Assembly (NCBI RefSeq): GCF_947305105.1
Contig: NZ_CAMZCS010000014.1
Span: 1-64,000 of the forward strand
Direction of reading: 5' to 3'
Origin: an uncultured Fibrobacter sp.
GTDB lineage: Bacteria; Fibrobacterota; Fibrobacteria; Fibrobacterales; Fibrobacteraceae
DNA: 64,000 nt
A program made the position numbers and the translations under genes. The notes under the pieces are model-generated. The model had not been told where the DNA came from and did not search any database. It saw nothing but the letters and a program-made list of their open reading frames with translations. Shown here in pieces: positions 1 through 64,000 of this stretch; the stretch's first letter is position 1, and every line of letters begins with the position of its first letter.

Positions 1-43
1 GTGCTAAAGCACTAAGTGGTCAAAGGTAGTCTCTATTTTCTAG

Positions 44-66
44 CCTCTCGCCTCGTGCCTCATTTT
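44..66. repeat. Heptamer-type repeat fragment upstream of the Omp85-like gene
   Basis: A short stretch made of GCCTC/TAGCCTC/GCCTCGT-like heptamers, matching the repeat family found in the larger intergenic blocks of this window (about 4.8, 27.4 and 48.5 kb). It lies just before the likely start of the first gene. Fragmentary, so membership is judged by motif resemblance only. Confidence 0.5.
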
Positions 67-96
67 TTTCTATCTTACCTTTTCGTGATTGATTTT

Positions 97-1446
97 GTGA
101 AAATTGCGGGCCTTCTTGTCGGGTTTTGTGCCTGTGTCGCCTTTGCTGAGCCTTCTGCTGCCCCAGAAACGGGTGCTGCCGGTTGCTCTGATGGCGTTGT
201 GGTCTCGTCCATTGAATTCAAGGGGCTTGAACATACGAAGCCGCGCGTCGTGGAACGCGAACTTTTGAACAAGGTGGGGGAGCCGTTCTCTGCCGAAAAG
301 TTCGAAACCGAAAAACTCCGCCTGCAAGACCTCGACCTCTTCACCGAAATCACCGTAACCTGCACCCCCGCAGCCCCCCAGCCCACGAACCTCGAGCCTC
401 GGGCCTCGAGCCTCACCTACTCCTTCAAGGAAATCTTCCGCTGGATTCCCTCTCCGGCAGGCAAGGAGACCGACCGCGACGGGCTTATGCTCGGTCTTGC
501 TCTTGCGAATCTGAACGTACTTGGCGAAGATATCCGTGCTGAAATCCAGTACCGTACATCCACCGACCCGTTCCTAGACAATAACGAGTACGCTTTATAT
601 GTGAGTTCCCCTTACTTTTTCGGCCTCCCGCTCGGCTGGAATTTCGAGTTCCTGCGGACCGACAGCTATGACGATATCCGTGGTTACCAGGACGACAGCT
701 GGCTTGTCGATCTAGACCTGGATTATGCGCTTCTTCCTCACTTGTCTCTCCTGGGTACGCTTGCGGGTAGAGTCTTGGAGAATGCGGCGTTCTTGCCTGA
801 ATTCGGTTTGGGCTTTGCGTTCGATTACCGCGACAGCAAGCTTGATACGCGCAAGGGTGTGTATTACGAATACATGCTGACTCACGTGGGTGGCACGGAC
901 GAAGACAAGGGGGCCGAGAGCATGGGTAGCGAGAACTACTGGGAACTCTTGACGGATGCCCGCGCCTATTTTACCATGAGCCGTTTCGTGACCGGTGCGA
1001 CCGCCCTAGTGCGCTTCCGCCCGGGTGACGTGAAGTTTTACGACTACTATTACCACGGGGGGCCGAATACATTCCGCGGGCGTGGAGGTACCCCCATCGG
1101 TGGCAAAGAAGATGAGGCCGATTCTGTACGCCTTGGGGTGCACGAGGTCTTGCTCACGCTCGAAGAGCGCTTCGTGCTGATGGAACGCCATGCGGCAAGC
1201 GTACTGGGTGTCAATTTCTTCTATGGGGTGCAGCTTGTGGCCGGCTTGGACGGAAGCCTCCTGTGGGACAAGGGGCACCCCGGTTGGGATGATTACGAGG
1301 GGGCTGTCTATGGCGGCGTCCATCTGGTGATTCCGGCCCTTGACCGGATCCGTTTTGAGGTCGGTTATAGGCCCGATAGGGGAGAACCTGCTTTCTATTT
1401 CGGCTTGTTTGACAAGGTTATTTCGTCTCGCTGGCGCAGCCGCTGA
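97..1446 (+). CDS. Omp85/TamA-like outer-membrane protein
   Basis: A predicted exported outer-membrane beta-barrel protein of about 449 residues. I start it at the GTG at 97 because this gives a compact signal peptide (MKIAGLL..., cleavage near AFA-EP); the frame stays open further upstream but that part is repeat-derived. There is no clear Shine-Dalgarno. Residues about 30-95 look like one POTRA domain (SSIEFKGLEHTKPRVVEREL). The rest is rich in alternating aromatic/polar strands with GxGFxFDYRDSKLD and FRGRGG motifs typical of the Omp85 barrel. With one POTRA it is closer to short Omp85/TamA-like proteins than to BamA. Residues about 97-107 (NLEPRASSL) are encoded by a heptamer-repeat sequence. 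The gene at 47.0 kb is a distant paralogue. Substrate unknown. Confidence 0.75.
   Translation: MKIAGLLVGFCACVAFAEPSAAPETGAAGCSDGVVVSSIEFKGLEHTKPRVVERELLNKVGEPFSAEKFETEKLRLQDLDLFTEITVTCTPAAPQPTNLEPRASSLTYSFKEIFRWIPSPAGKETDRDGLMLGLALANLNVLGEDIRAEIQYRTSTDPFLDNNEYALYVSSPYFFGLPLGWNFEFLRTDSYDDIRGYQDDSWLVDLDLDYALLPHLSLLGTLAGRVLENAAFLPEFGLGFAFDYRDSKLDTRKGVYYEYMLTHVGGTDEDKGAESMGSENYWELLTDARAYFTMSRFVTGATALVRFRPGDVKFYDYYYHGGPNTFRGRGGTPIGGKEDEADSVRLGVHEVLLTLEERFVLMERHAASVLGVNFFYGVQLVAGLDGSLLWDKGHPGWDDYEGAVYGGVHLVIPALDRIRFEVGYRPDRGEPAFYFGLFDKVISSRWRSR
381..417. repeat. Heptamer repeat inside a coding sequence
   Basis: CCTCGAG/CCTCGGG/CCTCGAG/CCTCACC units in 7-nt register, the same units seen between genes at about 4975, 27385, 34325 and 48470. 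Here they lie in frame inside the Omp85-like gene, in the linker between the POTRA and the barrel. Confidence 0.65.
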
Positions 1447-1453
1447 CGCTCCC

Positions 1454-1482
1454 TTGACCTTTTTGTAAAATTTTGTTAAATT
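1454..1482 (+). promoter_or_regulatory. Candidate sigma-70-type promoter of ppa
   Basis: TTGACC at 1454-1459, then a 17-nt spacer, then TAAATT at 1477-1482, about 60 nt ahead of the ppa start in an AT-rich gap. The -35 is close to consensus and the -10 is weaker. Pattern match only. Confidence 0.4.
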
Positions 1483-1541
1483 TGTGTTGCTTTTTTAATA
1501 TGGAAGATAAATCGGGCTCAATGTGGGCCCTTGGAGAATAA

Positions 1542-2132
1542 ATGGCAATCAATTATCTAGATCTCCCCATTGGTCGCAAGTACCCCTACGAGGTGGAATG
1601 CGTGGTGGAAATCGGCAAGGATACAAGCCTCAAGTACGAATATGACGAGCGCCTGCACGTGTTCCGCCTGGACCGTTGCCTCTTGAGCTCCATGAGCTAT
1701 CCTTGCACTTACGGCTTTATTCCGAGCACCAAGGCCGACGACGGCGACGCGCTCGACATGCTCATTTACAGCCCGGCTTCGATGATGACGGGCACTGTCT
1801 GCACCTGCCGCGTCATCGGTGCTCTCGACATGACCGACGGCGGCAAGAAGGACTACAAGGTGTTGGGCGTCCCGGTGTTCAACCCGCGCCCCATCAAGGA
1901 CATCAGCGACGTAGACCAGATGTTCTTGCGCATCACCAAGAACTTCTTCCAGAACTACAAGGAACTGGAAGGCAAGGACGTGCAGATTGGCGAATGGCAA
2001 GACGCTGCGTTCGCCCGCGAAAAGGTGATTGCCGCCCATCGTGCCTATTTCCAGAACCAGGTGCAGATTCCCGATACATTCTATCAGGAACCCGAACACG
2101 GCGACCATCTCCCGCCCGAAGAACTGATTTAG
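1542..2132 (+). CDS. ppa: Inorganic pyrophosphatase (family I)
   Basis: Hydrolyses pyrophosphate to two phosphates in the cytoplasm, pulling biosynthetic reactions forward. The 196-residue length fits soluble family I enzymes. The metal-binding signature D-D-G-D-A-L-D-M-L is at residues 66-74, preceded by SYPCTYGFIP, and KDY and KV-IAAH-AY elements follow where expected. GGAGAA lies about 6 nt before the ATG. The gene is monocistronic: a candidate promoter lies upstream and a strong hairpin terminator follows at 2154. Identification is secure at family level. Confidence 0.95.
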   Translation: MAINYLDLPIGRKYPYEVECVVEIGKDTSLKYEYDERLHVFRLDRCLLSSMSYPCTYGFIPSTKADDGDALDMLIYSPASMMTGTVCTCRVIGALDMTDGGKKDYKVLGVPVFNPRPIKDISDVDQMFLRITKNFFQNYKELEGKDVQIGEWQDAAFAREKVIAAHRAYFQNQVQIPDTFYQEPEHGDHLPPEELI

Positions 2133-2153
2133 GACGGATAGACTCTTTTTTGT

Positions 2154-2185
2154 GGGCTGTTTTCTGAGGAAAATAGCCCTTTTTT
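2154..2185 (+). terminator. Rho-independent terminator after ppa
   Basis: GGGCT-G-TTTTC, loop TGAG, then GAAAA-T-AGCCC followed by a T-run. An 11-position stem with one mismatch, about 20 nt after the ppa stop. Confidence 0.8.
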
Positions 2186-2317
2186 GTGCTTAAACATGTG
2201 ATTTATTTTGCATCTGGCGAAAAAAAGTAACCTTGGCTATGTGAAAAGCTGTAAAAAGATGTATTTTTGTAAGCAACTAGTTACAATTCTATAGTAGGCT
2301 TGCCTACAGGAGTTAAG

Positions 2318-4576
2318 ATGATTCTAAAACGCTTTTCCTTTATGCTGATGGGCTCCGCAGTTCTTTCTACGGCCCTGCTCCTTGGCGCTTGCGGCGACAG
2401 CTCTTCTTCGTCGGGCACCAATGAAGATGATGAACTGGGTGAGGTTCAAGTCAAGGCCAAGTCCTCCAGTAGTAGCAAGAAAAAGACTTCCAGTTCCAGT
2501 TCCGAAACATCGGCAAATGATGCTGAAGATCCATCCGATCTCAAGGAGTCCAAGACTCTGGAAGCTCCGTCGAATGTGACCCTTTCGAGACTTGCTCCGA
2601 GCGTTTGGGAACTGAGCTTCTCGTACGAAGGAAAGGACGCCGAAAGCTTTGTCGTGCAGCGCTATGCTCCTGGGAATAAGTCTTGGGAAGAATATGACAA
2701 AATCGATGCCGAAATGACTCATTTCCTTATCGATGGCGCGAAGAACGGCGGCTATTACTATCGCCTCGCCGCGAAGAACGAAGAGACTCGTTCTGCCTAT
2801 ACAAAGGAAGTGTTCGTTTCGGATGAAGTTGAATATGCCGATGGCATCAAGCTCACTCCTCCTACGGCAAAGCCGAACGTTTCTGAAGAAAACGTGTTGG
2901 AAATTGTGCTTACCGGGAACTACCCGAGCAAGGCCATCACGAAATCTATTTACAACAAGGACTCAAAGGGCAAGACCGTTGGTAGCGTTTCTTACGAGGC
3001 CCGTTTTGTGACGGGGACCGAGAAGAGCGTCGATACCGTGAAGGTGTCCGTGGATCAGTCCTCCATTTCTAAGACATTCAATAGTGTCGAAGAACAGTGC
3101 AATGCCTATGCCCAAATTCGCGTGGTTTGGACCGACAAAAACGGCGAGTCCGATTACGGTGAATGGTCTGACCCGATGGGCACGAAGGCCGGTACGAACA
3201 CCAACCTCATCGATGAGGATAAACGCTGCGAGGCCAAGGCATCTTCTGGCGATGAAGGTGGCGAGGGCGGTGAAGGCTCCGGCTCCGAAAGCTCCGAGAA
3301 ATCCAAGGTCGCGTTTGCTGTCCCGTCGAACTTGATGGTGAAGAACCAGGATGCAGGCACGTGGATGCTGGAATGGTCGTACAAGCCGGTTGAAGCTCGT
3401 CCTGAAAAGGGTTTTGTCATCCAGAAACTCGACCTTGAAAACAGCAAGTGGGAAGATTTCGATACTACCGGTGCCGGTGTCTACCGTGCGATGATTACTG
3501 GCCTTACCGACCCGTACAACTATTTCCGCGTTGCTGCTTTCGACGACGACGGCATGTCCGAGTTCTCTACGGATGTCCTGGTTTCGGTGAGTGAAGCGGA
3601 TGTCGAGGTCACGGTGGTGAATCCGCCTGCAAACCTTGCGATTGCCCGTATTGCTCCGAGTGTGTGGGAACTCAGCTGGCAGTACGATATCGCCAGCGAT
3701 AATCCGGATAGGAAGTTCATCATCCAGTCTTCTAAACTGAAAGACTTTGAATGGACTGATGTGGAAACCGATATTGAAGGTGATGTTCGCTATTACCGTA
3801 TTCAGGGTCGCGACAAGATTGAAACTTATTACCGCATGGCCGTCATCGACAAGGAAGATACATCCGCCTTTACGGAAGCAGTCCAGCTGACTCCGGAAAT
3901 CCCGTATCGCGAATACATGGCGCTCAACGTCCCTGTTCCGACGATGAAATTTATCAAGTATTACACCACTAATTACGAAGTGGACAAGGATACTTCTACG
4001 AAGAACGATGTCACATATGTCGATGGTACTGCGACATACACGATTACGGAGAACTTTATCAGCAAGTATATCGCCGAATCGGAATACACGGATACGATGT
4101 ATTACGAGGCCCGTTGGTTCACTTCTCTGGAGCATTACAACGACTACAAGATCGGTGGATGCGATGGAAAGAAGACTTCTAATGGCTGCGACAGCTGCTA
4201 CTGGGAAGAACAGTTCCCGTATCAGGAACCCTCCATTAAGAAGGGCTTCTATGAAAGCGATATCTATCTCCCTGGAAAGGATGGAGATAAGGATACGACG
4301 GTGTATACGTACTGCAAACTTTCTACTGGATACAGTCCGTCGGAACATTCCAAGATCTATGATCCTGCAACAGACAAGGACGAAAGAGAGGCTCTCATTG
4401 CGATAGAAGTTGCGATGTCCAAGTGCTTGCAGCATTATGTCCGTAACATTTGCGGTTACTATGTACAGATCCGTATTGTCTGGACCGACACGAATGGCGA
4501 GACGGACTGGAGCGAATGGACGCAGCCCTTCAGCGTAGCGGACATTAGCGGCGCTGACGATATCTGCGCTAGATAA
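2318..4576 (+). CDS. Large surface lipoprotein with fibronectin-III-like repeats
   Basis: Predicted lipoprotein of 752 residues, function unknown. The start is the ATG at 2318, 5 nt after AGGAG at 2308-2312. The signal peptide ends in a lipobox LLLGAC, followed by GDSSSSS and a Ser/Lys-rich linker, the usual architecture of Fibrobacter surface lipoproteins. After the linker, three similar blocks start with (P)(S/A)N-L-x-(V/I)-A-(R)...W-E-L-S-(F/W)-x-Y and end in Y-Y-R-(L/M)-A, which resembles fibronectin type III strands (about residues 85-170, 335-425 and 430-525). Two further segments share R-(I/V)-V-W-T-D-x-N-G-E-(S/T)-D, suggesting another duplicated domain. No catalytic motif is visible. 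Surface binding or scaffolding is an inference. Confidence 0.8.
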   Translation: MILKRFSFMLMGSAVLSTALLLGACGDSSSSSGTNEDDELGEVQVKAKSSSSSKKKTSSSSSETSANDAEDPSDLKESKTLEAPSNVTLSRLAPSVWELSFSYEGKDAESFVVQRYAPGNKSWEEYDKIDAEMTHFLIDGAKNGGYYYRLAAKNEETRSAYTKEVFVSDEVEYADGIKLTPPTAKPNVSEENVLEIVLTGNYPSKAITKSIYNKDSKGKTVGSVSYEARFVTGTEKSVDTVKVSVDQSSISKTFNSVEEQCNAYAQIRVVWTDKNGESDYGEWSDPMGTKAGTNTNLIDEDKRCEAKASSGDEGGEGGEGSGSESSEKSKVAFAVPSNLMVKNQDAGTWMLEWSYKPVEARPEKGFVIQKLDLENSKWEDFDTTGAGVYRAMITGLTDPYNYFRVAAFDDDGMSEFSTDVLVSVSEADVEVTVVNPPANLAIARIAPSVWELSWQYDIASDNPDRKFIIQSSKLKDFEWTDVETDIEGDVRYYRIQGRDKIETYYRMAVIDKEDTSAFTEAVQLTPEIPYREYMALNVPVPTMKFIKYYTTNYEVDKDTSTKNDVTYVDGTATYTITENFISKYIAESEYTDTMYYEARWFTSLEHYNDYKIGGCDGKKTSNGCDSCYWEEQFPYQEPSIKKGFYESDIYLPGKDGDKDTTVYTYCKLSTGYSPSEHSKIYDPATDKDEREALIAIEVAMSKCLQHYVRNICGYYVQIRIVWTDTNGETDWSEWTQPFSVADISGADDICAR

Positions 4577-4602
4577 GAACCGTATTGAAACGATTTAAAA
4601 TG

Positions 4603-4625
4603 GCCTCCCTTCGGGGAGGCTTTGT
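4603..4625 (+). terminator. Rho-independent terminator
   Basis: GCCTCCC-TTCG-GGGAGGC followed by TTTGTT. A perfect 7-bp stem with a stable TTCG tetraloop, 26 nt after the lipoprotein stop. Confidence 0.85.
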
Positions 4626-4996
4626 TGTATGAGATAGTAGGAAGTAGACAGTAGGAAGTAAGCAGTGGTTGGTGGTTAGTATTTGTCATTCGCAGGCGCA
4701 TGACTCGTCGGCTCAGCCATGCCGAAACGCAAGCGTTTTGGCGTGGCATTCGCCTTGGTTGTCATTGCGAGGGGTGAAAACCCCGAAGCAATCTCCATCA
4801 GAGAATCTAGAGGCTAGGATCTAGAGACTAGGGGAAATGAGGTCGGCACTTCGTGCCTTTGAGGTATGAGGAATGAGGTCAGTAAACAGTGGTTAGTGTT
4901 TGGTGGTTAGGGGGTGATTCCCAAGTTCGACTTTTATTGCTTACTAATTACTTGATAAACTCACTGCTCGTGTCTCGAGCCCCGGGCCTCGAGACT
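4626..4996. repeat. Gene-free block of heptamer repeats and hairpins
   Basis: The space between a plus-strand lipoprotein and the convergent nuo operon holds no credible gene. 4631-4680 is built from AGGAAGT/AGACAGT/AGCAGTGGTT-type heptamers. 4719-4749 is a hairpin (ATGCC, AAACGC / GCGTTT, GGCAT). 4761-4796 is a palindromic element GTCATTGCGAGG ... GAAGCAATCTC. 4801-4916 returns to CTAGAGG/CTAGGAT/CTAGAGA and GGTTAGT heptamers around a GGCACTTCGTGCC hairpin. 4970-4996 is CTCGAGC/CCCGGGC-type units. The block looks like accreted repeat elements. Confidence 0.75.
4761..4796. repeat. Palindromic short interspersed element
   Basis: GTCATTGCGAGG followed by a GGGGT-GAAA-ACCCC hairpin and GAAGCAATCTC; the ends ATTGC and GCAAT are inverted repeats. 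A second version lies inside the lipoprotein gene at 51377-51410 with a different central loop, so this is a dispersed family. Confidence 0.65.
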
Positions 4997-6439
4997 CTAA
5001 AACGTAAACCCGCCGAAGATGTTGTTGCTCAGGAAGGGGAGCACGCCGAGCAGCACGACGGCTGCGGAAAGCGCTATGATGATTGTCCTCTGTCGTTTGG
5101 TCAGGCGAAGCGGGGAGAGATGATCTTCGGGTTCGTCGATCCAAGCGCTCTTGATGAGTTGCAAGTAATAGTACAGCGCGATAACGTTGTTCAAAACGGC
5201 GAAACCGACGAGCATGTAGTGGCCCGTGGTGGCCCCGGCAAAGAACAGGTGGAACTTGCCGAAGAACCCTGCCAGAGGCGGAATACCGGCCAAGCTGAAC
5301 ATGGATATGGCGAGCGCAATGGCGAGGGCCGGGTTCTGCTGGCTGAGCCCGCGTAGAGAATAGAATGTTTCTTCGCGGTGGTGGCCGATGATGCCGAAAA
5401 TGAAGAACGCGAGGTAGTTCGACACGGCGTAGATGAACAAGTAGTAGATGATTGCCGTGCGTGCCATTTCGATGGGCCCGAGGAGTGCAATCATGATATA
5501 GCCCGCCTGCGCGATGGAACTGTATGCCATGAAGCGGCGGAGGCGAGTCTGCTTGAGCGCACCCAGGTTACCGACAAAGAGCGTGGTACCGGCGAGCAAT
5601 GCGATGAACGGTGCCATTTGCTCCTGAACGGGAGAGAGAGGCCCAAAGACGAGCACCACGAGGAAGGCAATTGCGGCTGTCTTGGAGGTTACCGAGAGAA
5701 CGGCCGTGACCGGGGTCGGTGCGCCTTCGTAGACATCGGGGGCCCAAGTATAGAAGGGGAACAGCGTAAGCTTGAAACCGATGCCGCAGAACAGGAACAG
5801 GATGGCAACCCAGAGCAGGGGATTGGATGTTCCGGCCTCGACGGCGGTGCGGATTTCGTTGAAGTAGATGGAACCCGAGAAACCGTAGAGGTAACTGAAC
5901 CCGAACAGTTCAAAGGCAGTCGCAACAGAACCCATCATGATATACTTGGTGGCCGCTTCGGAACCCATCTGGTCTTTCTTGTTCCAGGCGGTGAGCGCAT
6001 ACATCGGGATAGTGGCGATTTCGAGCCCGAGGAAGAACGTGAGCATGTCGCACGCCGAGACGATGGTGAATCCGCCGAAGGTGGCGAAGGCAATCGCGCC
6101 GGTGAATTCTGCAAACTGGTGCATTTGCGGTTTCCCGTCGGCTCCGTGCTCGAAGTAGTCCTTCGAAAGCCACATGCCGAGCATGGCCGAGAGCATGAGC
6201 ACTTCGCGGATAAGCACGCCGAAGTCGTCGATTTTCCAGTTGCAGATAAAGAACTTGCCGATGTTATTCGTGAGCGGAATGAAGTTCAGCAAAACGAAAA
6301 TGACAATGAAACCGATGTTCGCCAAGCGCCAAGGAATCGGCGATCTGTAGCTACAGAAAAGTCGGCTGCCGATGACGAGGAACGGGAACAGCAGCAGGAG
6401 CGCGTCGGGAATAATGAAGTTCGGTAGGATAAAGTTCAT
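4997..6439 (-). CDS. nuoN: NADH-quinone oxidoreductase subunit N
   Basis: Antiporter-like membrane subunit of complex I that helps couple quinone reduction to proton pumping. 480 residues, almost wholly hydrophobic helices, with the family features GLEIATIPMYAL, a Lys-bearing helix near GIGFKLTLFPFYTWAPDVYEG and SLAGIPPLAGFFGK. Last gene of the operon. Its Shine-Dalgarno (GGAGG) overlaps the end of nuoM, which stops 3 nt before its start, so the two are translationally linked. Length and motifs fit a complete NuoN. Confidence 0.95.
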   Translation of the reverse strand: MNFILPNFIIPDALLLLFPFLVIGSRLFCSYRSPIPWRLANIGFIVIFVLLNFIPLTNNIGKFFICNWKIDDFGVLIREVLMLSAMLGMWLSKDYFEHGADGKPQMHQFAEFTGAIAFATFGGFTIVSACDMLTFFLGLEIATIPMYALTAWNKKDQMGSEAATKYIMMGSVATAFELFGFSYLYGFSGSIYFNEIRTAVEAGTSNPLLWVAILFLFCGIGFKLTLFPFYTWAPDVYEGAPTPVTAVLSVTSKTAAIAFLVVLVFGPLSPVQEQMAPFIALLAGTTLFVGNLGALKQTRLRRFMAYSSIAQAGYIMIALLGPIEMARTAIIYYLFIYAVSNYLAFFIFGIIGHHREETFYSLRGLSQQNPALAIALAISMFSLAGIPPLAGFFGKFHLFFAGATTGHYMLVGFAVLNNVIALYYYLQLIKSAWIDEPEDHLSPLRLTKRQRTIIIALSAAVVLLGVLPFLSNNIFGGFTF

Positions 6440-6442
6440 TTT

Positions 6443-7972
6443 TTAACCTCCAACCACGGTGGCCGTCGCTGCGGCAATTCTGTTGAATATTGGAGCGATG
6501 CTCGTGTCGAGCATGTCGGCTATCCAACCGGGGCAAACACCGATGAAGAGCAGGCAGAGTACCAGGAATGCGATGACAATTTTTTCGCGGATATCCGCAT
6601 CGGTGAGCGATTCGTATTTTGAGGGCATGTTGCCGTGCAACATGCGGTTCGCCGTCTGCAAGATATAGACGGCTGTCGTCGTGATGCTCAAAATGGCGAG
6701 AACCGTCACGAAGCGCGTAATGGTGGAATCTTGCTGGAACGCGCCGATGAAGATGTTGCTCTCGGCGATGAACCCGCTGAATCCCGGCAGGCCGAGGCCT
6801 GCGAAGCCCGCGATGACGAACCCTACGCCGAGGAACGGGAGCTTGCGCATGATACCGCCCATCTGGGTGATGTCGCGGGTGTGCGTGCGTTCGTAAATCA
6901 TGCCGATAGAGGCGAAGAAGAGCCCGGTGAGGAACCCGTGCGAAATCATCTGGAGGCTGGCGCCGCGCAGGCCCACTGGCGTAAGTGCTGCAAGGCCGAG
7001 GAATATGAGGCCGAGGTGGCTGATGGAGCTGTAGGCGGTGATGTACTTGAGGTCTTTGTGGCGGATGGCGATGAAGGGGCCAAGGACCACGTTGAAAATC
7101 AGGAGCGCAACGACGTAGGGAAGCCAGAATTTGGCTGCTTCGGGCATGAGGAACATGGCGACGCGCAGGCATCCGTAAGCGCCCATCTTCATCATGACGC
7201 CTGCCGCGAGCATGGAGACGGCTGTCGGGGCCGCGGAGTGACCGTCCGGGCTCCAGAAATGGAACGGGAACAGGGAACTCGAAACGGCGAATCCCATGAA
7301 CATGAGGGGGAATGCCCACATCTGGAAATCCATCGGGAGCGAAACCCTGGAAAGTGCCATGATGCTCCAGGTGTCGAGGCCGGACTGGAAATAAATCCCG
7401 AACAATGTCGCAAGAATCATCGAGGAGCCGAAGGCGAGCGTCAACGTGAGCTTTTTACCGCCATAGTCCTTTTTCCCGGAACCGTAACCGGCAATCATCA
7501 GGTACATGCAGAGCGCTTCCATTTCGTAGAAGGCAAAGAACAGGACGAGGTCCATGCTCATGAACACTCCGTAGACGCTTGTCGCAAGGATCTGGATGAG
7601 GGCGAAGAAGATTTTCTGGTTGCCCTTGATGTTCCAGCTGACCAGCATCCCGGTCCAGACAATTGCCGAGGTGAGGAAAAGCAGCAGGATGTTCAGGCCG
7701 TCGGCTCCCACGGTGTAATGCGCGTTGATGCTACTGAGCCAAGGAATGTCGGTAAAGAAACGCAACAGGAGCGGGAATGCCTTGGGGTCGGCTGGCTCTG
7801 CGCCCATGGTGTAGACCCGGTAGGTCAGGTAACCGATGATTCCCATTACGATGGTGCCGGAAACCGTATGCAGAATCTTGATCAGCTTTATCTTTGAGCT
7901 GGGAATGGGCACGCTGATGAACACTGCGAGGAGTGGTATTGCCCAAATAACGTTAAAAAGTAGCGTATCCAT
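6443..7972 (-). CDS. nuoM: NADH-quinone oxidoreductase subunit M
   Basis: Antiporter-like proton-pumping subunit of the complex I membrane arm. 509 residues, about 14 predicted helices. Recognised by FYEMEALCMYLMI, the HFWSPDGHSAAPTAVSMLAAG segment (split here: HFWSPDGHSAAP, then TAVSMLAAGVMMK) and ISHLGLIFLG. The key glutamate in helix 5 (YEMEA) and the helix 7-8 lysine region are present. It starts 6 nt after nuoL stops, and the nuoL stop supplies part of a short AGG ribosome-binding site. Complete. Confidence 0.95.
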   Translation of the reverse strand: MDTLLFNVIWAIPLLAVFISVPIPSSKIKLIKILHTVSGTIVMGIIGYLTYRVYTMGAEPADPKAFPLLLRFFTDIPWLSSINAHYTVGADGLNILLLFLTSAIVWTGMLVSWNIKGNQKIFFALIQILATSVYGVFMSMDLVLFFAFYEMEALCMYLMIAGYGSGKKDYGGKKLTLTLAFGSSMILATLFGIYFQSGLDTWSIMALSRVSLPMDFQMWAFPLMFMGFAVSSSLFPFHFWSPDGHSAAPTAVSMLAAGVMMKMGAYGCLRVAMFLMPEAAKFWLPYVVALLIFNVVLGPFIAIRHKDLKYITAYSSISHLGLIFLGLAALTPVGLRGASLQMISHGFLTGLFFASIGMIYERTHTRDITQMGGIMRKLPFLGVGFVIAGFAGLGLPGFSGFIAESNIFIGAFQQDSTITRFVTVLAILSITTTAVYILQTANRMLHGNMPSKYESLTDADIREKIVIAFLVLCLLFIGVCPGWIADMLDTSIAPIFNRIAAATATVVGG

Positions 7973-7978
7973 AAAAAC

Positions 7979-9931
7979 CTACAGCGGAAGTTGTCCAAAG
8001 ATTCGCCAGAAAATGACGCCGACGATGAGGGTGCCGAGATAGAAGGGCATGTAGCCCGCCTGCGCGAAGCGTACCAGGTCTCCGAGCTTGTGAATGAACC
8101 ATACCACGAAGGCGAGGATGCCTTCGATGATGTAGTCCTGGATAAACCTCGATACGCGGGCGACGCCTCCAAAGATGAATTGACGCACCACGGCGTAGTA
8201 CATCTCGTCGAAATAGAACTTGTGGTAGACGATTTTGTAGAGGCGGGGCCTGTTGGTCTCGTCGAGAGCCTTGCTTATCTTGGCCTTGGGGCTGCAGTAG
8301 CATACCCAGGCGATGAAGAGGGCGAGGAGGGCTACGCCGACGGCGATGTAGGGGAGCCACGGGAGTTCTTCGAGCTGGACCAATTGCGGGACGTGCAGTG
8401 AACCCGGCTTGAAGTAGTGTTCGAAGAAGCCCTTGGCGATGTAACCGCCGAGGAAACTCGGGATGGCGAGCACGACGATGGGGAGCGTCATGGCGAAGTC
8501 TTCCTTGATACGGTGGCCGCGCACGAGATCGCTGCGGGCATCCCCGTGGAATGCGAGGAAGAACATGCGGAACATGTAGAACGTGGTGAGGCCGCTCGTG
8601 AGGAGAGCGAGGCCAAAGACGACGTAGTGGTGCCCCTGGAATGCGGCGAGGATGATTTCGTCCTTCGAGAAGAAGCCGGAGAACGGCGGAATTCCCGAAA
8701 TCGCGAGCACGCAGATGAAGCAGCACCAGTAAGTGAAGGGCATCTTGCTCCAGAGCCCGCCCATCTTTTCGAGGTCGTTCGTGTGGACCACGTGGATGAC
8801 GGAACCTGCAATGAGGAACAGGCTGCACTTGAAGAAGGCGTGCGTAAAGATGTGGAACGTGGAAGCTGTCCAGCCTGTAGCGACGATGACATCGCCCATG
8901 CTGCAGACGCCGAGCGCAAACATCATGTAGCCTAGCTGCGAGAGCGTGGAGTAGGCGAGGATGCGCTTGATGTCTTTTTGCGTGCAGGCGATGACTGCGG
9001 CAAATACCATGGTGAATGCGCCCACGACCATGATGAGGGTGAGCGTCCCCTTGCAGATAGCGAAGAAGGGGAAGAGGCGTGCAACGAGGTAGACGCCCGC
9101 GACGACCATGGTTGCGCTGTGGATGATGGAAGATACTGGTGTCGGGCCTTCCATGGCGTTCGGGAGCCAGATGTGCATCGGGAACATGGCGGACTTGCCC
9201 CAGCCGCCGATAAAGATGAGCACGGCTCCGAGAATGAGCGCATCGGCCTGCGAAATGGTCGTGATGCCGAGGTTGATGGTCGTGTGGTAGAATTCGTGCA
9301 AGCTCAAGTCGTTGATGACGGAGAAGTCGAACGAGCCGACGATGTAGCTTACGAGCACGATGCCGCACAGGAAGAAGCTATCGGCGAAGCGGGTGAGAAT
9401 GAACGCCTGCTTGGATGCGCTGACCGCCGAGGGTTTGTGGTACCAGAAGCCGATGAGCAGGTAGCTGGAAACACCCACCAGTTCCCAGAAGATGAACATC
9501 TGGAAGAGGTTTGTTGCAGCGACGAGGCCGAGCATGGAGAAACTGAACAGCGAAAGGAGGCTGAAGAAACGCCCGGCCGAGGGGTCCTTGCGCATGTAGC
9601 CAATGCTGTAGATGTTCACCATGAAGCTGATGAAGGTGACGACGACCATCATCATCATGGAAAGCGGGTCGGTAAGTAGGCCGATGTTCGCGTTGAAACC
9701 GGCGAAGGGCAGGAAGGTGAATTCGTAAGGAATCACCTTCCCTGGCGCCATCCCTGACGTGAAGTAGTCGACGGCAACGAGGATGGCGCAGGCCGCCGCG
9801 ATTCCGTTCCCGATGACCGCAATCGCGGCGGCGCCCTTCGCCGAGCGGTTCCCGACGAACAGGCCGTTGATCACGAAGACGAGCAGCGGCAGGAGGAAAA
9901 TGAAGTAGCTGAGGGTAATTCCGTTAATCAT
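7979..9931 (-). CDS. nuoL: NADH-quinone oxidoreductase subunit L
   Basis: Distal antiporter-like subunit of complex I, carrying the long lateral helix at its C-terminus. 650 residues. Diagnostic segments are FWELVGVSSYLLIGFW, the histidine/lysine-rich SAMFPMHIWLPNAMEGPTPV (in two parts: SAMFPMHIW and LPNAMEGPTPV), STLSQLGYMMFALG and HAFFKCSLFL. GAGGGA precedes the ATG, and the start overlaps the nuoK stop by 8 nt. Residues after about 500 fit the lateral helix and terminal transmembrane helix. No disruption is visible. Confidence 0.95.
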   Translation of the reverse strand: MINGITLSYFIFLLPLLVFVINGLFVGNRSAKGAAAIAVIGNGIAAACAILVAVDYFTSGMAPGKVIPYEFTFLPFAGFNANIGLLTDPLSMMMMVVVTFISFMVNIYSIGYMRKDPSAGRFFSLLSLFSFSMLGLVAATNLFQMFIFWELVGVSSYLLIGFWYHKPSAVSASKQAFILTRFADSFFLCGIVLVSYIVGSFDFSVINDLSLHEFYHTTINLGITTISQADALILGAVLIFIGGWGKSAMFPMHIWLPNAMEGPTPVSSIIHSATMVVAGVYLVARLFPFFAICKGTLTLIMVVGAFTMVFAAVIACTQKDIKRILAYSTLSQLGYMMFALGVCSMGDVIVATGWTASTFHIFTHAFFKCSLFLIAGSVIHVVHTNDLEKMGGLWSKMPFTYWCCFICVLAISGIPPFSGFFSKDEIILAAFQGHHYVVFGLALLTSGLTTFYMFRMFFLAFHGDARSDLVRGHRIKEDFAMTLPIVVLAIPSFLGGYIAKGFFEHYFKPGSLHVPQLVQLEELPWLPYIAVGVALLALFIAWVCYCSPKAKISKALDETNRPRLYKIVYHKFYFDEMYYAVVRQFIFGGVARVSRFIQDYIIEGILAFVVWFIHKLGDLVRFAQAGYMPFYLGTLIVGVIFWRIFGQLPL

Positions 9932-10229
9932 GCAAATCCCTCAACTGGTCGGCGTCAAGGCTGTGGTGGCGACGGTACATGTTGACGATAATGGCAAGGG
10001 CGATTGCCATTTCGCATGCCGTGACCGCGATGACGAAAATGCTGAAAAGTGCGCCCGCAGTGGAATCTTTCGCGCTGAAGTAGGCGAAGGAGATAAAGTT
10101 GATGTTCGCCGCGTTCAGCATGAGCTCGATGGAAATGAGCATGCCGATGAGGTGACGCCTGCGCATGAGGCCCCATACACCGATTCCAAAGAGGAGGAAC
10201 GCGAGAATTAGGCAGTTCATCAAAGTCAT
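9924..10229 (-). CDS. nuoK: NADH-quinone oxidoreductase subunit K
   Basis: Small three-helix membrane subunit of complex I, 101 residues. It carries the conserved acidic residue in helix 2 (LISIELMLNAANINF) and the second one in helix 3 (AVTACEMAIALAI), both needed for proton translocation in known complexes. The ATG at 10229 overlaps the nuoJ stop as ATGA and is preceded by GGAGGAAAAAGA. Its 3' end overlaps nuoL by 8 nt. Complete. Confidence 0.95.
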   Translation of the reverse strand: MTLMNCLILAFLLFGIGVWGLMRRRHLIGMLISIELMLNAANINFISFAYFSAKDSTAGALFSIFVIAVTACEMAIALAIIVNMYRRHHSLDADQLRDLHD

Positions 10230-10798
10230 TCTTTTTCCTCCTTGCTCCTACGCGCAACAGTGATTGCGCAGATGAGCGTCATCAGGAGAAGGATACTTAC
10301 AATTTCGAAGGGTATCACGAATCCGTCTGCACCGTAGCCGAGGAGGCGGAGTGCAAATTGCTCCAGCGAGGCGTAATTGTCCGGCGAGGCCACGGCGCTT
10401 TCTGTCAGTTCGTGGACGGGCAGGATGCACTTGACCATGACGAGCACGAACCCGATCGATATGGCGAAAGCCGTGAAGATGCGCGGGATCTTTGTCGTGA
10501 AAGCGTCCTCGCCGAGGTGGCTTGTCAAGAGAATCGTGAAGACGACGAAGATGACGACACCACCGACGTAGACCATCACCTGGGCGAGCGCGATGAATTC
10601 GGCGTGGAGCAACAGGTAGAGAATGGCGGTTGTCACGAAGGAGAAAATCAGGAACACGGCGCTCTGCAAGATATTCTTCACGGCGACGGTCATGACTGCC
10701 GTTACGAGGATGATGAACGCTACGACGTAAAAGGCGATATCCGTGCCACCCAACGGGAATGTCAGCGGAAAATCGGGAATTGCGAGGTTCGGGAACAT
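10226..10798 (-). CDS. nuoJ: NADH-quinone oxidoreductase subunit J
   Basis: Membrane subunit of complex I, 190 residues with five hydrophobic helices. The conserved AEFIALAQVMVYVGGVVIF-type segment (with the pi-bulge region YVGGVVI) identifies the family. I place the start at the ATG at 10798, which shares one base with the nuoI stop (TAATG). The frame is open further upstream but that stretch is nuoI in another frame. It ends in a highly charged tail and overlaps nuoK by 4 nt. Confidence 0.93.
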   Translation of the reverse strand: MFPNLAIPDFPLTFPLGGTDIAFYVVAFIILVTAVMTVAVKNILQSAVFLIFSFVTTAILYLLLHAEFIALAQVMVYVGGVVIFVVFTILLTSHLGEDAFTTKIPRIFTAFAISIGFVLVMVKCILPVHELTESAVASPDNYASLEQFALRLLGYGADGFVIPFEIVSILLLMTLICAITVARRSKEEKE

Positions 10799-11271
10799 TA
10801 GCCTTGACCCTCCTTCTTGTTCAAAATCATTTCGAGCGAGGACGGGTCGGTTGTCGCGACCTCGAAGGCCGGGCTCATGACGATGGCGCCAAACGGGCAC
10901 GCCTCGACGCAAAGGCCACACTGGGTGCAGCTTGCAAAGTGGTAAACGTAGCGGCCCAGCACCTTCTTGCCCGCGATGTTCTTTGTCGGGAGCACGTTGA
11001 TGCTTGCGTTGGGGCAGGCGCGCTCGCACATGCCGCAGGCCGTGCAGTGGTTGTTGCCCTCTTCGTCCTCGACCATCTCGAGCCTACCACGGTAACGCTC
11101 GTGCATCCGAAGCGTCTTCTTGTTTTCGGGGTACTGCTCGGTGACAATTTTCCACGGACTGAGGAAATACTTGAGCGAAACGGAAAGGCCGCATATCAGG
11201 CTCCAGGGGCCCGTGATGCAGCGCTTCAAGTAGCGCTTGAAATATTGAACTAACGTAATATTCTCTTGCAT
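10798..11271 (-). CDS. nuoI: NADH-quinone oxidoreductase subunit I (2 x 4Fe-4S)
   Basis: Ferredoxin-like subunit relaying electrons to NuoB through two 4Fe-4S clusters. 157 residues. The two cluster motifs are CTACGMCERACP and CTQCGLCVEACP, both with all four cysteines. The N-terminal amphipathic part (YFKRYLKRCITG) fits membrane attachment. It follows nuoH after 30 nt that hold a heptamer-repeat insert, the largest gap in the operon. With nuoG and nuoF missing from this locus, NuoI may take electrons from a different donor (inference). Confidence 0.95.
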   Translation of the reverse strand: MQENITLVQYFKRYLKRCITGPWSLICGLSVSLKYFLSPWKIVTEQYPENKKTLRMHERYRGRLEMVEDEEGNNHCTACGMCERACPNASINVLPTKNIAGKKVLGRYVYHFASCTQCGLCVEACPFGAIVMSPAFEVATTDPSSLEMILNKKEGQG

Positions 11272-11274
11272 AAC

Positions 11275-11318
11275 TTCCTACTGTCTACTTCCTACTTCCT
11301 ACTAACCACTAATTACTA
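11275..11318. repeat. Heptamer repeat inside the nuo operon
   Basis: CTTCCTA/CTGTCTA/CTTCCTA/CTTCCTA/CTAACCA/CTAATTA units lie between nuoH and nuoI, and the last units encode the C-terminal residues of NuoH (V-I-S-G-stop). The same units occur at 27.55 and 48.66 kb. This shows the repeat can sit inside a transcribed operon. Confidence 0.7.
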
Positions 11319-12423
11319 TATACGCTGCGCCTGCACCCAGGAGCAACAAGTTTACTGGCAGCAGGAACTTCCATTCGAAATCCATCAGCTGGTCCACGCG
11401 CGGGCGTACGAATGTCCAGCGAACCATCATGTAGCACCAGATCATGAAAAACACTTTGGCAAAGAACCAGACGACTCCGGGAACCATGGTGAGGTAGTTG
11501 TCCACAGCGGCAACTCCGATGCAGGGCGCATGGAAACCGCCGAGGAAGCAAGTCGTTGCCAATGCCGAGTTCGTGACGAGCGCGATGTATTCGGCGAGGT
11601 AGAACATGGCGAATGGTGTGCCGTTGTATTCCGTGTGGTAGCCGCCGGTGAGTTCCTGTTCCGCTTCGGCGATGTCGAAGGGGGCGCGGTTCATTTCGGC
11701 TGTACTCGAAATAAAGAAGAGGATGAATCCGATAAAGCCGAGGACCGGAATCTTGAAGATGAACCAGTCTGCTATGGTGCCGGCCTGGCTCTGCGTGATG
11801 CTCATTAGGTTCGTGGAACCCGAAATCATCACGACGAACAGGAGAATCATCGCGAACGAAATTTCGTAGCTGATCATCTGGGCGCCGCTACGGAGCGCAC
11901 CCAGGAGCGAGTACTTGTTGTTGCTGCTCCAGCCGCCGAGCAAGATGCCCAGCACGCCGAAACCGTTCACGGCGATAATGAGCGGAATGCCCATGGAAAC
12001 ATCCGAGACCACGAGGTTCTTGTCGAAGGGGATGAGCGCTGCCACCATGAAGGGCGCGATGAGCACGATGAGCGGGGCGAGGTAGAACATGAGTTTGTCC
12101 GCACCGCTCGGGGCGTAGACTTCCTTGAAGAGCATCTTGATGACGTCGGCAATGGTCTGGAGAGTACCGTGCCAGCCGAGGCGCATCGGGCCAAGACGGC
12201 ATTGCACGTGGGCGCAGACCTTGCGTTCCATGTAAATGAGGATGGGCGCAGAACCGATGTTCACGGCGCAGACCGCGATAATGCAGATGACGGCATTGAC
12301 GAGGAAGGCGACGATGCTGTCGAGCGTTTGCGACTGGAGCTGTTCCGGCAGGTAGGCCGAAAGTTTCGGGACCCACTCGCGGACGAAATCGCCTATAGGA
12401 TGTGTAACGGAGGGAACGTACAT
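11302..12423 (-). CDS. nuoH: NADH-quinone oxidoreductase subunit H
   Basis: Membrane subunit forming the quinone-binding heel of complex I. 373 residues, eight or nine helices. Diagnostic segments are ERKVCAHVQCRLGPMRLGWHG, here best seen as ERKVCAH and RLGPMRLG, then SYEISFAMILL, FDIAEAEQELTGGYHTEY (FDIAEAEQEL, GGYHTEY) and YMMVRWTFVRPRVDQL. The acidic residues of the E-channel are present. It starts 3 nt after nuoD stops. The last codons run into a heptamer repeat, so the C-terminus may have been altered by repeat insertion. Confidence 0.95.
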   Translation of the reverse strand: MYVPSVTHPIGDFVREWVPKLSAYLPEQLQSQTLDSIVAFLVNAVICIIAVCAVNIGSAPILIYMERKVCAHVQCRLGPMRLGWHGTLQTIADVIKMLFKEVYAPSGADKLMFYLAPLIVLIAPFMVAALIPFDKNLVVSDVSMGIPLIIAVNGFGVLGILLGGWSSNNKYSLLGALRSGAQMISYEISFAMILLFVVMISGSTNLMSITQSQAGTIADWFIFKIPVLGFIGFILFFISSTAEMNRAPFDIAEAEQELTGGYHTEYNGTPFAMFYLAEYIALVTNSALATTCFLGGFHAPCIGVAAVDNYLTMVPGVVWFFAKVFFMIWCYMMVRWTFVRPRVDQLMDFEWKFLLPVNLLLLGAGAAYIVISG

Positions 12424-12426
12424 AAG

Positions 12427-13566
12427 TTACCTGTCAATTTCGGGAATCACGGGGTCTAGGGTTGCCATGATGGTCACGAGGTCGGATATCTTGTGGCCCT
12501 GGACCATCTTGTTGAGTGCTGCGATGTGCGGGAAACTCGGACCGCGGGTATGGATGCGGTAAGGCTTCTCGCCGGTGGTCGCTGCCACGACGTAGGTGGC
12601 GTAAAGTCCCTTCGCCGTCTCGATTTCGCTGTAGTAGCGGCCGACGGGGAGGCGAACCGGTTTTTCCTTGCTGCGCCACGCGCCTTCCTTCGGGAACTTG
12701 TCGATACATTGCCTCAGGATTTTCATGGACTCGTGGATTTCGGCGATGCGGATTTTGTAGCGGTCGTAGCAGTCTCCGTTGTGGAACACCGGAATGTCGA
12801 AGTCGAGCTGGTCGTAAATGCTGTAGGGGTTCGCGCGGCGCACGTCGAACTCGACGCCACTGGCGCGGAGCACGGGGCCGGAGCAACCATAGGCGATGGC
12901 GTCTTCTTTGCTCAGGATTCCAATGCCGACACTGCGTTCCAGCACGATGATATTCTTGGAGAGGAAGCGTTCGTAGTCGCGCATCGCTCCTTCGAGGTGG
13001 TCGAGGAATGCCTTGACGCGCGGCAAGAACGTGTCGGGCACGTCGTAGCGGCTTCCGCCCGGCCTGAAGAAGTTCGTGGTGAGGCGCGAGCCTGTGACTT
13101 CTTCGAGAATGTCGTGAATCATCTCGCGTTCCTTGAAACCGAACAGCAAGCAGGTTTGCCCGCCAAGGTCGCCGCCGAAGCAGCCGTAGAACACGAGGTG
13201 CGATGCGATGCGGCCCAGTTCCTGGAGCATCACGCGGATGTATTCGCCCTTCTCGGGGACTCCCACGTTCATGCCCTTTTCGAGAGCAATGACGACGCCC
13301 AAGTTATTTTGTATGGCTGTGAGGTAGTCCTGCCTGTCGGACATTGCGATGTACTGCAGGTAGCTCATGGATTCGGCCTGCTTCTCCATACCGCGGTGGA
13401 TGTAGCCGAAATGCGGCACAAGCTCCACGATGGTTTCGCCGTCCATGCGCAGCGCCAAGCGGAGTGCCCCGTGGGTACTCGGGTGCTGCGGGCCCATGTT
13501 GATGAAAAATTCTTCGGTATTGGTTTCGCGCTGGATGCGGAATCCCGGAGGGAGTGTTGCACTCAT
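12427..13566 (-). CDS. nuoD: NADH-quinone oxidoreductase subunit D (49 kDa type)
   Basis: Quinone-site subunit of the peripheral arm, homologous to the large subunit of NiFe hydrogenases. 379 residues. Contains [14 protein letters not shown] with the quinone-site histidine loop, [12 protein letters not shown] and the terminal D-x-V-x-P-E-I-D-R signature. The start is the ATG at 13566, which overlaps the nuoBC stop as ATGA and is preceded by AAGGAGG. Upstream in-frame codons are nuoC read in another frame. It is a separate polypeptide, unlike the NuoCD fusion of enterobacteria. Confidence 0.95.
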
Positions 13567-14822
13567 ACGGGCCTCCTTATCATCTGCGGGTGGGTAAAGT
13601 CCTTGCGCAGCGGGTAGCCTACGAAGTCCTTGTCGAGGAAGATGCGGCGCTGGTCGGGGTGGCCTTCGAAGTTGATGCCGAACATGTCGTAAATCTCGCG
13701 CTCCTTGACCTCGGCTCCCGGATAAAGGTTGCTGATAGTGGGGACGCTTGCGAGCAGCGACGTGGGGCGGGCTTCTTCGGCAATGGCGAAGTCCTTCTTG
13801 AGCTGGACGCACAGGAACAACTTGTGCCCGATTTCCATGCTCCTGAGCATCGTGACTAAATCAAAGTGGTCGTCGTAGTCGATGGCTGTCTCGTCAATCA
13901 AGAAATCCATCTTGAACTCGGGATCGTTCTTCACGAATTCAACCATCGGCAAGTAGTCTTCGAAATCCACGATGACTTCGAGCGGATGGTCGGCAGGAAT
14001 CTGCGCCACGACTTCTTCAATCGGGGAGTCGCTGTGCGTGTGCACGGTAACTTTCGGGAACTTCGCACGGAGCTTGGCAAAAAGTTCGGACTGGGTCAGC
14101 CCGCCCTTGTGCGTGGGCGTGCGCGGCACTTCGGGGAGTTCTTCCTTCTTGATGCGGATGGGCTTGAAGGAACTCTTGTAGTCGGGGTGCTCTTCCTTGA
14201 ACTTGGCGCGGGCCTCGGCCATTTCCTCGTCCTTCATCTCTTCGAGAGCGGCCCAGGTCTTGGCGGCTTCGCGGTAGCGGTCCATGGTGGACACGTCCTT
14301 CGGGCGGCCCACATGCCACGGATGGCGGCAGGTTTCCTTCAGGATTTTTTCGCGCAACGTGAGAAGCCCATGGAACAGCGCTTCGGGGCGCGGCGGGCAA
14401 CCGGGGACGAACACATCGACCGGGATGAGGTTCTGTGCGCCGCGGACAACAGCGTAGTTGTCGTAGATGAACGGGCCACCGCTGATAGTGCATGCGCCCA
14501 TGGCAATGGCGTACTTGGGGCCGGGAATCTGTTCCCAGAGCATCTGGATGGCGGGAGCCATGCGGCGAGTAATCGTACCTGCCAAAATGAAAAGGTCGGC
14601 CTGGCGGGGAGAGGCGCGGAAAACTTCGGAACCGAAACGCGCGATGTCGTAACGGGCCATGGAGCTGCTCATCATCTCGATGGCGCAGCAACTCGTACCG
14701 TAGGTGAGGGGCCAGATGGAATTGGCTCGGGCCCAGTTCACGACGTAGTCGACAAGGTTGACTATGTATTTGCCGCCGGGAATCGGGTCAAGGATTTTCG
14801 GGGTGTAGTTGATTATTCCCAT
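13563..14822 (-). CDS. nuoBC: Fused NADH-quinone oxidoreductase subunits B and C
   Basis: A single 419-residue frame that joins NuoB to NuoC. Residues 1 to about 165 are NuoB: the tandem cysteines in [11 protein letters not shown], the third in MGACTISGG and the fourth in [11 protein letters not shown], ligands of cluster N2. About 165-240 is a charged Glu/Lys-rich linker. About 245-419 is NuoC, with [18 protein letters not shown] and LRKDF near the end. No stop or frameshift separates them. The start at 14822 lies within the last codons of nuoA (10-nt overlap); the 3' end overlaps nuoD as ATGA. The fusion would place N2 and its scaffold on one chain. Confidence 0.93.
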
Positions 14823-15193
14823 TTGAGAATTCCTTTTTTCCAGGCGTAGGCGAGGCCTGAAACAAGAATCGCTATGAATACGATCAGGTCGACGATGACG
14901 ACCATGGGAGAAAGTGCGGTGTGGCCCGCCATAATTTCTTTGAAGTTCGCCAGAACGGGGAACAAGAAGAGCGCTTCGATGTCGAATACGAGGAACAGCA
15001 GGGCGAACAAGTAGTAACCCACCTTGAACTGGATTCTCGCGTTGCCGATAGTCTCCATGCCGCATTCGTAAGGGGCCATCTTGTTCTTGGTGTTCCTGGT
15101 GCGGTAGCCGAGCAAAAGCCCGGTGATGGTCGCCGCTGCCGCGATGAACGCACCCAGGAAGAGGAAGATTGATAGGATTATATATTCAGACAT
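14813..15193 (-). CDS. nuoA: NADH-quinone oxidoreductase subunit A
   Basis: Three-helix membrane subunit at the junction of the two arms of complex I, 126 residues. Contains the loop [16 protein letters not shown] with the conserved cysteine and [17 protein letters not shown] with its conserved acidic residues. First nuo gene of the cluster. The region just upstream is a heptamer repeat, and only a distant GAGG (about 15 nt) precedes the ATG, so translation initiation may be weak or non-canonical. Its stop lies inside the start of nuoBC. Confidence 0.94.
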
Positions 15194-15201
15194 GGCTAGT
15201 T

Positions 15202-15284
15202 ACTCATACCTCACAGTTCAAAACTCACAACTCACAACTGATAACTCGCAACTGATAACTGATAACTCATAACTCACAACTCTA
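15202..15284. repeat. Heptamer repeat array upstream of nuoA
   Basis: About eleven consecutive 7-nt units of the types CTCACAA, CTGATAA, CTCGCAA and CTCATAA run from just before nuoA to the stop codon of the upstream gene, which the last unit supplies. The 7-nt period holds although the units drift. No promoter element is recognisable, so nuoA may be read through from rel or start inside the array. Confidence 0.75.
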
Positions 15285-15863
15285 ATAGAAATTCTGCAAT
15301 TCCTGCACGGTTCCGAACAAGGTGTTCCCTATCTGGAATCGTTCCATGACATGCTTCATCAGTTCCTTGAACTCGTCGAGGGTGGCGGCATTCATGGCGT
15401 TCAATTTCTGTTGGATGCTCGTGACGAACCCGGAGCCGACTGGCTTCGCCTTCATGTCTTGCATGGAGGTGCTCCACTGCTGCAACATGCGGTCGGTCTC
15501 GATTCTCGAGATGATGTAGCGGGTTGTCGAGAGGAGTTCCTGCAAGAAGTGGACCAGGAAGATCTCCTCTTGCAAAATACCCCAGCGTTTGTCTTTGGAG
15601 TAGAGCGTCGCATTGTCGGCCTTGCCGTAGAACACTGCCGCTTGGGCGTATTCGAGGCACGTCATGAGCAGGCGCTCATAATGCTTGATTTCTTTTGTCA
15701 GGTGCTGGAACCACCCGGAATAAGTGCCCGGGGCCGACGGATCCCCGCCGGGGGTAAGGGCACGGAACGCGTAGTAGACCTCCTCGTAATAGCGGTTACG
15801 CATGCGGCAGTTGAATGCGCGGTTCTTGAGTGTGTAATCGCTATGGTGGAGTGTCGTTATCAT
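15282..15863 (-). CDS. Hypothetical protein coupled to the Rel/SpoT gene
   Basis: 193 residues, not recognised. No signal peptide or membrane helix. It looks mostly alpha-helical, with many aromatic and charged residues (RNRYYEEVYYAFRAL, LQEEIFLVHFLQELL, LDEFKELMKHVMERF). The ATG overlaps the rel stop as ATGA, so it is almost certainly translated together with the stringent-response enzyme. Its stop lies in the edge of the heptamer array before nuoA. A helper or target of (p)ppGpp control is only a guess from position. Confidence 0.75.
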   Translation of the reverse strand: MITTLHHSDYTLKNRAFNCRMRNRYYEEVYYAFRALTPGGDPSAPGTYSGWFQHLTKEIKHYERLLMTCLEYAQAAVFYGKADNATLYSKDKRWGILQEEIFLVHFLQELLSTTRYIISRIETDRMLQQWSTSMQDMKAKPVGSGFVTSIQQKLNAMNAATLDEFKELMKHVMERFQIGNTLFGTVQELQNFY

Positions 15864-17992
15864 GCGTTCTCAACCTCTCTTACGCCTGAAATCAGGTGAA
15901 TCTTGCTGATGATCGTATCGACCTGTTCCTTGCGGAATGCCTTGAACACGAGGCGTATCCTTCCGGAATACTTGGCACTGACGACCGACATCCTGTCTAG
16001 GAATACGTTTGCGTTCTTGAGTTCCTGCAATATATCCAAGGTAATATTCTTTCGGTTGTCTGTCTCGATGGTGAGGTGCGCCGTGAACGGTTTTGTGGTG
16101 TCTTCGCTCCATTTTACGGCGATTTGCTGGCTGGCCGGCAGTTCCTTGAGCGACTGGCAGTGGATTTTGTGGACCTCGATGCCTATCTGCGGACGGAGGA
16201 CGCCGACGATATCGTCGCCAGGGACCGGAGCGCAGCAATCGGCAAAGTGGATGAGCAAACTCGTTTCCTGCCCAATCTGCAGGGGCATGTCGTCGCCGCG
16301 GTCCCGGTTAAACGTCGGGAAGAATCGCAGCGCGCTGACTTCCTTGGGAGCGATGTCGCCATGGCTCAAGAAGCGCTGGATGTCGGCAAGAGGGAGTTCG
16401 CCCTGGCCGATGCGCTCGAAGAGGTCTTCTTTGGACTGGACACCGAAGTAGCGCTTGATTTCTTCTTCGGGCGGGATATGCTGCTTGCTGATTTTCTTGA
16501 GGCGGAGTTCGCGGGTCCAGATTTCCTTGCCCAGGCTGCGGGCCTGCTGGATAATGCTTGTGCGCATCCAGCGGCGGAGTTCCTGCTTGGCCTTGACCGT
16601 TTTCACCAGGTCAAGCCATTCCGGGCTGGGCTCCTGGTTCTGGCTCTTGAGCACCTGGATGGTGGCTCCGTTCGGGATAACTTTGTCGAGGCTCACCACC
16701 TCGTCGTTGATACGGGCGCCGATACAGTGCAACCCGAGCTCGCTGTGGATGGCGAACGCGAAGTCGAGTACGCACGAACCGTTCGGCAATTCGATGGAGT
16801 TGCCTTTGGGCGTGAACACGGTGATGCCTTCCGGCTTCAGGTCCACCTTCAAGAAGTCCAGGTATTCCTTGCTGTCCGAAATTTCCGACTGCAACTTCAC
16901 CATGTGGTCGAGCCAGGCGAGTTCTTCGCCTTCGTGCTGCGTTTCCAGCTTGTAGGCCCAGTGCGCGGCGAATCCCTTCTCGGCGGTGAGGTCCATGTCC
17001 TTGGTACGGATTTGCACCTCGACCATCTTGTTCTCGGGACCGATGACCGTGGTGTGGATGCTCTGGTACAGGTTAGGCTTCGGGGTGGCGATATAGTCCT
17101 TGAAGCGGCTCTGCATGGGCGTCCAGAGGTTGTGGACGTAACCCAGGGCCAGGTAGCATTCCGGGATGGTGTCGACGATGATGCGGATGGCGAAGATGTC
17201 GAAGATATCTTCGAATTGGCAGTCGCGGTTCACCATCTTGTTATGGATGCTGTAAATGTTCTTGGTGCGCCCTTGGATGGTGCAGTCAAAATCTTCCAGG
17301 GCCATCTTGATTTGCAGAGGCCCGATAACGGACTGGATATATTTTTCGCGGCTTTCCTTGTTCTCGATGAGTGCGTCGACGATTTTCTGGTATTCGTCTG
17401 GGTTCACGTACTTGAACGAGAGGTCTTCCAGCTCGTTCTTCAGGTTGTAGAGGCCGAACCTGTGGGTGAGCGGGACGTAGATATCGAGTGTTTCCTGGGC
17501 AATAGAGCGGCGCTTCTCGGGCTTCATGTACCGCATGGTGCGCATGTTGTGGATGCGGTCCGCGATTTTGATCATGATGACCCGCGGGTCCTTGGCCATG
17601 GCAGTGATGAGCTTGCGGTAGGTCTCCGCCTTCTGGGCGGTCTTGCTTGCTTGCTGCGCTTCCGTAATCTTCGTGACGGCATCCACCATGAACGCCGTTT
17701 CTTCTCCAAATTTTTCCGAGATTTCTTTCAGCGTATGCGGGGTGTCTTCTACAACGTCGTGGAGGAGCCCGGCCAAGACGGTGGGCTGGTCCTGCTTCAG
17801 GTCGGCGAGAATCTTTGCGACTTCGTACGGGTGTTCCGTGTAGGGCATGCCGCTCTTGCGGTACTGGCCCTCATGGGCATCGGCAATGAAGGCCACTGCA
17901 GTCTCCAGAATCCCGCGGTCCAGCTTGGGATTCTTGCGTATGAGCATGTCGACGATATGCTCTTGGTTCGTTGTCAGACTGAGTTGTTTCAT
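15860..17992 (-). CDS. Bifunctional (p)ppGpp synthetase/hydrolase, Rel/SpoT family
   Basis: Makes and degrades the alarmone (p)ppGpp in the cytoplasm. 710 residues with the full long-RSH layout: N-terminal HD hydrolase (H54, LLHDVVEDT with H78-D79), synthetase domain with RFKDYIATPK and YQSIHTTV, TGS domain (ITVFTPKGNSIELPNG as two halves) and a C-terminal ACT domain. The RFKD motif is the charge type found in bifunctional Rel/SpoT rather than in synthetase-only RelA. It is followed at ATGA overlap by a small unknown gene and then nuoA, so stringent control and respiration may share a transcript. Whether rel or spoT is the better name cannot be told. Confidence 0.93.
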   Translation of the reverse strand: MKQLSLTTNQEHIVDMLIRKNPKLDRGILETAVAFIADAHEGQYRKSGMPYTEHPYEVAKILADLKQDQPTVLAGLLHDVVEDTPHTLKEISEKFGEETAFMVDAVTKITEAQQASKTAQKAETYRKLITAMAKDPRVIMIKIADRIHNMRTMRYMKPEKRRSIAQETLDIYVPLTHRFGLYNLKNELEDLSFKYVNPDEYQKIVDALIENKESREKYIQSVIGPLQIKMALEDFDCTIQGRTKNIYSIHNKMVNRDCQFEDIFDIFAIRIIVDTIPECYLALGYVHNLWTPMQSRFKDYIATPKPNLYQSIHTTVIGPENKMVEVQIRTKDMDLTAEKGFAAHWAYKLETQHEGEELAWLDHMVKLQSEISDSKEYLDFLKVDLKPEGITVFTPKGNSIELPNGSCVLDFAFAIHSELGLHCIGARINDEVVSLDKVIPNGATIQVLKSQNQEPSPEWLDLVKTVKAKQELRRWMRTSIIQQARSLGKEIWTRELRLKKISKQHIPPEEEIKRYFGVQSKEDLFERIGQGELPLADIQRFLSHGDIAPKEVSALRFFPTFNRDRGDDMPLQIGQETSLLIHFADCCAPVPGDDIVGVLRPQIGIEVHKIHCQSLKELPASQQIAVKWSEDTTKPFTAHLTIETDNRKNITLDILQELKNANVFLDRMSVVSAKYSGRIRLVFKAFRKEQVDTIISKIHLISGVREVENA

Positions 17993-18133
17993 TACCCCCC
18001 AATTTATTTAAAAAATGGGCAATCCATTTGCTTTGTTTTCTAAAAAAACGAAAAAATAAGATATTCTGTAGATTCGGTTCGCAGAATCCATTGCCTATGG
18101 AAAACTGATGCTTGCGGTTCTATACATTAATTG

Positions 18134-18157
18134 AAAAAAGGAACCTTGCGGTTCCTT
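18134..18157 (-). terminator. Rho-independent terminator of the Cys-rich lipoprotein gene
   Basis: On the minus strand AAGGAACC-GCAA-GGTTCCTT followed by TTTT. A perfect 8-bp stem with a GCAA loop, about 30 nt after the stop at 18186. Confidence 0.8.
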
Positions 18158-18185
18158 ATGCTAAAACTTTTTTTGGAATATTTTG

Positions 18186-20069
18186 CTAGTCTTCCTTGTA
18201 ATCGTTGTTACCATGGGCGTAGCCTTCTTCTGTATTGGTGGAAGGCTTGTAGCATTTATTTTCTAGGGTGTGACCGGCCTTGAAGCATTCCTGTCGACTC
18301 CAGCAGCATCCATGGCTGTTTTTGCCTGTATCGTCGCATATGCAAGCGATTCCGTCATTATTTCCATCCAGGTCTACGAGCTTTCCATTGCTACAGGCAA
18401 CGATGTATCCACCTTCGTGATAACTGTTGTTGATGCAGGTCTGGAGGGAATTGTGGCAAACTCCGAAGTAGGTTCCCAGGGCGTCGCACGATACGCGGCG
18501 TGTCTCGTTAGTAAGGTCGAATTCGAAATCTTCCACGCGTTCTTTAGGATCGGAGACTGGTTCGTGATTCATCCAGTTGTACCCGTGGACGGTTTTTGCT
18601 ACCATCTTTTTGCTAGGAATCAAGACTTTCCATTTCTGTTTCGTTTCAAAATCCCTGAACGGCGGGTAGTCGGGGTCTTCGTTCTTGAGAATTTGCTTGC
18701 AACGTTCTTCGTCGTAGCAAGGATTTGGATTGGAGGGCGCGACGCCCATTGGCTCACCCCAGCATGGATCACAATCAGAACATTGGTTTATGTCGCATTC
18801 GTTCTCCATTATCTGTGGATCGGTGCCTTCTCTACAAGCGACGGGACATTTGTAATTGTCCTTGTCGAGCGGGTCGAACTTGTTATGGAGCCTTTCCCAT
18901 TGCCCGTCGACGCACCTGTACATGATGGCGTTGTTGTTGATGTCGTTGTCGCACCTCAGTTCGTCGTTCAGGCACTCGCCGCAGATGGCCTTGTCGGTAC
19001 GGCACGACTTGTTGCCGCATATGGAAACGGCCTTCTTGGCTTCGCCGGCGACGCACTCGTAGACGGTTCCCTTTTGTTCGTTATCGTTGGTGCAGGTGTG
19101 TTCGTAGTTCGTGCACGCACCGCAACCGTTGTCGCGCGGGTCGCAGGAATTTCCGTCACAGCTCTCGGTTTTCTTCTTTCCGTTTTCACAGTGGGTGACG
19201 GTCGCCTTGAAGTTCTTGTCTTCGGTACAGGTCTGCACGTCGTTGATGCATTCGCCGCAATCCGTCTCTTCTTCGTTACAGGATACCGTACCGCACGAGC
19301 GGTTCACGAGGACTCCCTTCACGCATTCCTTGACAACGCCGATGCTTGCGGGGCTGTTGGAGCACGTGCTCTTGTAGCTGTCGTCGCATTCGCTTTCGAC
19401 TTCGGCTCCCGTATTCGCGCATTCCTTGGTCACTGTATTGCAGAGAACGCCTTCGTCACAGGTGTTGCTCTTGCAAGAGCATTTTCCGTCTTTCGCCTTG
19501 CCGCCAGACGCCTTGCACAAGTCGGCGAAGGAGTTGAGAGTCGACGAAGTGGTGTCCTTGGATTCTTTTGTCGATGATGAGTCTTTGGTTTCTTTCGTCG
19601 AAGAGGTATCTTCGGTGCGCTTGGTCTGGTTCCCGCAAATTCCTGAAAGAACGTTACAGACGGCACCCACGTCGCAGAGCTCGCCCTTACAGATACACAC
19701 GCCGTCTTTTTCTTTACCGCCGGACCCCTTGCACAAGTCTATGAACTTGGTGAGAGTTTCTTTGGACATGGAGGAGGAACTCTTTTTAGAGGAACTGCTC
19801 ACATCCTTGTCACTGTCCGTGGAATCGGGACGAATTCCCAGATCGACCCATTCGTGGTCGAGGCAAAGGAAGTCGGAGTGCTTGTCCTTCACGTAGACCG
19901 TATCTCCTTCGTTGGTGTCGGTGCAGGCGCCCAACTCGAAAATCGAGGGAACTTCCGTGACAACCTTCTTTGGGGTTACCTTTTCGCTGCTGTCGTCGTC
20001 ACCGCAGCCGGTAATGAGGACGGCTCCGAGGAGTGCCGAACCTAGAAGGGATAGGAATGTTTTTTTCAT
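18186..20069 (-). CDS. Cysteine-rich surface lipoprotein with Excalibur-like motif
   Basis: 627 residues; function unknown. The start at 20069 (MKKTFLS) has GGAGA 6 nt upstream and a lipobox LITGC. Residues about 40-80 carry the two-cysteine C-x6-EG...C...W module shared with other lipoproteins here. Two Ser/Lys/Thr-rich linkers alternate with FxDLCKxSGGKxKDGxCxCK units, twice. Residues about 230-400 hold at least three tandem units of about 45 residues with six cysteines each (CGECxNDxxTCTxD...C). Near the C-terminus DLDGNNDGIAC resembles an Excalibur calcium-binding motif. Probably disulfide-stabilised and surface exposed. A hairpin terminator follows. Confidence 0.8.
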   Translation of the reverse strand: MKKTFLSLLGSALLGAVLITGCGDDDSSEKVTPKKVVTEVPSIFELGACTDTNEGDTVYVKDKHSDFLCLDHEWVDLGIRPDSTDSDKDVSSSSKKSSSSMSKETLTKFIDLCKGSGGKEKDGVCICKGELCDVGAVCNVLSGICGNQTKRTEDTSSTKETKDSSSTKESKDTTSSTLNSFADLCKASGGKAKDGKCSCKSNTCDEGVLCNTVTKECANTGAEVESECDDSYKSTCSNSPASIGVVKECVKGVLVNRSCGTVSCNEEETDCGECINDVQTCTEDKNFKATVTHCENGKKKTESCDGNSCDPRDNGCGACTNYEHTCTNDNEQKGTVYECVAGEAKKAVSICGNKSCRTDKAICGECLNDELRCDNDINNNAIMYRCVDGQWERLHNKFDPLDKDNYKCPVACREGTDPQIMENECDINQCSDCDPCWGEPMGVAPSNPNPCYDEERCKQILKNEDPDYPPFRDFETKQKWKVLIPSKKMVAKTVHGYNWMNHEPVSDPKERVEDFEFDLTNETRRVSCDALGTYFGVCHNSLQTCINNSYHEGGYIVACSNGKLVDLDGNNDGIACICDDTGKNSHGCCWSRQECFKAGHTLENKCYKPSTNTEEGYAHGNNDYKED

Positions 20070-20168
20070 TGCAATCTCCGCCAAAAAAAAACTTACAATT
20101 TTATTCCAAATATACCCAGATTCATCAATGTTGTCAATTTTGGGGCTGTTTTGAGCGCCAATTCCCTG

Positions 20169-21062
20169 TTATTTTCCGCCCAATTCCCGCGGGTGGAACA
20201 TTCTGTGTTCCTGCTTGATGAATTCCTTGTCGATGTGTGTATAAATTTGCGTGGTGCTGATGTCTGCATGGCCCAGCAGTTCCTGCAGGACGCGCAGGTC
20301 CATGCCCGCCTCTAGGCAGTGCGTGGCAAAACTGTGCCGGAAGGTGTGCGGCGAAACTTGTTTGGAAAGGTGTGCCGTGTGTTGTTGCACGATTTTCCAG
20401 GCACCCATGCGGGTCATCGGTTTGCCATGGGAATTTAAAATTATGTTGTCTGTTGTCGGGTGGGTGAGGGGGCGTCCATCTTCTATCCAGGCGCGCAGAT
20501 TTTCTTTCGCCTTGCTGCCGAGCGGTACCAGGCGTTGCTTGTTGCCTTTGCCGATGGGGGTGAGCCATTCGTTTTCTAGGTCCAGGTGCGAGAGCTTGAT
20601 TCCCAAGGTCTCCGATATGCGGAGTCCCGCGCTGTACATGAGTTCAAACAGGGCCGTGTCGCGGAGCGGGTTCTTGCCGTTTGCCGCACTCTCGAATACG
20701 CTGTCGATTTCTTCGCGGGTGAGGTACTGGGGCAAATAATGGCCCAGCTTGGGGCGTTCGAGCATCGATTCGGTGCTGTAGTCGTACTCGCCTTCCTTCT
20801 GCATGTACTTGAGGAACCCGCGCAGGCTCGAAAAGTGTCGCGCGATGGATGTGGGGGAGTATTCCTCCTGCCCGGCGGTGAACGTCAGGAATTCGTCCAG
20901 TTTTTCCGGGGTCAAATCCTTCAAGTCCAAACTGGATTCGTCGAGCCATTCGATAAAATGCCTCAAATCTTCCTGATAGCTCTGGATGGTGGCAGGCGAA
21001 AGGTTCCGCTCCACTCCCAAGAAGGCCAGGTAGGCGTCCATGCGGTTCGAATTGAGGCTCAT
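20169..21062 (-). CDS. Tyrosine recombinase, XerC/XerD type
   Basis: Site-specific recombinase; in most bacteria such proteins resolve chromosome dimers at dif. 297 residues, the standard Xer length. N-terminal SAM-like DNA-binding domain (residues about 8-95). Catalytic domain with R148 (SAGLRIS), a lysine in GKGNK (172-175), H239-x-x-R242 (HTFRHSFATH), H265 (LGHADIST) and nucleophile Y274 (TQIYTHI). All active-site residues are present. No dif-like site, integron array or phage gene is evident nearby, so a housekeeping Xer is more likely than an integrase. XerC versus XerD cannot be decided. Confidence 0.9.
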   Translation of the reverse strand: MSLNSNRMDAYLAFLGVERNLSPATIQSYQEDLRHFIEWLDESSLDLKDLTPEKLDEFLTFTAGQEEYSPTSIARHFSSLRGFLKYMQKEGEYDYSTESMLERPKLGHYLPQYLTREEIDSVFESAANGKNPLRDTALFELMYSAGLRISETLGIKLSHLDLENEWLTPIGKGNKQRLVPLGSKAKENLRAWIEDGRPLTHPTTDNIILNSHGKPMTRMGAWKIVQQHTAHLSKQVSPHTFRHSFATHCLEAGMDLRVLQELLGHADISTTQIYTHIDKEFIKQEHRMFHPRELGGK

Positions 21063-21077
21063 CTTATTCCTTGAATT

Positions 21078-23669
21078 TTAGTCCTTGACGCAGCGGATTG
21101 CCGTGAAGTGCCTGCGGTACTGCGAAATTTCCTTGGTAATCGCCTTGGGTTTACCTTGGCCTGTAGAATAATAATACATGACCGTATCTGCAGGGTTGTG
21201 AACGGCGAGGCACGCCTCCTGGTCGATAGACAGGGTCTGCTGATTTTGCCTGCCGTAGCTGAAGACATCGGCTTGCGTGTAGCAACCGTTAGGAACGATC
21301 CCGAAGCCGTACTTGTCCATGCCGTGATTTTTGGTTATTGTTTTTCCTACAGAATTGATGTATTCCCATCCGTAAACGGCTTTAAGGTCGATGCCCGCGG
21401 AATCGCCGACAAAGTCCAGCAGGTCGTCCCAGTCGCCTAGGGTCGGCACGTGCCATCCGCTAGGGCAAAGGGCCTCGGTGGAGTCAGAGACCAAGGGGTA
21501 CCTATAGTAGCGCCCGTACTTGGCGCAGGAATCCATGTAACAATAGCTTTTTGCGGAATCGGCAGCCTCGTAGCGCAGGCTTTCTGCCATCCAGGTGACT
21601 CCGTTCATCTCGACGGTCTTGTATTCCTGCCCGTCGCGGTCGTCGGTCAGTGTCCCGTATTCGCCGGTGTAGCCGTAGGCGACGGCGGTGTCGTTGACGC
21701 AGCGGACATTGAGGTAATAGGCTATCGAGGTAGACCCGACATACAGGGTATCTTTAAGGATGCTTTCGCTTTTGGAAGAGGTGAGGGTGTATGCCATGCT
21801 GTCCTTCTTAATGTCGCTGCTCCAATAGTTTTCACTTCCGCTACGATTGACACCTATGGCACTGCGGTCGAAGAAACCGTAGAACGAGGAATCGTTCCTT
21901 GCGTATCCGGACAGGGGCATCGAGAATCCAAATTCGTCTTTCCCGCCATAATAATTGGAAAGCAGGTGCTCGGCCTTGGTATCGAGCCCCCCGAAATAGA
22001 CAAGCGTGTCGAAGTCGGCCTTCGACGGCAGGTGCCATCCGTCGGGGCATGCGGTCTTTGCCTCGTCGAAGGTATAGTACCGCCCGAAGGTGCTGCAATA
22101 GTCGGAATAACGGTGGTCCTGGTAACAGAAGCTGTTTTCCGTTTCGTAGTTCAAGTTCTGCGACATCCACTTCTGCGGGCCGATAACAGTGGTCTTGTAG
22201 GTCTGGCCGTCGCGCGGGTCGGTGAACTTGCCGTAATTGAAGGAGGGATTCAAAAGCGAGTCCGTCATGTCGGGGGCGGAGCGGCTCTTGACGCAATAGT
22301 ACTGCTGGGCGGTGCTTTCGCGGAGGGTCCTGTCGGAATATGCCGCGTCGGAAGACTGGAGGAACGTGATTCCGTCTATCATGACGTCTTGAGCGGATTG
22401 GATGTTCAAGCCGTATGCGTTGAGGCCGTTTCTGTAATTCCAGCCGGTCTTGGACTTGAGCATGATTCCCGCGAAGCACTTGCCTCCGATGCTCTCGAAA
22501 AGTTCCGCCCAATCTTCCTCATCGGGGGTGTGCCAGCCGAAGGGGCAATAGTATTCCGTCCAGGATTCTATCTTGACGGGCGTCTTGACCCATTCTTGGT
22601 TCCCGATCTTGACGGATTTCTTCCCGCCGACATCGCCGTATTCGCATTTGTCCTTGCCGTCGACATTGCACGGCTTGACCTTGGGAGCCCATGCGGAATC
22701 CTTGCAGGTTTCGTCGTTGGATTTCACCGAGGCCTTGTCGTTCAAGTCGGGCCATGGGGTGGGGGCGTCACCCTTGATGCAGCGCAGTTGCGCGACCCTG
22801 GAATCTTTAAGCTTATCCTCCGAAGTACTGACATAGGTGACGTTGAACGGAGTGGTGCGTTCGGTTTCTGCCATGGCTATGCCCGTGTACAATTTCCCTG
22901 AGTTGCGGGTATTGTACGGTGTCCAGAAATAAAAATCGGTATTGACCGAAAATCCGTAGGCATCGGTTCCGCAGAGGTCGACCTTGGCGAAACAGTTGTC
23001 CTTGCTCATCAGGTTCCTGGCGCCGTCGGAATACTTGTAGTCAGAGAACTTGCGGCCTCCCGTGTTCGAGAACAGGGTCGCCCAGTCACTTCTTGTCGGG
23101 ATTCTCCATCCGTCAGGGCATATTCCCTGGACTAGCGTATCGCAAATGTTAGAAAGGGAGCAACCATTCGAAAGGGTGTCCATTATAGTTGTCCAGGTGT
23201 ACTTTCTCCCGTACTTTTTGCAGTCGGTATCGGTGGAGTCATAGCATTCGCTGCCAGATTCCGTTTTGTAGTTCAGGTTCTCGGCCATCCAAGTCTGTTC
23301 GCCGATCGTGACGGTCTTGTAGGTCTTGCCGTCGCGCTTGTTGGTGAATTTCCCCTTGACGACGGAGGAGGGGTCAACTACATAGTTGCCGGAGCTGCTA
23401 GACTTCTTGCTGCTGCTCGATTTCTTGCTCGAAGAGGAATCGTCTTCAGGATCAGAATCATCATCCGGTTCCTCGCTGCTCGAAGACGACTTTTTCTTTG
23501 AGTCGGATGAGTTTTTCTTGCTCGACGAAGAGTCGCTTTCCGAATCGGACGAGACGGAGGAACTGGAAGACATTTCCTCGTCGTCGGATTTTGCGTCGGT
23601 GGAGCTTTCACCGCTACAGCATAGGAGGAAAAACGGAAGAACCAATGCGAGGTAAGGTGCTATTCTCAT
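21078..23669 (-). CDS. Multi-domain FISUMP surface protein
   Basis: 863 residues carrying four copies of the Fibrobacter succinogenes major paralogous domain, the second degenerate. Signal peptide MRIAPYLALVLPFFLLCC with a poor lipobox (Cys at -1), then a Ser/Asp-rich linker to about residue 95. FISUMP copies lie at about 100-275, 335-470 (which lacks the WMAENL motif), 485-660 and 672-863. Each has (D)RDGQ-Y-K-T, Q-x-WM(A/S)(E/Q)(N/S)L, CPDGWH-P and a terminal (V/I)RC(V/I)K. The function of FISUMP is not established; surface exposure is inferred from the leader. Initiation has a GGAGAA upstream. It ends 15 nt before the Xer gene and may be co-transcribed with it. Confidence 0.88.
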   Translation of the reverse strand: MRIAPYLALVLPFFLLCCSGESSTDAKSDDEEMSSSSSVSSDSESDSSSSKKNSSDSKKKSSSSSEEPDDDSDPEDDSSSSKKSSSSKKSSSSGNYVVDPSSVVKGKFTNKRDGKTYKTVTIGEQTWMAENLNYKTESGSECYDSTDTDCKKYGRKYTWTTIMDTLSNGCSLSNICDTLVQGICPDGWRIPTRSDWATLFSNTGGRKFSDYKYSDGARNLMSKDNCFAKVDLCGTDAYGFSVNTDFYFWTPYNTRNSGKLYTGIAMAETERTTPFNVTYVSTSEDKLKDSRVAQLRCIKGDAPTPWPDLNDKASVKSNDETCKDSAWAPKVKPCNVDGKDKCEYGDVGGKKSVKIGNQEWVKTPVKIESWTEYYCPFGWHTPDEEDWAELFESIGGKCFAGIMLKSKTGWNYRNGLNAYGLNIQSAQDVMIDGITFLQSSDAAYSDRTLRESTAQQYYCVKSRSAPDMTDSLLNPSFNYGKFTDPRDGQTYKTTVIGPQKWMSQNLNYETENSFCYQDHRYSDYCSTFGRYYTFDEAKTACPDGWHLPSKADFDTLVYFGGLDTKAEHLLSNYYGGKDEFGFSMPLSGYARNDSSFYGFFDRSAIGVNRSGSENYWSSDIKKDSMAYTLTSSKSESILKDTLYVGSTSIAYYLNVRCVNDTAVAYGYTGEYGTLTDDRDGQEYKTVEMNGVTWMAESLRYEAADSAKSYCYMDSCAKYGRYYRYPLVSDSTEALCPSGWHVPTLGDWDDLLDFVGDSAGIDLKAVYGWEYINSVGKTITKNHGMDKYGFGIVPNGCYTQADVFSYGRQNQQTLSIDQEACLAVHNPADTVMYYYSTGQGKPKAITKEISQYRRHFTAIRCVKD

Positions 23670-23729
23670 AATATTCTCCTTGCTTTTAAATGAATATAGA
23701 ATTTTTTTGAATTTTTTTATAAAAAACCC

Positions 23730-23758
23730 TTGACAAGTCTTTTCTGCTTTTCTATAAT
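23730..23758 (+). promoter_or_regulatory. Strong sigma-70-type promoter of tRNA-Lys
   Basis: TTGACA at 23730-23735, a 17-nt spacer, TATAAT at 23753-23758: both hexamers are exact consensus. The tRNA starts 21 nt after the -10. The best promoter in the window and a useful reference for this genome. Confidence 0.88.
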
Positions 23759-23779
23759 TGTGCGCGTCCGAGCGACAAT

Positions 23780-23852
<73 letters not shown>

Positions 23853-23854
23853 CT

Positions 23855-23890
23855 AAGTGCCGATTCCGAGAAGGAATCGGCACTTTTTTT
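23855..23890 (+). terminator. Terminator of tRNA-Lys
   Basis: AAGTGCCGATTCC-GAGAA-GGAATCGGCACTT followed by a T-run. A perfect 13-bp stem starting 3 nt after the tRNA. Confidence 0.93.
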
Positions 23891-23912
23891 TCAAGATATT
23901 CTATTTCCTAAA

Positions 23913-23955
23913 TAAAAAAGCCTGCCGCCGAGTTCAATCGGAGGCAGGCTTTTTT
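23913..23955 (-). terminator. Bidirectional terminator after the Pro/Ala-rich OMP gene
   Basis: AAAAAGCCTGCC-x-CCG, loop AGTTCAAT, CGG-x-GGCAGGCTTTTT. The flanking A- and T-runs let it work on both strands. It ends the minus-strand gene at 23990 and backs up the tRNA terminator. Confidence 0.88.
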
Positions 23956-23989
23956 GTGCCAGCAAGGAATGGCTGGCTCTGCAAATGGG

Positions 23990-25006
23990 TTAGATGAACA
24001 ATTTCAGGCCGATGGACAGGTCAACTGCCCTGAAGCTCCAGTATTCGTCCTTGCCATCGTCACGGATGTACAGATCGTCATAGATATCGGAAATACCGAT
24101 GTTCATGCGCGTGTAAATGCCGAAGTGGCTGGTTGCATTGACGCCCATACCCATGATGAAGTCCCAAGACATCGGTGCGCAGTGGTCTTCGTGGAGGTCC
24201 TGGTCTACTCGCTTATTTCCGTTGATGGAAATCTGGAGGTTGTTGTACAGGGGAACTTCGATTTCGGTACCGATGAAGAAGTTGACAACGCCAGAACGGG
24301 TGGCATTGATGTTCATCTGGAGAGGGAAACCGAGCGAATAAGCTACGATCTTGTCTTTACGCGCTTCCCTTTCGTATGTAGTCCGGTTTGTCTGCGAGAA
24401 GGAATTGGATTCTTTTCTATAGATGAACTGGGAACCGATTTCGAAGCTGAAGATATATTCGCTTATGGGAATGGTCACGAATGCGCCACCGTTCCAAGTC
24501 AGGCCTTCGTCGAGGTCGTCGTTGTCTTCGCCTTCGAATTCGCTGGTACCGATGGATGCCTGGATACCGTAGTGCATGGTCTGCCTGGGATGGACCCTCG
24601 GTGCCGGTGCAGGTGCTGGAGCCGGAGCCTGCTGGACCGGCGCTACTGCGACGGGCTGCGGCTGCGGCATTACGACCGGTTGAGGCTGAGTCGGCTGTTG
24701 GGCTTCAGTTGTGTTGGCATAGTAGAAAATTACGGGGACCGATTCGCCGTTTTGTGCGGCTTGTTCCGCTGCGGGCGCTGCCGTGGGCTCGTTTGGTGCT
24801 GGAGCTACAACGGGAGCGGGTGCCGGTTGTTCGGTTGCGGCTGGTGCTGGAACGGGAGCGGGTGCTGCGACAGGAGCTGCTTCTGCAGCGGGAGCTGCAA
24901 CAGGGGCGGCTTCTACAGCGGGTGCTTCTTGGGGAGTGTCTTGAGCGACGGCAAAGGTTGCAAGGCAGAAAAGCGAAGAAACGGCAAGGATAATTTTTTT
25001 ATTCAT
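23990..25006 (-). CDS. Outer-membrane protein with Pro/Ala-rich linker
   Basis: 338 residues. Signal peptide MNKKIILAVSSLFCLATFAVAQ, then about 130 residues of alternating Pro, Ala, Val and Glu (APAVEAAPVAAP...), then about 190 residues that read like an 8-strand beta-barrel (HYGIQASIGTSEFEG, FVTIPISEYIFSFEIGSQF, LSIGLKLFI at the end). The architecture recalls barrel proteins with a peptidoglycan- or wall-spanning Pro/Ala-rich segment, but no OmpA-type C-terminal domain is present. Strong AAGGAG ribosome site and bidirectional terminator, so monocistronic and probably well expressed. Function unknown. Confidence 0.82.
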   Translation of the reverse strand: MNKKIILAVSSLFCLATFAVAQDTPQEAPAVEAAPVAAPAAEAAPVAAPAPVPAPAATEQPAPAPVVAPAPNEPTAAPAAEQAAQNGESVPVIFYYANTTEAQQPTQPQPVVMPQPQPVAVAPVQQAPAPAPAPAPRVHPRQTMHYGIQASIGTSEFEGEDNDDLDEGLTWNGGAFVTIPISEYIFSFEIGSQFIYRKESNSFSQTNRTTYEREARKDKIVAYSLGFPLQMNINATRSGVVNFFIGTEIEVPLYNNLQISINGNKRVDQDLHEDHCAPMSWDFIMGMGVNATSHFGIYTRMNIGISDIYDDLYIRDDGKDEYWSFRAVDLSIGLKLFI

Positions 25007-25133
25007 GAACTACTCCTTAATATGTTCCCAATTAAACTATTTAATTTTTTCCAATAAAGAAAGAAAACGTGGATATTTTCTTCAAGTTTTTTGATTTTTT
25101 TAGAAAAAGATATGTTTTTTTGTTATTTTTTTG

Positions 25134-25139
25134 TATAAT
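25134..25139 (+). promoter_or_regulatory. Candidate -10 element of the nucleotidyltransferase gene
   Basis: TATAAT 48 nt upstream of the ATG in a T-rich gap between divergent genes. No good -35 at 16-18 nt spacing, so support is limited to the -10 hexamer. Confidence 0.35.
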
Positions 25140-25187
25140 GGGATGTAAAGTTTTGCATATGTATCGCAAATCAAGGATTGCAAAGAA

Positions 25188-26111
25188 ATGAAAATTATTT
25201 TGCCAGTCGCTGGTAATGGCATAAGACTCCGTCCCTATACTGAGGATCTTCCGAAGTGTTTGTTGCCTGTGGCGGGAAAGACTATTATTGATTGGATTGT
25301 CGAAGATTCTTTGAGCTTGAACCCTTCTGAAACGTTTTTCATCACGGGTTACAAAGCCGAGAAAATGGATGAATATTTACAGGGCAAGCCGGAATGGGGT
25401 AAAGTTCGTACTGTCCGTCAGGAAAATCCGCAGGGTTTGGGCGAGGCGATAAGCCTTGCGCTGCCGTTTGTGGACGACGAAGAACCGCTGCTGATTATCT
25501 TGGGGGATACGCTTTTTGAAGCCGACCTTTCCATTCTTGCAAATGCCGAAGAAAATATCCTTTATACTTACAAGGTCGAGGATCCGTCGCGTTTTGGTGT
25601 TGCTGTGACATCTTCTGATGGTCAAATTGAACGTCTTGTAGAAAAACCGCAAGAATTCGTGAGTGACGAGGCTATTGTCGGCATCTACTACATCAAGAAC
25701 GTGAAGGCGTTGAAAGATTCTCTTAAATATTTGATGGACAACAATATACGTACCAAGAACGAATTCCAGCTGACCGATGCGCTCGAAAGAATGATCGAAC
25801 AGGGGTATAAGTTCAAGACGGCTCCTGTGTTCCGCTGGTTGGATTGCGGCTTGATGGAAACGTTATTGCATACGAATGCGCACATGCTCAGCCGTAATGA
25901 CAATAGCGCCGAGTTCGTTGCCAAGGGAATGAAGGTCGTTTCTCCGTGCTATATTGGCAAGAATGTCAAGATTTACGGCTGCAAGATTGGCCCGTATGTT
26001 ACCATTGGGGACGATTGCGAACTTTCGGGTGTCGAAATCAGCAATTCTGTCGTCTGGAGCGGTGTAAAGATTACGAACGGTAAAATCTGCAATTCTATTG
26101 TTCATAAATAA
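25188..26111 (+). CDS. Sugar-phosphate nucleotidyltransferase
   Basis: Transfers an NMP to a sugar 1-phosphate to make an activated nucleotide sugar. 307 residues. N-terminal Rossmann-like nucleotidyltransferase: LPVAGNGIRLRPYTEDLPKCLLPVAG (glycine-rich signature, as LPVAGNGIRLRP and KCLLPV), LGDTLFEADL and VEKPQEF with the usual acidic metal ligands. A short C-terminal left-handed beta-helix tail (residues about 245-300) follows. This resembles RfbA/ManC-like and UDP/dTDP-sugar pyrophosphorylases; the exact sugar and nucleotide cannot be assigned. Codon use is more A/T-rich than in the neighbouring metabolic genes. Likely supplies envelope polysaccharide synthesis. Confidence 0.85.
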   Translation: MKIILPVAGNGIRLRPYTEDLPKCLLPVAGKTIIDWIVEDSLSLNPSETFFITGYKAEKMDEYLQGKPEWGKVRTVRQENPQGLGEAISLALPFVDDEEPLLIILGDTLFEADLSILANAEENILYTYKVEDPSRFGVAVTSSDGQIERLVEKPQEFVSDEAIVGIYYIKNVKALKDSLKYLMDNNIRTKNEFQLTDALERMIEQGYKFKTAPVFRWLDCGLMETLLHTNAHMLSRNDNSAEFVAKGMKVVSPCYIGKNVKIYGCKIGPYVTIGDDCELSGVEISNSVVWSGVKITNGKICNSIVHK

Positions 26112-26241
26112 ATCTTTACATCTCTTTGAGATTTGCTCAACGCTTTTTTCTTGTTTAGCGGCGCATTCTGATGTGCCGCTTTTTTTGCGTTATATATTCC
26201 AGCCTAGGGAAACCATTCATTTCTAATAGGAGTATCTTAAA

Positions 26242-27318
26242 ATGAATTGTAAAAAAATTGCCTTGGCCGTGTCCCTCGCGGCTGTATTCTGTTTCATAGG
26301 CTGTGGCGACGATTCCTCTAACTCGCCGTCGGCGGCTGGGGGCGATGGAACCGTTCTTTCCAGCGATTCCAATGGTGGCGAAGGTGGTGAAGTGACCTCC
26401 AACGACTCCAAGGATGGAAAGGAAAAATCTGCTAAGTCCACGGATTCGAAGGATTCCAAGGACGAAAAGGCCTCGGATGACAAGGAAAAGAAAGATTCCG
26501 GCGAATCCAAGGATTCTTCTAGCACTTCCAATGATTCTGGAGACAGCGGCAGCACAACTCCTTCCAGCGACTCCAAGGGCGACGTAACGTCCAATCCTTC
26601 GAGCGGAGGCATGATGTCTTTCGATTCGACGGCCTTTGCCAGCATGTTCTCTTGCTCCGAGGAAGGCGCGACCCAGAACCAGATGGGCTACGTCAGTGTT
26701 TGCACGAACGGCCAGTGGGTTTATGATTCCACGGCGACCGCCGAAGCCAACAAGTGCACCGAGGAAGGTGCCACGAAAACGGATTCCACGTCGACGATGG
26801 GTTTCACGATGGCCATGACTTACGTCTGCAAGGACGGTAAGTGGTCTATGAATATGGGTTCTGGCGTTTCGGGGACCCCGTGCGATGTGGAAGATTCCAC
26901 CAAGGAAGAGAACGGGAAGTCCTACATCTGCAAGGAAGGCAAGTGGGAACGCGATAAGGCTGCTGAAGCCGAAAAGAACAAGTGCGACAAGGAAGACTCC
27001 ACCAAGATCGAGAACGGGAAGTCCTACATCTGCAAGGAAGGCCAGTGGGCCCGCGACAGGGAAGCTGATGCCGAAAGGAACAAGTGCGACGAGGAAGGCG
27101 CCACGAAGGACAGCACTTCGATGGGCATGTCAATGAAGTACGTATGCACGGACGGCCAGTGGAAAATGGACATGTCCAGCTTTACGGGTGGCGGATTCAA
27201 CATGGGTGACAGCACTGGTACCGGCTTTAACTTCGGTGGCCGCCGCGACAGCACGGGTGGTTTCAATATCGGTGGGGGCACCAAGCCCGTAGTCCCGGAT
27301 TCCACCGCAACTGAATAG
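26242..27318 (+). CDS. Lipoprotein with five tandem two-cysteine modules
   Basis: 358 residues. Lipobox FCFIGC after MNCKKIALAV, strong AGGAG site. Residues about 25-130 are a Ser/Asp/Lys linker of SKDSKD type. Residues about 133-300 hold five repeats of roughly 30-45 residues, each C-x2-E-(G/D)-(A/S)-T ... Y-(V/I)-C-(K/T)-(D/E/N)-G-(K/Q)-W, ending in Ala/Glu/Lys spacers. The same module occurs once in other lipoproteins of the window. The tail is Gly/Asp-rich (GGGFNMGDSTGTGFNFGG). Function unknown; two cysteines per module suggest one disulfide each. A hairpin terminator follows. Confidence 0.82.
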   Translation: MNCKKIALAVSLAAVFCFIGCGDDSSNSPSAAGGDGTVLSSDSNGGEGGEVTSNDSKDGKEKSAKSTDSKDSKDEKASDDKEKKDSGESKDSSSTSNDSGDSGSTTPSSDSKGDVTSNPSSGGMMSFDSTAFASMFSCSEEGATQNQMGYVSVCTNGQWVYDSTATAEANKCTEEGATKTDSTSTMGFTMAMTYVCKDGKWSMNMGSGVSGTPCDVEDSTKEENGKSYICKEGKWERDKAAEAEKNKCDKEDSTKIENGKSYICKEGQWARDREADAERNKCDEEGATKDSTSMGMSMKYVCTDGQWKMDMSSFTGGGFNMGDSTGTGFNFGGRRDSTGGFNIGGGTKPVVPDSTATE

Positions 27319-27342
27319 TAGTTTGTCCTGAAAAACAACAAG

Positions 27343-27375
27343 CAAAGACCCCGGCAATAGCTGGGGCCTTTTTGG
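27343..27375 (+). terminator. Rho-independent terminator
   Basis: AGACCCC-x-GC-AATA-GC-x-GGGG-CCTTTTT; about 6-7 paired bases with small mismatches and a T-run, 25 nt after the lipoprotein stop. Confidence 0.7.
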
Positions 27376-27379
27376 TAAA

Positions 27380-27595
27380 TGAGGCTCGAGGCTCGGGGCA
27401 CGAGCGGTGAGCAATGAGCAGTGAGTCTTTGAGAGACTAGAGAATAGAGGCTAGTGAAAAGAATCACGCACTTCGTGCGTCAATATAAGACGGCGAAGCC
27501 GTGATATTTCTCCCTAGCCCCTAGATTCTAGATCCTAATCCCTAACCACTTCCTACTGTCTACTTCCTACTGTCTACTGTCTACTTCCTCACGCT
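27380..27595. repeat. Composite heptamer-repeat block with hairpin core
   Basis: Fills the space between a lipoprotein gene and glgC. Left arm: GAGGCTC/GAGGCTC/GGGGCAC then GTGAGCA/ATGAGCA/GTGAGTC and CTAGAGA-type units. Core 27445-27526: two hairpins, ACGCAC-TTC-GTGCGT and ACGGC-GAA-GCCGT. Right arm: CCCTAGC/CCCTAGA/TCCTAAT/CCCTAAC/CACTTCC/TACTGTC/TACTTCC units, which reach the last codons of glgC. The 82-nt core is identical to 48536-48617. Confidence 0.85.
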
Positions 27596-28839
27596 TTAAT
27601 AATCGTATCCTTAGCGAGGACCACGATTCCCGATTCGGTTACGTGGAAGAGCTTTTTGTCGCGCTCCAGGTCGTAGCCGATCTGGAAGCCGGCGGGGATG
27701 TGCAGTCCTTTTTCGATAATTGCCTTGCGCACCTTGGCGCCCGGTCCGATGGTCACGTTCGGGAAGAGGATGGATTCCTCGACGAGCGCATCCTTCTGGA
27801 TGGTGACGCCCGGGCTGAGGATGCTCTTGACGACCGTGCCGCCGCCGATGATGCAGCCTGCGGAAACGATGGAGTCGATGGCCGCTCCCTGGTGGGCGTC
27901 GCTGTCGCCGGCAAAGAAGCGGGCGGGCGGCTGGTTCCAGTTGAACGTGCGGATGGGCCAGTAGTTGTTATAAAGGTCGAACGGCGGGTTCTCGGAGCAG
28001 AGGTCCATGTTCGCCTCGAAGAAGGCGTCGAGCGTTCCCACGTCGCGCCAGTAACCCTTGGTGGAGGCTTGTTCGCCGCGCACGATGTTCGTGTTGAAGT
28101 CGTACACGTAAACGGGGAACTCGTTGTACAGGTTCGGGATGATGTGCTTGCCGAAGTCCGTGGCGCCGTTCTGCGCGCCCTTCAGGAGCTCGCGCACCAG
28201 GAACTTGCTCGTAAAGATGTAGTTGCCCATGCTGGCGAGGCAGTAGCCCGGATTGCCCGGCATTTCCTTGGGGTTCTTGGGCTTTTCTTCGAAGCCGATC
28301 ATGCGTCCGTCCTGGTCGACTTCGATGATGCCGAATTCGCGGGCTTCCGCGACGGGGACGGGGATGGCCGCGATGGTCAGGAGAGCCGCCCTGCTCAGAT
28401 GGAAGTCAATCATCTGGTTGATGTCCATCTTGTAGATGTGGTCGCCGCCGAAAATGGCCACGAGGTCCGGTCGTTCGTCCGTGATGAGGTTGATGTTCTG
28501 GAAGATGGCGTCGGCAGTCCCCTTGTACCAGTCGTCGCCGGTGCGCATCTGCGCGGGCACGAGGTCCACGTACTGGTCGAGGCTCGCGTTCAGGTTCCAT
28601 GCAGCGGAGATGTGCTTGTTCAGCGAGTCGCTTTTGAACTGCGTAAGGACCTTGATTTTGAAAATGCCGGAATTGATGAAATTATTGAGGACGAAATCGA
28701 TGATGCGGTAGGTCCCGCCGAAGTGGACCGCCGGCTTGGCACGGTCGCGGGTGAGGGGTTGGAGACGGCTGCCTTGGCCGCCTGCCATGATCATGCACAG
28801 GATGTTTTTTTGGTGTTCTCTATAATAGGACCAGCTCAT
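27589..28839 (-). CDS. glgC: Glucose-1-phosphate adenylyltransferase
   Basis: Makes ADP-glucose from glucose 1-phosphate and ATP, the committed step of bacterial glycogen synthesis. 416 residues, normal length. MAGGQGSRLQPLTRDRAKPAV (as GGQGSRLQPLT and RAKPAVHFGG) is the nucleotide and activator site, YRIIDFVLNN follows, then FGGDHIYKMD with the catalytic aspartate and FEEKP. The C-terminal beta-helix domain occupies about residues 300-416. AGAGGC precedes the ATG. It is divergent from pckG across a 148-nt gap, placing glycogen storage next to PEP/oxaloacetate metabolism. Its 3' end abuts a heptamer-repeat block. Confidence 0.95.
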   Translation of the reverse strand: MSWSYYREHQKNILCMIMAGGQGSRLQPLTRDRAKPAVHFGGTYRIIDFVLNNFINSGIFKIKVLTQFKSDSLNKHISAAWNLNASLDQYVDLVPAQMRTGDDWYKGTADAIFQNINLITDERPDLVAIFGGDHIYKMDINQMIDFHLSRAALLTIAAIPVPVAEAREFGIIEVDQDGRMIGFEEKPKNPKEMPGNPGYCLASMGNYIFTSKFLVRELLKGAQNGATDFGKHIIPNLYNEFPVYVYDFNTNIVRGEQASTKGYWRDVGTLDAFFEANMDLCSENPPFDLYNNYWPIRTFNWNQPPARFFAGDSDAHQGAAIDSIVSAGCIIGGGTVVKSILSPGVTIQKDALVEESILFPNVTIGPGAKVRKAIIEKGLHIPAGFQIGYDLERDKKLFHVTESGIVVLAKDTIIKA

Positions 28840-28987
28840 AATGCCTCTGGATGGTTTCCTTGCTCATTGTTACGTGTGAAATTTACCTTTTTTTGGGGGC
28901 AAAAGGAGGCCGGTCGGCCCTAAAAATGCTATTTTTGCTCCGTTCGAAATTTCTCGAAACTAACGTTAAACCCAATAGGAGCTCATA

Positions 28988-30850
28988 ATGAGTCTTACCC
29001 TTAACGATATCAAGCACCCGAGGATCAGTACCTGGGTGAATGAAATGATTGCCATGTGCGAACCGGACAACGTTGTTGTCGTTGACGGTACCAAGGAAGA
29101 ATACGATGCCCTCATGCAGAAGTGCGTCAAGGCTGGCCTTGCCACTCCGCTCAAGAAGAAGGAAAACTGCTTCTTGTTCCGCTCTCTGCCGTCTGACGTG
29201 GCCCGTGTTGAATCCCGCACGTTCATCTCTTCCGTGAAGGAAGAAGATGCCGGTCCGACCAACCACTGGATCGACCCGTCTGAACTCAAGCAGACGATGA
29301 GAAAGCTTTACAAGGGTTGTATGCACGGCCGTACCATGTACGTGATCCCGTTCTGCATGGGCCCGCTCGGCTCCCCGATTTCCAAGAACGGTATCGAAGT
29401 CACGGACTCCGAATACGTCGTTCTCAACATGGACATCATGACTCGCGCCGGCAAGAAGGTCTTGGACATCTTCAACGCCGACCCGAACGCTGACTTCGTT
29501 CCGTGCCTCCACTCTGTGGGTAAGCCGCTCCGCGAATGCGAAAGCGACAACGGTGTCTGGCCCTGCGCTGACGTCGAATACAAGTACATCACCCAGTTCC
29601 CGGAAGAACGCCTCATCTGGTCGTACGGTTCGGGCTACGGTGGAAACGCCCTCCTCGGCAAGAAGTGCTTCGCTCTCCGTATCGCTACCGTTCTCGCTCG
29701 CGACGAAGGCTGGCTCGCCGAACACATGCTCATCCTCAAGCTCACGAACCCGAAGGGCGAAGTCAAGTACGTTACTGGCGCCTTCCCGTCTGCTTGCGGT
29801 AAGACGAACCTCGCCATGCTCATCCCGACTATCCCGGGCTGGAAGGTCGAAACCATCGGTGACGACATTGCATGGATGAAGTTTGGCAAGGATGGCCGTC
29901 TCTACGCCATCAACCCGGAAGCCGGTTTCTTCGGCGTTGCTCCGGGCACCTCTGCCGAATCCAACAAGAACGCTCTTATCTCTGCCGAAAAGAACACCAT
30001 CTACACCAACTGCGCCCTCACTGAAGACGGCGACATCTGGTGGGAAGGCATCGGCTACCCGGCACAGGGCAAGCTCGTTGACTGGAAGGGCAAGACCCGC
30101 GACGCTCTCCCGAAGGACAAGGCTCCCAAGGGCGAAGAAATGGCTCACCCGAACGCTCGCTTCACCGCTCCGGCCAACCAGTGCCCCTGCATTGCTCCGG
30201 AATGGGAAGATCCTGCCGGCGTGCCTATCTCTGCAATCCTCTTCGGTGGCCGTCGTCCTTCTACGATTCCTCTGGTTCACCAGTCCCTCAGCTGGAACCA
30301 CGGCGTGTTCCTCGGCTCCATCGTGGGTTCTGAAATCACCGCTGCTTCCACCATCAACGCAGCCGAAGTCGGTAAGATCCGTCGCGACCCGTTCGCCATC
30401 CTCCCGTTCTGCGGCTACAACATGGGTGACTACTTCAAGCACTGGATCGAAATCGGCAAGAAGTCCACTGAAGACAAGCTTCCGAAGATCTTCTACGTGA
30501 ACTGGTTCCGCAAGGATGCCAACAACGAGAAGCTCCCGGGTGGCTTCATGTGGCCGGGTTACGGCGACAACAGCCGCGTGCTCGCTTGGATCTTCGACCG
30601 CTGCAACGGTGTCGATAACGCCAAGGAAACTCCGATCGGTTACATGCCGAAGGACGGCGCCATCAATACTGAAGGCCTCGCCGACTACTACAAGGAAACT
30701 CTCCCGGAAATCACGAAGGTTGACGTGGAAGGCTGGAAGAAGGAACTCGCCGACGTTAAGGAAAACCACTATCCGAAGTTCGGCGCTCACCTCCCGAAGG
30801 AACTCTCCGAAATCATCGACATGATCCAGGATCGCCTGAACAAAGCCTAA
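28988..30850 (+). CDS. pckG: Phosphoenolpyruvate carboxykinase (GTP)
   Basis: Interconverts oxaloacetate and PEP using GTP/GDP; in succinate-forming fermenters it can run in the carboxylating direction (known of the pathway, not shown here). 620 residues, the GTP-type length. The P-loop [14 protein letters not shown] carries the reactive cysteine (C270) of GTP enzymes. [14 protein letters not shown] and the substrate loop [14 protein letters not shown] are present. Good AGGAGCTCATA site and a strong terminator. Codons are unusually uniform (AAC, TTC, ATC, CTC, GAA), as in very highly expressed genes. Long open frames on the opposite strand are by-products of this bias. Confidence 0.97.
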
Positions 30851-30872
30851 TTGTTCCCTTTAGGAACTTTAA

Positions 30873-30909
30873 AATCCTCGCTACCGCAATGGTGGCGGGG
30901 ATTTTTTTG
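30873..30909 (+). terminator. Rho-independent terminator of pckG
   Basis: AATCCTCGCTACC-GCAA-TGGTGGCGGGGATT followed by TTTTT. About 12 paired positions with one G-T pair, starting 23 nt after the stop. Confidence 0.88.
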
Positions 30910-30997
30910 TCCGTTATTTTGTCCTTTTTTCTTTTTGCTGCATGGAAGCATTAGTGAAAAACTGCTAAATTTCGGGAAAAGAAGGATTCGGTTTAAG

Positions 30998-32053
30998 ATG
31001 AAGATTCTTGTGACTGGTGCTGCCGGGTTTATCGCCTCGAAGATCATGGCGATGCTTGCGCTGCGTGGCGACGAAGTGGTCGGGCTGGATAATATCAACG
31101 ACTACTACGACGTGCGCCTCAAGTACGGCCGTCTCTGGGAAAACGGTTTCCGTACCGAAAGCGGGGACGCTCTGGCCGAGATGCCTTTCGGGAAAATGCT
31201 CGAAAGCTCGGTGCTTCCCGGTGCCCGTTTTGTCCGCATGGATATTGCCGACAAGGCTTCTATTGACAAACTTTTTGCCGAAGAAAAATTCGACAAGGTC
31301 GTTCACCTTGCCGCGCAGGCGGGCGTCCGCTATTCCATCACGAATCCCTACGCCTACATGCAAAGCAATATGGTGGGCTTCCTGAACATTTTGGAGGCAT
31401 GCCGCCATAACCAGGTGAAGCACTTGCTCTTTGCGTCGTCCAGTTCCGTGTATGGACTCAATAGCAAGGTCCCCTACAGCGAAGACGACAAGGTCGACAA
31501 TCCGGTGAGCCTTTATGCGGCAAGCAAGAAGAGCAACGAACTGATGGCGCACGCTTATTCCAAACTCTACGGCATTCCGGTGACTGGCTTGCGCTATTTC
31601 ACCGTGTACGGCCCGTGGGGGAGGCCCGATATGAGCCCCATGCTCTTTGCCCGCGCGATTTCGAAGGGGGAACCCATCAAGGTGTTCAACAACGGCGACA
31701 TGATCCGCGATTTCACCTACATCGACGACATTGCCGAAGGCAGCGTGCATGCGCTCGACCACATGCCGGTTGCTGCCGCCTGCGAGAACGGGGTCCCGTA
31801 CAAACTCTACAATATCGGGTGCAGCCATCCGGTCAAACTCATGGACTTCATTGCCGAAATCGAGGCCGCCTACGGCGAATCCGCCAAGAAGGATTTCTTG
31901 CCGATGCAGCCGGGCGACGTTTACCAGACAAACGCCGACACGACAAAACTTGAGACGGAATGCGGGTACAAACCCCACTGGAGCCTGCACGACGGTATCG
32001 CCGAATTCATGAAGTGGTACAAGAGCGAAAGGAATCCTCTTAGGGGAATTTGA
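30998..32053 (+). CDS. NAD-dependent nucleotide-sugar epimerase (UDP-glucuronate 4-epimerase-like)
   Basis: 351 residues, short-chain dehydrogenase fold. Rossmann motif TGAAGFIAS at residues 6-14, catalytic Y-x3-K in YAASKKSNE, and the family segment RYFTVYGPWGRPDM plus RDFTYIDDI. This set is typical of UDP-glucuronate 4-epimerases and related enzymes acting on acidic nucleotide sugars for capsule or LPS. I start at the ATG at 30998 (AAGGA 11 nt upstream) because the glycine motif then sits at the N-terminus; the earlier open frame runs through the pckG terminator. The exact substrate is an inference. Confidence 0.85.
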   Translation: MKILVTGAAGFIASKIMAMLALRGDEVVGLDNINDYYDVRLKYGRLWENGFRTESGDALAEMPFGKMLESSVLPGARFVRMDIADKASIDKLFAEEKFDKVVHLAAQAGVRYSITNPYAYMQSNMVGFLNILEACRHNQVKHLLFASSSSVYGLNSKVPYSEDDKVDNPVSLYAASKKSNELMAHAYSKLYGIPVTGLRYFTVYGPWGRPDMSPMLFARAISKGEPIKVFNNGDMIRDFTYIDDIAEGSVHALDHMPVAAACENGVPYKLYNIGCSHPVKLMDFIAEIEAAYGESAKKDFLPMQPGDVYQTNADTTKLETECGYKPHWSLHDGIAEFMKWYKSERNPLRGI

Positions 32054-32108
32054 TTTCTTGGATGAATTGGAGTCCAAGGACGTGCTCATTTATTTCTACA
32101 TTTTGGCT

Positions 32109-32624
32109 ATGCGTTTCCGCAAGAACATTTCCTATTTTCTTTGTTTGTTTGCTCTTGCCTTGATGGTCGTGGGACTTTCGGGTTGTTACAGTTTTACGGC
32201 GTCGACATTGCCGAGCCATATCAAGACGGTCCAGATACACGAGGTTGAAGATAAGACGCTGGACCCGGTGCTCGCGAATAACATCCATTCGGCCATTGTC
32301 GAAATGTTCAGGAAAAATGCAGGTGGTGTGCGCCTTGTGAACGACGATGCCAATGCCGATTTCGCGATAACGCTCCTGAGTTACACGAACAAGCCCGAGA
32401 ACTACAATAGCAACAGCGATGTGGAAACTTATCGCGTGACCATCCGAGTGAGCGTGAAGTTCTACGATAACGTTAAGGAACGCATCATTTACGAAAGCAA
32501 TTCGCTTTCGGCAGACGGAACCTACGATATTCAGAAAAACGAGACCGAAGACCGTCATGGTCAGGCCCGCGCTATCGAAAAACTGCAAGATTTGATTATC
32601 GCCAATGCCTTGGCTAAATGGTGA
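32109..32624 (+). CDS. LptE-like LPS-assembly lipoprotein
   Basis: 171 residues from the ATG at 32109; an earlier ATG at 32058 is possible, but the later one gives a clean lipoprotein leader (MRFRKNISYFLCLF... VVGLSGC). The mature part starts YSFTASTLPSHIKTVQIHEVEDKT, here read as YSFTASTLPSHIKTV, the hallmark of the Bacteroidetes/Fibrobacter-type LptE family: small outer-membrane lipoproteins that plug LptD during LPS export. It follows the epimerase with a short gap and precedes a methyltransferase gene, so it may be in an operon. Function by family resemblance. Confidence 0.75.
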   Translation: MRFRKNISYFLCLFALALMVVGLSGCYSFTASTLPSHIKTVQIHEVEDKTLDPVLANNIHSAIVEMFRKNAGGVRLVNDDANADFAITLLSYTNKPENYNSNSDVETYRVTIRVSVKFYDNVKERIIYESNSLSADGTYDIQKNETEDRHGQARAIEKLQDLIIANALAKW

Positions 32625-32658
32625 CGCGTAACTATCAATTGATTTTATCTACAAAACT

Positions 32659-33423
32659 ATGCGCAAATTCAGAGTTGTCCTTGTTGAACCGGAACACCCG
32701 CACAATGTGGGCTTTGTTGCCCGCGCCATGCACTGCTACGCCCTCGACGAACTGTATATCGTCTACCCGAGGCGTGACAAGGTAATTGAGAATTCCTACC
32801 ATACGGCTCCCAACAGCCACGAGGTCTTGGACAAGGCGACTATCGTGCATAAGTTCGAGGAAGCCATCGGGGACTGTGCCTGTGCTGTAGCGTTCAGCCG
32901 CCGTATTTACGGGTCTGCCATCAAGCACACGATGATGCCCGGGCTTGCGGAACTGTTGCCCGAAAACGGGACCATTGCGCTTGTGTTTGGCCGCGAATCC
33001 TGTGGGTTAGAGACCGAAGAAGTGAACGCTTGCACGTACCAGTGCGAAATCCCGGTGCCGGGCCTCATGAGCCTCAATTTGGCTCAGGCGGTAACGGTGG
33101 GGCTCTACGAACTTTGCCGCAGCGGTGCGCTTGCGAATGGCGAAGGGCGCGCGAAGCGCGGGACCAAGGGAGCCTGCGAAACGGCCCCGGCGACGATTGA
33201 CCAGATAGACAGTTTCAAGAAGTTCCTGGACCGCTATCTGACTGGGCAGTATCACGACCAGTCTTGGCGCGACAATTTTTTGAATACGCTGTTGCAGCGT
33301 CTGCATCCCACACGCAACGAGCTTTCCGCTTTGTTCGGGCTCATCCGTAACCTCGCGAAAAAGCCTGCCCGTTTGGAACAGGCCGCCGACAAGGCCGCCA
33401 AAGCCGCTGCTGAAACTAAATAA
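32659..33423 (+). CDS. SPOUT-family RNA methyltransferase, TrmJ-like
   Basis: 254 residues. SpoU/TrmH-type knot methyltransferase: motif 1 EPEHPHNVGFVARAM, motif 2 FGRESCGLETEEV and motif 3 IPVPGLMSLNLAQAV. The extra C-terminal helical extension (residues about 165-254) fits TrmJ, which methylates the 2'-O of position 32 in tRNA. The usual TrmJ motif order is intact, so it should be active. Starts 34 nt after the LptE-like gene and ends 3 nt before a small unknown gene; probably one transcript. The specific RNA target is inferred. Confidence 0.88.
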   Translation: MRKFRVVLVEPEHPHNVGFVARAMHCYALDELYIVYPRRDKVIENSYHTAPNSHEVLDKATIVHKFEEAIGDCACAVAFSRRIYGSAIKHTMMPGLAELLPENGTIALVFGRESCGLETEEVNACTYQCEIPVPGLMSLNLAQAVTVGLYELCRSGALANGEGRAKRGTKGACETAPATIDQIDSFKKFLDRYLTGQYHDQSWRDNFLNTLLQRLHPTRNELSALFGLIRNLAKKPARLEQAADKAAKAAAETK

Positions 33424-33426
33424 GTT

Positions 33427-33774
33427 ATGGAAGTCGAATTCAACATTGCAGGCAGAATCCTTTCGGCGGGTGGCACGCGCGTCATAACGCTTGCCGAAAT
33501 ACTCGCTTCGCCTTTGGTTGCCGGGATTTCGTGCGCCGCCGACCTCACTGAAGATGTTCTCGCAGCTTACTGCAAGGCCGAATCCGAAAAATCCCAGTGC
33601 AAAGTATATTTGTGGAAAGACCGCGAAGAGTACGGCAATGCGAACGTGTTCAACGGCGGCTCCGATTACGAAGTCGTGAACGAGATTTGCTTCTTGTGCA
33701 TCTACGACTGCGGAAACGAAATGGCCCGTGAAACCACGGACCACTGGAACGAAAAGATTGACGCTGTTATTTGA
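33427..33774 (+). CDS. Hypothetical protein
   Basis: 115 residues, not recognised. No signal peptide or membrane segment; mixed alpha/beta composition with several cysteines (SCAAD, EICFLCIYDCGNEM). Begins 3 nt after the TrmJ-like stop, so it is translationally linked. Ends 5 nt before the convergent regulator gene stop. A real gene by spacing and composition, with no visible functional motif. Confidence 0.65.
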   Translation: MEVEFNIAGRILSAGGTRVITLAEILASPLVAGISCAADLTEDVLAAYCKAESEKSQCKVYLWKDREEYGNANVFNGGSDYEVVNEICFLCIYDCGNEMARETTDHWNEKIDAVI

Positions 33775-33779
33775 CGCAG

Positions 33780-34226
33780 TTACCCAGCCCAGTGTTTTAA
33801 TTGCGAAAGGTGCGAGTCGAAGAACTTGCGCCTTTCTGCATCTGGCGTATTTTCGGGGTTCGGCATGTGCGAAAGCATAAAGTCCAGTAGAGTGTCCTTG
33901 CTTGTGTAGGTGAACTTGCCGTCTACGTAGCACCACTTGCAGTAATCTTCGTTGAAGTTTCCGTCGACTTCGCGGCTGATGATCGCGTCGTCGCCGAGCG
34001 GCATGCCGCAGCACTGGCAAAAGAGCTGGCGCGGGGCGCCGAGCAGCGTGTTTATGGAAACATTGAATTCCTTCGACAAAACCTTGAGCATTTCGGTGTT
34101 CGGCTGCGTCTCGCCGGTTTCCCAACGGCTCACGGCTTGCCGGGTCACACCGACGCGTTCAGCCATCTGGTCTTGGGTGAGGTTATGTTTTTCGCGGATG
34201 TTCTTGAGAATTTCGTAGGTCTGCAT
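33780..34226 (-). CDS. XRE-family regulator with C-terminal zinc ribbon
   Basis: 148 residues. N-terminal helix-turn-helix of the Cro/CI (XRE) type, residues about 5-60 (LTQDQMAERVGVTRQAVSRWE). Then CQCCGMPL and, about 25 residues on, CKWC: a four-cysteine set matching the putative zinc-ribbon domain often fused to XRE regulators in Firmicutes and others. Likely a DNA-binding regulator responsive to metal, redox or a partner protein; targets unknown. GGAG-type site upstream. Convergent with the TrmJ operon. The upstream gap holds a heptamer repeat. Confidence 0.85.
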   Translation of the reverse strand: MQTYEILKNIREKHNLTQDQMAERVGVTRQAVSRWETGETQPNTEMLKVLSKEFNVSINTLLGAPRQLFCQCCGMPLGDDAIISREVDGNFNEDYCKWCYVDGKFTYTSKDTLLDFMLSHMPNPENTPDAERRKFFDSHLSQLKHWAG

Positions 34227-34310
34227 TTAAACTCCTTTTGTTTACGGTTCAAATATACCTATGGCTTCGCAGAAAAACAAGAAACAGGCTGTTGCGTTGT
34301 GTAAAAAGAA

Positions 34311-34363
34311 TGAGGCGCGAGGTTCGAGGCGCGAGGCTCGGGGTACGAGGTTCTAGTTCGGGC
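34311..34363. repeat. Heptamer repeat fragment (GAGGCGC type)
   Basis: GAGGCGC/GAGGTTC/GAGGCGC/GAGGCTC/GGGGTAC/GAGGTTC units in strict 7-nt register, between the regulator and a lipoprotein gene. Only the left-arm type of the composite element is present; no hairpin core. Confidence 0.75.
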
Positions 34364-34424
34364 TATGTTTTTTTATTTTTTTATATAGGTTTTAATAGAT
34401 TTGAAACGGAGTATATACTTTTCT

Positions 34425-34931
34425 ATGTGCAAAGCAAAGTTTTCTTATACAGTTGTTATCGCAATAACAGCTTTTTGCGGTGCTATGATGTTTACGGGGT
34501 GCGGTGACGACAGCAGTAGTTCCGCTCCGGCCGATGAACCGGGGAACACGAGCAGCAGTTCGGTCATTTCTGTCGATTCGCAAGCCTCGTCTTCTAGCGT
34601 TCTAGGTGCCGAGTCTGTCGGGGAGTCTTCGAGCAGTGTCGAATCGTCTAGCGTTCAAGCCGCTGAATCCACCGAGGTGTCTTCGAGTAGTGCAGGATCC
34701 TCCAGCGAGCAGACTGCAGAATCTGCCGAACAGTGCTACAGAAGTGGTATGGCGACGATTACGCTTAGGAACATCGAAAATGTCAATTACAGTTGCCCGA
34801 ACGGAAATACAATGTACGATCAAGACACTTGGATATATTATACATGCGAAGGCAGCCGTGTTGTCAAAATTCAAATGCCGCCTTGCAGCGGTGGCGATGT
34901 CTCCGGTGGCAACATGATTATTAATTTGTAA
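34425..34931 (+). CDS. Small Ser-rich lipoprotein
   Basis: 168 residues from the ATG at 34425 (MCKAKFSYTV...). Lipobox MMFTGC, then GDDSSSS and a Ser/Glu-rich linker to about residue 100, with repeats of ESSSSVESSSVQAAEST type. The C-terminal 65 residues contain four cysteines (CYRSG, YSCPNG, YYTCEG, PPCSGG). The leader is nearly identical to that of the FISUMP gene directly downstream, so the pair arose by duplication of at least the 5' part. GGAG is unusually far (about 13 nt) from the ATG; a TTG at 34401 is an alternative start. Function unknown. Confidence 0.75.
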   Translation: MCKAKFSYTVVIAITAFCGAMMFTGCGDDSSSSAPADEPGNTSSSSVISVDSQASSSSVLGAESVGESSSSVESSSVQAAESTEVSSSSAGSSSEQTAESAEQCYRSGMATITLRNIENVNYSCPNGNTMYDQDTWIYYTCEGSRVVKIQMPPCSGGDVSGGNMIINL

Positions 34932-35055
34932 CAATTCTTGCTCGTTTTTTTGCAGATTGTTTTGACGAATTGTCTGCAATGTGATATTTTTTTATCATAG
35001 ACAAACTCGGTGACATTGCGTTTTTCTATTTGCATTGAATAAAGAGGTCATTTTT

Positions 35056-36663
35056 ATGTGCAAAATAAAGATTTCTTATAGCGCCTTTATCGCAATAGTT
35101 GCTTTTTGCGGTGCCACAATCTTTACGGGATGCGGTGACGACAACAGTGCATCTGCAAATGACGATAGTTTGTCCTCGTCGGTGGAAAATTCGTCATGTT
35201 CCTCTCAAGGGAAATCTAGTTCTTCCAAGGATTCGGAAAAAGTTGATGCTGGTGATTCCTCCAATGAAAACAAAAAGGCTAAGTCGTCCAGTTCCGTTAA
35301 AGGCGATAATAAGTCCAGTTCTTCAAAAGAGAAAACCCTTGAAGAAAAACTTGGAAAATGCGAAGACAAGGGCCAGTTTGTAGTCCGTCACGTACAGGAT
35401 GATGATGGAAACTGGTATTCCTGTTATCGTAGCGAGTGGTTGGAAGGAATGCTCGAAGTAGAAGACCCGGAATGGGGCGAAGAACCTGATGACCAATCCA
35501 GCAGTTCAGCTGCGCATGAAGGCGATGTCCTTGTCGATAGCCGTGACGGAGAATCCTATAGGACGGTTTATATTGGCTATCAACACTGGATGGCTGAAAA
35601 TTTAAGATATCGTGCGGATGAATCTGATACGGCTAAGGCCGGAAAATACGGCCGCTATTATTCTTGGACAACGGCGATGGATACTGCAGAATCTCCTTGT
35701 GCTTTTGAATTGTGCAAGTTTAGCCGAGTCCAGAGACAAGGTATCTGTCCGGACGGTTGGCATCTTCCTTCTGCTGATGAATGGGAAATTTTTATCGATG
35801 AATTAAGAAAACTCGATTCGGACCCATTCAAAGTTGTTATCGATGAAAAAGACTGGGGCGAATCCGGTAATAATTTGACGGGATTTACCGCTTTGCCTAC
35901 AGGGTATTATTCTGGAGGGACCCGCTATAGATCCTTTCAAGCGCATTTTTGGAGCTCAAGCGTTCCTCGCGCTGGTTCAGTTTATCCGGAATATGCCAGT
36001 CATCTAAAAATTACTGAGGACAACATTGGTATAAATTCGATAGAAAAATATGTTGAAATGCCTGTTCGTTGTATAGAAAATTCAGAGGAGTCGGAATTGC
36101 TGGATTACCTGATCCAGAAGGAATATAGCGGTGCATATGGAGAATTGCTGGACCCGCGCGACGGAAAGAAGTACAAAACGGTTGTTCTGGAAAATAGGGA
36201 GTGGATGGCGGAGAACCTCGATTACGAAACTCCTGCGAGTGTCTGTGGTGGTGCTGCAGATAGCTGTGCTAAATATGGACGACTTTATCCTGACTCTGAA
36301 TACCGTAGTGTTTGCCCTGATGGTTGGCGTGTTCCCAATGATTCTGATTTCTTGGCTTTACGGCTTTTTAGTGGATTCGGCTATGTGATGGGACATTATA
36401 TGAAATCGACTTCGGGCTGGGTGGTGAGCGATTCCGTCAAAGAAGTGTATGATGGTAATGGGGCCAATGTATGGGGATTGAATATTCTTCCGCAAGGTGT
36501 TTATTCGGATTCGTTGTCGTATCAAAATGTTTATGAATATTCTGGATTCCGTATAGATTACGGAGAGAAAAACTATGTTTTCTATGTTGAAGCAAAGAAA
36601 AAAAATGGCAGGATCCGTGAACGTGATGGTTATTACTTTCCAGTCCGTTGTGTAAAGGAATGA
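35056..36663 (+). CDS. FISUMP lipoprotein with two domains
   Basis: 535 residues. The ATG at 35056 follows AAAGAGGT by 8 nt. Leader MCKIKISYSAFIAIVAF with lipobox IFTGC, Ser/Lys-rich linker to about residue 105, then one two-cysteine module (C-E-D-K-G...WYSC...W), then FISUMP domains at about 160-345 and 365-535, each with (S/P)RDG, WMAENL, CPDGWH-P / CPDGWRVP and VRC. Codon use is more A/T-rich than in the FISUMP genes at 51-62 kb and there is no collagen-like segment. It ends 9 nt before dut. Surface protein of unknown function. Confidence 0.87.
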   Translation: MCKIKISYSAFIAIVAFCGATIFTGCGDDNSASANDDSLSSSVENSSCSSQGKSSSSKDSEKVDAGDSSNENKKAKSSSSVKGDNKSSSSKEKTLEEKLGKCEDKGQFVVRHVQDDDGNWYSCYRSEWLEGMLEVEDPEWGEEPDDQSSSSAAHEGDVLVDSRDGESYRTVYIGYQHWMAENLRYRADESDTAKAGKYGRYYSWTTAMDTAESPCAFELCKFSRVQRQGICPDGWHLPSADEWEIFIDELRKLDSDPFKVVIDEKDWGESGNNLTGFTALPTGYYSGGTRYRSFQAHFWSSSVPRAGSVYPEYASHLKITEDNIGINSIEKYVEMPVRCIENSEESELLDYLIQKEYSGAYGELLDPRDGKKYKTVVLENREWMAENLDYETPASVCGGAADSCAKYGRLYPDSEYRSVCPDGWRVPNDSDFLALRLFSGFGYVMGHYMKSTSGWVVSDSVKEVYDGNGANVWGLNILPQGVYSDSLSYQNVYEYSGFRIDYGEKNYVFYVEAKKKNGRIRERDGYYFPVRCVKE

Positions 36664-36672
36664 TTTTATCAT

Positions 36673-37104
36673 ATGTCGAAGACAATCAAAATTCAATACC
36701 TCGACGATTCCATCCCGAAACTCACTTACGTTGGCGGCAAGTCCGACTGGATTGACCTCGCGGCGGCGGAGACCGTGGTGCTCAAGGCGGGCGAGTTCAA
36801 GCTCATCCACCTGGGTGTCGCGATGAAGTTGCCCGAGGGCTACGAGGCGCATATCGCCCCGCGCAGTTCCACGTTCAAGAATTTCGGCATTCTGCAGGCG
36901 AACTCGGTGGGCGTTGTCGATTCCAGCTACTGCGGCGCGAACGACTGGTGGAAAATGCCGGTGTACGCCACCCGTGACGTGACCATCGAGAAGGGAAGCC
37001 GCATCGCGCAGTTCCGCATCATGGAAATCCAGCCGACGCTCACCTTCGAAGAAGGCTCGCTCGACGGCGCCGACCGCGGCGGCTTCGGCAGCACGGGTAT
37101 CTAA
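36673..37104 (+). CDS. dut: dUTP diphosphatase
   Basis: Cleaves dUTP to dUMP and PPi, keeping uracil out of DNA and feeding dTMP synthesis. 143 residues, typical trimeric dUTPase. Conserved motifs: APRSSTFKNFGI (motif 2), GVVDSSYCGANDWW (motif 3 with catalytic Asp and Tyr), KGSRIAQF (motif 4) and RGGFGSTG (motif 5). Codon use is G/C-rich, in contrast to the A/T-rich FISUMP gene 9 nt upstream, so the adjacency looks recent. GGA precedes the ATG by about 14 nt, so it may rely on its own weak initiation. Confidence 0.95.
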   Translation: MSKTIKIQYLDDSIPKLTYVGGKSDWIDLAAAETVVLKAGEFKLIHLGVAMKLPEGYEAHIAPRSSTFKNFGILQANSVGVVDSSYCGANDWWKMPVYATRDVTIEKGSRIAQFRIMEIQPTLTFEEGSLDGADRGGFGSTGI

Positions 37105-37161
37105 TTTTCACCCTATAGACAATCTGTTCCTTTTACAAATTTGTCCATAAGTTCAACGTCG

Positions 37162-37190
37162 TTGACGCGTTTGTATTGTTTTTGTAACTT
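37162..37190 (+). promoter_or_regulatory. Candidate promoter of the CotH-like gene
   Basis: TTGACG at 37162-37167, a 17-nt spacer, TAACTT at 37185-37190, 58 nt before the ATG. The -35 is good and the -10 poor. Confidence 0.35.
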
Positions 37191-37248
37191 TATTGTATCT
37201 TTTCATTTGGACGTTTTTTTGCGTCTAAAACAATAAAAGGAATAGAAT

Positions 37249-40200
37249 ATGGGAAAAAGTCAACAATTGTGGTTTGCCCGCTGGGGCTTGGCCTTAATTA
37301 CGGTGTTATTTATGGCGGCAACGCCGTTTGCTCAGGATTCCGCTTCTGTCGTTCCTGAACTCGCCATCACCGAGCAGCCCGCCGCTATTTCCATTGCAGA
37401 AAAGGACAAGCCGGTTACGATCACTTTCGCAGCCCAGAAGGGTGAAGAAACTGTCTCGTACCAGTGGTTCAAGTCTGCCGACGGCTCTACGGAAAACGCA
37501 GAAGCCATCGAAGGGGCCAACGAAGGCTCGTTCAGCACGGACGTGTTTACCGAACAGGAAATCCGTTACTATTTCTGCGTCGCGACGGTTGGCGAAGAAA
37601 CCGTGACCTCGGATGTCGCGGCCGTGGCCTACACGGGACTCCCGGTGCTGTACGTGAATACGCCAAAGGGTGTTGAAATCACGTCAAAAGAGGACTGGAC
37701 CAAGAAAACGTTCTTGACCTTGAGAGACGCCGGAAAAGCTGATTGGAATTTTGAAGATGTGCAGACAAGCATCCGTGGTCGTGGCAACTCGACTTGGGAA
37801 CAGGATAAAAAGCCTTATGCTCTTAAATTGAATGACAAACGGGAAATCATGGGCATGTCCAAGCACAAACGCTGGGTTTTGATTGCCAATTATCTGGACA
37901 ACAGTTTCCTGAAGAACCACATGGCCTTCTTCTTGAGCAAAAATCTCAAAATGGATTACACGGTCAAAGGAAAGTATGTGAACCTTGTGTTCAACGGTGT
38001 TTACCGAGGCCTTTACTGGCTGGGTGAAGCAATCAAGGTCGACAAGGCTCGCGTGAACATCTACGATGGCGAAGACGGAATGACCGACAATCAGGACAAG
38101 GACCTTTTGATCGAGATGGACAACCATTACGATGAAATCGTCAAGTTTACGAGCTCGATTCGAGAAATGCCCTACATGGTCAAGAACGACGATTATTTCT
38201 ACGACGAAGATAATGATAACAACATGACCAGCGGAGGCTATGCCCGTATCAAGCGTTTCCAGGACAAGATCAAGGCTCTGGAAAAACTGCTTTATCCGGA
38301 CTACGTGGACGGAATGAACACCAATGATTGCGCTGCTCCCGATGAAGCATACACGAAAGTCATCGATGTTAAATCCTGGGCCAAGTTCTGGCTCATCAAC
38401 GAAATCATGGACAATACGGAATTGAATGAACCCAAGAGTGCGTATTTCTCCTATGTGCACAAGGATGAGGGTGATGTATTCAAAGCAGGCCCCGCATGGG
38501 ATTTCGATGCCGGTGCGTCGACAGACAACGCTCCCGTCAAACTGGATACCAGCATCTATTACAACGCATTGTTCAAGTCCCCGCTGTTTATCTCGGCATT
38601 GGAAGAAGTTTGGGAAGAATACAAATCCATGATTGACGCAAGCAAGATCAATGCCGAAATTGACCTCATGCGCGATACCTTGAAGGTCGCAGCAAAGGTC
38701 GATAGCCTGAGGTGGGGTGTCCATTTGGACCTCTCCGGAATCGAGCGTCCCGATTATGACGCCTATGTGGATTTCCTCAAGTCTTCCTTGGACAACAAGT
38801 TTGCCGTCGTCAGTGACTATATATCGGCTCTGCCCCAGAAAGAGACCATATCTCCGAAATTGGCTCTTGCTACCGATACGTTCGAATATAACGGTGCCGA
38901 GAACAAGCCCGCCGTCTTGATTACAGATGAAGGGAACGAACTTGTCGAAGGGGAAGACTATGTCATAACTTACGCAGACAATATTGATGCCGGAACCGCA
39001 AGGGCAATTTTCAATGGTATTGGGAATTATGCGGGCTGGCAGGAACTTCCGTTCACGATTACTCCGAAGCCGGCCACTGTGTACGTTATAGATACACTAA
39101 AGATGTATGGCGAAAGCGACCCTGAATTACCTTATCGTGTTGAAGGCCTTGTCGAACGCGATGGAGTCATGGAAACCGTGGTAAATCTGGAATTGTTCCG
39201 TGCTCCGGGCGATACCGTGGGCATATACGGCATTAGCACCGCATGGAGCATGATTCCCAACAGCAACTACGACTTGAAAGCAATACCCGGCTGGTTTAGA
39301 ATCGTTCCGGATAGTACGGAAATTCTCGTTACTGTCACCGGACATAAGGATTCCTTGGTGTATGACGGCACAGAACAATCCGTAAGCGGTTTCGACATGG
39401 TCTCCAACCGGGAAGCCTATTCCGTTGATTTTGTCAAGTACACAGGCGATTCCACCGTCACCGGAACCAATGCCGGGACCTACGCGATGGGTCTTGCCGA
39501 CAGCAACTTTGCAAACACCTCCAAGAACTACTCGAACGTATCGTTTGTTATCGACGACGGAAAACTCGAAGTCCTCCCGAAGCCGGTCTCCTTGACCATT
39601 GCTAACGCCTCCAAGACCTACGGAGAAGAAGACCCTGAATTCACCTATACGACCGAAGGCCTCCTCACGTTCAATGAAGTCGAGGACTCCCTGAAGAACG
39701 TGACGCTCACGCGCGAAGAAGGAACGGATGCGGGCGAATACGCCATCACGGCTAATGTCGATGCCGATTCCAATGCCAACTATGCTGTGAAGGTCAATAA
39801 CGGCGTGTTTACGATCAATCCGGACACGACGAAGGTTGTCGTCACTATCAAGGGCCATGTGGATACTTTGACATTCAACGGCAAGAATCAGTCTGTACAC
39901 GGCTTTGATTTTGCCTCCAGCAATGAGGCCTATACATTGGATTTTGTCAACTTCACTGGTGATTCGGTTGCAACTGGAAAGGATGCAAAACAGTTTACGA
40001 TGGAACTTGCCGATACAAATTTCAAGAATGTATCTGTCAATTATTCCAACGTGGAGTTCAATGTTAAAAATGGAAATCTCGTGATTCTCCCGAAGCCGGT
40101 TACCCTGACTGTTGCGAACGTATCCAAAACATACGGAGATAAGGACCCGGAACTCACGTATACCGTAGAAGGGCTTGTTAAGATTGATACGGTTCAAGAT

Positions 40201-40851
40201 GAGTTGAAAGACGTGACGCTGAAGCGCAAGTCGGGTGAGGATGTTGGTGAATATTCCATTACCGCTTCTGTAAAGGGCAAGTCCAATCCGAACTATATCG
40301 TTTCTACGACCAAGGGCGTGTTCAAGATTAACCCGGATACGACGAAGATTGTCGTCACCATCAAGGGCCATGTGGATACGGTGGAATACGATGGCAAGAA
40401 GCATACTGTACACGGCTTTGACTTCTCTTCGGACTGCAGCTCCTATTCGATTGATCTTGTCTCCTTTGGGGGCGATTCCGTTGTGTCTGGGACCAAGGTC
40501 AAAACCTATTCGATGGGGCTGACTTCCGATCAATTCAAGAATTCTTCGGCAAATTATTCTAATGTGGTGTTCAAGGTCAAAGACGGAAATCTCGTCATCG
40601 TGAAACCGAAAGAACAGGATGGCCTGATCGCTTCTCCATCTAGAGCGACGCTTTTGAGGTTGACGACAATGGACCGCCGCATTCAGGTGAACAGCACCAT
40701 GATGGGCAAGCCTTATGCCGTCTTTGACATGCAGGGTGTTGTCGTGCAGTCCGGCCGTGTGGATGCGGCAAGCTTCGAAATTCCTGTTTCGAAGTCGGGT
40801 GTCTACATGGTCCGTGTGGGTTCCTTGGCCCAGCGCGTGAACGTCAAGTAA
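37249..40851 (+). CDS. Giant secreted CotH-kinase-like protein with repeat domains and sorting tail
   Basis: 1200 residues. Signal peptide ending TPFAQ. Residues about 35-125: Ig-like domain (YQWFKSADGS). About 130-540: CotH-like domain, with RGRGNSTWEQDKKPYALKL as RGRGNSTW and KPYALKL, HKRWVLIANYLD, GLYWLGEAIKVDKARV, and PAWDFDAG, the acidic motif of CotH protein kinases. About 545-690: an Ig-like or bacterial immunoglobulin-like domain. Then about 2.9 tandem copies of a 170-residue MBG-type unit (GHxDSLxYxGxxxSVxGFD ... SKTYGxxDPE). The final 75 residues (YAVFDMQGVVVQSGRVD ... GVYMVRVG) look like a type IX secretion sorting domain. AAAAGGAA ribosome site. Secretion and surface anchoring are inferred. 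Confidence 0.85.
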   Translation: MGKSQQLWFARWGLALITVLFMAATPFAQDSASVVPELAITEQPAAISIAEKDKPVTITFAAQKGEETVSYQWFKSADGSTENAEAIEGANEGSFSTDVFTEQEIRYYFCVATVGEETVTSDVAAVAYTGLPVLYVNTPKGVEITSKEDWTKKTFLTLRDAGKADWNFEDVQTSIRGRGNSTWEQDKKPYALKLNDKREIMGMSKHKRWVLIANYLDNSFLKNHMAFFLSKNLKMDYTVKGKYVNLVFNGVYRGLYWLGEAIKVDKARVNIYDGEDGMTDNQDKDLLIEMDNHYDEIVKFTSSIREMPYMVKNDDYFYDEDNDNNMTSGGYARIKRFQDKIKALEKLLYPDYVDGMNTNDCAAPDEAYTKVIDVKSWAKFWLINEIMDNTELNEPKSAYFSYVHKDEGDVFKAGPAWDFDAGASTDNAPVKLDTSIYYNALFKSPLFISALEEVWEEYKSMIDASKINAEIDLMRDTLKVAAKVDSLRWGVHLDLSGIERPDYDAYVDFLKSSLDNKFAVVSDYISALPQKETISPKLALATDTFEYNGAENKPAVLITDEGNELVEGEDYVITYADNIDAGTARAIFNGIGNYAGWQELPFTITPKPATVYVIDTLKMYGESDPELPYRVEGLVERDGVMETVVNLELFRAPGDTVGIYGISTAWSMIPNSNYDLKAIPGWFRIVPDSTEILVTVTGHKDSLVYDGTEQSVSGFDMVSNREAYSVDFVKYTGDSTVTGTNAGTYAMGLADSNFANTSKNYSNVSFVIDDGKLEVLPKPVSLTIANASKTYGEEDPEFTYTTEGLLTFNEVEDSLKNVTLTREEGTDAGEYAITANVDADSNANYAVKVNNGVFTINPDTTKVVVTIKGHVDTLTFNGKNQSVHGFDFASSNEAYTLDFVNFTGDSVATGKDAKQFTMELADTNFKNVSVNYSNVEFNVKNGNLVILPKPVTLTVANVSKTYGDKDPELTYTVEGLVKIDTVQDELKDVTLKRKSGEDVGEYSITASVKGKSNPNYIVSTTKGVFKINPDTTKIVVTIKGHVDTVEYDGKKHTVHGFDFSSDCSSYSIDLVSFGGDSVVSGTKVKTYSMGLTSDQFKNSSANYSNVVFKVKDGNLVIVKPKEQDGLIASPSRATLLRLTTMDRRIQVNSTMMGKPYAVFDMQGVVVQSGRVDAASFEIPVSKSGVYMVRVGSLAQRVNVK

Positions 40852-40879
40852 TTCTCTTTCAAAACATCTTTAACCAAAG

Positions 40880-40916
40880 ACGGGGCCTGCGTAAAAAGCG
40901 CAGGTCCTGTTTTATG
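40880..40916 (+). terminator. Rho-independent terminator
   Basis: GGGCCTGCG-TAAAAA-CGCAGGTCC followed by TGTTTT. About 9 paired positions, 30 nt after the CotH-like stop. Confidence 0.75.
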
Positions 40917-40939
40917 TAGCGGAACATGTAGAGCCAAAC

Positions 40940-41884
40940 ATGGATGTCGTGAAAAAAACTATTTTGTGGAAGATGATGAACCTTATTAAAAAAATGTTGT
41001 TTGCCGCCAGCATCGCCCTGTCGTTGTCTGGCTGTCTCATAGAATCCCTGGATGACGAATCCGATTATTGCGATACGCATGAATGCCTGCCTTCTACCGA
41101 AATCCGCCATCGTCCGACCTCGTTTGCGATTGAATTGCGGGCTGACGATTCTTCCCAGGTCGCGAAGCTTTACACGGTTGACTGCAAATACCTTCCTGGT
41201 GAAGATTCCTCAAAGTTCAGCACCTTCTGTGTCGATAGCGTCAAGTATGGCGATAGCGACGAACTGCACTATCTGCCGCAAAAAAGCAAGCACGAGGAAG
41301 ACACCGGAGACCTGGAAGTTGCCGTAAACGGCACCCTGCGGCCACAATTCGCAGATATCCCGATGGATGATGATGGACACTTGCGATTTACCCTTGTCGA
41401 CCACAATAACGAGGAAAAACCGTTTGATCTAGACCTGTCGGATTATATCGGTATCTACGAGCTCCATGGGGATACTTTTGATTTTGTATTTCCGCCTTAT
41501 ACCAAATTTACAGCATACAGTTACGACAGCACTTTTGACATAAGCCAATTGCCCAAATCCTTTACTACAACTAAGGAAGACGACTGTTTCTATTACACGG
41601 TTTCCCTTGACGATATGGGTCATGAGGATAGATTTACGTTGAGCAGGTCCTGCTACAAGATGGAGCTTTCCGATGCAAACGGGTCTCTTTCGCTTTCCAA
41701 TTTATATTCCCTTCCCCGAATGAAGGAATCCGTAAGAGATTCGCTACCTCAGGCGGATAGGGAAGAAATGCGGCACTTGCGGACAATCCGTCATCCATGG
41801 CATACAGAAACCCGCCTCGATAAACAGGGCCCCGATGGCGAAGACGATTTTACCATATTTGTGATTTACGGCGGATATCGGTAG
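40940..41884 (+). CDS. Hypothetical lipoprotein
   Basis: Up to 314 residues. The start is uncertain: 40940, or the ATGs at 40973/40976, which give a standard lipoprotein leader (MNLIKKMLFAASIALSLSGC). I keep the longest frame but think 40976 more likely. The mature protein lacks the poly-Ser linker; it has several cysteines in the first third (YCDTHECLPS, YTVDCKYL) and predicted beta-strands (FDFVFPPYTKFTAYSYDS). No family recognised. It follows the CotH-like gene after a terminator and could be a partner of it, by position only. Confidence 0.7.
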   Translation: MDVVKKTILWKMMNLIKKMLFAASIALSLSGCLIESLDDESDYCDTHECLPSTEIRHRPTSFAIELRADDSSQVAKLYTVDCKYLPGEDSSKFSTFCVDSVKYGDSDELHYLPQKSKHEEDTGDLEVAVNGTLRPQFADIPMDDDGHLRFTLVDHNNEEKPFDLDLSDYIGIYELHGDTFDFVFPPYTKFTAYSYDSTFDISQLPKSFTTTKEDDCFYYTVSLDDMGHEDRFTLSRSCYKMELSDANGSLSLSNLYSLPRMKESVRDSLPQADREEMRHLRTIRHPWHTETRLDKQGPDGEDDFTIFVIYGGYR

Positions 41885-42185
41885 TTGCCGTAATCCCAAT
41901 TTTACGTAGTTTTTGGCCGCTTTGGCTATCTTGACCTTTGCTGTGTTTTTTGTAGCTATACGGGTCGGCTCGACAGAATTGAATAAACGTGTGCAAATGT
42001 GCAGTGTTTGGCGCGGGCTTTGTACTCTTTCTTTGCCATCGGTGATTTGCGTTTGAGCCCCTTTTGCTGATGATACTTATGGAATGGCTGTATGCGTATG
42101 CCATGGGGGTGTATTTTTTATCACTTTCGTGTGTGCAAGTTGTTGATTTTTACTAGATTATGAAACTGAGTACCAAGGATTAGAG
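41885..42185. other. Gap with no recognised feature before the Mgl operon
   Basis: 301 nt between a lipoprotein and mglA. No credible gene, repeat unit or clear hexamer pair. AT-rich near 42110-42180, which presumably holds the promoter of the Mgl operon. GGATTAGAG directly precedes the mglA start. Confidence 0.5.
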
Positions 42186-43184
42186 ATGTCTTCTATAAAT
42201 TTTGCAACACGTGAAATTAGCTGTAAGGTGGTTTATTACGGACCTGGTTTGAGCGGCAAGACGACAAACTTGCAAGTCATTCACCAGAAAATGCCACAGG
42301 ACAAGCGCACCGACATGGTTTCGCTTGCGACAGAAGGCGACCGTACCCTGTTTTTCGACTTCCTTCCTTTGAATCTTGGCGACATTAAGGGCTTTAAAAC
42401 TCGTTTTCAGCTGTATACGGTTCCCGGTCAGGTTTATTACAACAGTACGCGAAAGCTTGTTCTTCGCGGTGTCGATGGTATCGTTTTTGTGGCTGACTCC
42501 CAGCGTTCCCGCCAGGCGGAAAACATCGAGAGTTTACAGAACCTGAGGCAGAATCTTCAGGATTACGGGATGGACTTGGACGATCTTCCGTTCGTGCTCC
42601 AGTACAACAAGCGCGACATGGAAAACGTTTTTACACTGGACGAGATGAATGCGGAATTGAATCCGAACAAGGTCCCGTTCTTCCCGGCTACAGCCCACAA
42701 CGGCAAAGGGGTCGTGACAACGCTCAAGACCATTGCCATGCTTGTGATCGAGAAGTTTAACGTGAAGCAGGGATTCCTCCGCAAGGCCGCCGAAAGCGTG
42801 AACAACACGGGCGTCCACAGCGTTTCCCTGACCAAGGATGGCGTATCTGTCGCTAATGAACAGCATCAACAGCAGCCGCAGCAACAACAACCGCCGCGTG
42901 CGCCTGCGGCGCCTCCTGCTGCGGCCCCGCATCAGGAACGCCAGGCATCTCCGTTCCGGATGCCGTCGTTCGCTGCAAAGCCGCCAAGTGGCAATGTTTC
43001 GTCTAGCGGTGCCAGTTCGGGGTCGGGCCTGTTCCAGAAGGGGGCCACATCGTCCCCGTTCGGACGTCCACGCGCAGTCGCTCCGTCCCGCATGCCTACA
43101 TTCGGTCGTGAACTTTCCAAGCCCAACCAGGATGTGTCGGACGACGATATCGAATTGCGCCCGTACATTCCCAAGAAGAAGTAG
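42186..43184 (+). CDS. MglA-type Ras-like GTPase with disordered tail
   Basis: 332 residues. Residues 1-200 are a small Ras-like GTPase of the bacterial MglA class: P-loop GPGLSGKT (19-26), switch region [31 protein letters not shown], the segment that replaces DxxG of classical Ras, and NKRD as base-recognition motif. MglA proteins set cell polarity and drive gliding or pilus switching in Myxococcus. Residues about 205-332 are an added Gln/Pro/Ala/Ser-rich tail ([17 protein letters not shown]) absent from usual MglA (about 195 residues). It heads a five-gene run with a roadblock protein and envelope proteins. Polarity or envelope role is inferred. Confidence 0.9.
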
Positions 43185-43220
43185 GCGGCAACAAGTTTAT
43201 TTGAGGCAAATAGGTTTATC

Positions 43221-43640
43221 ATGAGTGATTTTACGATTTATTCGGAAGATGCCGGCAAGGTTCGCCGTCTTATGCTTGCTTACCAGGCAAGCGTCAAGGC
43301 TGAATACATTGTTCTTTGCCATCGTGACGGTTCCATTATTGCCGAAGTGGGTTCTATCGGGACCGATGCGACTCCGCTTGCCGTTCTCAGCACGGCTTCG
43401 TTTGACTCTGCTCGCCAGATTGGCATGATGCTCGGTGGCGAAAATTTCCAGTCTGTTTCGTATGGCGGCGAAAACCGCTCCATCTATATTGCTCCGGTGG
43501 ACCAGGCTTTGCTCTTGGTGCAAATTTTCCCGGGTTCCCGCCTTCCGAACCGTATTGAAGATTTTAACCGCATGCTTGTCGAAAAACTTGTCGACGCGGT
43601 TCCCGCGTTTACCCAGAATACCAGCAGGCTGGTTCGATAG
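43221..43640 (+). CDS. Roadblock/LC7 protein, MglB-like
   Basis: 139 residues. A single roadblock/LC7 domain: AEYIVLCHRDGSIIAEVG, AVLSTASFDSARQIGMMLGGE, SIYIAPVDQALLLVQIFP. In other bacteria the neighbouring roadblock protein MglB is the GTPase-activating partner of MglA; the gene lies 36 nt after the MglA gene, so the same pairing is likely. It is followed 8 nt later by the DUF2914-like gene. The GAP role is by analogy; roadblock proteins alone are not diagnostic. Confidence 0.88.
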   Translation: MSDFTIYSEDAGKVRRLMLAYQASVKAEYIVLCHRDGSIIAEVGSIGTDATPLAVLSTASFDSARQIGMMLGGENFQSVSYGGENRSIYIAPVDQALLLVQIFPGSRLPNRIEDFNRMLVEKLVDAVPAFTQNTSRLVR

Positions 43641-43648
43641 GAGTGTCT

Positions 43649-44110
43649 GTGGCAGGGCTTCCGCCACTACGTTATCTTAGAAAGACGACAATCATTGTCA
43701 TTGTCGTTTTTTTGGCTTTCTTGGTACACCGTGTGGTGAATTCCCTGATGGAAAACGAGGTTGTTCAGGATGTCGATGAAGCTGAACTTTCACTTGTTCA
43801 GAGCGTCATCTGTCGCCATATCGTGAGCGGCTCCCCGTTTGGCCAAGACAGCGTTTTCGAAGAAAATATCCGACTCTATTTCTATACTGCAATCCCCAAT
43901 ATCAAGGATTACAAGGACGACACGTTGCTCACGGTCTGGTATCGCGGACTCGATACCGTGCAGACCGTCCCTTGCAGTTTGACGGGTGACGTGTGCTTTT
44001 CCATGATAGCGCCGTCGCTGCTCCAGCCTGGCGAGTGGAGCGTCGATTTGGTCGACAAGCAGAGGCTGCTTTCCAGCCGCCAATTCCGTATTGAACCTGC
44101 CGAAAGGTAA
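43649..44110 (+). CDS. Membrane-anchored DUF2914-like protein
   Basis: 153 residues from the GTG at 43649, preceded by ATAGGAG at the right distance; the frame also has a GTG at 43643. An N-terminal transmembrane helix (TTIIVIVVFLAFLVHRVV) is followed by about 110 periplasmic residues: LVQSVICRHIV, LYFYTAIPN, TVWYRGLDTVQTV, GEWSVDLVDKQRLLSSRQFRI. This order matches DUF2914, a beta-sandwich domain often near the membrane. Position between the MglAB pair and two outer-membrane proteins suggests a link between cytoplasmic GTPase and envelope; not proven. Confidence 0.75.
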   Translation: MAGLPPLRYLRKTTIIVIVVFLAFLVHRVVNSLMENEVVQDVDEAELSLVQSVICRHIVSGSPFGQDSVFEENIRLYFYTAIPNIKDYKDDTLLTVWYRGLDTVQTVPCSLTGDVCFSMIAPSLLQPGEWSVDLVDKQRLLSSRQFRIEPAER

Positions 44111-44122
44111 TAGGTAGCCCTC

Positions 44123-46996
44123 ATGCGTTTTTCCGTGAGCTTGGCTTTGCTTGCCGCGGGTTGTGCGTTTGCCTTGGATGTCGATTCTCTCCCCGTATGG
44201 AACCCGGATTACCTTGTTCGTGGTAACGCTCCGTTGTACCCTACGGATACGACGGATATTTCGCATTCTAAATTGGTGACTCACGGTTACAAGACGATGC
44301 AGGTAACTGTGGGTGATGGCGGTACGCAGGTGGATCAGGAAATGCGGCTGAGTATTCAGGGCAACTTGACCGACAGCGTCTATGTCGATGCGCTCCTCTC
44401 GGATGTCGACCGCAAGGCGGGGGAGCAGACGACCGCGACATTGCAAGAAGTGGACCAGATTTATTTTAGGGTGGAATCTCCGCATTTTTTGCTGCACCTA
44501 GGTGATTTTACCTGGCACGACGAATCGATGGGTTTGTTCGGGTTCGAACGTTCTACGCTCGGTGCAATGGTTGGTGCGCGGGCGGGGTATTCCGAGGTGC
44601 GCGGCGCCGTGGGTACCGACGAGGTGGAACGTTACTCTGTGACATTCAATGGGGTGCGTGGCCAGCGAGAAGGCTATTCCATTGGCACGGGGGGTAACTA
44701 CCTTTCTGTGGTGCCTGGGTCGGAGAAGGTCTGGTTGAACGGCATTGAACTGGAACGAGGCAAAGATTATGTTGTCAACTATGCGGGTGGCTTGCTCGAT
44801 TTCAAAGGGACGCTTGTTCCCGGCAACGACGACGAAATCCGCGTAGATTACGATGCTTACGACGATGATAATGTTTATACAATGTATGCGGCCAAGGCGA
44901 AATACCGTCACCCGAACATCCACATGGATGTTTCTGGGTTCAGGCTGGAAAACGACGTGAAGCGCCTGAGGCATAATAGCTGGACCGATGACGATTACCG
45001 CTTGCTGAAAAATGACGATGGCGGGGAACTGGAACGCGATGATTCGCTGGGCCACCTCGCTAGGCCCACCCAGACCGATAGGATGGGGGCGAGGCTCCGC
45101 TTGCAGGCGGATCATCGCTTCTATGCCGACCTCGAAACGGCCTTGGGCCGGAAGGATTCCAATATAGTGTCCGACAAGGTGGATGGCCCGGAAGGGCGCG
45201 CTTTCCGCTGGTACGTGACTTCGGACTCTTCTTATGGATTGCGCAAGTTCCCGCTCTCAATTTCGGTGTACGGGAACTATATCGGCGAGGAATTCGGCAG
45301 TTCTGAGTTTGTCGGGACCGACCGGGATTGGAATTCGTATAAACTTATTGACGAGTGGGATTTGGACAGTAACGGCATTTCAGGGAATTTGAGACACGAT
45401 GAACTTGCCTTGCGTATGAGGCTTTGGGATAATTTGTTCTCTACGGTGAAATGGGGCTACCGCCGTGCCGATGGCGAAGAGTGGAATTCTTCGAGAACGG
45501 CTGTGGGCTTGACTCACTCGGATAGGGCGATCCATAGCGAACTGGAACTGATTCGCGTCGCTTCGGTGCAAGAGTTGGAACGCACTCGTTACCAGGCGAC
45601 CGCCAATGCGGAGTTCAGGCAAGGCTTTGTCCGGCCTTTTGGCGAGATGGATTTCCGCTATACGGAAAGCGATTCTATTGCACGGAAGGGTGACCCCTTG
45701 TACGAGGTGGGGTATGGAAGGTCGTTGGGCGGGATTGCCTTGGTGGACGACGGCTGGAATATTCGCGAAGCGCTGGGGACAAAACTTGCAAAGAAACGCG
45801 AGCGGGCCGAAAGGGAAAGCGAGTGGGAAGATTCCCTCGTGACCTATGTGTGGCAGCAGTCTGCCGACGCGAACTGGAAGTATTTCCAATTGACGCACAT
45901 GTTGCAGTACGAATATTCTAAGCTTGCAGAAGAAGGCGATCAAGATGCGTGGGTGGGCGAACTCAATGCGAATTTCGGGAACCGGAACGAATGTGTTTAC
46001 GGCAACGTGGCGTACAAACTGGGCATGACAGAGGAACAGACTTACGTGTCGGTGTACAAGGCTGTAGCTCCGGGTACGGGCGACGTGCGTTACGATAGCC
46101 TCACGGGCGTGTTTATCGAGGGCGTAGATAATGGCGATTTTGTGTACGAGGGCAAGGGCCGCAATGATTCTGTGGGGGCTGTCCTTGCGTCCAATTCGGC
46201 ATTCAGTGCCGATCTTGAACTAAAACCGGCGCAGGCGTTTGGGGTAAAGCATGGTATCTTGCGCGATATTGTCTTGGGCGGTTCGTTCAGTTCAGAAGGC
46301 GAGGATACGACTGGCAAACATCTCTATTTCCCTCCCGTGACGAGTTCTGCGCTCCGTGAAATTTCGTCGGGTACGCTTTCTTGGGAAGGGCGGCTTGAAT
46401 GGTCTCATCCGAGGGGATTTTCGGCATCGTATTCGCCGGGTGCAGATTACGAAAAAATGCTTTCGTCCTATTCGTATTTCCGTGAATCGTTCCGCCATGA
46501 AGCGACTCTCGGGATGCAGGTGAAGGAGAACCACTATGTCGGGGCTTCGGGCCAGCTGGAAACGGTTGACTTGACGGCGCTCCAGGTGTTGGAATGGAAA
46601 ACTCGCGATGGCTCGTTGCGCTACCGATACAGTTTCCTTGACGGCTTCCATGTGGAGCCCGGTGCGCGCCTCCGTTATGGCGATGGGCACGACGAAGTGG
46701 GCTATGAGTTCGATGCTTTGTTAAGGGAGGGCTCGCTCCGTGTCGGTTACGAACGCGAAGAGAAGGTCAATGCCTTTGTTCAGTTTGCGGCTGTCCAGAT
46801 GGAAAGTGGCGGCGACATGATCCCTTACCAGATGATGTCCGGTTACGGCGAGGGGCGCACATACCGATTAGAAGCGTCGCTTTCGCTTGATTTGAACAAG
46901 AATATCTCTGTGGCGTGCCACTATGTGTTGCGTTTTGGTAATGCCGAAGAAAATATTTTCCAGAAATTGAGCAGCGAGGCGCGCGCTTATTTCTAG
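44123..46996 (+). CDS. Large outer-membrane beta-barrel protein
   Basis: 957 residues. Signal peptide MRFSVSLALLAAGCAFA. The body is a long run of amphipathic strands with aromatic-girdle residues, consistent with a large barrel. Residues about 195-255 (VWLNGIELERGKDYVVNYAGG ... DEIRVDYDAYDDD) resemble the repeated D-Y-x-V-N-Y strand-loop module of SprA/GldK-era gliding or T9SS proteins and other large bacterial barrels; the match is partial. No plug domain, TonB box or enzymatic motif. 12 nt after the DUF2914-like gene and 15 nt before the Omp85-like gene, so it is part of the Mgl operon. Function unknown. Confidence 0.78.
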   Translation: MRFSVSLALLAAGCAFALDVDSLPVWNPDYLVRGNAPLYPTDTTDISHSKLVTHGYKTMQVTVGDGGTQVDQEMRLSIQGNLTDSVYVDALLSDVDRKAGEQTTATLQEVDQIYFRVESPHFLLHLGDFTWHDESMGLFGFERSTLGAMVGARAGYSEVRGAVGTDEVERYSVTFNGVRGQREGYSIGTGGNYLSVVPGSEKVWLNGIELERGKDYVVNYAGGLLDFKGTLVPGNDDEIRVDYDAYDDDNVYTMYAAKAKYRHPNIHMDVSGFRLENDVKRLRHNSWTDDDYRLLKNDDGGELERDDSLGHLARPTQTDRMGARLRLQADHRFYADLETALGRKDSNIVSDKVDGPEGRAFRWYVTSDSSYGLRKFPLSISVYGNYIGEEFGSSEFVGTDRDWNSYKLIDEWDLDSNGISGNLRHDELALRMRLWDNLFSTVKWGYRRADGEEWNSSRTAVGLTHSDRAIHSELELIRVASVQELERTRYQATANAEFRQGFVRPFGEMDFRYTESDSIARKGDPLYEVGYGRSLGGIALVDDGWNIREALGTKLAKKRERAERESEWEDSLVTYVWQQSADANWKYFQLTHMLQYEYSKLAEEGDQDAWVGELNANFGNRNECVYGNVAYKLGMTEEQTYVSVYKAVAPGTGDVRYDSLTGVFIEGVDNGDFVYEGKGRNDSVGAVLASNSAFSADLELKPAQAFGVKHGILRDIVLGGSFSSEGEDTTGKHLYFPPVTSSALREISSGTLSWEGRLEWSHPRGFSASYSPGADYEKMLSSYSYFRESFRHEATLGMQVKENHYVGASGQLETVDLTALQVLEWKTRDGSLRYRYSFLDGFHVEPGARLRYGDGHDEVGYEFDALLREGSLRVGYEREEKVNAFVQFAAVQMESGGDMIPYQMMSGYGEGRTYRLEASLSLDLNKNISVACHYVLRFGNAEENIFQKLSSEARAYF

Positions 46997-47011
46997 GGTG
47001 AAGAGGATTTG

Positions 47012-48463
47012 ATGGTCGATGTGAACGAAAAACTCCAGGTGCAAGCGGCTCGGGTTCGCCATTCTCGGGCAGGGTGGAATTTGTCTGCCCTGTTGTTTGC
47101 TGTGCTGTTCCTGGTTGTTTTTTCGCATGCCGGTGAAGGCTGCCGCATTTCCCGTATTGAATGGCGAGGGAATCCCATTGACTTCGACAAGGCCCAGATG
47201 GAAAGTGTTGTCGGCAAGCCGTGCGATGCTTGGCTTGTCGCGCGGAAAAAACTGGTCGACTATTACGAGAATCATGGTTTTATTGCCGTGAAATTGGAAG
47301 GTTCCGTTGATAGTGCGGGCGTTTTGTCGTTGGATTTCGAACGGGGGATGGGCTGGGTCTGGGCCCCTGCCGAAAACTTGGATTCCAGCGGGACGAAACC
47401 CGAGGTGTTCCGGAAATTGAGCGGCCTTGAGGCGGGCGAGCCGGTATCCCTTTCGGATTTGGAACGTTCGGAGCGGAAACTGGCCCGTTTGGGTTATTTC
47501 GAGATGACTTCACCGACGCGCCTGTTCCGTGACCCAGTCCGCAACAGGATTTTCCCCGTGTACAGTATGCGCAAGGCATCGGTTTCGCAGGCAGAAGGGG
47601 TGCTGACCTATTCCAGCGAAGACAACGTATGGGAAGGCTTGATTGACGTGAACCTCTACAATATCGCTGGTACGGCGCGAGACTTGATTTTGGAAGGCTA
47701 TACAGGCGACGATGCCCGACACATGTTCGGCAGCTACAAGGAACCCTGGATTTTAGGGACGAACTGGAACTTGATTGTTCGCGGACGGTTTGACGAGGAA
47801 ATTTTTGATGACGAAGATGATGCCGAAAGGGAAATCGTCGGTGAACTGGGCGTGACGCGCGAAATCGGTTTTGATTTCACTATTGGTGTATTCCTTGGCA
47901 TCAGCGAAGACGGCAAACTTTCTTCGCTTGAAATGTCGTATGTGTCGCTCGATCGGTTTGTATTGCCGCGCAACGGTTGGCGTATGGATGGCTCCCTCAC
48001 GTGGAAGATGGACCGCCCTGATTCCTTGGACAATTTCCTTGATGCGCACGCCCGCGTGGTGACGTACATGCCGTTGTACGGGAACTTCATAACCCGTTTC
48101 ACGGGGGCTGCGGGCGGAGTGTTCCCCACCGATGCGGCCGTCAAGCGGATGGACCTTTTCTCGTTGGGAGGCTTGGATTCTTTCAAGGGGATGCAGTACC
48201 ACATGCTGCGCAGTCGCAGTTACGGATTTTCTGAAATGGCTGTCCTTTGGCAGGATGGTTACGACTTGAGTATCGAAGTTTTCTACCAGCCTGGCCTTTA
48301 CCGGCGTATGGCTCCGGGGCATGGCTGGGCACGCGAACAGGGCTACGGCCTCGGCTTTACGCAGTACCGTGGCAACTGGAGCGTGAACATCTATTACGCA
48401 TTGAGGAATGGCGAGAATTATCTCGATGGAATCATCGGGTTCGGCGTCAAGACGTTGTTCTAG
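47012..48463 (+). CDS. Omp85-family protein, TamA/BamA-like
   Basis: 483 residues. I start at the ATG at 47012 (AGAGGA upstream) rather than the TTG at 47009. A hydrophobic segment at about residues 25-40 (NLSALLFAVLFLVVF) acts as signal peptide after an unusually long basic leader. Residues about 45-100: one or two POTRA-like units (CRISRIEWRGNPIDFDKAQM, LVDYYENHGFIAV). The rest is a C-terminal Omp85 barrel with R-x-F-GxxDSFKG, short of a full 16-strand BamA. Last gene of the Mgl operon. Paralogue of the Omp85-like protein at the start of the window. It may assemble the preceding barrel protein (inference). Confidence 0.83.
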   Translation: MVDVNEKLQVQAARVRHSRAGWNLSALLFAVLFLVVFSHAGEGCRISRIEWRGNPIDFDKAQMESVVGKPCDAWLVARKKLVDYYENHGFIAVKLEGSVDSAGVLSLDFERGMGWVWAPAENLDSSGTKPEVFRKLSGLEAGEPVSLSDLERSERKLARLGYFEMTSPTRLFRDPVRNRIFPVYSMRKASVSQAEGVLTYSSEDNVWEGLIDVNLYNIAGTARDLILEGYTGDDARHMFGSYKEPWILGTNWNLIVRGRFDEEIFDDEDDAEREIVGELGVTREIGFDFTIGVFLGISEDGKLSSLEMSYVSLDRFVLPRNGWRMDGSLTWKMDRPDSLDNFLDAHARVVTYMPLYGNFITRFTGAAGGVFPTDAAVKRMDLFSLGGLDSFKGMQYHMLRSRSYGFSEMAVLWQDGYDLSIEVFYQPGLYRRMAPGHGWAREQGYGLGFTQYRGNWSVNIYYALRNGENYLDGIIGFGVKTLF

Positions 48464-48465
48464 CG

Positions 48466-48760
48466 ATGAGGCTCCAGGCTCGGGGCCCGAGCAGTGAGCT
48501 GTGAGCAATGAGCGCTGAGGCTAGAGACTAGAGGTTAGAGGCTAGTGAAAAGAATCACGCACTTCGTGCGTCAATATAAGACGGCGAAGCCGTGATATTT
48601 CTCCCTAGCCCCTAGATCCTAACCCCTAACCACCAACCACTAACCACCAACCACTAACCACTAATCACTTCCCACTTCCTACTTCCTACTTCCTACTTCC
48701 TACTTTATCTCTCGTCTCTCGTCTGTAGGACCGAAGGTCCGTTCTCTCGTCTAAATAGGC
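48466..48760. repeat. Composite heptamer-repeat block with identical hairpin core
   Basis: Fills the 287-nt gap between the Mgl operon and epmB. Left arm GAGGCTC/CAGGCTC and GTGAGCA/CTAGAGA units. Core 48536-48617, identical over 82 nt to 27445-27526, with hairpins ACGCAC-TTC-GTGCGT and ACGGC-GAA-GCCGT. Right arm: CCCTAGA/TCCTAAC/CCCTAAC/CACCAAC/CACTAAC/CACTTCC/TACTTCC units, at least fifteen in unbroken 7-nt register. It ends with TCTCTCG units and a GGACC-GAA-GGTCC hairpin. No gene in this stretch. Confidence 0.88.
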
Positions 48761-49725
48761 GTCTTACTCTTTTCCCCAGCAATCTCCCTCACGAGCTTTG
48801 GTACAAGGTAACCGGGGAGCCTGGTCCGGATTTCGGCGATGAGTTCCCGTGCGCGGTCGTCGTCCACCTCGAAGTGCGCGACCCCGTTCGCGTGGTCCAA
48901 CTGGTGCAGGTAGTAGGGGAGGACTCCTTGCGTAAACAGCTTGTGGCTCAGCTTTTCGAGCGTCGCCGCATTGTCGTTCACGCCCTTCAGCAGCACGCTC
49001 TGGTTGAGCAGTGTCCAGCCGCTGAAACGCAGGTGCCCGAATACCATCTGTGATTCCTCGTCGAGTTCGTCGGGATGGTCCACATGCGAAACAAGCACGC
49101 ATTCGAAGCGGGCGGGCAGTTCGCGGAGGAGTTCGAAGTGCTGCATGGCAATGTCGGGGCGGATTACGGGGAGCCGCGTATGGATGCGAAGCGTTGTCAC
49201 GGAGCCGTGTACGGCGATAGTTTCTACGAGGTCGCGGAATTCGCCCGGGCCGAGCGTGAGCGGGTCGCCTCCCGAGAGGATGACTTCCCAGATGTCCGTG
49301 TGCGTGTCGAGCCAGTTGCCCACATGCCCCGCGATGTCGGGAATGTTCTGGAACGGATAGTTCTTGCGGAAGCAGAAACGGCAGCGCATACCGCAGGTGG
49401 CGGTCGATACAACGAGGGCGCGCTTGTCGTATTTCTGGATGACGCAGTCGGACTTGCCTGCGGGGAGGTCGCCCACGGGGTCGTCAACGAATCCGGGAAC
49501 CTTCTCGCGCTCTGCCATGAGCGGGAGAACTTCGCGCATCAGCGCTTCGGGCTCGGCGGATTTCTTGATGAGGTCGGCGTAGTGCCTAGAGCAGATAAAC
49601 GGGAATTTCGGGTCGGAATCTAGCGTGGCGGGGGCGAGGACCTCGGTGATGCTGGCCGCTTGGTCGGCGCCCAAATAGTCGAAAAATTCGGAAATTTGAG
49701 TAAAAACTTTAACAGATGTTTCCAT
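48751..49725 (-). CDS. epmB: EF-P lysine 2,3-aminomutase-type radical SAM enzyme
   Basis: 324 residues. Radical SAM enzyme of the KamA family; the 4Fe-4S cysteines are C111, C115 and C118 (CGMRCRFC), followed by FRKNYPF and ILSGGDPL. Size and the divergently adjacent efp gene favour EpmB, which isomerises lysine to beta-lysine for EF-P modification, over free-lysine 2,3-aminomutase (usually above 400 residues). The start lacks a clear Shine-Dalgarno and sits on a TATAAT-like string, so translation may be leaderless. The partner ligase EpmA is not in the window. Confidence 0.88.
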   Translation of the reverse strand: METSVKVFTQISEFFDYLGADQAASITEVLAPATLDSDPKFPFICSRHYADLIKKSAEPEALMREVLPLMAEREKVPGFVDDPVGDLPAGKSDCVIQKYDKRALVVSTATCGMRCRFCFRKNYPFQNIPDIAGHVGNWLDTHTDIWEVILSGGDPLTLGPGEFRDLVETIAVHGSVTTLRIHTRLPVIRPDIAMQHFELLRELPARFECVLVSHVDHPDELDEESQMVFGHLRFSGWTLLNQSVLLKGVNDNAATLEKLSHKLFTQGVLPYYLHQLDHANGVAHFEVDDDRARELIAEIRTRLPGYLVPKLVREIAGEKSKTPI

Positions 49726-49766
49726 TATATTGCTAAATTTAGAATCAAAATCAACAAGAGGATAAT

Positions 49767-50351
49767 ATGGGTACTGTAAGCACCAACGAATTCCGCAAGA
49801 AGCTCAAAATTATGGTCGACGGCCAGCCGTACGAAATCATCGAGAACCAGTTTGTGAAGCCGGGCAAGGGCCAGGCTTTCAACCGCGTCCGCATCAAGAA
49901 CCTGGTGACTGGCCGCACTCTCGAACGTACCTGGAAGAGCGGCGATACTGTCGAAGAAGCCGACGTGACCTACACTGAGATGACGTATTTGTACAACGAC
50001 GGTTCCACCTGGTACTTCCTGGACAACGATTCCCAGGAAACCATGGAAATCCCGAAGGAATCCCTGAACGGCTGCGAAGTGTGGCTCCTTGACGGCGCTA
50101 CCGTCGAAGTCACCTGGTGGAAGGACCCGAAGAGCGGTTCTACCTTGCCGATCGAAGTCATCCCGCCGACATTTGTCGACCTGATGATCGTGGAAGCTCC
50201 TCCGGCAGTGCAGGGCAACACCAGCGGTAACGTGATGCGCGAAGCCATCCTCGAAACCGGCGCCAAGGTGATGATCCCGCTGTTCATCGAGAACAACACC
50301 AAGATTCGCGTGGACACCCGCGACGGTTCTTACCTCGAACGCGCTAAGTAA
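49767..50351 (+). CDS. efp: Elongation factor P
   Basis: Rescues ribosomes stalled at polyproline stretches. 194 residues, three-domain EF-P length. The tip loop reads VKPGKGQAF with lysine 34, the residue modified by the EpmA/EpmB pathway, which fits the divergent epmB gene 41 nt away. Domains II/III (TMEIPKES, EVTWWKDP, VDTRDGSYLER) are complete. AGAGGA precedes the ATG and a terminator follows. Pro-rich proteins in this window, such as the outer-membrane protein at 23990 and the MglA tail, would be plausible clients. Confidence 0.97.
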   Translation: MGTVSTNEFRKKLKIMVDGQPYEIIENQFVKPGKGQAFNRVRIKNLVTGRTLERTWKSGDTVEEADVTYTEMTYLYNDGSTWYFLDNDSQETMEIPKESLNGCEVWLLDGATVEVTWWKDPKSGSTLPIEVIPPTFVDLMIVEAPPAVQGNTSGNVMREAILETGAKVMIPLFIENNTKIRVDTRDGSYLERAK

Positions 50352-50376
50352 TATTACTTGCAAAATGTCATTCAAA

Positions 50377-50406
50377 ATGCTCCTGGCTTTGGCCGGGGGC
50401 TTTTTT
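50377..50406 (+). terminator. Rho-independent terminator of efp
   Basis: GCTCCTGGC-TTT-GGCCGGGGGC followed by TTTTTT. Stem with a small bulge, 25 nt after the efp stop. It may also limit read-through toward the convergent antitoxin gene. Confidence 0.75.
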
Positions 50407-50426
50407 ACGTTTAAAATAGTTGCAAG

Positions 50427-50723
50427 CTATGCGACAGCGAAAGGCTTGATTTCTTCGAGTTCTTTCGAAAGCCCTATCTTGAGATTTCGGATGTCGATGT
50501 CGTCTTGCAGGGAGATGAAATAGTCGTCGGATACGCCAAGAAACTTGGCAAGTCTCAGGGAGGTGTCGACGGTAATTCGCCTGCGGTCGTGAAGGATGTC
50601 CTGAATCCTGGAAACGGGAACGTTGATTGCCTGGGCGACCTTGTAGGCGGAAAGTCCCATGGGCGTGAAAAACTCTTCGTTCAGAATCTCTCCGATTGTC
50701 GGTGTTTTGATGTATTTTTTCAT
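50427..50723 (-). CDS. higA: HigA-type antitoxin (XRE helix-turn-helix)
   Basis: 98 residues, HigA/VapI-type antitoxin layout: TIGEILNEEFFTPMGLSAYKVAQAINVP ahead of the helix-turn-helix (helix part SAYKVAQAINVPVSRIQDIL, then RRRITVDTSLRLAKFLG), and a tail to residue 98. In HigBA systems it binds the toxin and represses the operon. The gene is intact with AGGAGTTTTT before the ATG, but the toxin frame directly upstream is cut to 40 codons, so it may now be an orphan regulator. Clear family match. Confidence 0.9.
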   Translation of the reverse strand: MKKYIKTPTIGEILNEEFFTPMGLSAYKVAQAINVPVSRIQDILHDRRRITVDTSLRLAKFLGVSDDYFISLQDDIDIRNLKIGLSKELEEIKPFAVA

Positions 50724-50731
50724 AAAAACTC

Positions 50732-50854
50732 CTAGTGGTAATCAACAATTTCAACGTTGTAAAACTGTCCTTCGTTCATTGTAAAGCAAATACGCCATTG
50801 GTCGTTAATTCGGATAGAATATTGCCCTTCTCTATCTGCAAAACTATGTATCAT
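50732..50854 (-). pseudogene. higB: Truncated HigB/RelE-type toxin
   Basis: 40 codons ending 8 nt before higA, in the normal higB-higA order. The C-terminal part GQYSIRINDQWRICF ... NVEIVDYH is the conserved last third of HigB toxins (about 92 residues). Only MIHSFADRE precedes it, and an in-frame stop lies just upstream, so the middle and most of the N-terminus (including the dimer and half of the mRNA-cleft residues) is gone, most likely by internal deletion since MIxSF is also how HigB starts. Expected inactive; the short reading frame itself is open. Confidence 0.85.
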
Positions 50855-51033
50855 ATAATATACCTATTTCACGTGTATATGTCAAGCGGGTATGTTTTTA
50901 GAAAACCTTTAAGGTGTCCCTATCTTTAAGACGGATAAAGGGGATAAAATGAGCCGAAAAATTTTGTTTATGCGCACTTTTTTACATTGCAGAAACATTA
51001 GATGTTATATTTAGTGCGGATAATAGGAGGAAT

Positions 51034-52104
51034 ATGTCGAATTTGTTCTCTAGGTCGTCTTTGCGTGCTAACATAGTGACTGTGGCAATGGCTGCTTTCT
51101 TTCTCGCGGCTTGCGGTGGCGATGGCAATAAAGCCAATGAACCGGACCCTTCTGCCGAGGCCGATTTTGTAGTGGATACTTTCGGCGATCTTTCTGTTTG
51201 CACCGGCAACCGCGAAGGCGCGACCGCCTACGTGAAAGACGAAGATCACGATTACATCTGCACTAACGGTGATTGGGCCATCGACACCAACGCCGATACT
51301 CGCAAAAAATCAAGCAGCAGCAAAGACAAAGCGAAATCATCCTCCTCGCGTCATTCCGAGGACTCTTCCTCTTCGCGTCATTGCGAGGACTGTAAGGACG
51401 AAGCAATCTCCAGCAGCAGTTCGGCGAAATCTTCATCAAGTTCAGTCACTTTGGCCACGCCCTGCAAAACCGAAACGGAAGACAACTGCGAATACGGCGA
51501 GTTGGTGGATGCTCGCGATGGTCAGACATACAAGACGGTGAAAATTGGTGATCAATGGTGGATGGCCGAAAATCTGAATTATAAAGTAGACAGCAGCTGG
51601 TGTGGCGGTGGACGCGTTGAAAATGAAGGAGACTGCTCCAAGTACGGTCGTCTCTACACTTGGGCTGCCGCAGTTGGTAGGTCTGAAGATGATTGTGGCT
51701 ATGGCCATATTTGCAGCCTTTTCGGCAAGGTGCATGGCGTGTGTCCTGAAGGCTGGCTTTTGCCCGATACCACGGAATGGAGCAAACTGTTTACCGCAGT
51801 GGGCGGAGAAAGCGTTGCTGGCAAGATGCTCAAGGCGCAGACTGGCTGGGGCTGGAATAATTACAATGATTCAAGTGGTAACGGTACGGACGCCTACGGT
51901 TTCTCTGCGCTCCCTGCTGGTGGCAGATACAATGATGGCAACTTCATCAATGAAGGTCTCGACGCTAAGTTCTGGAGTGCCACTGAGGACAATAGCGACC
52001 GCGCCTACTACATGAGCCTGTTCTACCACAGCGATCATGCGTACTTGAACAACAGCCTCAAGCGCTTCGCATTCTCGGTTCGTTGCCTGAAGGACGATCC
52101 CTAA
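51034..52104 (+). CDS. FISUMP lipoprotein with in-frame palindromic element
   Basis: 356 residues. ATAGGAGGA precedes the ATG; leader MSNLFSRSSLRA with lipobox FLAAC. Residues about 50-85: one two-cysteine module (CTGNREGATAYV ... YICTNGDW). Residues about 90-145: Ser/Lys linker, of which codons from 51350-51410 come from the dispersed GTCATTGCGAGG...GAAGCAATCTC element. From about residue 150: one FISUMP domain (DARDGQTYKTVKIG, WMAENLNY, YGRLYTWAAA, CPEGW, NGTDAYGFSALPAG). The last third is the hypervariable segment (51922-52068), then SVRCLKD. No collagen-like part. First member of the array. Confidence 0.88.
   Translation: MSNLFSRSSLRANIVTVAMAAFFLAACGGDGNKANEPDPSAEADFVVDTFGDLSVCTGNREGATAYVKDEDHDYICTNGDWAIDTNADTRKKSSSSKDKAKSSSSRHSEDSSSSRHCEDCKDEAISSSSSAKSSSSSVTLATPCKTETEDNCEYGELVDARDGQTYKTVKIGDQWWMAENLNYKVDSSWCGGGRVENEGDCSKYGRLYTWAAAVGRSEDDCGYGHICSLFGKVHGVCPEGWLLPDTTEWSKLFTAVGGESVAGKMLKAQTGWGWNNYNDSSGNGTDAYGFSALPAGGRYNDGNFINEGLDAKFWSATEDNSDRAYYMSLFYHSDHAYLNNSLKRFAFSVRCLKDDP
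51350..51410. repeat. Palindromic element translated as lipoprotein linker
   Basis: A partial unit GTCATTCCGAGGA at 51350-51362, then a full unit GTCATTGCGAGG...GAAGCAATCTC at 51377-51410. It is the same family as the intergenic copy at 4761-4796. It lies in frame in the Ser linker of the lipoprotein and is read as R-H-C-E-D-C-K-D-E-A-I-S, adding two cysteines. Confidence 0.75.
51922..52068 (+). other. Hypervariable segment 1 of the FISUMP array
   Basis: 147 nt between the invariant ...CTCCCTGCTGGT and the invariant GCATTCTCGGTTCG. Framework codons such as TTC TGG AGT GCC, ATG and GCG TAC TTG are kept; many others differ from the other four genes mainly in codon positions 1 and 2 with third base C or T kept. 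Confidence 0.75.
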
Positions 52105-52147
52105 CCCCTTCAAAATCCACGCATTGACAATCTATCTATAAAACAAG

Positions 52148-52168
52148 GGCGCTTCGGGCGCCTTTTTT
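52148..52168 (+). terminator. Rho-independent terminator
   Basis: GGCGC-TTCGG-GCGCC followed by TTTTTT, 44 nt after the first array gene. Confidence 0.8.
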
Positions 52169-52277
52169 GTGCTGGTGCGTATAAATTGCTTGGTTTTGTA
52201 GGTCTTATATGGTCTGAGGTGGGGAAAAACATGATTTTTTTATTATATTTCGTTTAAAATAAAAAAAATGAGGAAAT

Positions 52278-53600
52278 ATGACGAATTTATTCTCTAAACA
52301 GTCTCCCTGGAGCTGCGCAGCAGCGGCAGGGGTCTTTGCACTTCTGTTTACCGCCTGTGGCGATGAGGTTACCGAAGTGACCGAGGTTAACCAGGTAGTC
52401 GGGATGCAGGTGCTGGAGGCGGGCGACGCCTTGCCCAAGTGCACCGCAGACAACGAGGGTGCGATGGTGTATTCCGTGGATTCTGCTGCAGCATACTACT
52501 GTGTTAACAGAAATTGGACCTCGATGAAGGGTAAAGACGGAAAAGACGGCGCCGATGGAAAGAATGGAAAAGATGGGAAGAATGGTACAAATGGGAAAGA
52601 CGGTGCCAAGGGTGACCCGGGCGTAAAAGGTGATTCTGGTGCAACGGGTAATAATGGCCTTTCTGCTTATGAAATCGCCAAAGCCGACGGCTATACGGGA
52701 ACTGAAGAAGAATGGATTACTTCGCTAAAAGGTGACCCAGGAGCCAAGGGCGACACGGGCGTGGCGGGTACCAGTTGCTCCGCCGAAGAAGATTCTGTCG
52801 GAGTAAAGATTACTTGTACCGACGGCAAGTCGTTTACGCTGAGCAATGGAGCTGATGGTAGTGATGGCAAGAATTGCGAAATTGCGCGTGATACGAATGG
52901 AGTTATCACCCTGACGTGTGGCGAAGATACAACGATGCTTTATAAAGCGATGTGCGGAACCAAACCTTACGATCCTGCAAAACAACTCTGTGACTTCCGA
53001 GACATGCAACTCTACAGGGTAGTGACCATCGGCGAACAGACCTGGATGGCGGAGAACCTGAACTATAAAACAGAAAATAGCTACTGTTACGGGGAGACCG
53101 CAAGCGATCCCAAGACAGAAAACTGCACCAAGTACGGTCGTCTCTACACTTGGGCTGCTGCGATTGATTCAGTCAAGCTTTATAAGGATAAGGCCCTAGA
53201 CTGCGGTTATGGTAAGACTTGTTCTCTGCCTGATACGGTGTACGGTATTTGTCCGCCGGGATGGCACTTGCCTGATTCCACGGAATGGAGCAAGCTGTTT
53301 ACCGCAGTGGGCGAAATAAGCGAGGCTGGCACGAAGCTCAAGTCGCAGACTGGCTGGAATGATTACAATGGTACAAGTGGCAACGGTACGGACGCCTACG
53401 GTTTCTCTGCGTTCCCTGCTGGTATCAGAAACGGCATTGGCTTCTATAAAGAGGGTCTCTGCGCTTACTTCTGGAGTGCCGCTGAGAAGAAAGATAGCTA
53501 CAACGCCTACCACATGGGTCTGGACTACAACTATGAGACTGCGTACTTGAACCGCATCAATGAGGACTTCGCACTCTCGGTTCGTTGCCTCAAGGATTAA
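52278..53600 (+). CDS. Collagen-like FISUMP lipoprotein
   Basis: 440 residues. Leader MTNLFSKQSPW, lipobox LLFTAC, then GDEVTEVTEVNQVVG shared with the later members. Residues about 50-85: two-cysteine module (CTADNEGAMVYS ... YYCVNRNW). Residues about 86-175: Gly-x-y repeats (GKDGKDGADGKNGKDGKNG and GPG-like GDPGAKGDTG) interrupted by LSAYEIAKADGYTGTEEEWI, a known spacer in bacterial collagen-like proteins. From about 250: FISUMP domain; hypervariable end at 53424-53570, then SVRCLKD. Probably a surface stalk carrying a variable head. Its 3' flank is followed by a ghost of another gene. Confidence 0.88.
   Translation: MTNLFSKQSPWSCAAAAGVFALLFTACGDEVTEVTEVNQVVGMQVLEAGDALPKCTADNEGAMVYSVDSAAAYYCVNRNWTSMKGKDGKDGADGKNGKDGKNGTNGKDGAKGDPGVKGDSGATGNNGLSAYEIAKADGYTGTEEEWITSLKGDPGAKGDTGVAGTSCSAEEDSVGVKITCTDGKSFTLSNGADGSDGKNCEIARDTNGVITLTCGEDTTMLYKAMCGTKPYDPAKQLCDFRDMQLYRVVTIGEQTWMAENLNYKTENSYCYGETASDPKTENCTKYGRLYTWAAAIDSVKLYKDKALDCGYGKTCSLPDTVYGICPPGWHLPDSTEWSKLFTAVGEISEAGTKLKSQTGWNDYNGTSGNGTDAYGFSAFPAGIRNGIGFYKEGLCAYFWSAAEKKDSYNAYHMGLDYNYETAYLNRINEDFALSVRCLKD
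53424..53570 (+). other. Hypervariable segment 2 of the FISUMP array
   Basis: 147 nt, same borders as the other segments. Two extra codons' worth of difference after GCC GCT GAG (AAG AAA GAT) relative to segment 1 are balanced elsewhere. Confidence 0.75.
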
Positions 53601-53619
53601 CAAGCGCCAGGACTAGCTA

Positions 53620-53667
53620 TTAACGCAAAACATTCTTGAACACCCGGGCGATTTCGCCCGGGTTATC
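53620..53667 (-). pseudogene. Ghost of the 3' end of the gene at 62010
   Basis: Sixteen codons including the stop (D-N-P-G-E-I-A-R-V-F-K-N-V-L-R-stop) match the C-terminus D-N-P-D-E-V-A-R-V-F-R-N-A-L-R of the protein encoded at 62010-63014, and the flanking GCGCCAGGA-TAG sequence also matches. It is cut off from any upstream part. The perfect stem ACCCGGGCG-ATTT-CGCCCGGGT inside it may serve as a terminator for both flanking genes. Confidence 0.8.
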
Positions 53668-53671
53668 TTTT
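53642..53671. terminator. Convergent terminator hairpin
   Basis: ACCCGGGCG-ATTT-CGCCCGGGT, perfect 9-bp stem, followed on the plus strand by TATCTTTT. It lies between convergent genes and within the ghost described above. Confidence 0.7.
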
Positions 53672-53678
53672 AACATGG

Positions 53679-54428
53679 TCAGTGCGAGACTCTAAAAGCC
53701 AAGCCGAATGTATGGCTTGTGTGGGATACAGTTTCACTGTAAATGGTCTTTTTCGTATGATTGTACAGGTTGCCTTGTTTGCTCTCAAGTTTGCCGATGG
53801 TATAGTTTAAAGCGAATCCGTAATTCCATAACCTGCTGAGCCGCCATTCTTTGCCAAATTCAAATTTGCAGTAGATATCTACAGGTGCAATCACTGTCGA
53901 TGAGTCTTTGTACACTTGGTTGTGGTCGTGTTCGGTCATTTGGATGATGTCAACGACAAAGCCTGCATTGATTCCTATGAAACTGCCGTACAAAGGATTC
54001 CCTTTGTCTTGAATGGGGTAGAATTCTCCGCCTCCACCAAAAAGGATTCTGAAAATGTCGTTATTGTTTTCCTTGAAAGAATAATTTTCGTCCTGTTGTC
54101 CGATATTTTTTTCTTCGTCTTTTTCTTCGTACGATCCTATGCCATACCCTAATCCGGCTACTCCGTAAAAGGAAACAATGTTGTTAAAGGATTTGCCGCA
54201 ACGGAGATCTAAAAGAGACAGGACTCCAGAAAATTCTTCCGTTGATTTTGAATCGTCGATAGACGATTCCACGTTGAATATGTTTGTCTCTGTTGTGTAG
54301 AAAAGTCCTAGGTTCGCAGAAAGGTAGAGCCCAAGGTGTTCTTGAAAGATTGGCTCGTTTTGGTTAGTTTCGTATTGTGCTAATGCACTTGTTACGACTA
54401 ACAGCAATGTCGAAACAATTCTTTTCAT
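53679..54428 (-). CDS. Outer-membrane barrel paralogue 1
   Basis: 249 residues; fifth and last in direction of transcription of a five-gene tandem family. Start at 54428 (MKRIVSTLLLVVTSALAQ signal peptide). The family plan is kept: short variable N-terminus, a GLGYGIGSYEE-type loop, FGGGGEFYPIQDKGNPLYG, a FEFGKEW-LSRLW-YGFALNYTIGKL strand pair, and the end HTFGLAFRVSH. No enzymatic motif; an 8-10 strand barrel with variable acidic loops is likely. Convergent with the FISUMP gene upstream in coordinate order. 23 nt after the next paralogue. Confidence 0.82.
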   Translation of the reverse strand: MKRIVSTLLLVVTSALAQYETNQNEPIFQEHLGLYLSANLGLFYTTETNIFNVESSIDDSKSTEEFSGVLSLLDLRCGKSFNNIVSFYGVAGLGYGIGSYEEKDEEKNIGQQDENYSFKENNNDIFRILFGGGGEFYPIQDKGNPLYGSFIGINAGFVVDIIQMTEHDHNQVYKDSSTVIAPVDIYCKFEFGKEWRLSRLWNYGFALNYTIGKLESKQGNLYNHTKKTIYSETVSHTSHTFGLAFRVSH

Positions 54429-54451
54429 GAGGGCTCCAGTCAAAGAATCTT

Positions 54452-55183
54452 TTAGTGCGTAATTCTAACCGCCAAACCGACGGTGTGACTGGATTGGGAT
54501 ATTTCTTCTGAGAAATTGGCATAGGAATCATTTTCATCCATGAAACCGATGGCGTAATTCAATGTGACGCCAAAACTCCAGCGTCTGCTGAACCACCAAT
54601 CCTTGCCGACTTCAAAGCGGAAAAAGAAATTTCCGATATCGGCGCAATCTATTTCGTCTTTATCGATATAATCAAAAGAATGGTCGGTATGGTAAATGTT
54701 GTCTATTGCTACACCGGCACTGAGCCCTAGGAATAGGCCATAAAGGGAATTATCCATGTCTTGGATTGGGTAGAATTCTACGCCTAAGCCATAAATAAAT
54801 CTATAGTCTTCATTGTGGCTTTCCGCCTCTTCAAAAGAAAACTCATTGAATTTTTCGCCGGTGTTTTTTTGCTCGTCTTCGTAGGAACCTGTCCCGTAGC
54901 TAAATCCGCCAGTTGCGTAAATAGATACTAGGTTTGCTATGGATATGCCGAGTCGGATTTCGTTGTGTGTTATGAGTCCTGAAAAATTATTCGTTTCCTC
55001 GTATGTGTATTTTTCGTATATGTCGGTCGTGGCCTTCGTTGTAGATGTATAAATGAATCCGAGGGCTTTATTGAAGTAGAAACCTCTATGGGCATGATAA
55101 TATGGATCGCTGCTGGGGGATGTTTCGTATTGGGCGAACACGCAAGATGCGATAAACAGGAGCGAAACGATAATCCTTTTCAT
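54452..55183 (-). CDS. Outer-membrane barrel paralogue 2
   Basis: 243 residues. Signal peptide MKRIIVSLLFIASCVFAQ. Carries YYHAHRGFYFNKALGF, GTGSYEDEQ, GVEFYPIQDMDNSLYG, FEVGKDWWFSRRWSFG and the end HTVGLAVRITH. Closest to paralogue 3 in the DWWFSRRWS strand. The loop after the second strand is Glu-rich and differs from the other copies. Likely co-transcribed with paralogues 1 and 3. Confidence 0.85.
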   Translation of the reverse strand: MKRIIVSLLFIASCVFAQYETSPSSDPYYHAHRGFYFNKALGFIYTSTTKATTDIYEKYTYEETNNFSGLITHNEIRLGISIANLVSIYATGGFSYGTGSYEDEQKNTGEKFNEFSFEEAESHNEDYRFIYGLGVEFYPIQDMDNSLYGLFLGLSAGVAIDNIYHTDHSFDYIDKDEIDCADIGNFFFRFEVGKDWWFSRRWSFGVTLNYAIGFMDENDSYANFSEEISQSSHTVGLAVRITH

Positions 55184-55255
55184 TTTAAGGCTTTTCCCTT
55201 TGCTGGGCTAGATGCGTATGGAATATGTTAAAATGACAAAATGCCTGTTGCTAAT

Positions 55256-55966
55256 TTAGTGCGATAGCCGGAGCGTCAGGCCGATTGCGTGATTCTTGTA
55301 GGTATCCCTTTCGTTGTCGTATTCACTTGTTGCATCGCCGGCTGTATAATTCAACGCGACTCCGTAACTCCAGCGTCTGCTGAACCACCAATCCTTGCCG
55401 ACTTCAAATCGTGCGAAATAGTAGACGAAATCATGATGGTCTAAAGCCATGTCGATTGAAAGGCCGATGGTGAGCCCGATGAAAATGCCATAGACTGGAT
55501 TCAACTTGTCTCGGATGGGATAAAATTCTGCACCGCCTCCAAAAAGGAATTTCAACAGTCTTTCATCACAATCGATTTTTTCGTTAAGGGTGGTGTCTTC
55601 GGCATAATCGGAGACATATTCATAATGTCCGCTTCCAGTGCCGACGCCTAGAGCTCCATATATGGATATTAAGTTAGCGATTGAAGCTCCGAGTCGAATT
55701 TCCTCGTAAGGGAGCAGATAACCGTTAATCTTTGAGTCTTCCATGTTCTTGCTTGTGGTAAAACCGTAATGGTGACGAAGGTAGGTATAGGCAATCGATA
55801 AACCATTCGAAAAATAGAACCCCCTGTGTTGGTGATAGTACAAATCAGGTTGCTCGATCAAGTAAGACGATGCGGGGAGGGCTTGATAATTTTGAGCCTG
55901 TCCAATTTGATTTTGTGCGAAGATGCTGGCTGCAATCAGCAGTATTGTTGTAATTGTTTTTTTCAT
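55256..55966 (-). CDS. Outer-membrane barrel paralogue 3
   Basis: 236 residues. I start at 55966 (MKKTITTILLIAASIFAQ), since the longer frame upstream is the end of paralogue 4 in another frame. Contains DLYYHQHRGFYF, GTGSGHYEYVSD, FGGGAEFYPIRDKLNPVYG, FEVGKDWWFSRRWSYG and the end HAIGLTLRLSH. The gap to paralogue 2 is 72 nt and AT-rich with a TATGTTAAAATG-like stretch, so an internal promoter is possible. Confidence 0.85.
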   Translation of the reverse strand: MKKTITTILLIAASIFAQNQIGQAQNYQALPASSYLIEQPDLYYHQHRGFYFSNGLSIAYTYLRHHYGFTTSKNMEDSKINGYLLPYEEIRLGASIANLISIYGALGVGTGSGHYEYVSDYAEDTTLNEKIDCDERLLKFLFGGGAEFYPIRDKLNPVYGIFIGLTIGLSIDMALDHHDFVYYFARFEVGKDWWFSRRWSYGVALNYTAGDATSEYDNERDTYKNHAIGLTLRLSH

Positions 55967-55989
55967 GAGGAACCCTGACAATGAAATGT

Positions 55990-56718
55990 TTAGTGTGCAA
56001 TCCTGAACGCCAGGCCGAACGTGTTGCTTGAAATGGTCTCTACGTTCGTCTGGCCTTCGTATTGCCCGACATCTGATTCTGAATCTCCGAGGGTATAGCT
56101 GATTGCAACGCCGATGCACCAGCTCCTGCTAATCCACCACTCCTTACCGACCTCCAGTCGTATAAGGGCGTTGATCAGGGTTGTTGTTTTTGTCTTTTCA
56201 TCGTCTTCTTTTTCGAGATGGGTGATTTTGTCAAACATCATGCCCAGGGAAGGTCCGAAGAAAAGCCCGGAGAATATACTATTGTCGTCCCTGATGGGGT
56301 AAAATTCTCCGCCTATACCAAAAGCGTACCGTGTGTCCGAACTTGCATTGTCTTCGAAGTATTTGTTTTCATAATCTTTATCGGAATTGCTTTCGGGATC
56401 TTTGACGGAATATTTGGTTTCTTCGCTGTATGAGCCCGACGCATAGCCCACTCCAAGGAGGGCGTAAATAGAGGCGAAGTTCGCAATGGATATGCCAATC
56501 CGCGATTCGCTGTAAAAAAGTGGGCCGGAAAAAAGAAGTATTTCTTTTTCGGAACCGAAGGATCTGTTATACTTGGTTGTCTGGTCAATAGAGGTGTAAG
56601 CAAACGCAAGGTTTTGCGAAAAATAAAAGCCCCTGTGTTCTCCTGGATATGTCGCTGCACTGATTTGCGTAGATGCGCAGAGTGCTGCTAAGAGTATCGC
56701 AGAAAAGACTTTTTTCAT
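55990..56718 (-). CDS. Outer-membrane barrel paralogue 4
   Basis: 242 residues from the ATG at 56718 (MKKVFSAILLAALCASTQIS), preceded by AGAAGGAAATACAA, a strong ribosome site. Lacks the YYH part of the N-terminal motif (EHRGFYFSQNLAFAYTS) but keeps GGEFYPIRDDNSIFSG, LEVGKEWWISRSWCIG and the end NTFGLAFRIAH. Its 5' flank (GGATAAAATATATATA region) is copied next to the ghost at 57595-57700, showing that the leader and gene were once duplicated together. Confidence 0.85.
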   Translation of the reverse strand: MKKVFSAILLAALCASTQISAATYPGEHRGFYFSQNLAFAYTSIDQTTKYNRSFGSEKEILLFSGPLFYSESRIGISIANFASIYALLGVGYASGSYSEETKYSVKDPESNSDKDYENKYFEDNASSDTRYAFGIGGEFYPIRDDNSIFSGLFFGPSLGMMFDKITHLEKEDDEKTKTTTLINALIRLEVGKEWWISRSWCIGVAISYTLGDSESDVGQYEGQTNVETISSNTFGLAFRIAH

Positions 56719-56825
56719 TTGTATTTCCTTCTTGGAACCGGAATGCGGATAAAATATATATATAAATGATAAATAGCGTATCAATAAAAAAGAAATGAGA
56801 CGCCCTCTACGGCTTCAATCGGTTC

Positions 56826-57587
56826 CTAGTGCGCAATCCGGATGGCTAGGCCGAAGGTGTGGCTTGTTGTGGTTTGCTCCTCTTTTCTGGAACCGCTGTA
56901 ATCGTTGTTAGGGGATTCCGTGTGCATAAATCCGCCGAAGGTGTAGTTGAACGATGCACCAACTCTCCAGCGCGTGCAGAACCACCAGTCGTAACCGGCT
57001 TCAACTCGGCCAAAGAAGTTGTGGAAGGTCTCGTCGGAGTTCTGGAAGTGATATTCGGAGGTGATTTCCGCCGCTTCAAAAGCAAAGCCCCCGCAAAGTC
57101 CGAAAAATAGGCCGTAAAGCAGGCTTTCCTTGTCTTGAAGCGGGTAAAAATCGGCCCCTAGGCCGAGAAGCATTCTCATGGTTGTTGCGGATGCTTCCTC
57201 CGTCCTTTCATAATCGTCTTCTTTATTGCGATACGTGTCTTCAATGTCGCCTGTACCGAGGCCGAATGCAAAAGTTCCGTAAATACCGGCAACGTTGAGG
57301 TAGTAAGCGCCAAGCCTGGCTTCGATAAGGGGAGGTATCCAACCTTTGAATGAAATATCGTCGGTCCCTTCGTCTCCCCAGTTCTCTCTTTCGTAATGCT
57401 TGCTTAAGGATTCATAGGCGAAGGTGAATACGGTCGCGAAATATATTCCGTCGTGTGCGTGATAGTAGTAGTCCGTTTTGTCGACGGTACTTTTTGTCTC
57501 GTTGCCGGTTTGATCAAGTTGTGCAAAAGTGAACGATGCAAATAAAAGCGTTGCCGCTATGATTCTGGTGTAGATAGATTTTTTCAT
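56826..57587 (-). CDS. Outer-membrane barrel paralogue 5
   Basis: 253 residues, first in transcription order. Signal peptide MKKSIYTRIIAATLLFASFTFAQ. Contains YYYHAHDGIYFATVF, GLGTGDIEDTYRN, GLGADFYPLQDKESLLYG, VEAGYDWWFCTRWRVG and the end HTFGLAIRIAH. More divergent than the others in its loops. Directly upstream lies the 65-nt ghost of a sixth copy. Confidence 0.85.
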   Translation of the reverse strand: MKKSIYTRIIAATLLFASFTFAQLDQTGNETKSTVDKTDYYYHAHDGIYFATVFTFAYESLSKHYERENWGDEGTDDISFKGWIPPLIEARLGAYYLNVAGIYGTFAFGLGTGDIEDTYRNKEDDYERTEEASATTMRMLLGLGADFYPLQDKESLLYGLFFGLCGGFAFEAAEITSEYHFQNSDETFHNFFGRVEAGYDWWFCTRWRVGASFNYTFGGFMHTESPNNDYSGSRKEEQTTTSHTFGLAIRIAH

Positions 57588-57594
57588 ATTCTTG

Positions 57595-57659
57595 TTAGTG
57601 TGCGATCCTGAACGTTATGCCGAAATTGCCAACAGCATCGTAGAAAAGAATTTTTTCAT
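57595..57659 (-). pseudogene. Collapsed ghost of a sixth barrel paralogue
   Basis: Reading the minus strand from 57659: MKKFFSTMLLAISA-stop, a typical family signal peptide close to that of paralogue 4, fused directly to F-R-I-A-H-stop in another frame (57595-57612), the family C-terminus. Everything between is missing. This is what an internal deletion of a whole gene body would leave. Confidence 0.85.
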
Positions 57660-57747
57660 CTGTATTTCCTTCTTGGATCAGGATTGCGGATAAAATATAT
57701 ATAAATGGTAAAAAGCGTATCAACTAATAGCGTTTATTATAAAAAGA

Positions 57748-57757
57748 GGGGGGGGGG
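57748..57757. promoter_or_regulatory. Homopolymeric G tract upstream of an array gene
   Basis: Ten consecutive G, 52 nt before the ATG of the lipoprotein gene at 57810, flanked by AAAAAG and CTTTTT which can pair around it. Such tracts change length by slippage and can tune transcription or translation. No other run of this length was noticed in the window. Confidence 0.6.
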
Positions 57758-57809
57758 CTTTTTGAGCTTTTTTTATTATTTTTTGCTTAAATCTTCTTAA
57801 AGAGGAAAT

Positions 57810-59141
57810 ATGTCGAATTTATTCTCAGAACAGTCTCCCTGGCGCAATCGGAGCGTTGCGATAGGGTCCATTTTGTTTACCGCGTCAATGTTTGCCGCCT
57901 GTGGCGACGAAGTCACCAAAGTGTCCGAGGTTACCCAGGTAGTCGGGATGCAGGTGGTGGAAGGAGGCGAAGCCTTGCCCAAGTGCACCGCAGACAACGA
58001 GGGGGCGATGGTGTATTCCGTGGATTCTGCGGCTGCTTACACTTGTTTCGGCGGGGCCTGGACCTCGAACAAGGGCAAGGACGGAAAAGATGGCGCCGAT
58101 GGAAAGAATGGAAAAGATGGGAAGAATGGTGCAAATGGAGCGACTGGCGCAGCCGGTTCGGCTGGGACTGATGGCGATGACGGTTCCTATTGCACGGCGA
58201 AGGCCCTGAAAAACGGCAACGGCTACAAGATTGTATGCGGTGGCGATTCCGTCGGCGTTGTGCTGAATGGGCAGGACGGTGCCAAGGGTGACTCGGGTGT
58301 AAAAGGTGATTCCGGTGCGACGGGCAATAACGGCCTTTCCGCTTATGAAATCGCCAAAGCTGGCGGCTACGAGGGATCCGAAGAAGAATGGATTGCTTCG
58401 CTGAAAGGAGACACGGGTGCCAAGGGCGACTCGGGCGTGGCTGGTTCCGGTTGCTCAGTCAAAGAAGACTCTGTCGGAATAGAGATTACTTGTTCCGGCA
58501 AGTCGTTCACGCTGAACCACGGAGCCGATGGCAAGGATGGAAAAAGTTTAGCGGATCGCTGGATGGTGGATCACCGCGACAACCAACTCTACAAGGTAGT
58601 GACCATCGGCGATCAGACCTGGATGGCGGAGAACCTGAACTATAAAACTGAAAATAGCTGGTGTGGTGGCGGAAACGGTGAGAACGAAGGTGATTGCACC
58701 AAGTACGGTCGTCTCTACACTTGGGCTGCTGCAGTTGGCAAGTCCGAAGATGAATGCGGTTACGCCAAAATTTGTAGGCTTTCCGGCAAGGTGCGTGGCG
58801 TGTGTCCTGAAGGATGGCACTTGCCCGATACCACGGAATGGAACAAGCTGTTTACCGCAGTGGGCGGGAATAGCACTGCAGGCAAGAAGCTCAAGTCGCT
58901 GACTGGCTGGGTTGATAATGGCAACGGTACGGACGCCTACGGTTTCTCTGCGCTCCCTGCTGGCGTAAAGTACTACAATGGCGACTTCAGCGGTGCTGGC
59001 GACATCGCTAACTTCTGGAGTGCCACTGAGTACGGTAGCGTCGGCGGCGACAAGATGGGTCTGGGCTACAGCAGTGAGCGTGCGGACTTGAACGTCCGCG
59101 GTAAGAACGACGCATTCTCGGTTCGTTGCCTCAAGGACTAG
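57810..59141 (+). CDS. Collagen-like FISUMP lipoprotein
   Basis: 443 residues. AAAGAGGAAAT then the ATG; leader MSNLFSEQSPW with lipobox MFAAC, then GDEVTKVSEVTQVVG. Residues about 50-85: two-cysteine module. About 86-230: Gly-x-y repeats with a second cysteine pair (YCTAKALKNGNGYKIVC) and the spacer LSAYEIAKAGGYEGSEEEWI. From about 255: FISUMP domain; hypervariable end 58965-59111. Long DNA stretches are identical to the next gene, including the whole spacer block, pointing to gene conversion. A 10-G tract lies in its upstream region. Confidence 0.9.
   Translation: MSNLFSEQSPWRNRSVAIGSILFTASMFAACGDEVTKVSEVTQVVGMQVVEGGEALPKCTADNEGAMVYSVDSAAAYTCFGGAWTSNKGKDGKDGADGKNGKDGKNGANGATGAAGSAGTDGDDGSYCTAKALKNGNGYKIVCGGDSVGVVLNGQDGAKGDSGVKGDSGATGNNGLSAYEIAKAGGYEGSEEEWIASLKGDTGAKGDSGVAGSGCSVKEDSVGIEITCSGKSFTLNHGADGKDGKSLADRWMVDHRDNQLYKVVTIGDQTWMAENLNYKTENSWCGGGNGENEGDCTKYGRLYTWAAAVGKSEDECGYAKICRLSGKVRGVCPEGWHLPDTTEWNKLFTAVGGNSTAGKKLKSLTGWVDNGNGTDAYGFSALPAGVKYYNGDFSGAGDIANFWSATEYGSVGGDKMGLGYSSERADLNVRGKNDAFSVRCLKD
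58965..59111 (+). other. Hypervariable segment 3 of the FISUMP array
   Basis: 147 nt. At the codon pair before the GCC/GGC position it has GTC GGC where the others have GAC CGC, TAC AAC, TAC GTC and TAC CAC. Borders are identical to the other segments. Confidence 0.75.
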
Positions 59142-59192
59142 CTTTTAGCCTCACTCCACATTGTTTTTGAAAATTTTTTAAAAAGAGGAAAT

Positions 59193-60527
59193 ATGTTGAA
59201 TTTATTTTCCAAACAGTCACCCTGGGGTTGGCGAATCGCCGCGATCGGGTCCGTTTTGTTTATCTCGGCAATGTTTGCCGCCTGTGGCGACGAAGTCTCC
59301 AAAGTGACCGAGGTCTCCCAGGCCGCCGGGGTGCAGGTGGTGGATGCAGGCAAAGCCTTGCCCAGCTGCACCGCAGACAACGAGGGTGTGATGGTGTATT
59401 CCGTGGATTCTGCTGCGACTTACACTTGTATCGGCACGACTTGGACCTCGATGAAGGGCAAGGACGGAAAAGATGGCGCCGATGGAAAGAATGGAAAAGA
59501 TGGGAAGAATGGTGCAAATGGAGCGGCTGGCGCAGCCGGTTCGGCTGGGGCTGATGGCGATGACGGTTCCTCCTGCACAGTGAAGGCCCTGAAAAATGGC
59601 AACGGCTACAAGATTGTATGCGGCGGCGATTCCGTCGGCGTGGTGCTGAATGGGCAGAACGGCGCCAAGGGCGACTCGGGCGTAAAAGGTGATTCCGGTG
59701 CGACGGGCAATAACGGCCTTTCCGCTTATGAAATCGCCAAAGCTGGCGGCTACGAGGGATCCGAAGAAGAATGGATTGCTTCGCTGAAAGGAGACACGGG
59801 TGCCAAGGGCGACTCGGGCGTGGCTGGCACCAGTTGCACTGCTGAAGAAGTTTCTGACGGTGTAAAGATTACCTGTCCCGACGGCAATTCGTTCACGCTG
59901 CGTAACGGAACTGACGGTAAAGATGGAAACGACGGTTATATAGACGGCTGGATTTTGGATTATCGTGACAAGCATCTATACAGGACAGTGACCATCGGCG
60001 ATCAGACCTGGATGGCCGAAAACCTGAACTACGAAGTTGAAACAGGTAGCTACTGCTACAATGATAGTGCCAAGTATTGCGAAAAGTACGGTCGTCTCTA
60101 CACTTGGACTGTTGCAGTTGGCAAGTCCGAAGATGAATGCGGTTACGACAAAACTTGCGGGCTTTCCGGCAAGGTGCGTGGCGTGTGCCCTGAAGGCTGG
60201 CACTTGCCTGATACCACGGAATGGAACAAGCTGTTTACCGCAGTGGGCGGGGATAGCACTGCAGGCAAGAAGCTCAAGTCGCAGTCTGGCTGGAGCTGGA
60301 ATGATGACGATGGTACAAGTGGCAACGGTACGGACGCCTACGGTTTCTCTGCGTTCCCTGCTGGCAGCAACTTCGACGCTTGGGGTGACGGCACTTCCTT
60401 CTGGAGTGCCACTGAGCGCAATAGCTACGTCGCCTACGGCATGGGGCTGTTCTACGAAACTGAGTATGCGTACTTGGTCTACTGCGATAAGGACGTCGCA
60501 TTCTCGGTTCGTTGCCTCAAGGATTAG
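59193..60527 (+). CDS. Collagen-like FISUMP lipoprotein
   Basis: 444 residues. Same leader context (AAAGAGGAAATATG) and lipobox MFAAC. Two-cysteine module CTADNEGVMVYS ... YTCIGTTW, Gly-x-y region with SCTVKALKNGNGYKIVC, spacer, second Gly-x-y run and FISUMP domain with an extra C-Y-N-D-S-A-K-Y-C insert where paralogues have WCGGG. Hypervariable end 60366-60497 is one block shorter (132 nt). It starts 51 nt after the previous gene with no terminator between, so the three genes are probably one transcript. Confidence 0.9.
   Translation: MLNLFSKQSPWGWRIAAIGSVLFISAMFAACGDEVSKVTEVSQAAGVQVVDAGKALPSCTADNEGVMVYSVDSAATYTCIGTTWTSMKGKDGKDGADGKNGKDGKNGANGAAGAAGSAGADGDDGSSCTVKALKNGNGYKIVCGGDSVGVVLNGQNGAKGDSGVKGDSGATGNNGLSAYEIAKAGGYEGSEEEWIASLKGDTGAKGDSGVAGTSCTAEEVSDGVKITCPDGNSFTLRNGTDGKDGNDGYIDGWILDYRDKHLYRTVTIGDQTWMAENLNYEVETGSYCYNDSAKYCEKYGRLYTWTVAVGKSEDECGYDKTCGLSGKVRGVCPEGWHLPDTTEWNKLFTAVGGDSTAGKKLKSQSGWSWNDDDGTSGNGTDAYGFSAFPAGSNFDAWGDGTSFWSATERNSYVAYGMGLFYETEYAYLVYCDKDVAFSVRCLKD
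60366..60497 (+). other. Hypervariable segment 4 of the FISUMP array
   Basis: 132 nt, five codons shorter than segments 1-3 in its first half. The second half aligns codon for codon (AGC TAC GTC GCC TAC GGC ATG). Confidence 0.75.
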
Positions 60528-60576
60528 ACTTGGCCTCAATCCACATTGTTATGAAAATTTTTTAAAAAGAGGAAAT

Positions 60577-61917
60577 ATGTCGAATTTATTCTCCAAACAG
60601 TCACCCTGGGGCCGGCGGAGCGCCGCGATCGGGTCCATTTTGTTTGTCTCGGCAATGTTTGCCGCCTGTGGTGACGAAGTTACCGAAGTGACCAAGGTAA
60701 CCCAGGTGGTCGGGATGCAGATGGTGGAAGAAGGCGATGCCTTGCCCGAGTGTACCGCAGACAGCGAAGGGGCGATGGCCTATTCCGTGGATTCTGCGGA
60801 GGCTTACACTTGTATCGGCGGGACATGGACCCCGATAAAGGGTAAAGACGGGAAAGATGGCGCCGATGGAAAGAATGGAAAAGATGGGAAGAATGGTGCA
60901 AATGGAGCGGCTGGCGCAGCCGGTTTGGCTGGGGCTGATGGCAAAGACGGTTCCTCTTGCACGGTGAAGGCCCTGAAAGACGGCAACGGCTACAAGATTG
61001 TGTGCGGCGGCGATTCAGTCGGCGTGGTGCTGAATGGGGAAGACGGGCAGGACGGTGCCAAGGGCGACTCGGGCGCAAAAGGTGATTCCGGTGCGACGGG
61101 TAAAGACGGTCTTTCCGCTTACGAAATCGCCAAAGCTGGCGGCTACAAGGGGTCCGAAGAAGAATGGATTGCTTCGCTGAAAGGAAACACGGGCGCCAAG
61201 GGAGACACGGGCAAGGCTGGTACCAGTTGCTCTGCCGTAGAAGTCTCTGACGGAGTAGAGATTACCTGTACCGACGGCAAGTCGGTTAAGCTGCGCAACG
61301 GAGCCGATGGTAAAGATGAGTTCGGCTGGATGTTGGACTCCCGTGACAGGCAGTTCTACAGGATAGTGACCATCGGCAAACAGATCTGGATGGCGGAGAA
61401 CCTGAACTACGCCCCTGTGTTTAGCTGGTGTGGTGGCGGAAGCGGTGAGAACGAAGGTGACTGCTCCAAGTACGGTCGTATTTATGAATGGGCGAGAGCG
61501 ATTGACAAGCCTGAGAAATGCGCCATTGGCAAGACCTGCGTCCTTTCCGGCAGGGTACGAGGTTTGTGTCCTGAAGGATGGCATTTGCCGGATTCTGCGG
61601 AAGTTGAAGAGTTGTTTACCGCAGTGGGCGGAGAAAGCGTTGCTGGCAAGATGCTCAAGGCGCAGACTGGCTGGAATCGTAAATACGGCGACGGTGACGC
61701 CAACGGTACGGATGCCTATGGTTTCTCTGCGCTCCCTGCTGGCACGATGGCCGACGGCCATTTCGCTCATGGTGGTTACTATACTGAATTTTGGACTATC
61801 ACTCAGTACGATACCTACCACGCCTACAGCATGGGTTTTTTGGGCGACGAGGATAGTGCGAGCTTGGGTATCTTTGGCAAGGACAGGGCAATCTCTGTCC
61901 GTTGCCTCAAGGATTAA
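60577..61917 (+). CDS. Collagen-like FISUMP lipoprotein, most divergent copy
   Basis: 446 residues. The ATG at 60577 follows AAAGAGGAAAT; the frame stays open far upstream but only as a read-through of the previous gene in another frame. Lipobox MFAAC; two-cysteine module CTADSEGAMAYS ... YTCIGGTW; Gly-x-y region with an added GEDGQDGAKG; FISUMP domain in which W-A-R-A-I replaces the usual WAAAV. The hypervariable end (61744-61887) is the most different, also altering some framework codons (FWTITQ for FWSATE). Last gene of the array. Confidence 0.9.
   Translation: MSNLFSKQSPWGRRSAAIGSILFVSAMFAACGDEVTEVTKVTQVVGMQMVEEGDALPECTADSEGAMAYSVDSAEAYTCIGGTWTPIKGKDGKDGADGKNGKDGKNGANGAAGAAGLAGADGKDGSSCTVKALKDGNGYKIVCGGDSVGVVLNGEDGQDGAKGDSGAKGDSGATGKDGLSAYEIAKAGGYKGSEEEWIASLKGNTGAKGDTGKAGTSCSAVEVSDGVEITCTDGKSVKLRNGADGKDEFGWMLDSRDRQFYRIVTIGKQIWMAENLNYAPVFSWCGGGSGENEGDCSKYGRIYEWARAIDKPEKCAIGKTCVLSGRVRGLCPEGWHLPDSAEVEELFTAVGGESVAGKMLKAQTGWNRKYGDGDANGTDAYGFSALPAGTMADGHFAHGGYYTEFWTITQYDTYHAYSMGFLGDEDSASLGIFGKDRAISVRCLKD
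61744..61887 (+). other. Hypervariable segment 5 of the FISUMP array
   Basis: 144 nt. The most divergent segment; it also changes framework codons (ACT ATC for AGT GCC, TTT TTG for CTG). Right border GCA then ATC TCT GTC CGT TGC, slightly diverged from the others. Confidence 0.7.
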
Positions 61918-61931
61918 CAAGCCGAGTGAAG

Positions 61932-61958
61932 TGGTCGCCAAGTTTACTTGAGCGACCA
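61932..61958. repeat. Long perfect-type inverted repeat
   Basis: TGGTCGC-CAAGT-TT-ACTTG-A-GCGACCA: twelve base pairs with one unpaired A. It lies 15 nt after the last array gene, followed by GGCGC...GCGCC at 61966-61995. No T-run, so it is not a standard terminator; it could be a stabilising 3' structure shared by the convergent genes. Confidence 0.7.
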
Positions 61959-62009
61959 TTTCCGAGGCGCAGAATCTGCGCTACGCAGTAGCGCCAGGAT
62001 TAGTTTTTT

Positions 62010-63014
62010 TTAGCGCAAAGCATTCCTGAACACCCGGGCGACTTCGTCCGGGTTGTCGCTTTTTAGCCAGCTGAGCGTTTCGGTGCCGCGGTAGCTCCAT
62101 GCGAAGATGTTGTCGATACCTGCTTTGCGGCTTTCTTCGACGGCGATGGCGAGGTCGTTTTCGCGGCCCGCCTCTATCTGGTACGCCTTGATCCACATCT
62201 GCACGGCCTTGCCGTATTGGCGGGCGACATCCACGAGCTTCTTTGCTGTTTCGGCGTATTTCTCGCGGACCCATTCCTCGGCGGCGCCACGTTCCCAGTA
62301 CGGGTCGCTGGCCACTTCGTCGACGCTTGCAAGCCTCGCCACGCGGCCCCAGTCGTCAAGCCCGGCGGGGAACCACGGCGGGAGCATGCACACGCAGTTG
62401 CGCTTGCCGCGGGCATGTACGTCGTCGGTCATTTCCTTCAAGAAGTCGATGAGGCTATCTTCGCGGAACTTCAACACGTCGTCGGTGAGCTCTGCAGGCA
62501 TTTCGTAGCCGAACTGCTTGCGGAACTTGGCCTGGCATTTTTCGCAGCGGCAGCTCCAGTTCTGGAGTCCGCCTTTTTCGAAATAGAAGTGCGGCTCGTC
62601 CCAGAATATCGTGTCGACCTTCGTCGCGCACACGGTTTCGATCCAGCGGTGCATGTAGGCGCGGAATTCTGGGTGGTTCGGGCAGGCGGCCACCTTGGGC
62701 TTGCCGTCAAGCGCCACCTGGCACAAGTCGTGGTTCCTGGCGGTGAGTTCCGAGTACGCCTCGCCGCCGAACACGCGGCCGACGCCCCAGGGGTTCACGT
62801 AGACCTTGAGGCCGAGCTCGGCGCTCTGGTCCACGATTTCCTTCATGGTGTCAAAATAGTATTGCAGGTCTTCTTCGCTCCACGTGTGGAGCACCGCGTT
62901 GAAGCCCGCGGCCTTGATACCTTGCATGTCTGAAATTGCGTGCTTAGGCGAACGCACGCCGAAATAGCTTACGCCCTTTACCTTGACGGGGGCTAGGTTT
63001 CTACCTTCGCCCAT
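62010..63014 (-). CDS. TIM-barrel glycoside-hydrolase-like protein
   Basis: 334 residues from the ATG at 63014. No signal peptide. The fold reads as a TIM barrel: VKGVSYFGVRSP, GFNAVLHTWSEEDL, LGLKVYVNPWGVGR, TIFWDEPHFYF with an acidic pair at a strand end, then CRCEKCQAKFRKQFGYE (as CRCEKCQ and KFRKQFGY), RGKRNCVCMLPPWFP, and IFAWSYRGTETLSW. This pattern occurs in hypothetical glycoside-hydrolase-like families of unknown substrate. It overlaps the upstream small gene by 22 nt. A ghost of its 3' end lies at 53620. Sugar hydrolysis is an inference. Confidence 0.75.
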   Translation of the reverse strand: MGEGRNLAPVKVKGVSYFGVRSPKHAISDMQGIKAAGFNAVLHTWSEEDLQYYFDTMKEIVDQSAELGLKVYVNPWGVGRVFGGEAYSELTARNHDLCQVALDGKPKVAACPNHPEFRAYMHRWIETVCATKVDTIFWDEPHFYFEKGGLQNWSCRCEKCQAKFRKQFGYEMPAELTDDVLKFREDSLIDFLKEMTDDVHARGKRNCVCMLPPWFPAGLDDWGRVARLASVDEVASDPYWERGAAEEWVREKYAETAKKLVDVARQYGKAVQMWIKAYQIEAGRENDLAIAVEESRKAGIDNIFAWSYRGTETLSWLKSDNPDEVARVFRNALR

Positions 63015-63418
63015 TGCGGAGACCCACTTTTCAAGAGGACCAGGTCCAAGGTCTCGTCCCATTCGTCCTCGGTGAGCGGGCGGCGTACCCAGAACAGGTT
63101 GTCGTCGTCTTGCTGCACGGGCATGTTGTCGGGAACGAACTCAATCACCCAGGATTCGGGGATGGCATCGCGGAGCGCCTGGCTGAACGCAATGTTCTTT
63201 TTGGTGGGGCGGTCCGAATGGTCAAAGATAATCAGCGTGGGGGACTGGCCGAAGTTGAGCGCCGATTCCAGGAGGCTGGTGGCGTCTTCGATGCTGTTGC
63301 ACGTGTACATCGTGGAATCGATGGCGAGGTCGCGTTCGAGCAACCACCGCAAGGTCCACTGGCTGAGTTTTTCCAAACTGCCGGGCGATGAAGGTGCTAT
63401 GAAGAATATGTGTCCCAC
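62993..63418 (-). CDS. Hypothetical protein, receiver-like fold
   Basis: 141 residues, not assigned to a family. Hydrophobic beta-strand segments alternate with helices (GHIFFIAPSS, PTLIIFDHSD, SWVIEFVPDN, LFWVRRPLTEDEWDETLDL), similar to a response-regulator receiver or Rossmann-like domain, but no clear phospho-acceptor aspartate pair plus lysine can be placed with confidence. Its stop lies 22 nt inside the glycoside-hydrolase-like gene, so the two are translationally coupled. Divergent from thiL. Confidence 0.7.
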   Translation of the reverse strand: MGHIFFIAPSSPGSLEKLSQWTLRWLLERDLAIDSTMYTCNSIEDATSLLESALNFGQSPTLIIFDHSDRPTKKNIAFSQALRDAIPESWVIEFVPDNMPVQQDDDNLFWVRRPLTEDEWDETLDLVLLKSGSPQWAKVET

Positions 63419-63512
63419 GGCATTAAAGATAACTATTTTCTTATGTAATTAGTATTCTATTTTTTGGCCTTTTTTTATTTTTTTTGCCCAATTCTCATTT
63501 AATTTCTAACTT

Positions 63513-64000
63513 ATGCACATGTTATCCCCAAAAGCAAAATTTCCGCCCCTCGGTGAGTTCCGTTTTGTCGAGTCCATTTTGGACAAATCGGCCTCGATGG
63601 AAGCGCGTCCGCCGCGTTACCGGGAGTGGTTGCCGGTCGGGGACGACGCCGCCATTTTTGACGGTTGGCTCGCCACGAAGGACTTGTCGGTAGAAAACGT
63701 GCATTTCCGTATGGATTGGTCCACGCCGGAGCAGGCTGTCGAGAAGCATATCGTCTCGAATGTGTCCGATATTTCTGCGATGGGGGGCGTGCCGCGCATG
63801 GCCCTGTTGGGAGTTTGTCTGAACAAGTCGTGGGATGCACCGATGCGTTCCCGCATTTCGGCAGCCCTTGCCGATGGCTTCGCGAAGCGCGGTATTGCGC
63901 TGATTGGCGGCGATACGGTTGCCGGCGATGCGACAGTATTTTCAACAACGTTGTTAGGGGAGTTGTCCGCTGAAAAGCCTCTTTTGCGGAGTGCCGCATG
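63513..64000 (+). CDS. thiL: Thiamine-monophosphate kinase (3'-truncated by the window edge)
   Basis: First 162 codons, no stop before the window ends. ThiL phosphorylates TMP to thiamine pyrophosphate. Family motifs visible: LPVGDDAAIF near residue 40, VENVHFRMDW, SNVSDISAMGGVPR and IALIGGDTVAG; these are the magnesium/ATP-binding segments of the PurM/ThiL fold. The start is the ATG at 63513, with a second in-frame ATG two codons later; no good Shine-Dalgarno precedes either. The 94-nt gap to the divergent gene is T-rich. Confident at family level. Confidence 0.92.
   Translation, partial: MHMLSPKAKFPPLGEFRFVESILDKSASMEARPPRYREWLPVGDDAAIFDGWLATKDLSVENVHFRMDWSTPEQAVEKHIVSNVSDISAMGGVPRMALLGVCLNKSWDAPMRSRISAALADGFAKRGIALIGGDTVAGDATVFSTTLLGELSAEKPLLRSAA

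Follow-up and report, generated by a model that had tools for sequence, protein, structure and literature searches.

The question raised by this locus is whether the hypervariable 3' ends of five lipoprotein genes, found in a 64,000-nucleotide stretch of DNA (the window, which is contig C14 of its genome), were written by a diversity-generating retroelement (DGR), and where the machinery that wrote them might be. The initial annotation had taken these segments for DGR variable regions (VRs). That reading is supported by the match to a template repeat (TR) in a relative, G055, by an adenine bias of the changes and by the conservation of the framework around them, and from these comparisons of sequence we conclude with high confidence that the five segments are VRs of a DGR. 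The genome comprises 3.57 Mb in 72 contigs and is 99.97% complete; the genus is Fibrobacter, according to the titles of the relatives. A profile search gave 113 matches to PF09603, or FISUMP, the 'Fibrobacter succinogenes major paralogous domain', which is present in many copies. To our knowledge the domain has no established role.

FISUMP was found above the curated cut-off in five of five genes with PF09603 and in all four genes scanned with TIGR02145 (genes 1-4). The five proteins are lipoproteins, as read from the lipobox in the sequence, with the FISUMP domain at the C-terminal end, and genes 2-5 contain collagen-like repeats (Table 1). Each of the five segments sits, in reading frame, at the 3' end of one of these genes, as had been stated from the beginning; the length first given (132-147 nt) was too short, as the homologous stretch extends slightly further, from about TAC-GGT-TTC to TCG-GTT-CGT-TGC. 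The genes had also been called near-identical, which they are not, the upstream DNA of genes 1-4 differing by 16-32%. More FISUMP domains are found in the window at 35566-36657 and 21084-23312. Between the FISUMP genes, on the minus strand at 53679-57587, there are five tandem paralogues of about 250 aa each, which are perhaps outer-membrane barrels; three of the five were scanned against Pfam and gave no match, and relatives of these paralogues again stand beside FISUMP genes in L104, L106, L115 and L117.

Table 1. Position and evidence for the FISUMP genes, their VRs and the hairpin in the window
Feature	Position	Strand	Evidence
FISUMP lipoprotein gene 1, 356 aa, DGR target-type	51034..52104	+	ORF; PF09603 6e-30, TIGR02145 7e-60; lipobox FLAAC
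VR of gene 1 (template-homologous)	51895..52086	+	Gapless alignment to G055 TR; mismatches 30/68 A, 19/85 non-A; C/T end in 27/28 AAY columns
FISUMP lipoprotein gene 2, 440 aa, collagen-like repeats	52278..53600	+	ORF, PF09603, TIGR02145
VR of gene 2	53397..53588	+	Mismatches to G055 TR 29/66 A, 20/84 non-A
FISUMP lipoprotein gene 3, 443 aa, collagen-like repeats	57810..59141	+	ORF, PF09603, TIGR02145
VR of gene 3	58938..59129	+	Mismatches to G055 TR 37/68 A, 20/85 non-A, p = 1e-4
FISUMP lipoprotein gene 4, 444 aa, collagen-like repeats	59193..60527	+	ORF, PF09603, TIGR02145
VR of gene 4, five codons shorter	60339..60515	+	Mismatches to G055 TR 36/60 A, 20/78 non-A, p = 6e-5
FISUMP lipoprotein gene 5, 446 aa, collagen-like repeats	60577..61917	+	PF09603
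VR of gene 5, diverged or decayed	61717..61905	+	Mismatches to G055 TR 37/66 A, 34/84 non-A, p = 0.07; NNR 5/27
DNA hairpin GCGCTAC-GCA-GTAGCGC, 3' of VR 5	61978..61994	+	Same hairpin near other VRs; stretch folds z = -5.4

The codon columns quoted in the initial annotation, in which bases 1 and 2 vary and base 3 is C or T, were exact on recheck. Each of genes 1-4 has C or T as third base in 23-27 of its 25-28 variable codons. Over the 28 columns where the template has asparagine, a third base that is free to be chosen is C or T in 42 of 44 cases in these four genes, where the codon use of the other window genes predicts 27.9 (p = 6.5e-7), and the residues K, E, Q, M and W make up 6 of 108, against an expected 19% (p = 4e-5). 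The FISUMP domains of the genome itself, collected as protein-profile matches and hence blind to codons, form two classes in the template-asparagine columns, a VR-like one with 5% NNR codons (n = 19) and a non-VR one with 33% (n = 16), and are nearly alike in the remaining columns of the same stretch (51% versus 45% NNR). This profile-based test replaced a genus-wide one on VRs fetched with an AAC-bearing template, which is query-biased. Genes 1-4 belong to the VR-like class, gene 5 is intermediate, and the one further FISUMP stretch of the window that allowed an alignment, at 35881-36072, falls in the non-VR class with ordinary codon use. The preference of the genome for C-ending codons, which had been put forward as a point against a DGR, is thus insufficient on its own, and codon bias as sole cause of the NNC/NNT pattern is rejected by the third-base statistics together with the non-VR control. 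Retroelement hypermutation has left its mark on at least 19 FISUMP copies of this genome.

A DGR reverse transcriptase (RT) was matched in 17 of 80 genomes of the genus, and some of these RTs are broken. Several relatives have RTs with the motifs IGNLTSQ and YVDDM, and directly upstream an N-rich extra copy of a FISUMP 3' end. In G055 a FISUMP target, an Avd-like gene, the TR and the RT follow in this order, and another FISUMP target comes later, an arrangement that is standard for DGRs; the Avd-like protein matches bAvd at E = 0.016, below the Pfam cut-off. One part of the TR reads AAC AGA AAC AAC AAT GGC AAT TTC AAC AAT GCC GGC AAC AAC GCC AAC TTC TGG and a later part AAC ATG AAC TTG AAC TAC AAC AAC GAG AAT GCC AAC ATG AAC AAC AAC AAT AAG. 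The window segments align over 64 codons to the TRs of G055 and of a further relative, G028, both of which lie directly upstream of DGR-type RTs. The G055 TR matches them codon for codon, with AAC or AAT at the hypervariable codons, and it agrees with genes 1-4 on whether the third base is C or T in 24/28, 21/27, 23/28 and 21/25 columns, respectively. A template of the kind that was wanted at the outset is accordingly present in the same genus, upstream of a DGR-type RT. As controls, the G055 VR differs from its own TR at 30/68 A and 0/85 non-A positions, and the G028 VR at 27/61 A and 1/92 non-A positions. It had also been objected that the conserved codons ATG, GAG and AAG contain A, which is no objection because the G055 TR has the same codons and its VR mostly keeps them.

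Some other matches in the genus were set aside. The RVT_1 match L031 is a non-DGR RT that resembles a group II intron RT, L032 and L040 are non-DGR RTs without the DGR SQ motif, and the top genus match to the predicted template (87%, in G038) is a VR inside an ORF and not a TR. DGR RT genes interrupted by stop codons were seen in L062/L048 (G020), L053 (G086) and L058 (G042), and the DGR core therefore decays in Fibrobacter. A second, divergent RT class, 28-30% identical, occurs in L054-L057 (G078, G072, G084 and G038) with a short N-rich stretch upstream, RNNNNNAWNFNNNGNFNNNNFNN, and is probably another DGR type in Fibrobacter.

Genes 1-4, for which the G055 TR is not the cognate template, differ from it at 0.44-0.60 of the A and 0.22-0.26 of the non-A positions (p 1e-2 to 6e-5), and gene 5 has an A excess at p = 0.07 only. 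Given this 22-26% of non-A mismatch to a non-cognate TR, the A-specificity of the window genes rests partly on comparing VRs with one another. Pairwise, genes 1-4 differ in 64% of bases 1-2 of the template-N codons and in 10% of the VR framework, and their silent codons differ by 8% in the framework and by 23% upstream. In 13 VRs of the window type, base 2 is A in 56% and base 3 is C or T in 97%, and with a reference reconstructed from the VRs themselves, framework A is mutated in 10% and non-A in 3% (p = 2.5e-4). Towards sister species, genes 1, 2 and 4 differ mostly by 2-8% in the VR framework, mostly by 15-29% in the 450 bp upstream and by about 60% in the variable bases; the framework of VR 2 differs from a VR of G038 at 2/108 positions, next to upstream DNA that differs by 22%. 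The framework of gene 3 differs from relatives by 8-12% and is no better kept than the best-matching upstream DNA (8-10%). Homogenised silent sites in combination with randomised chosen codons are the trace of mutagenic retrohoming and not of selection with point mutation. Gene 5, whose framework is 18-26% different from the other four, is probably a weaker, decayed VR, and taken alone it would not pass as one.

The same genome has a second set of VRs on contigs C60, C18 and C70, with a different and nearly uniform framework. The C60 gene has no difference over 780 bp upstream from a gene in the genome G069, followed by 44 differences in or just after the VR. As counted with a reference reconstructed from VRs, 38 of 43 differences in the VR are at template A (p = 1e-15), and since the 780 identical bp adjoin a VR that is changed mainly at template A, the rewriting of the C60 VR is recent. 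G069 is a bin of 77% completeness and 6% contamination, and its contig could come from a closer strain than the species label says, which would make the rewriting more recent and not less. Rewriting of VRs thus appears, from this pair of sequences, to be recent on the scale of species divergence. DGRs are also found on viral contigs (IMG/VR, L203-L214), with a FISUMP VR, a TR and an RT about 55-60% identical to that of G055, and phage copies with 98-100% identical upstream DNA differ in 30-44% of bases 1-2 of the variable codons. At L213:3841 the repeat upstream of the RT is poor in asparagine and has substituted residues in common with its VR, as if the template had been overwritten or were decaying.

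An AlphaFold2 model of the FISUMP domain (pLDDT 94.8) has as its best structural neighbours CarF, the adhesin InvE, the C-terminal domain of Legionella Lcl and C-type lectins, with moderate scores (Z 6-9). A search of PDB sequences with the domain gave no significant relative, and Foldseek with the model no match at E <= 0.001. The C-type-lectin-like fold that had been predicted from the window is consistent with the model and with the matches to InvE, Lcl and C-type lectins at Z 6-8.4. We know of no case of Lcl as a DGR target. Lcl (8q4e) has collagen-like repeats ahead of a C-terminal domain with a C-type-lectin-like fold, just as genes 2-5, and the likeness is structural (VIA-align Z 8.2, rmsd 2.3, 99 residues aligned). 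As DGR targets, then, the genes have homology to a template (the TRs of G055 and G028), changes concentrated at template A in genes 1-4, and the VR at the 3' end of the gene in a C-type-lectin-like domain. The FISUMP VR genes likely encode a family of binding proteins on the cell surface whose ligand sites vary.

Several VRs, here and in related genomes, are followed at a distance of 65-97 nt by a hairpin of the form GCGCTACG[AC]AGTAGCGC (in the window and at L004:2145, L021:3256, L222:1759 and L223:1409), which is judged from its sequence a possible target-site element. The genome has four copies only, three of them after VR genes. The hairpin lies 72 nt downstream of gene 5 and is absent after genes 1, 3 and 4, and for the IMH a conserved GTTCGTTGC was seen; gene 2 has a possible hairpin remnant. 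Hairpins or cruciforms of phage DGRs are 4-34 bp from the VR (PMC3240598), so that the one described here is further away. The C60 gene has no hairpin where its G069 twin has one, apparently lost by deletion between GGACTAG repeats.

No RT was found in this genome with the RVT_1 profile or with a DGR RT protein, although identical searches do find RTs in relatives, and there is consequently no RT of the DGR clade ([IVL]GxxxSQ) to complete a cassette. Nor was a template repeat found with two reconstructed templates, one for each VR set; they matched only FISUMP genes, at best with 86%, apart from a single match of 29 bases on C20. The Avd-like protein of G055, a query used without a positive control, had no match at E <= 10. 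The framework predicted for the window-type template, TTCTGGAGTGCCACTGAG-AAC-AAT-AGC-AAC-AAC-GCC-TAC-AAC-ATG, has no cognate TR in the 80 genomes of the genus, where only the G055 TR (86-87%) and other non-cognate TRs appear, and on viral contigs exact degenerate patterns matched neither a window-type nor a C60-type template. The search for RT and template suggested in the initial annotation thus led to a template of this kind, upstream of an RT, at the level of the genus, in G055, and failed for both in this genome. The segments are therefore VRs that a DGR has written, in an assembly that lacks the DGR core. With the searches for a complete DGR empty, we keep our claim to DGR-written VRs, which is very likely their nature. 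As no machinery is resident in the assembly, the genome keeps the products of a hypermutation system that seemingly was lost, or was missed by the assembly.

The most likely explanation is that the core is absent from the strain, through recent loss or patchy presence in the population, and has left orphan VRs behind, and we prefer it among three accounts of the absent machinery. A DGR RT and its Avd partner would have made cDNA from a non-coding TR, placing random bases wherever the TR has A, and this cDNA would have replaced the 3' end, encoding the C-type-lectin-like domain, of several FISUMP lipoprotein genes. Each replacement would alter up to 28 surface residues and restore the framework, and a third base of C or T keeps stop codons out. 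The core would then have been lost recently, or come and go in the population, leaving the orphan VRs.

The cognate core could instead be in the cell, hidden in an assembly gap between FISUMP repeats outside the 72 contigs. C60 (7.0 kb) and C70 (3.4 kb) carry multiple FISUMP domains and the assembly therefore breaks at these repeats, the G055 RT sits between two FISUMP VR genes, and the rewriting is recent. We still find such a gap quite unlikely in an assembly of this completeness, where two VR sets with different frameworks would require two missing TRs, and when contiguous relatives in 20-30 contigs (G027, G030, G057 and G061) have such VRs with no DGR RT detected. It is also somewhat unlikely that the core is not resident at all, and that mobile DGRs on phages or strain-variable islands rewrite chromosomal FISUMP VRs in trans and then leave. 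The patchy and partly broken DGR RTs of the genus, the FISUMP DGRs on viral contigs and the recently rewritten VRs in genomes with no detected RT would fit, but the phage TRs found have other frameworks, and the viral contigs have neither a window-type nor a C60-type template (exact patterns). It would make part of the Fibrobacter FISUMP family a chromosomal library of retroelement-rewritten surface receptors with mostly non-resident writing machinery, on which cores that are transient, mobile or rare in the population would act in trans, a picture that we offer tentatively and with considerable doubt. Very improbable, finally, is ordinary diversifying selection on a ligand-binding surface with gene conversion among FISUMP paralogues and no retroelement. 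There are 113 domains with mosaic stretches common to paralogues, and recombination is able to spread a framework, but this explains neither the fixed third bases beside saturated bases 1-2, nor silent sites better conserved in the VR framework than upstream, nor the 780 identical bases adjoining a rewritten VR, nor the match, codon by codon, to TRs that adjoin genuine DGR RTs.

The 19 or more hypermutation-marked FISUMP copies would give a relative of a rumen cellulose degrader variable surface binding proteins, with phages, other cells or plant material as examples of possible ligands. The general question of how VRs are kept freshly rewritten where no RT is seen in the genome becomes testable. 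Multi-locus DGRs with incomplete loci, remote targets and a core that varies structurally within the population are known from Thiohalocapsa PB-PSB1 (PMC10907252). Its incomplete loci and remote targets are shared with Fibrobacter, and its strain-variable core is a precedent, but there the core is present in the genome and diversification in the population was directly observed, neither of which is the case here. Isolates of Treponema denticola without RT and TR keep VR target genes, which were called leftovers of lost DGR cores (PMC4891356). Orphan VR lipoproteins recognised through the TR of relatives are common to both; unlike in Treponema, the cognate TR is found in no relative of our genome, two or more VR frameworks occur, and in one pair the rewriting adjoins 780 identical bases. 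DGRs with Fib_succ_major (FISUMP) targets have been published from human gut metagenomes and Bacteroides phages (PMC4159848, PMC8143477), and these too have the target at the 3' end of a lipoprotein-type gene and the adenine logic from TR to VR. Their RT and TR adjoin the target, whereas Fibrobacter has many dispersed FISUMP VRs and no core in the assembly. Both FISUMP targets and leftover VRs without an RT are thus already published, and Fibrobacter is a new and clear case.
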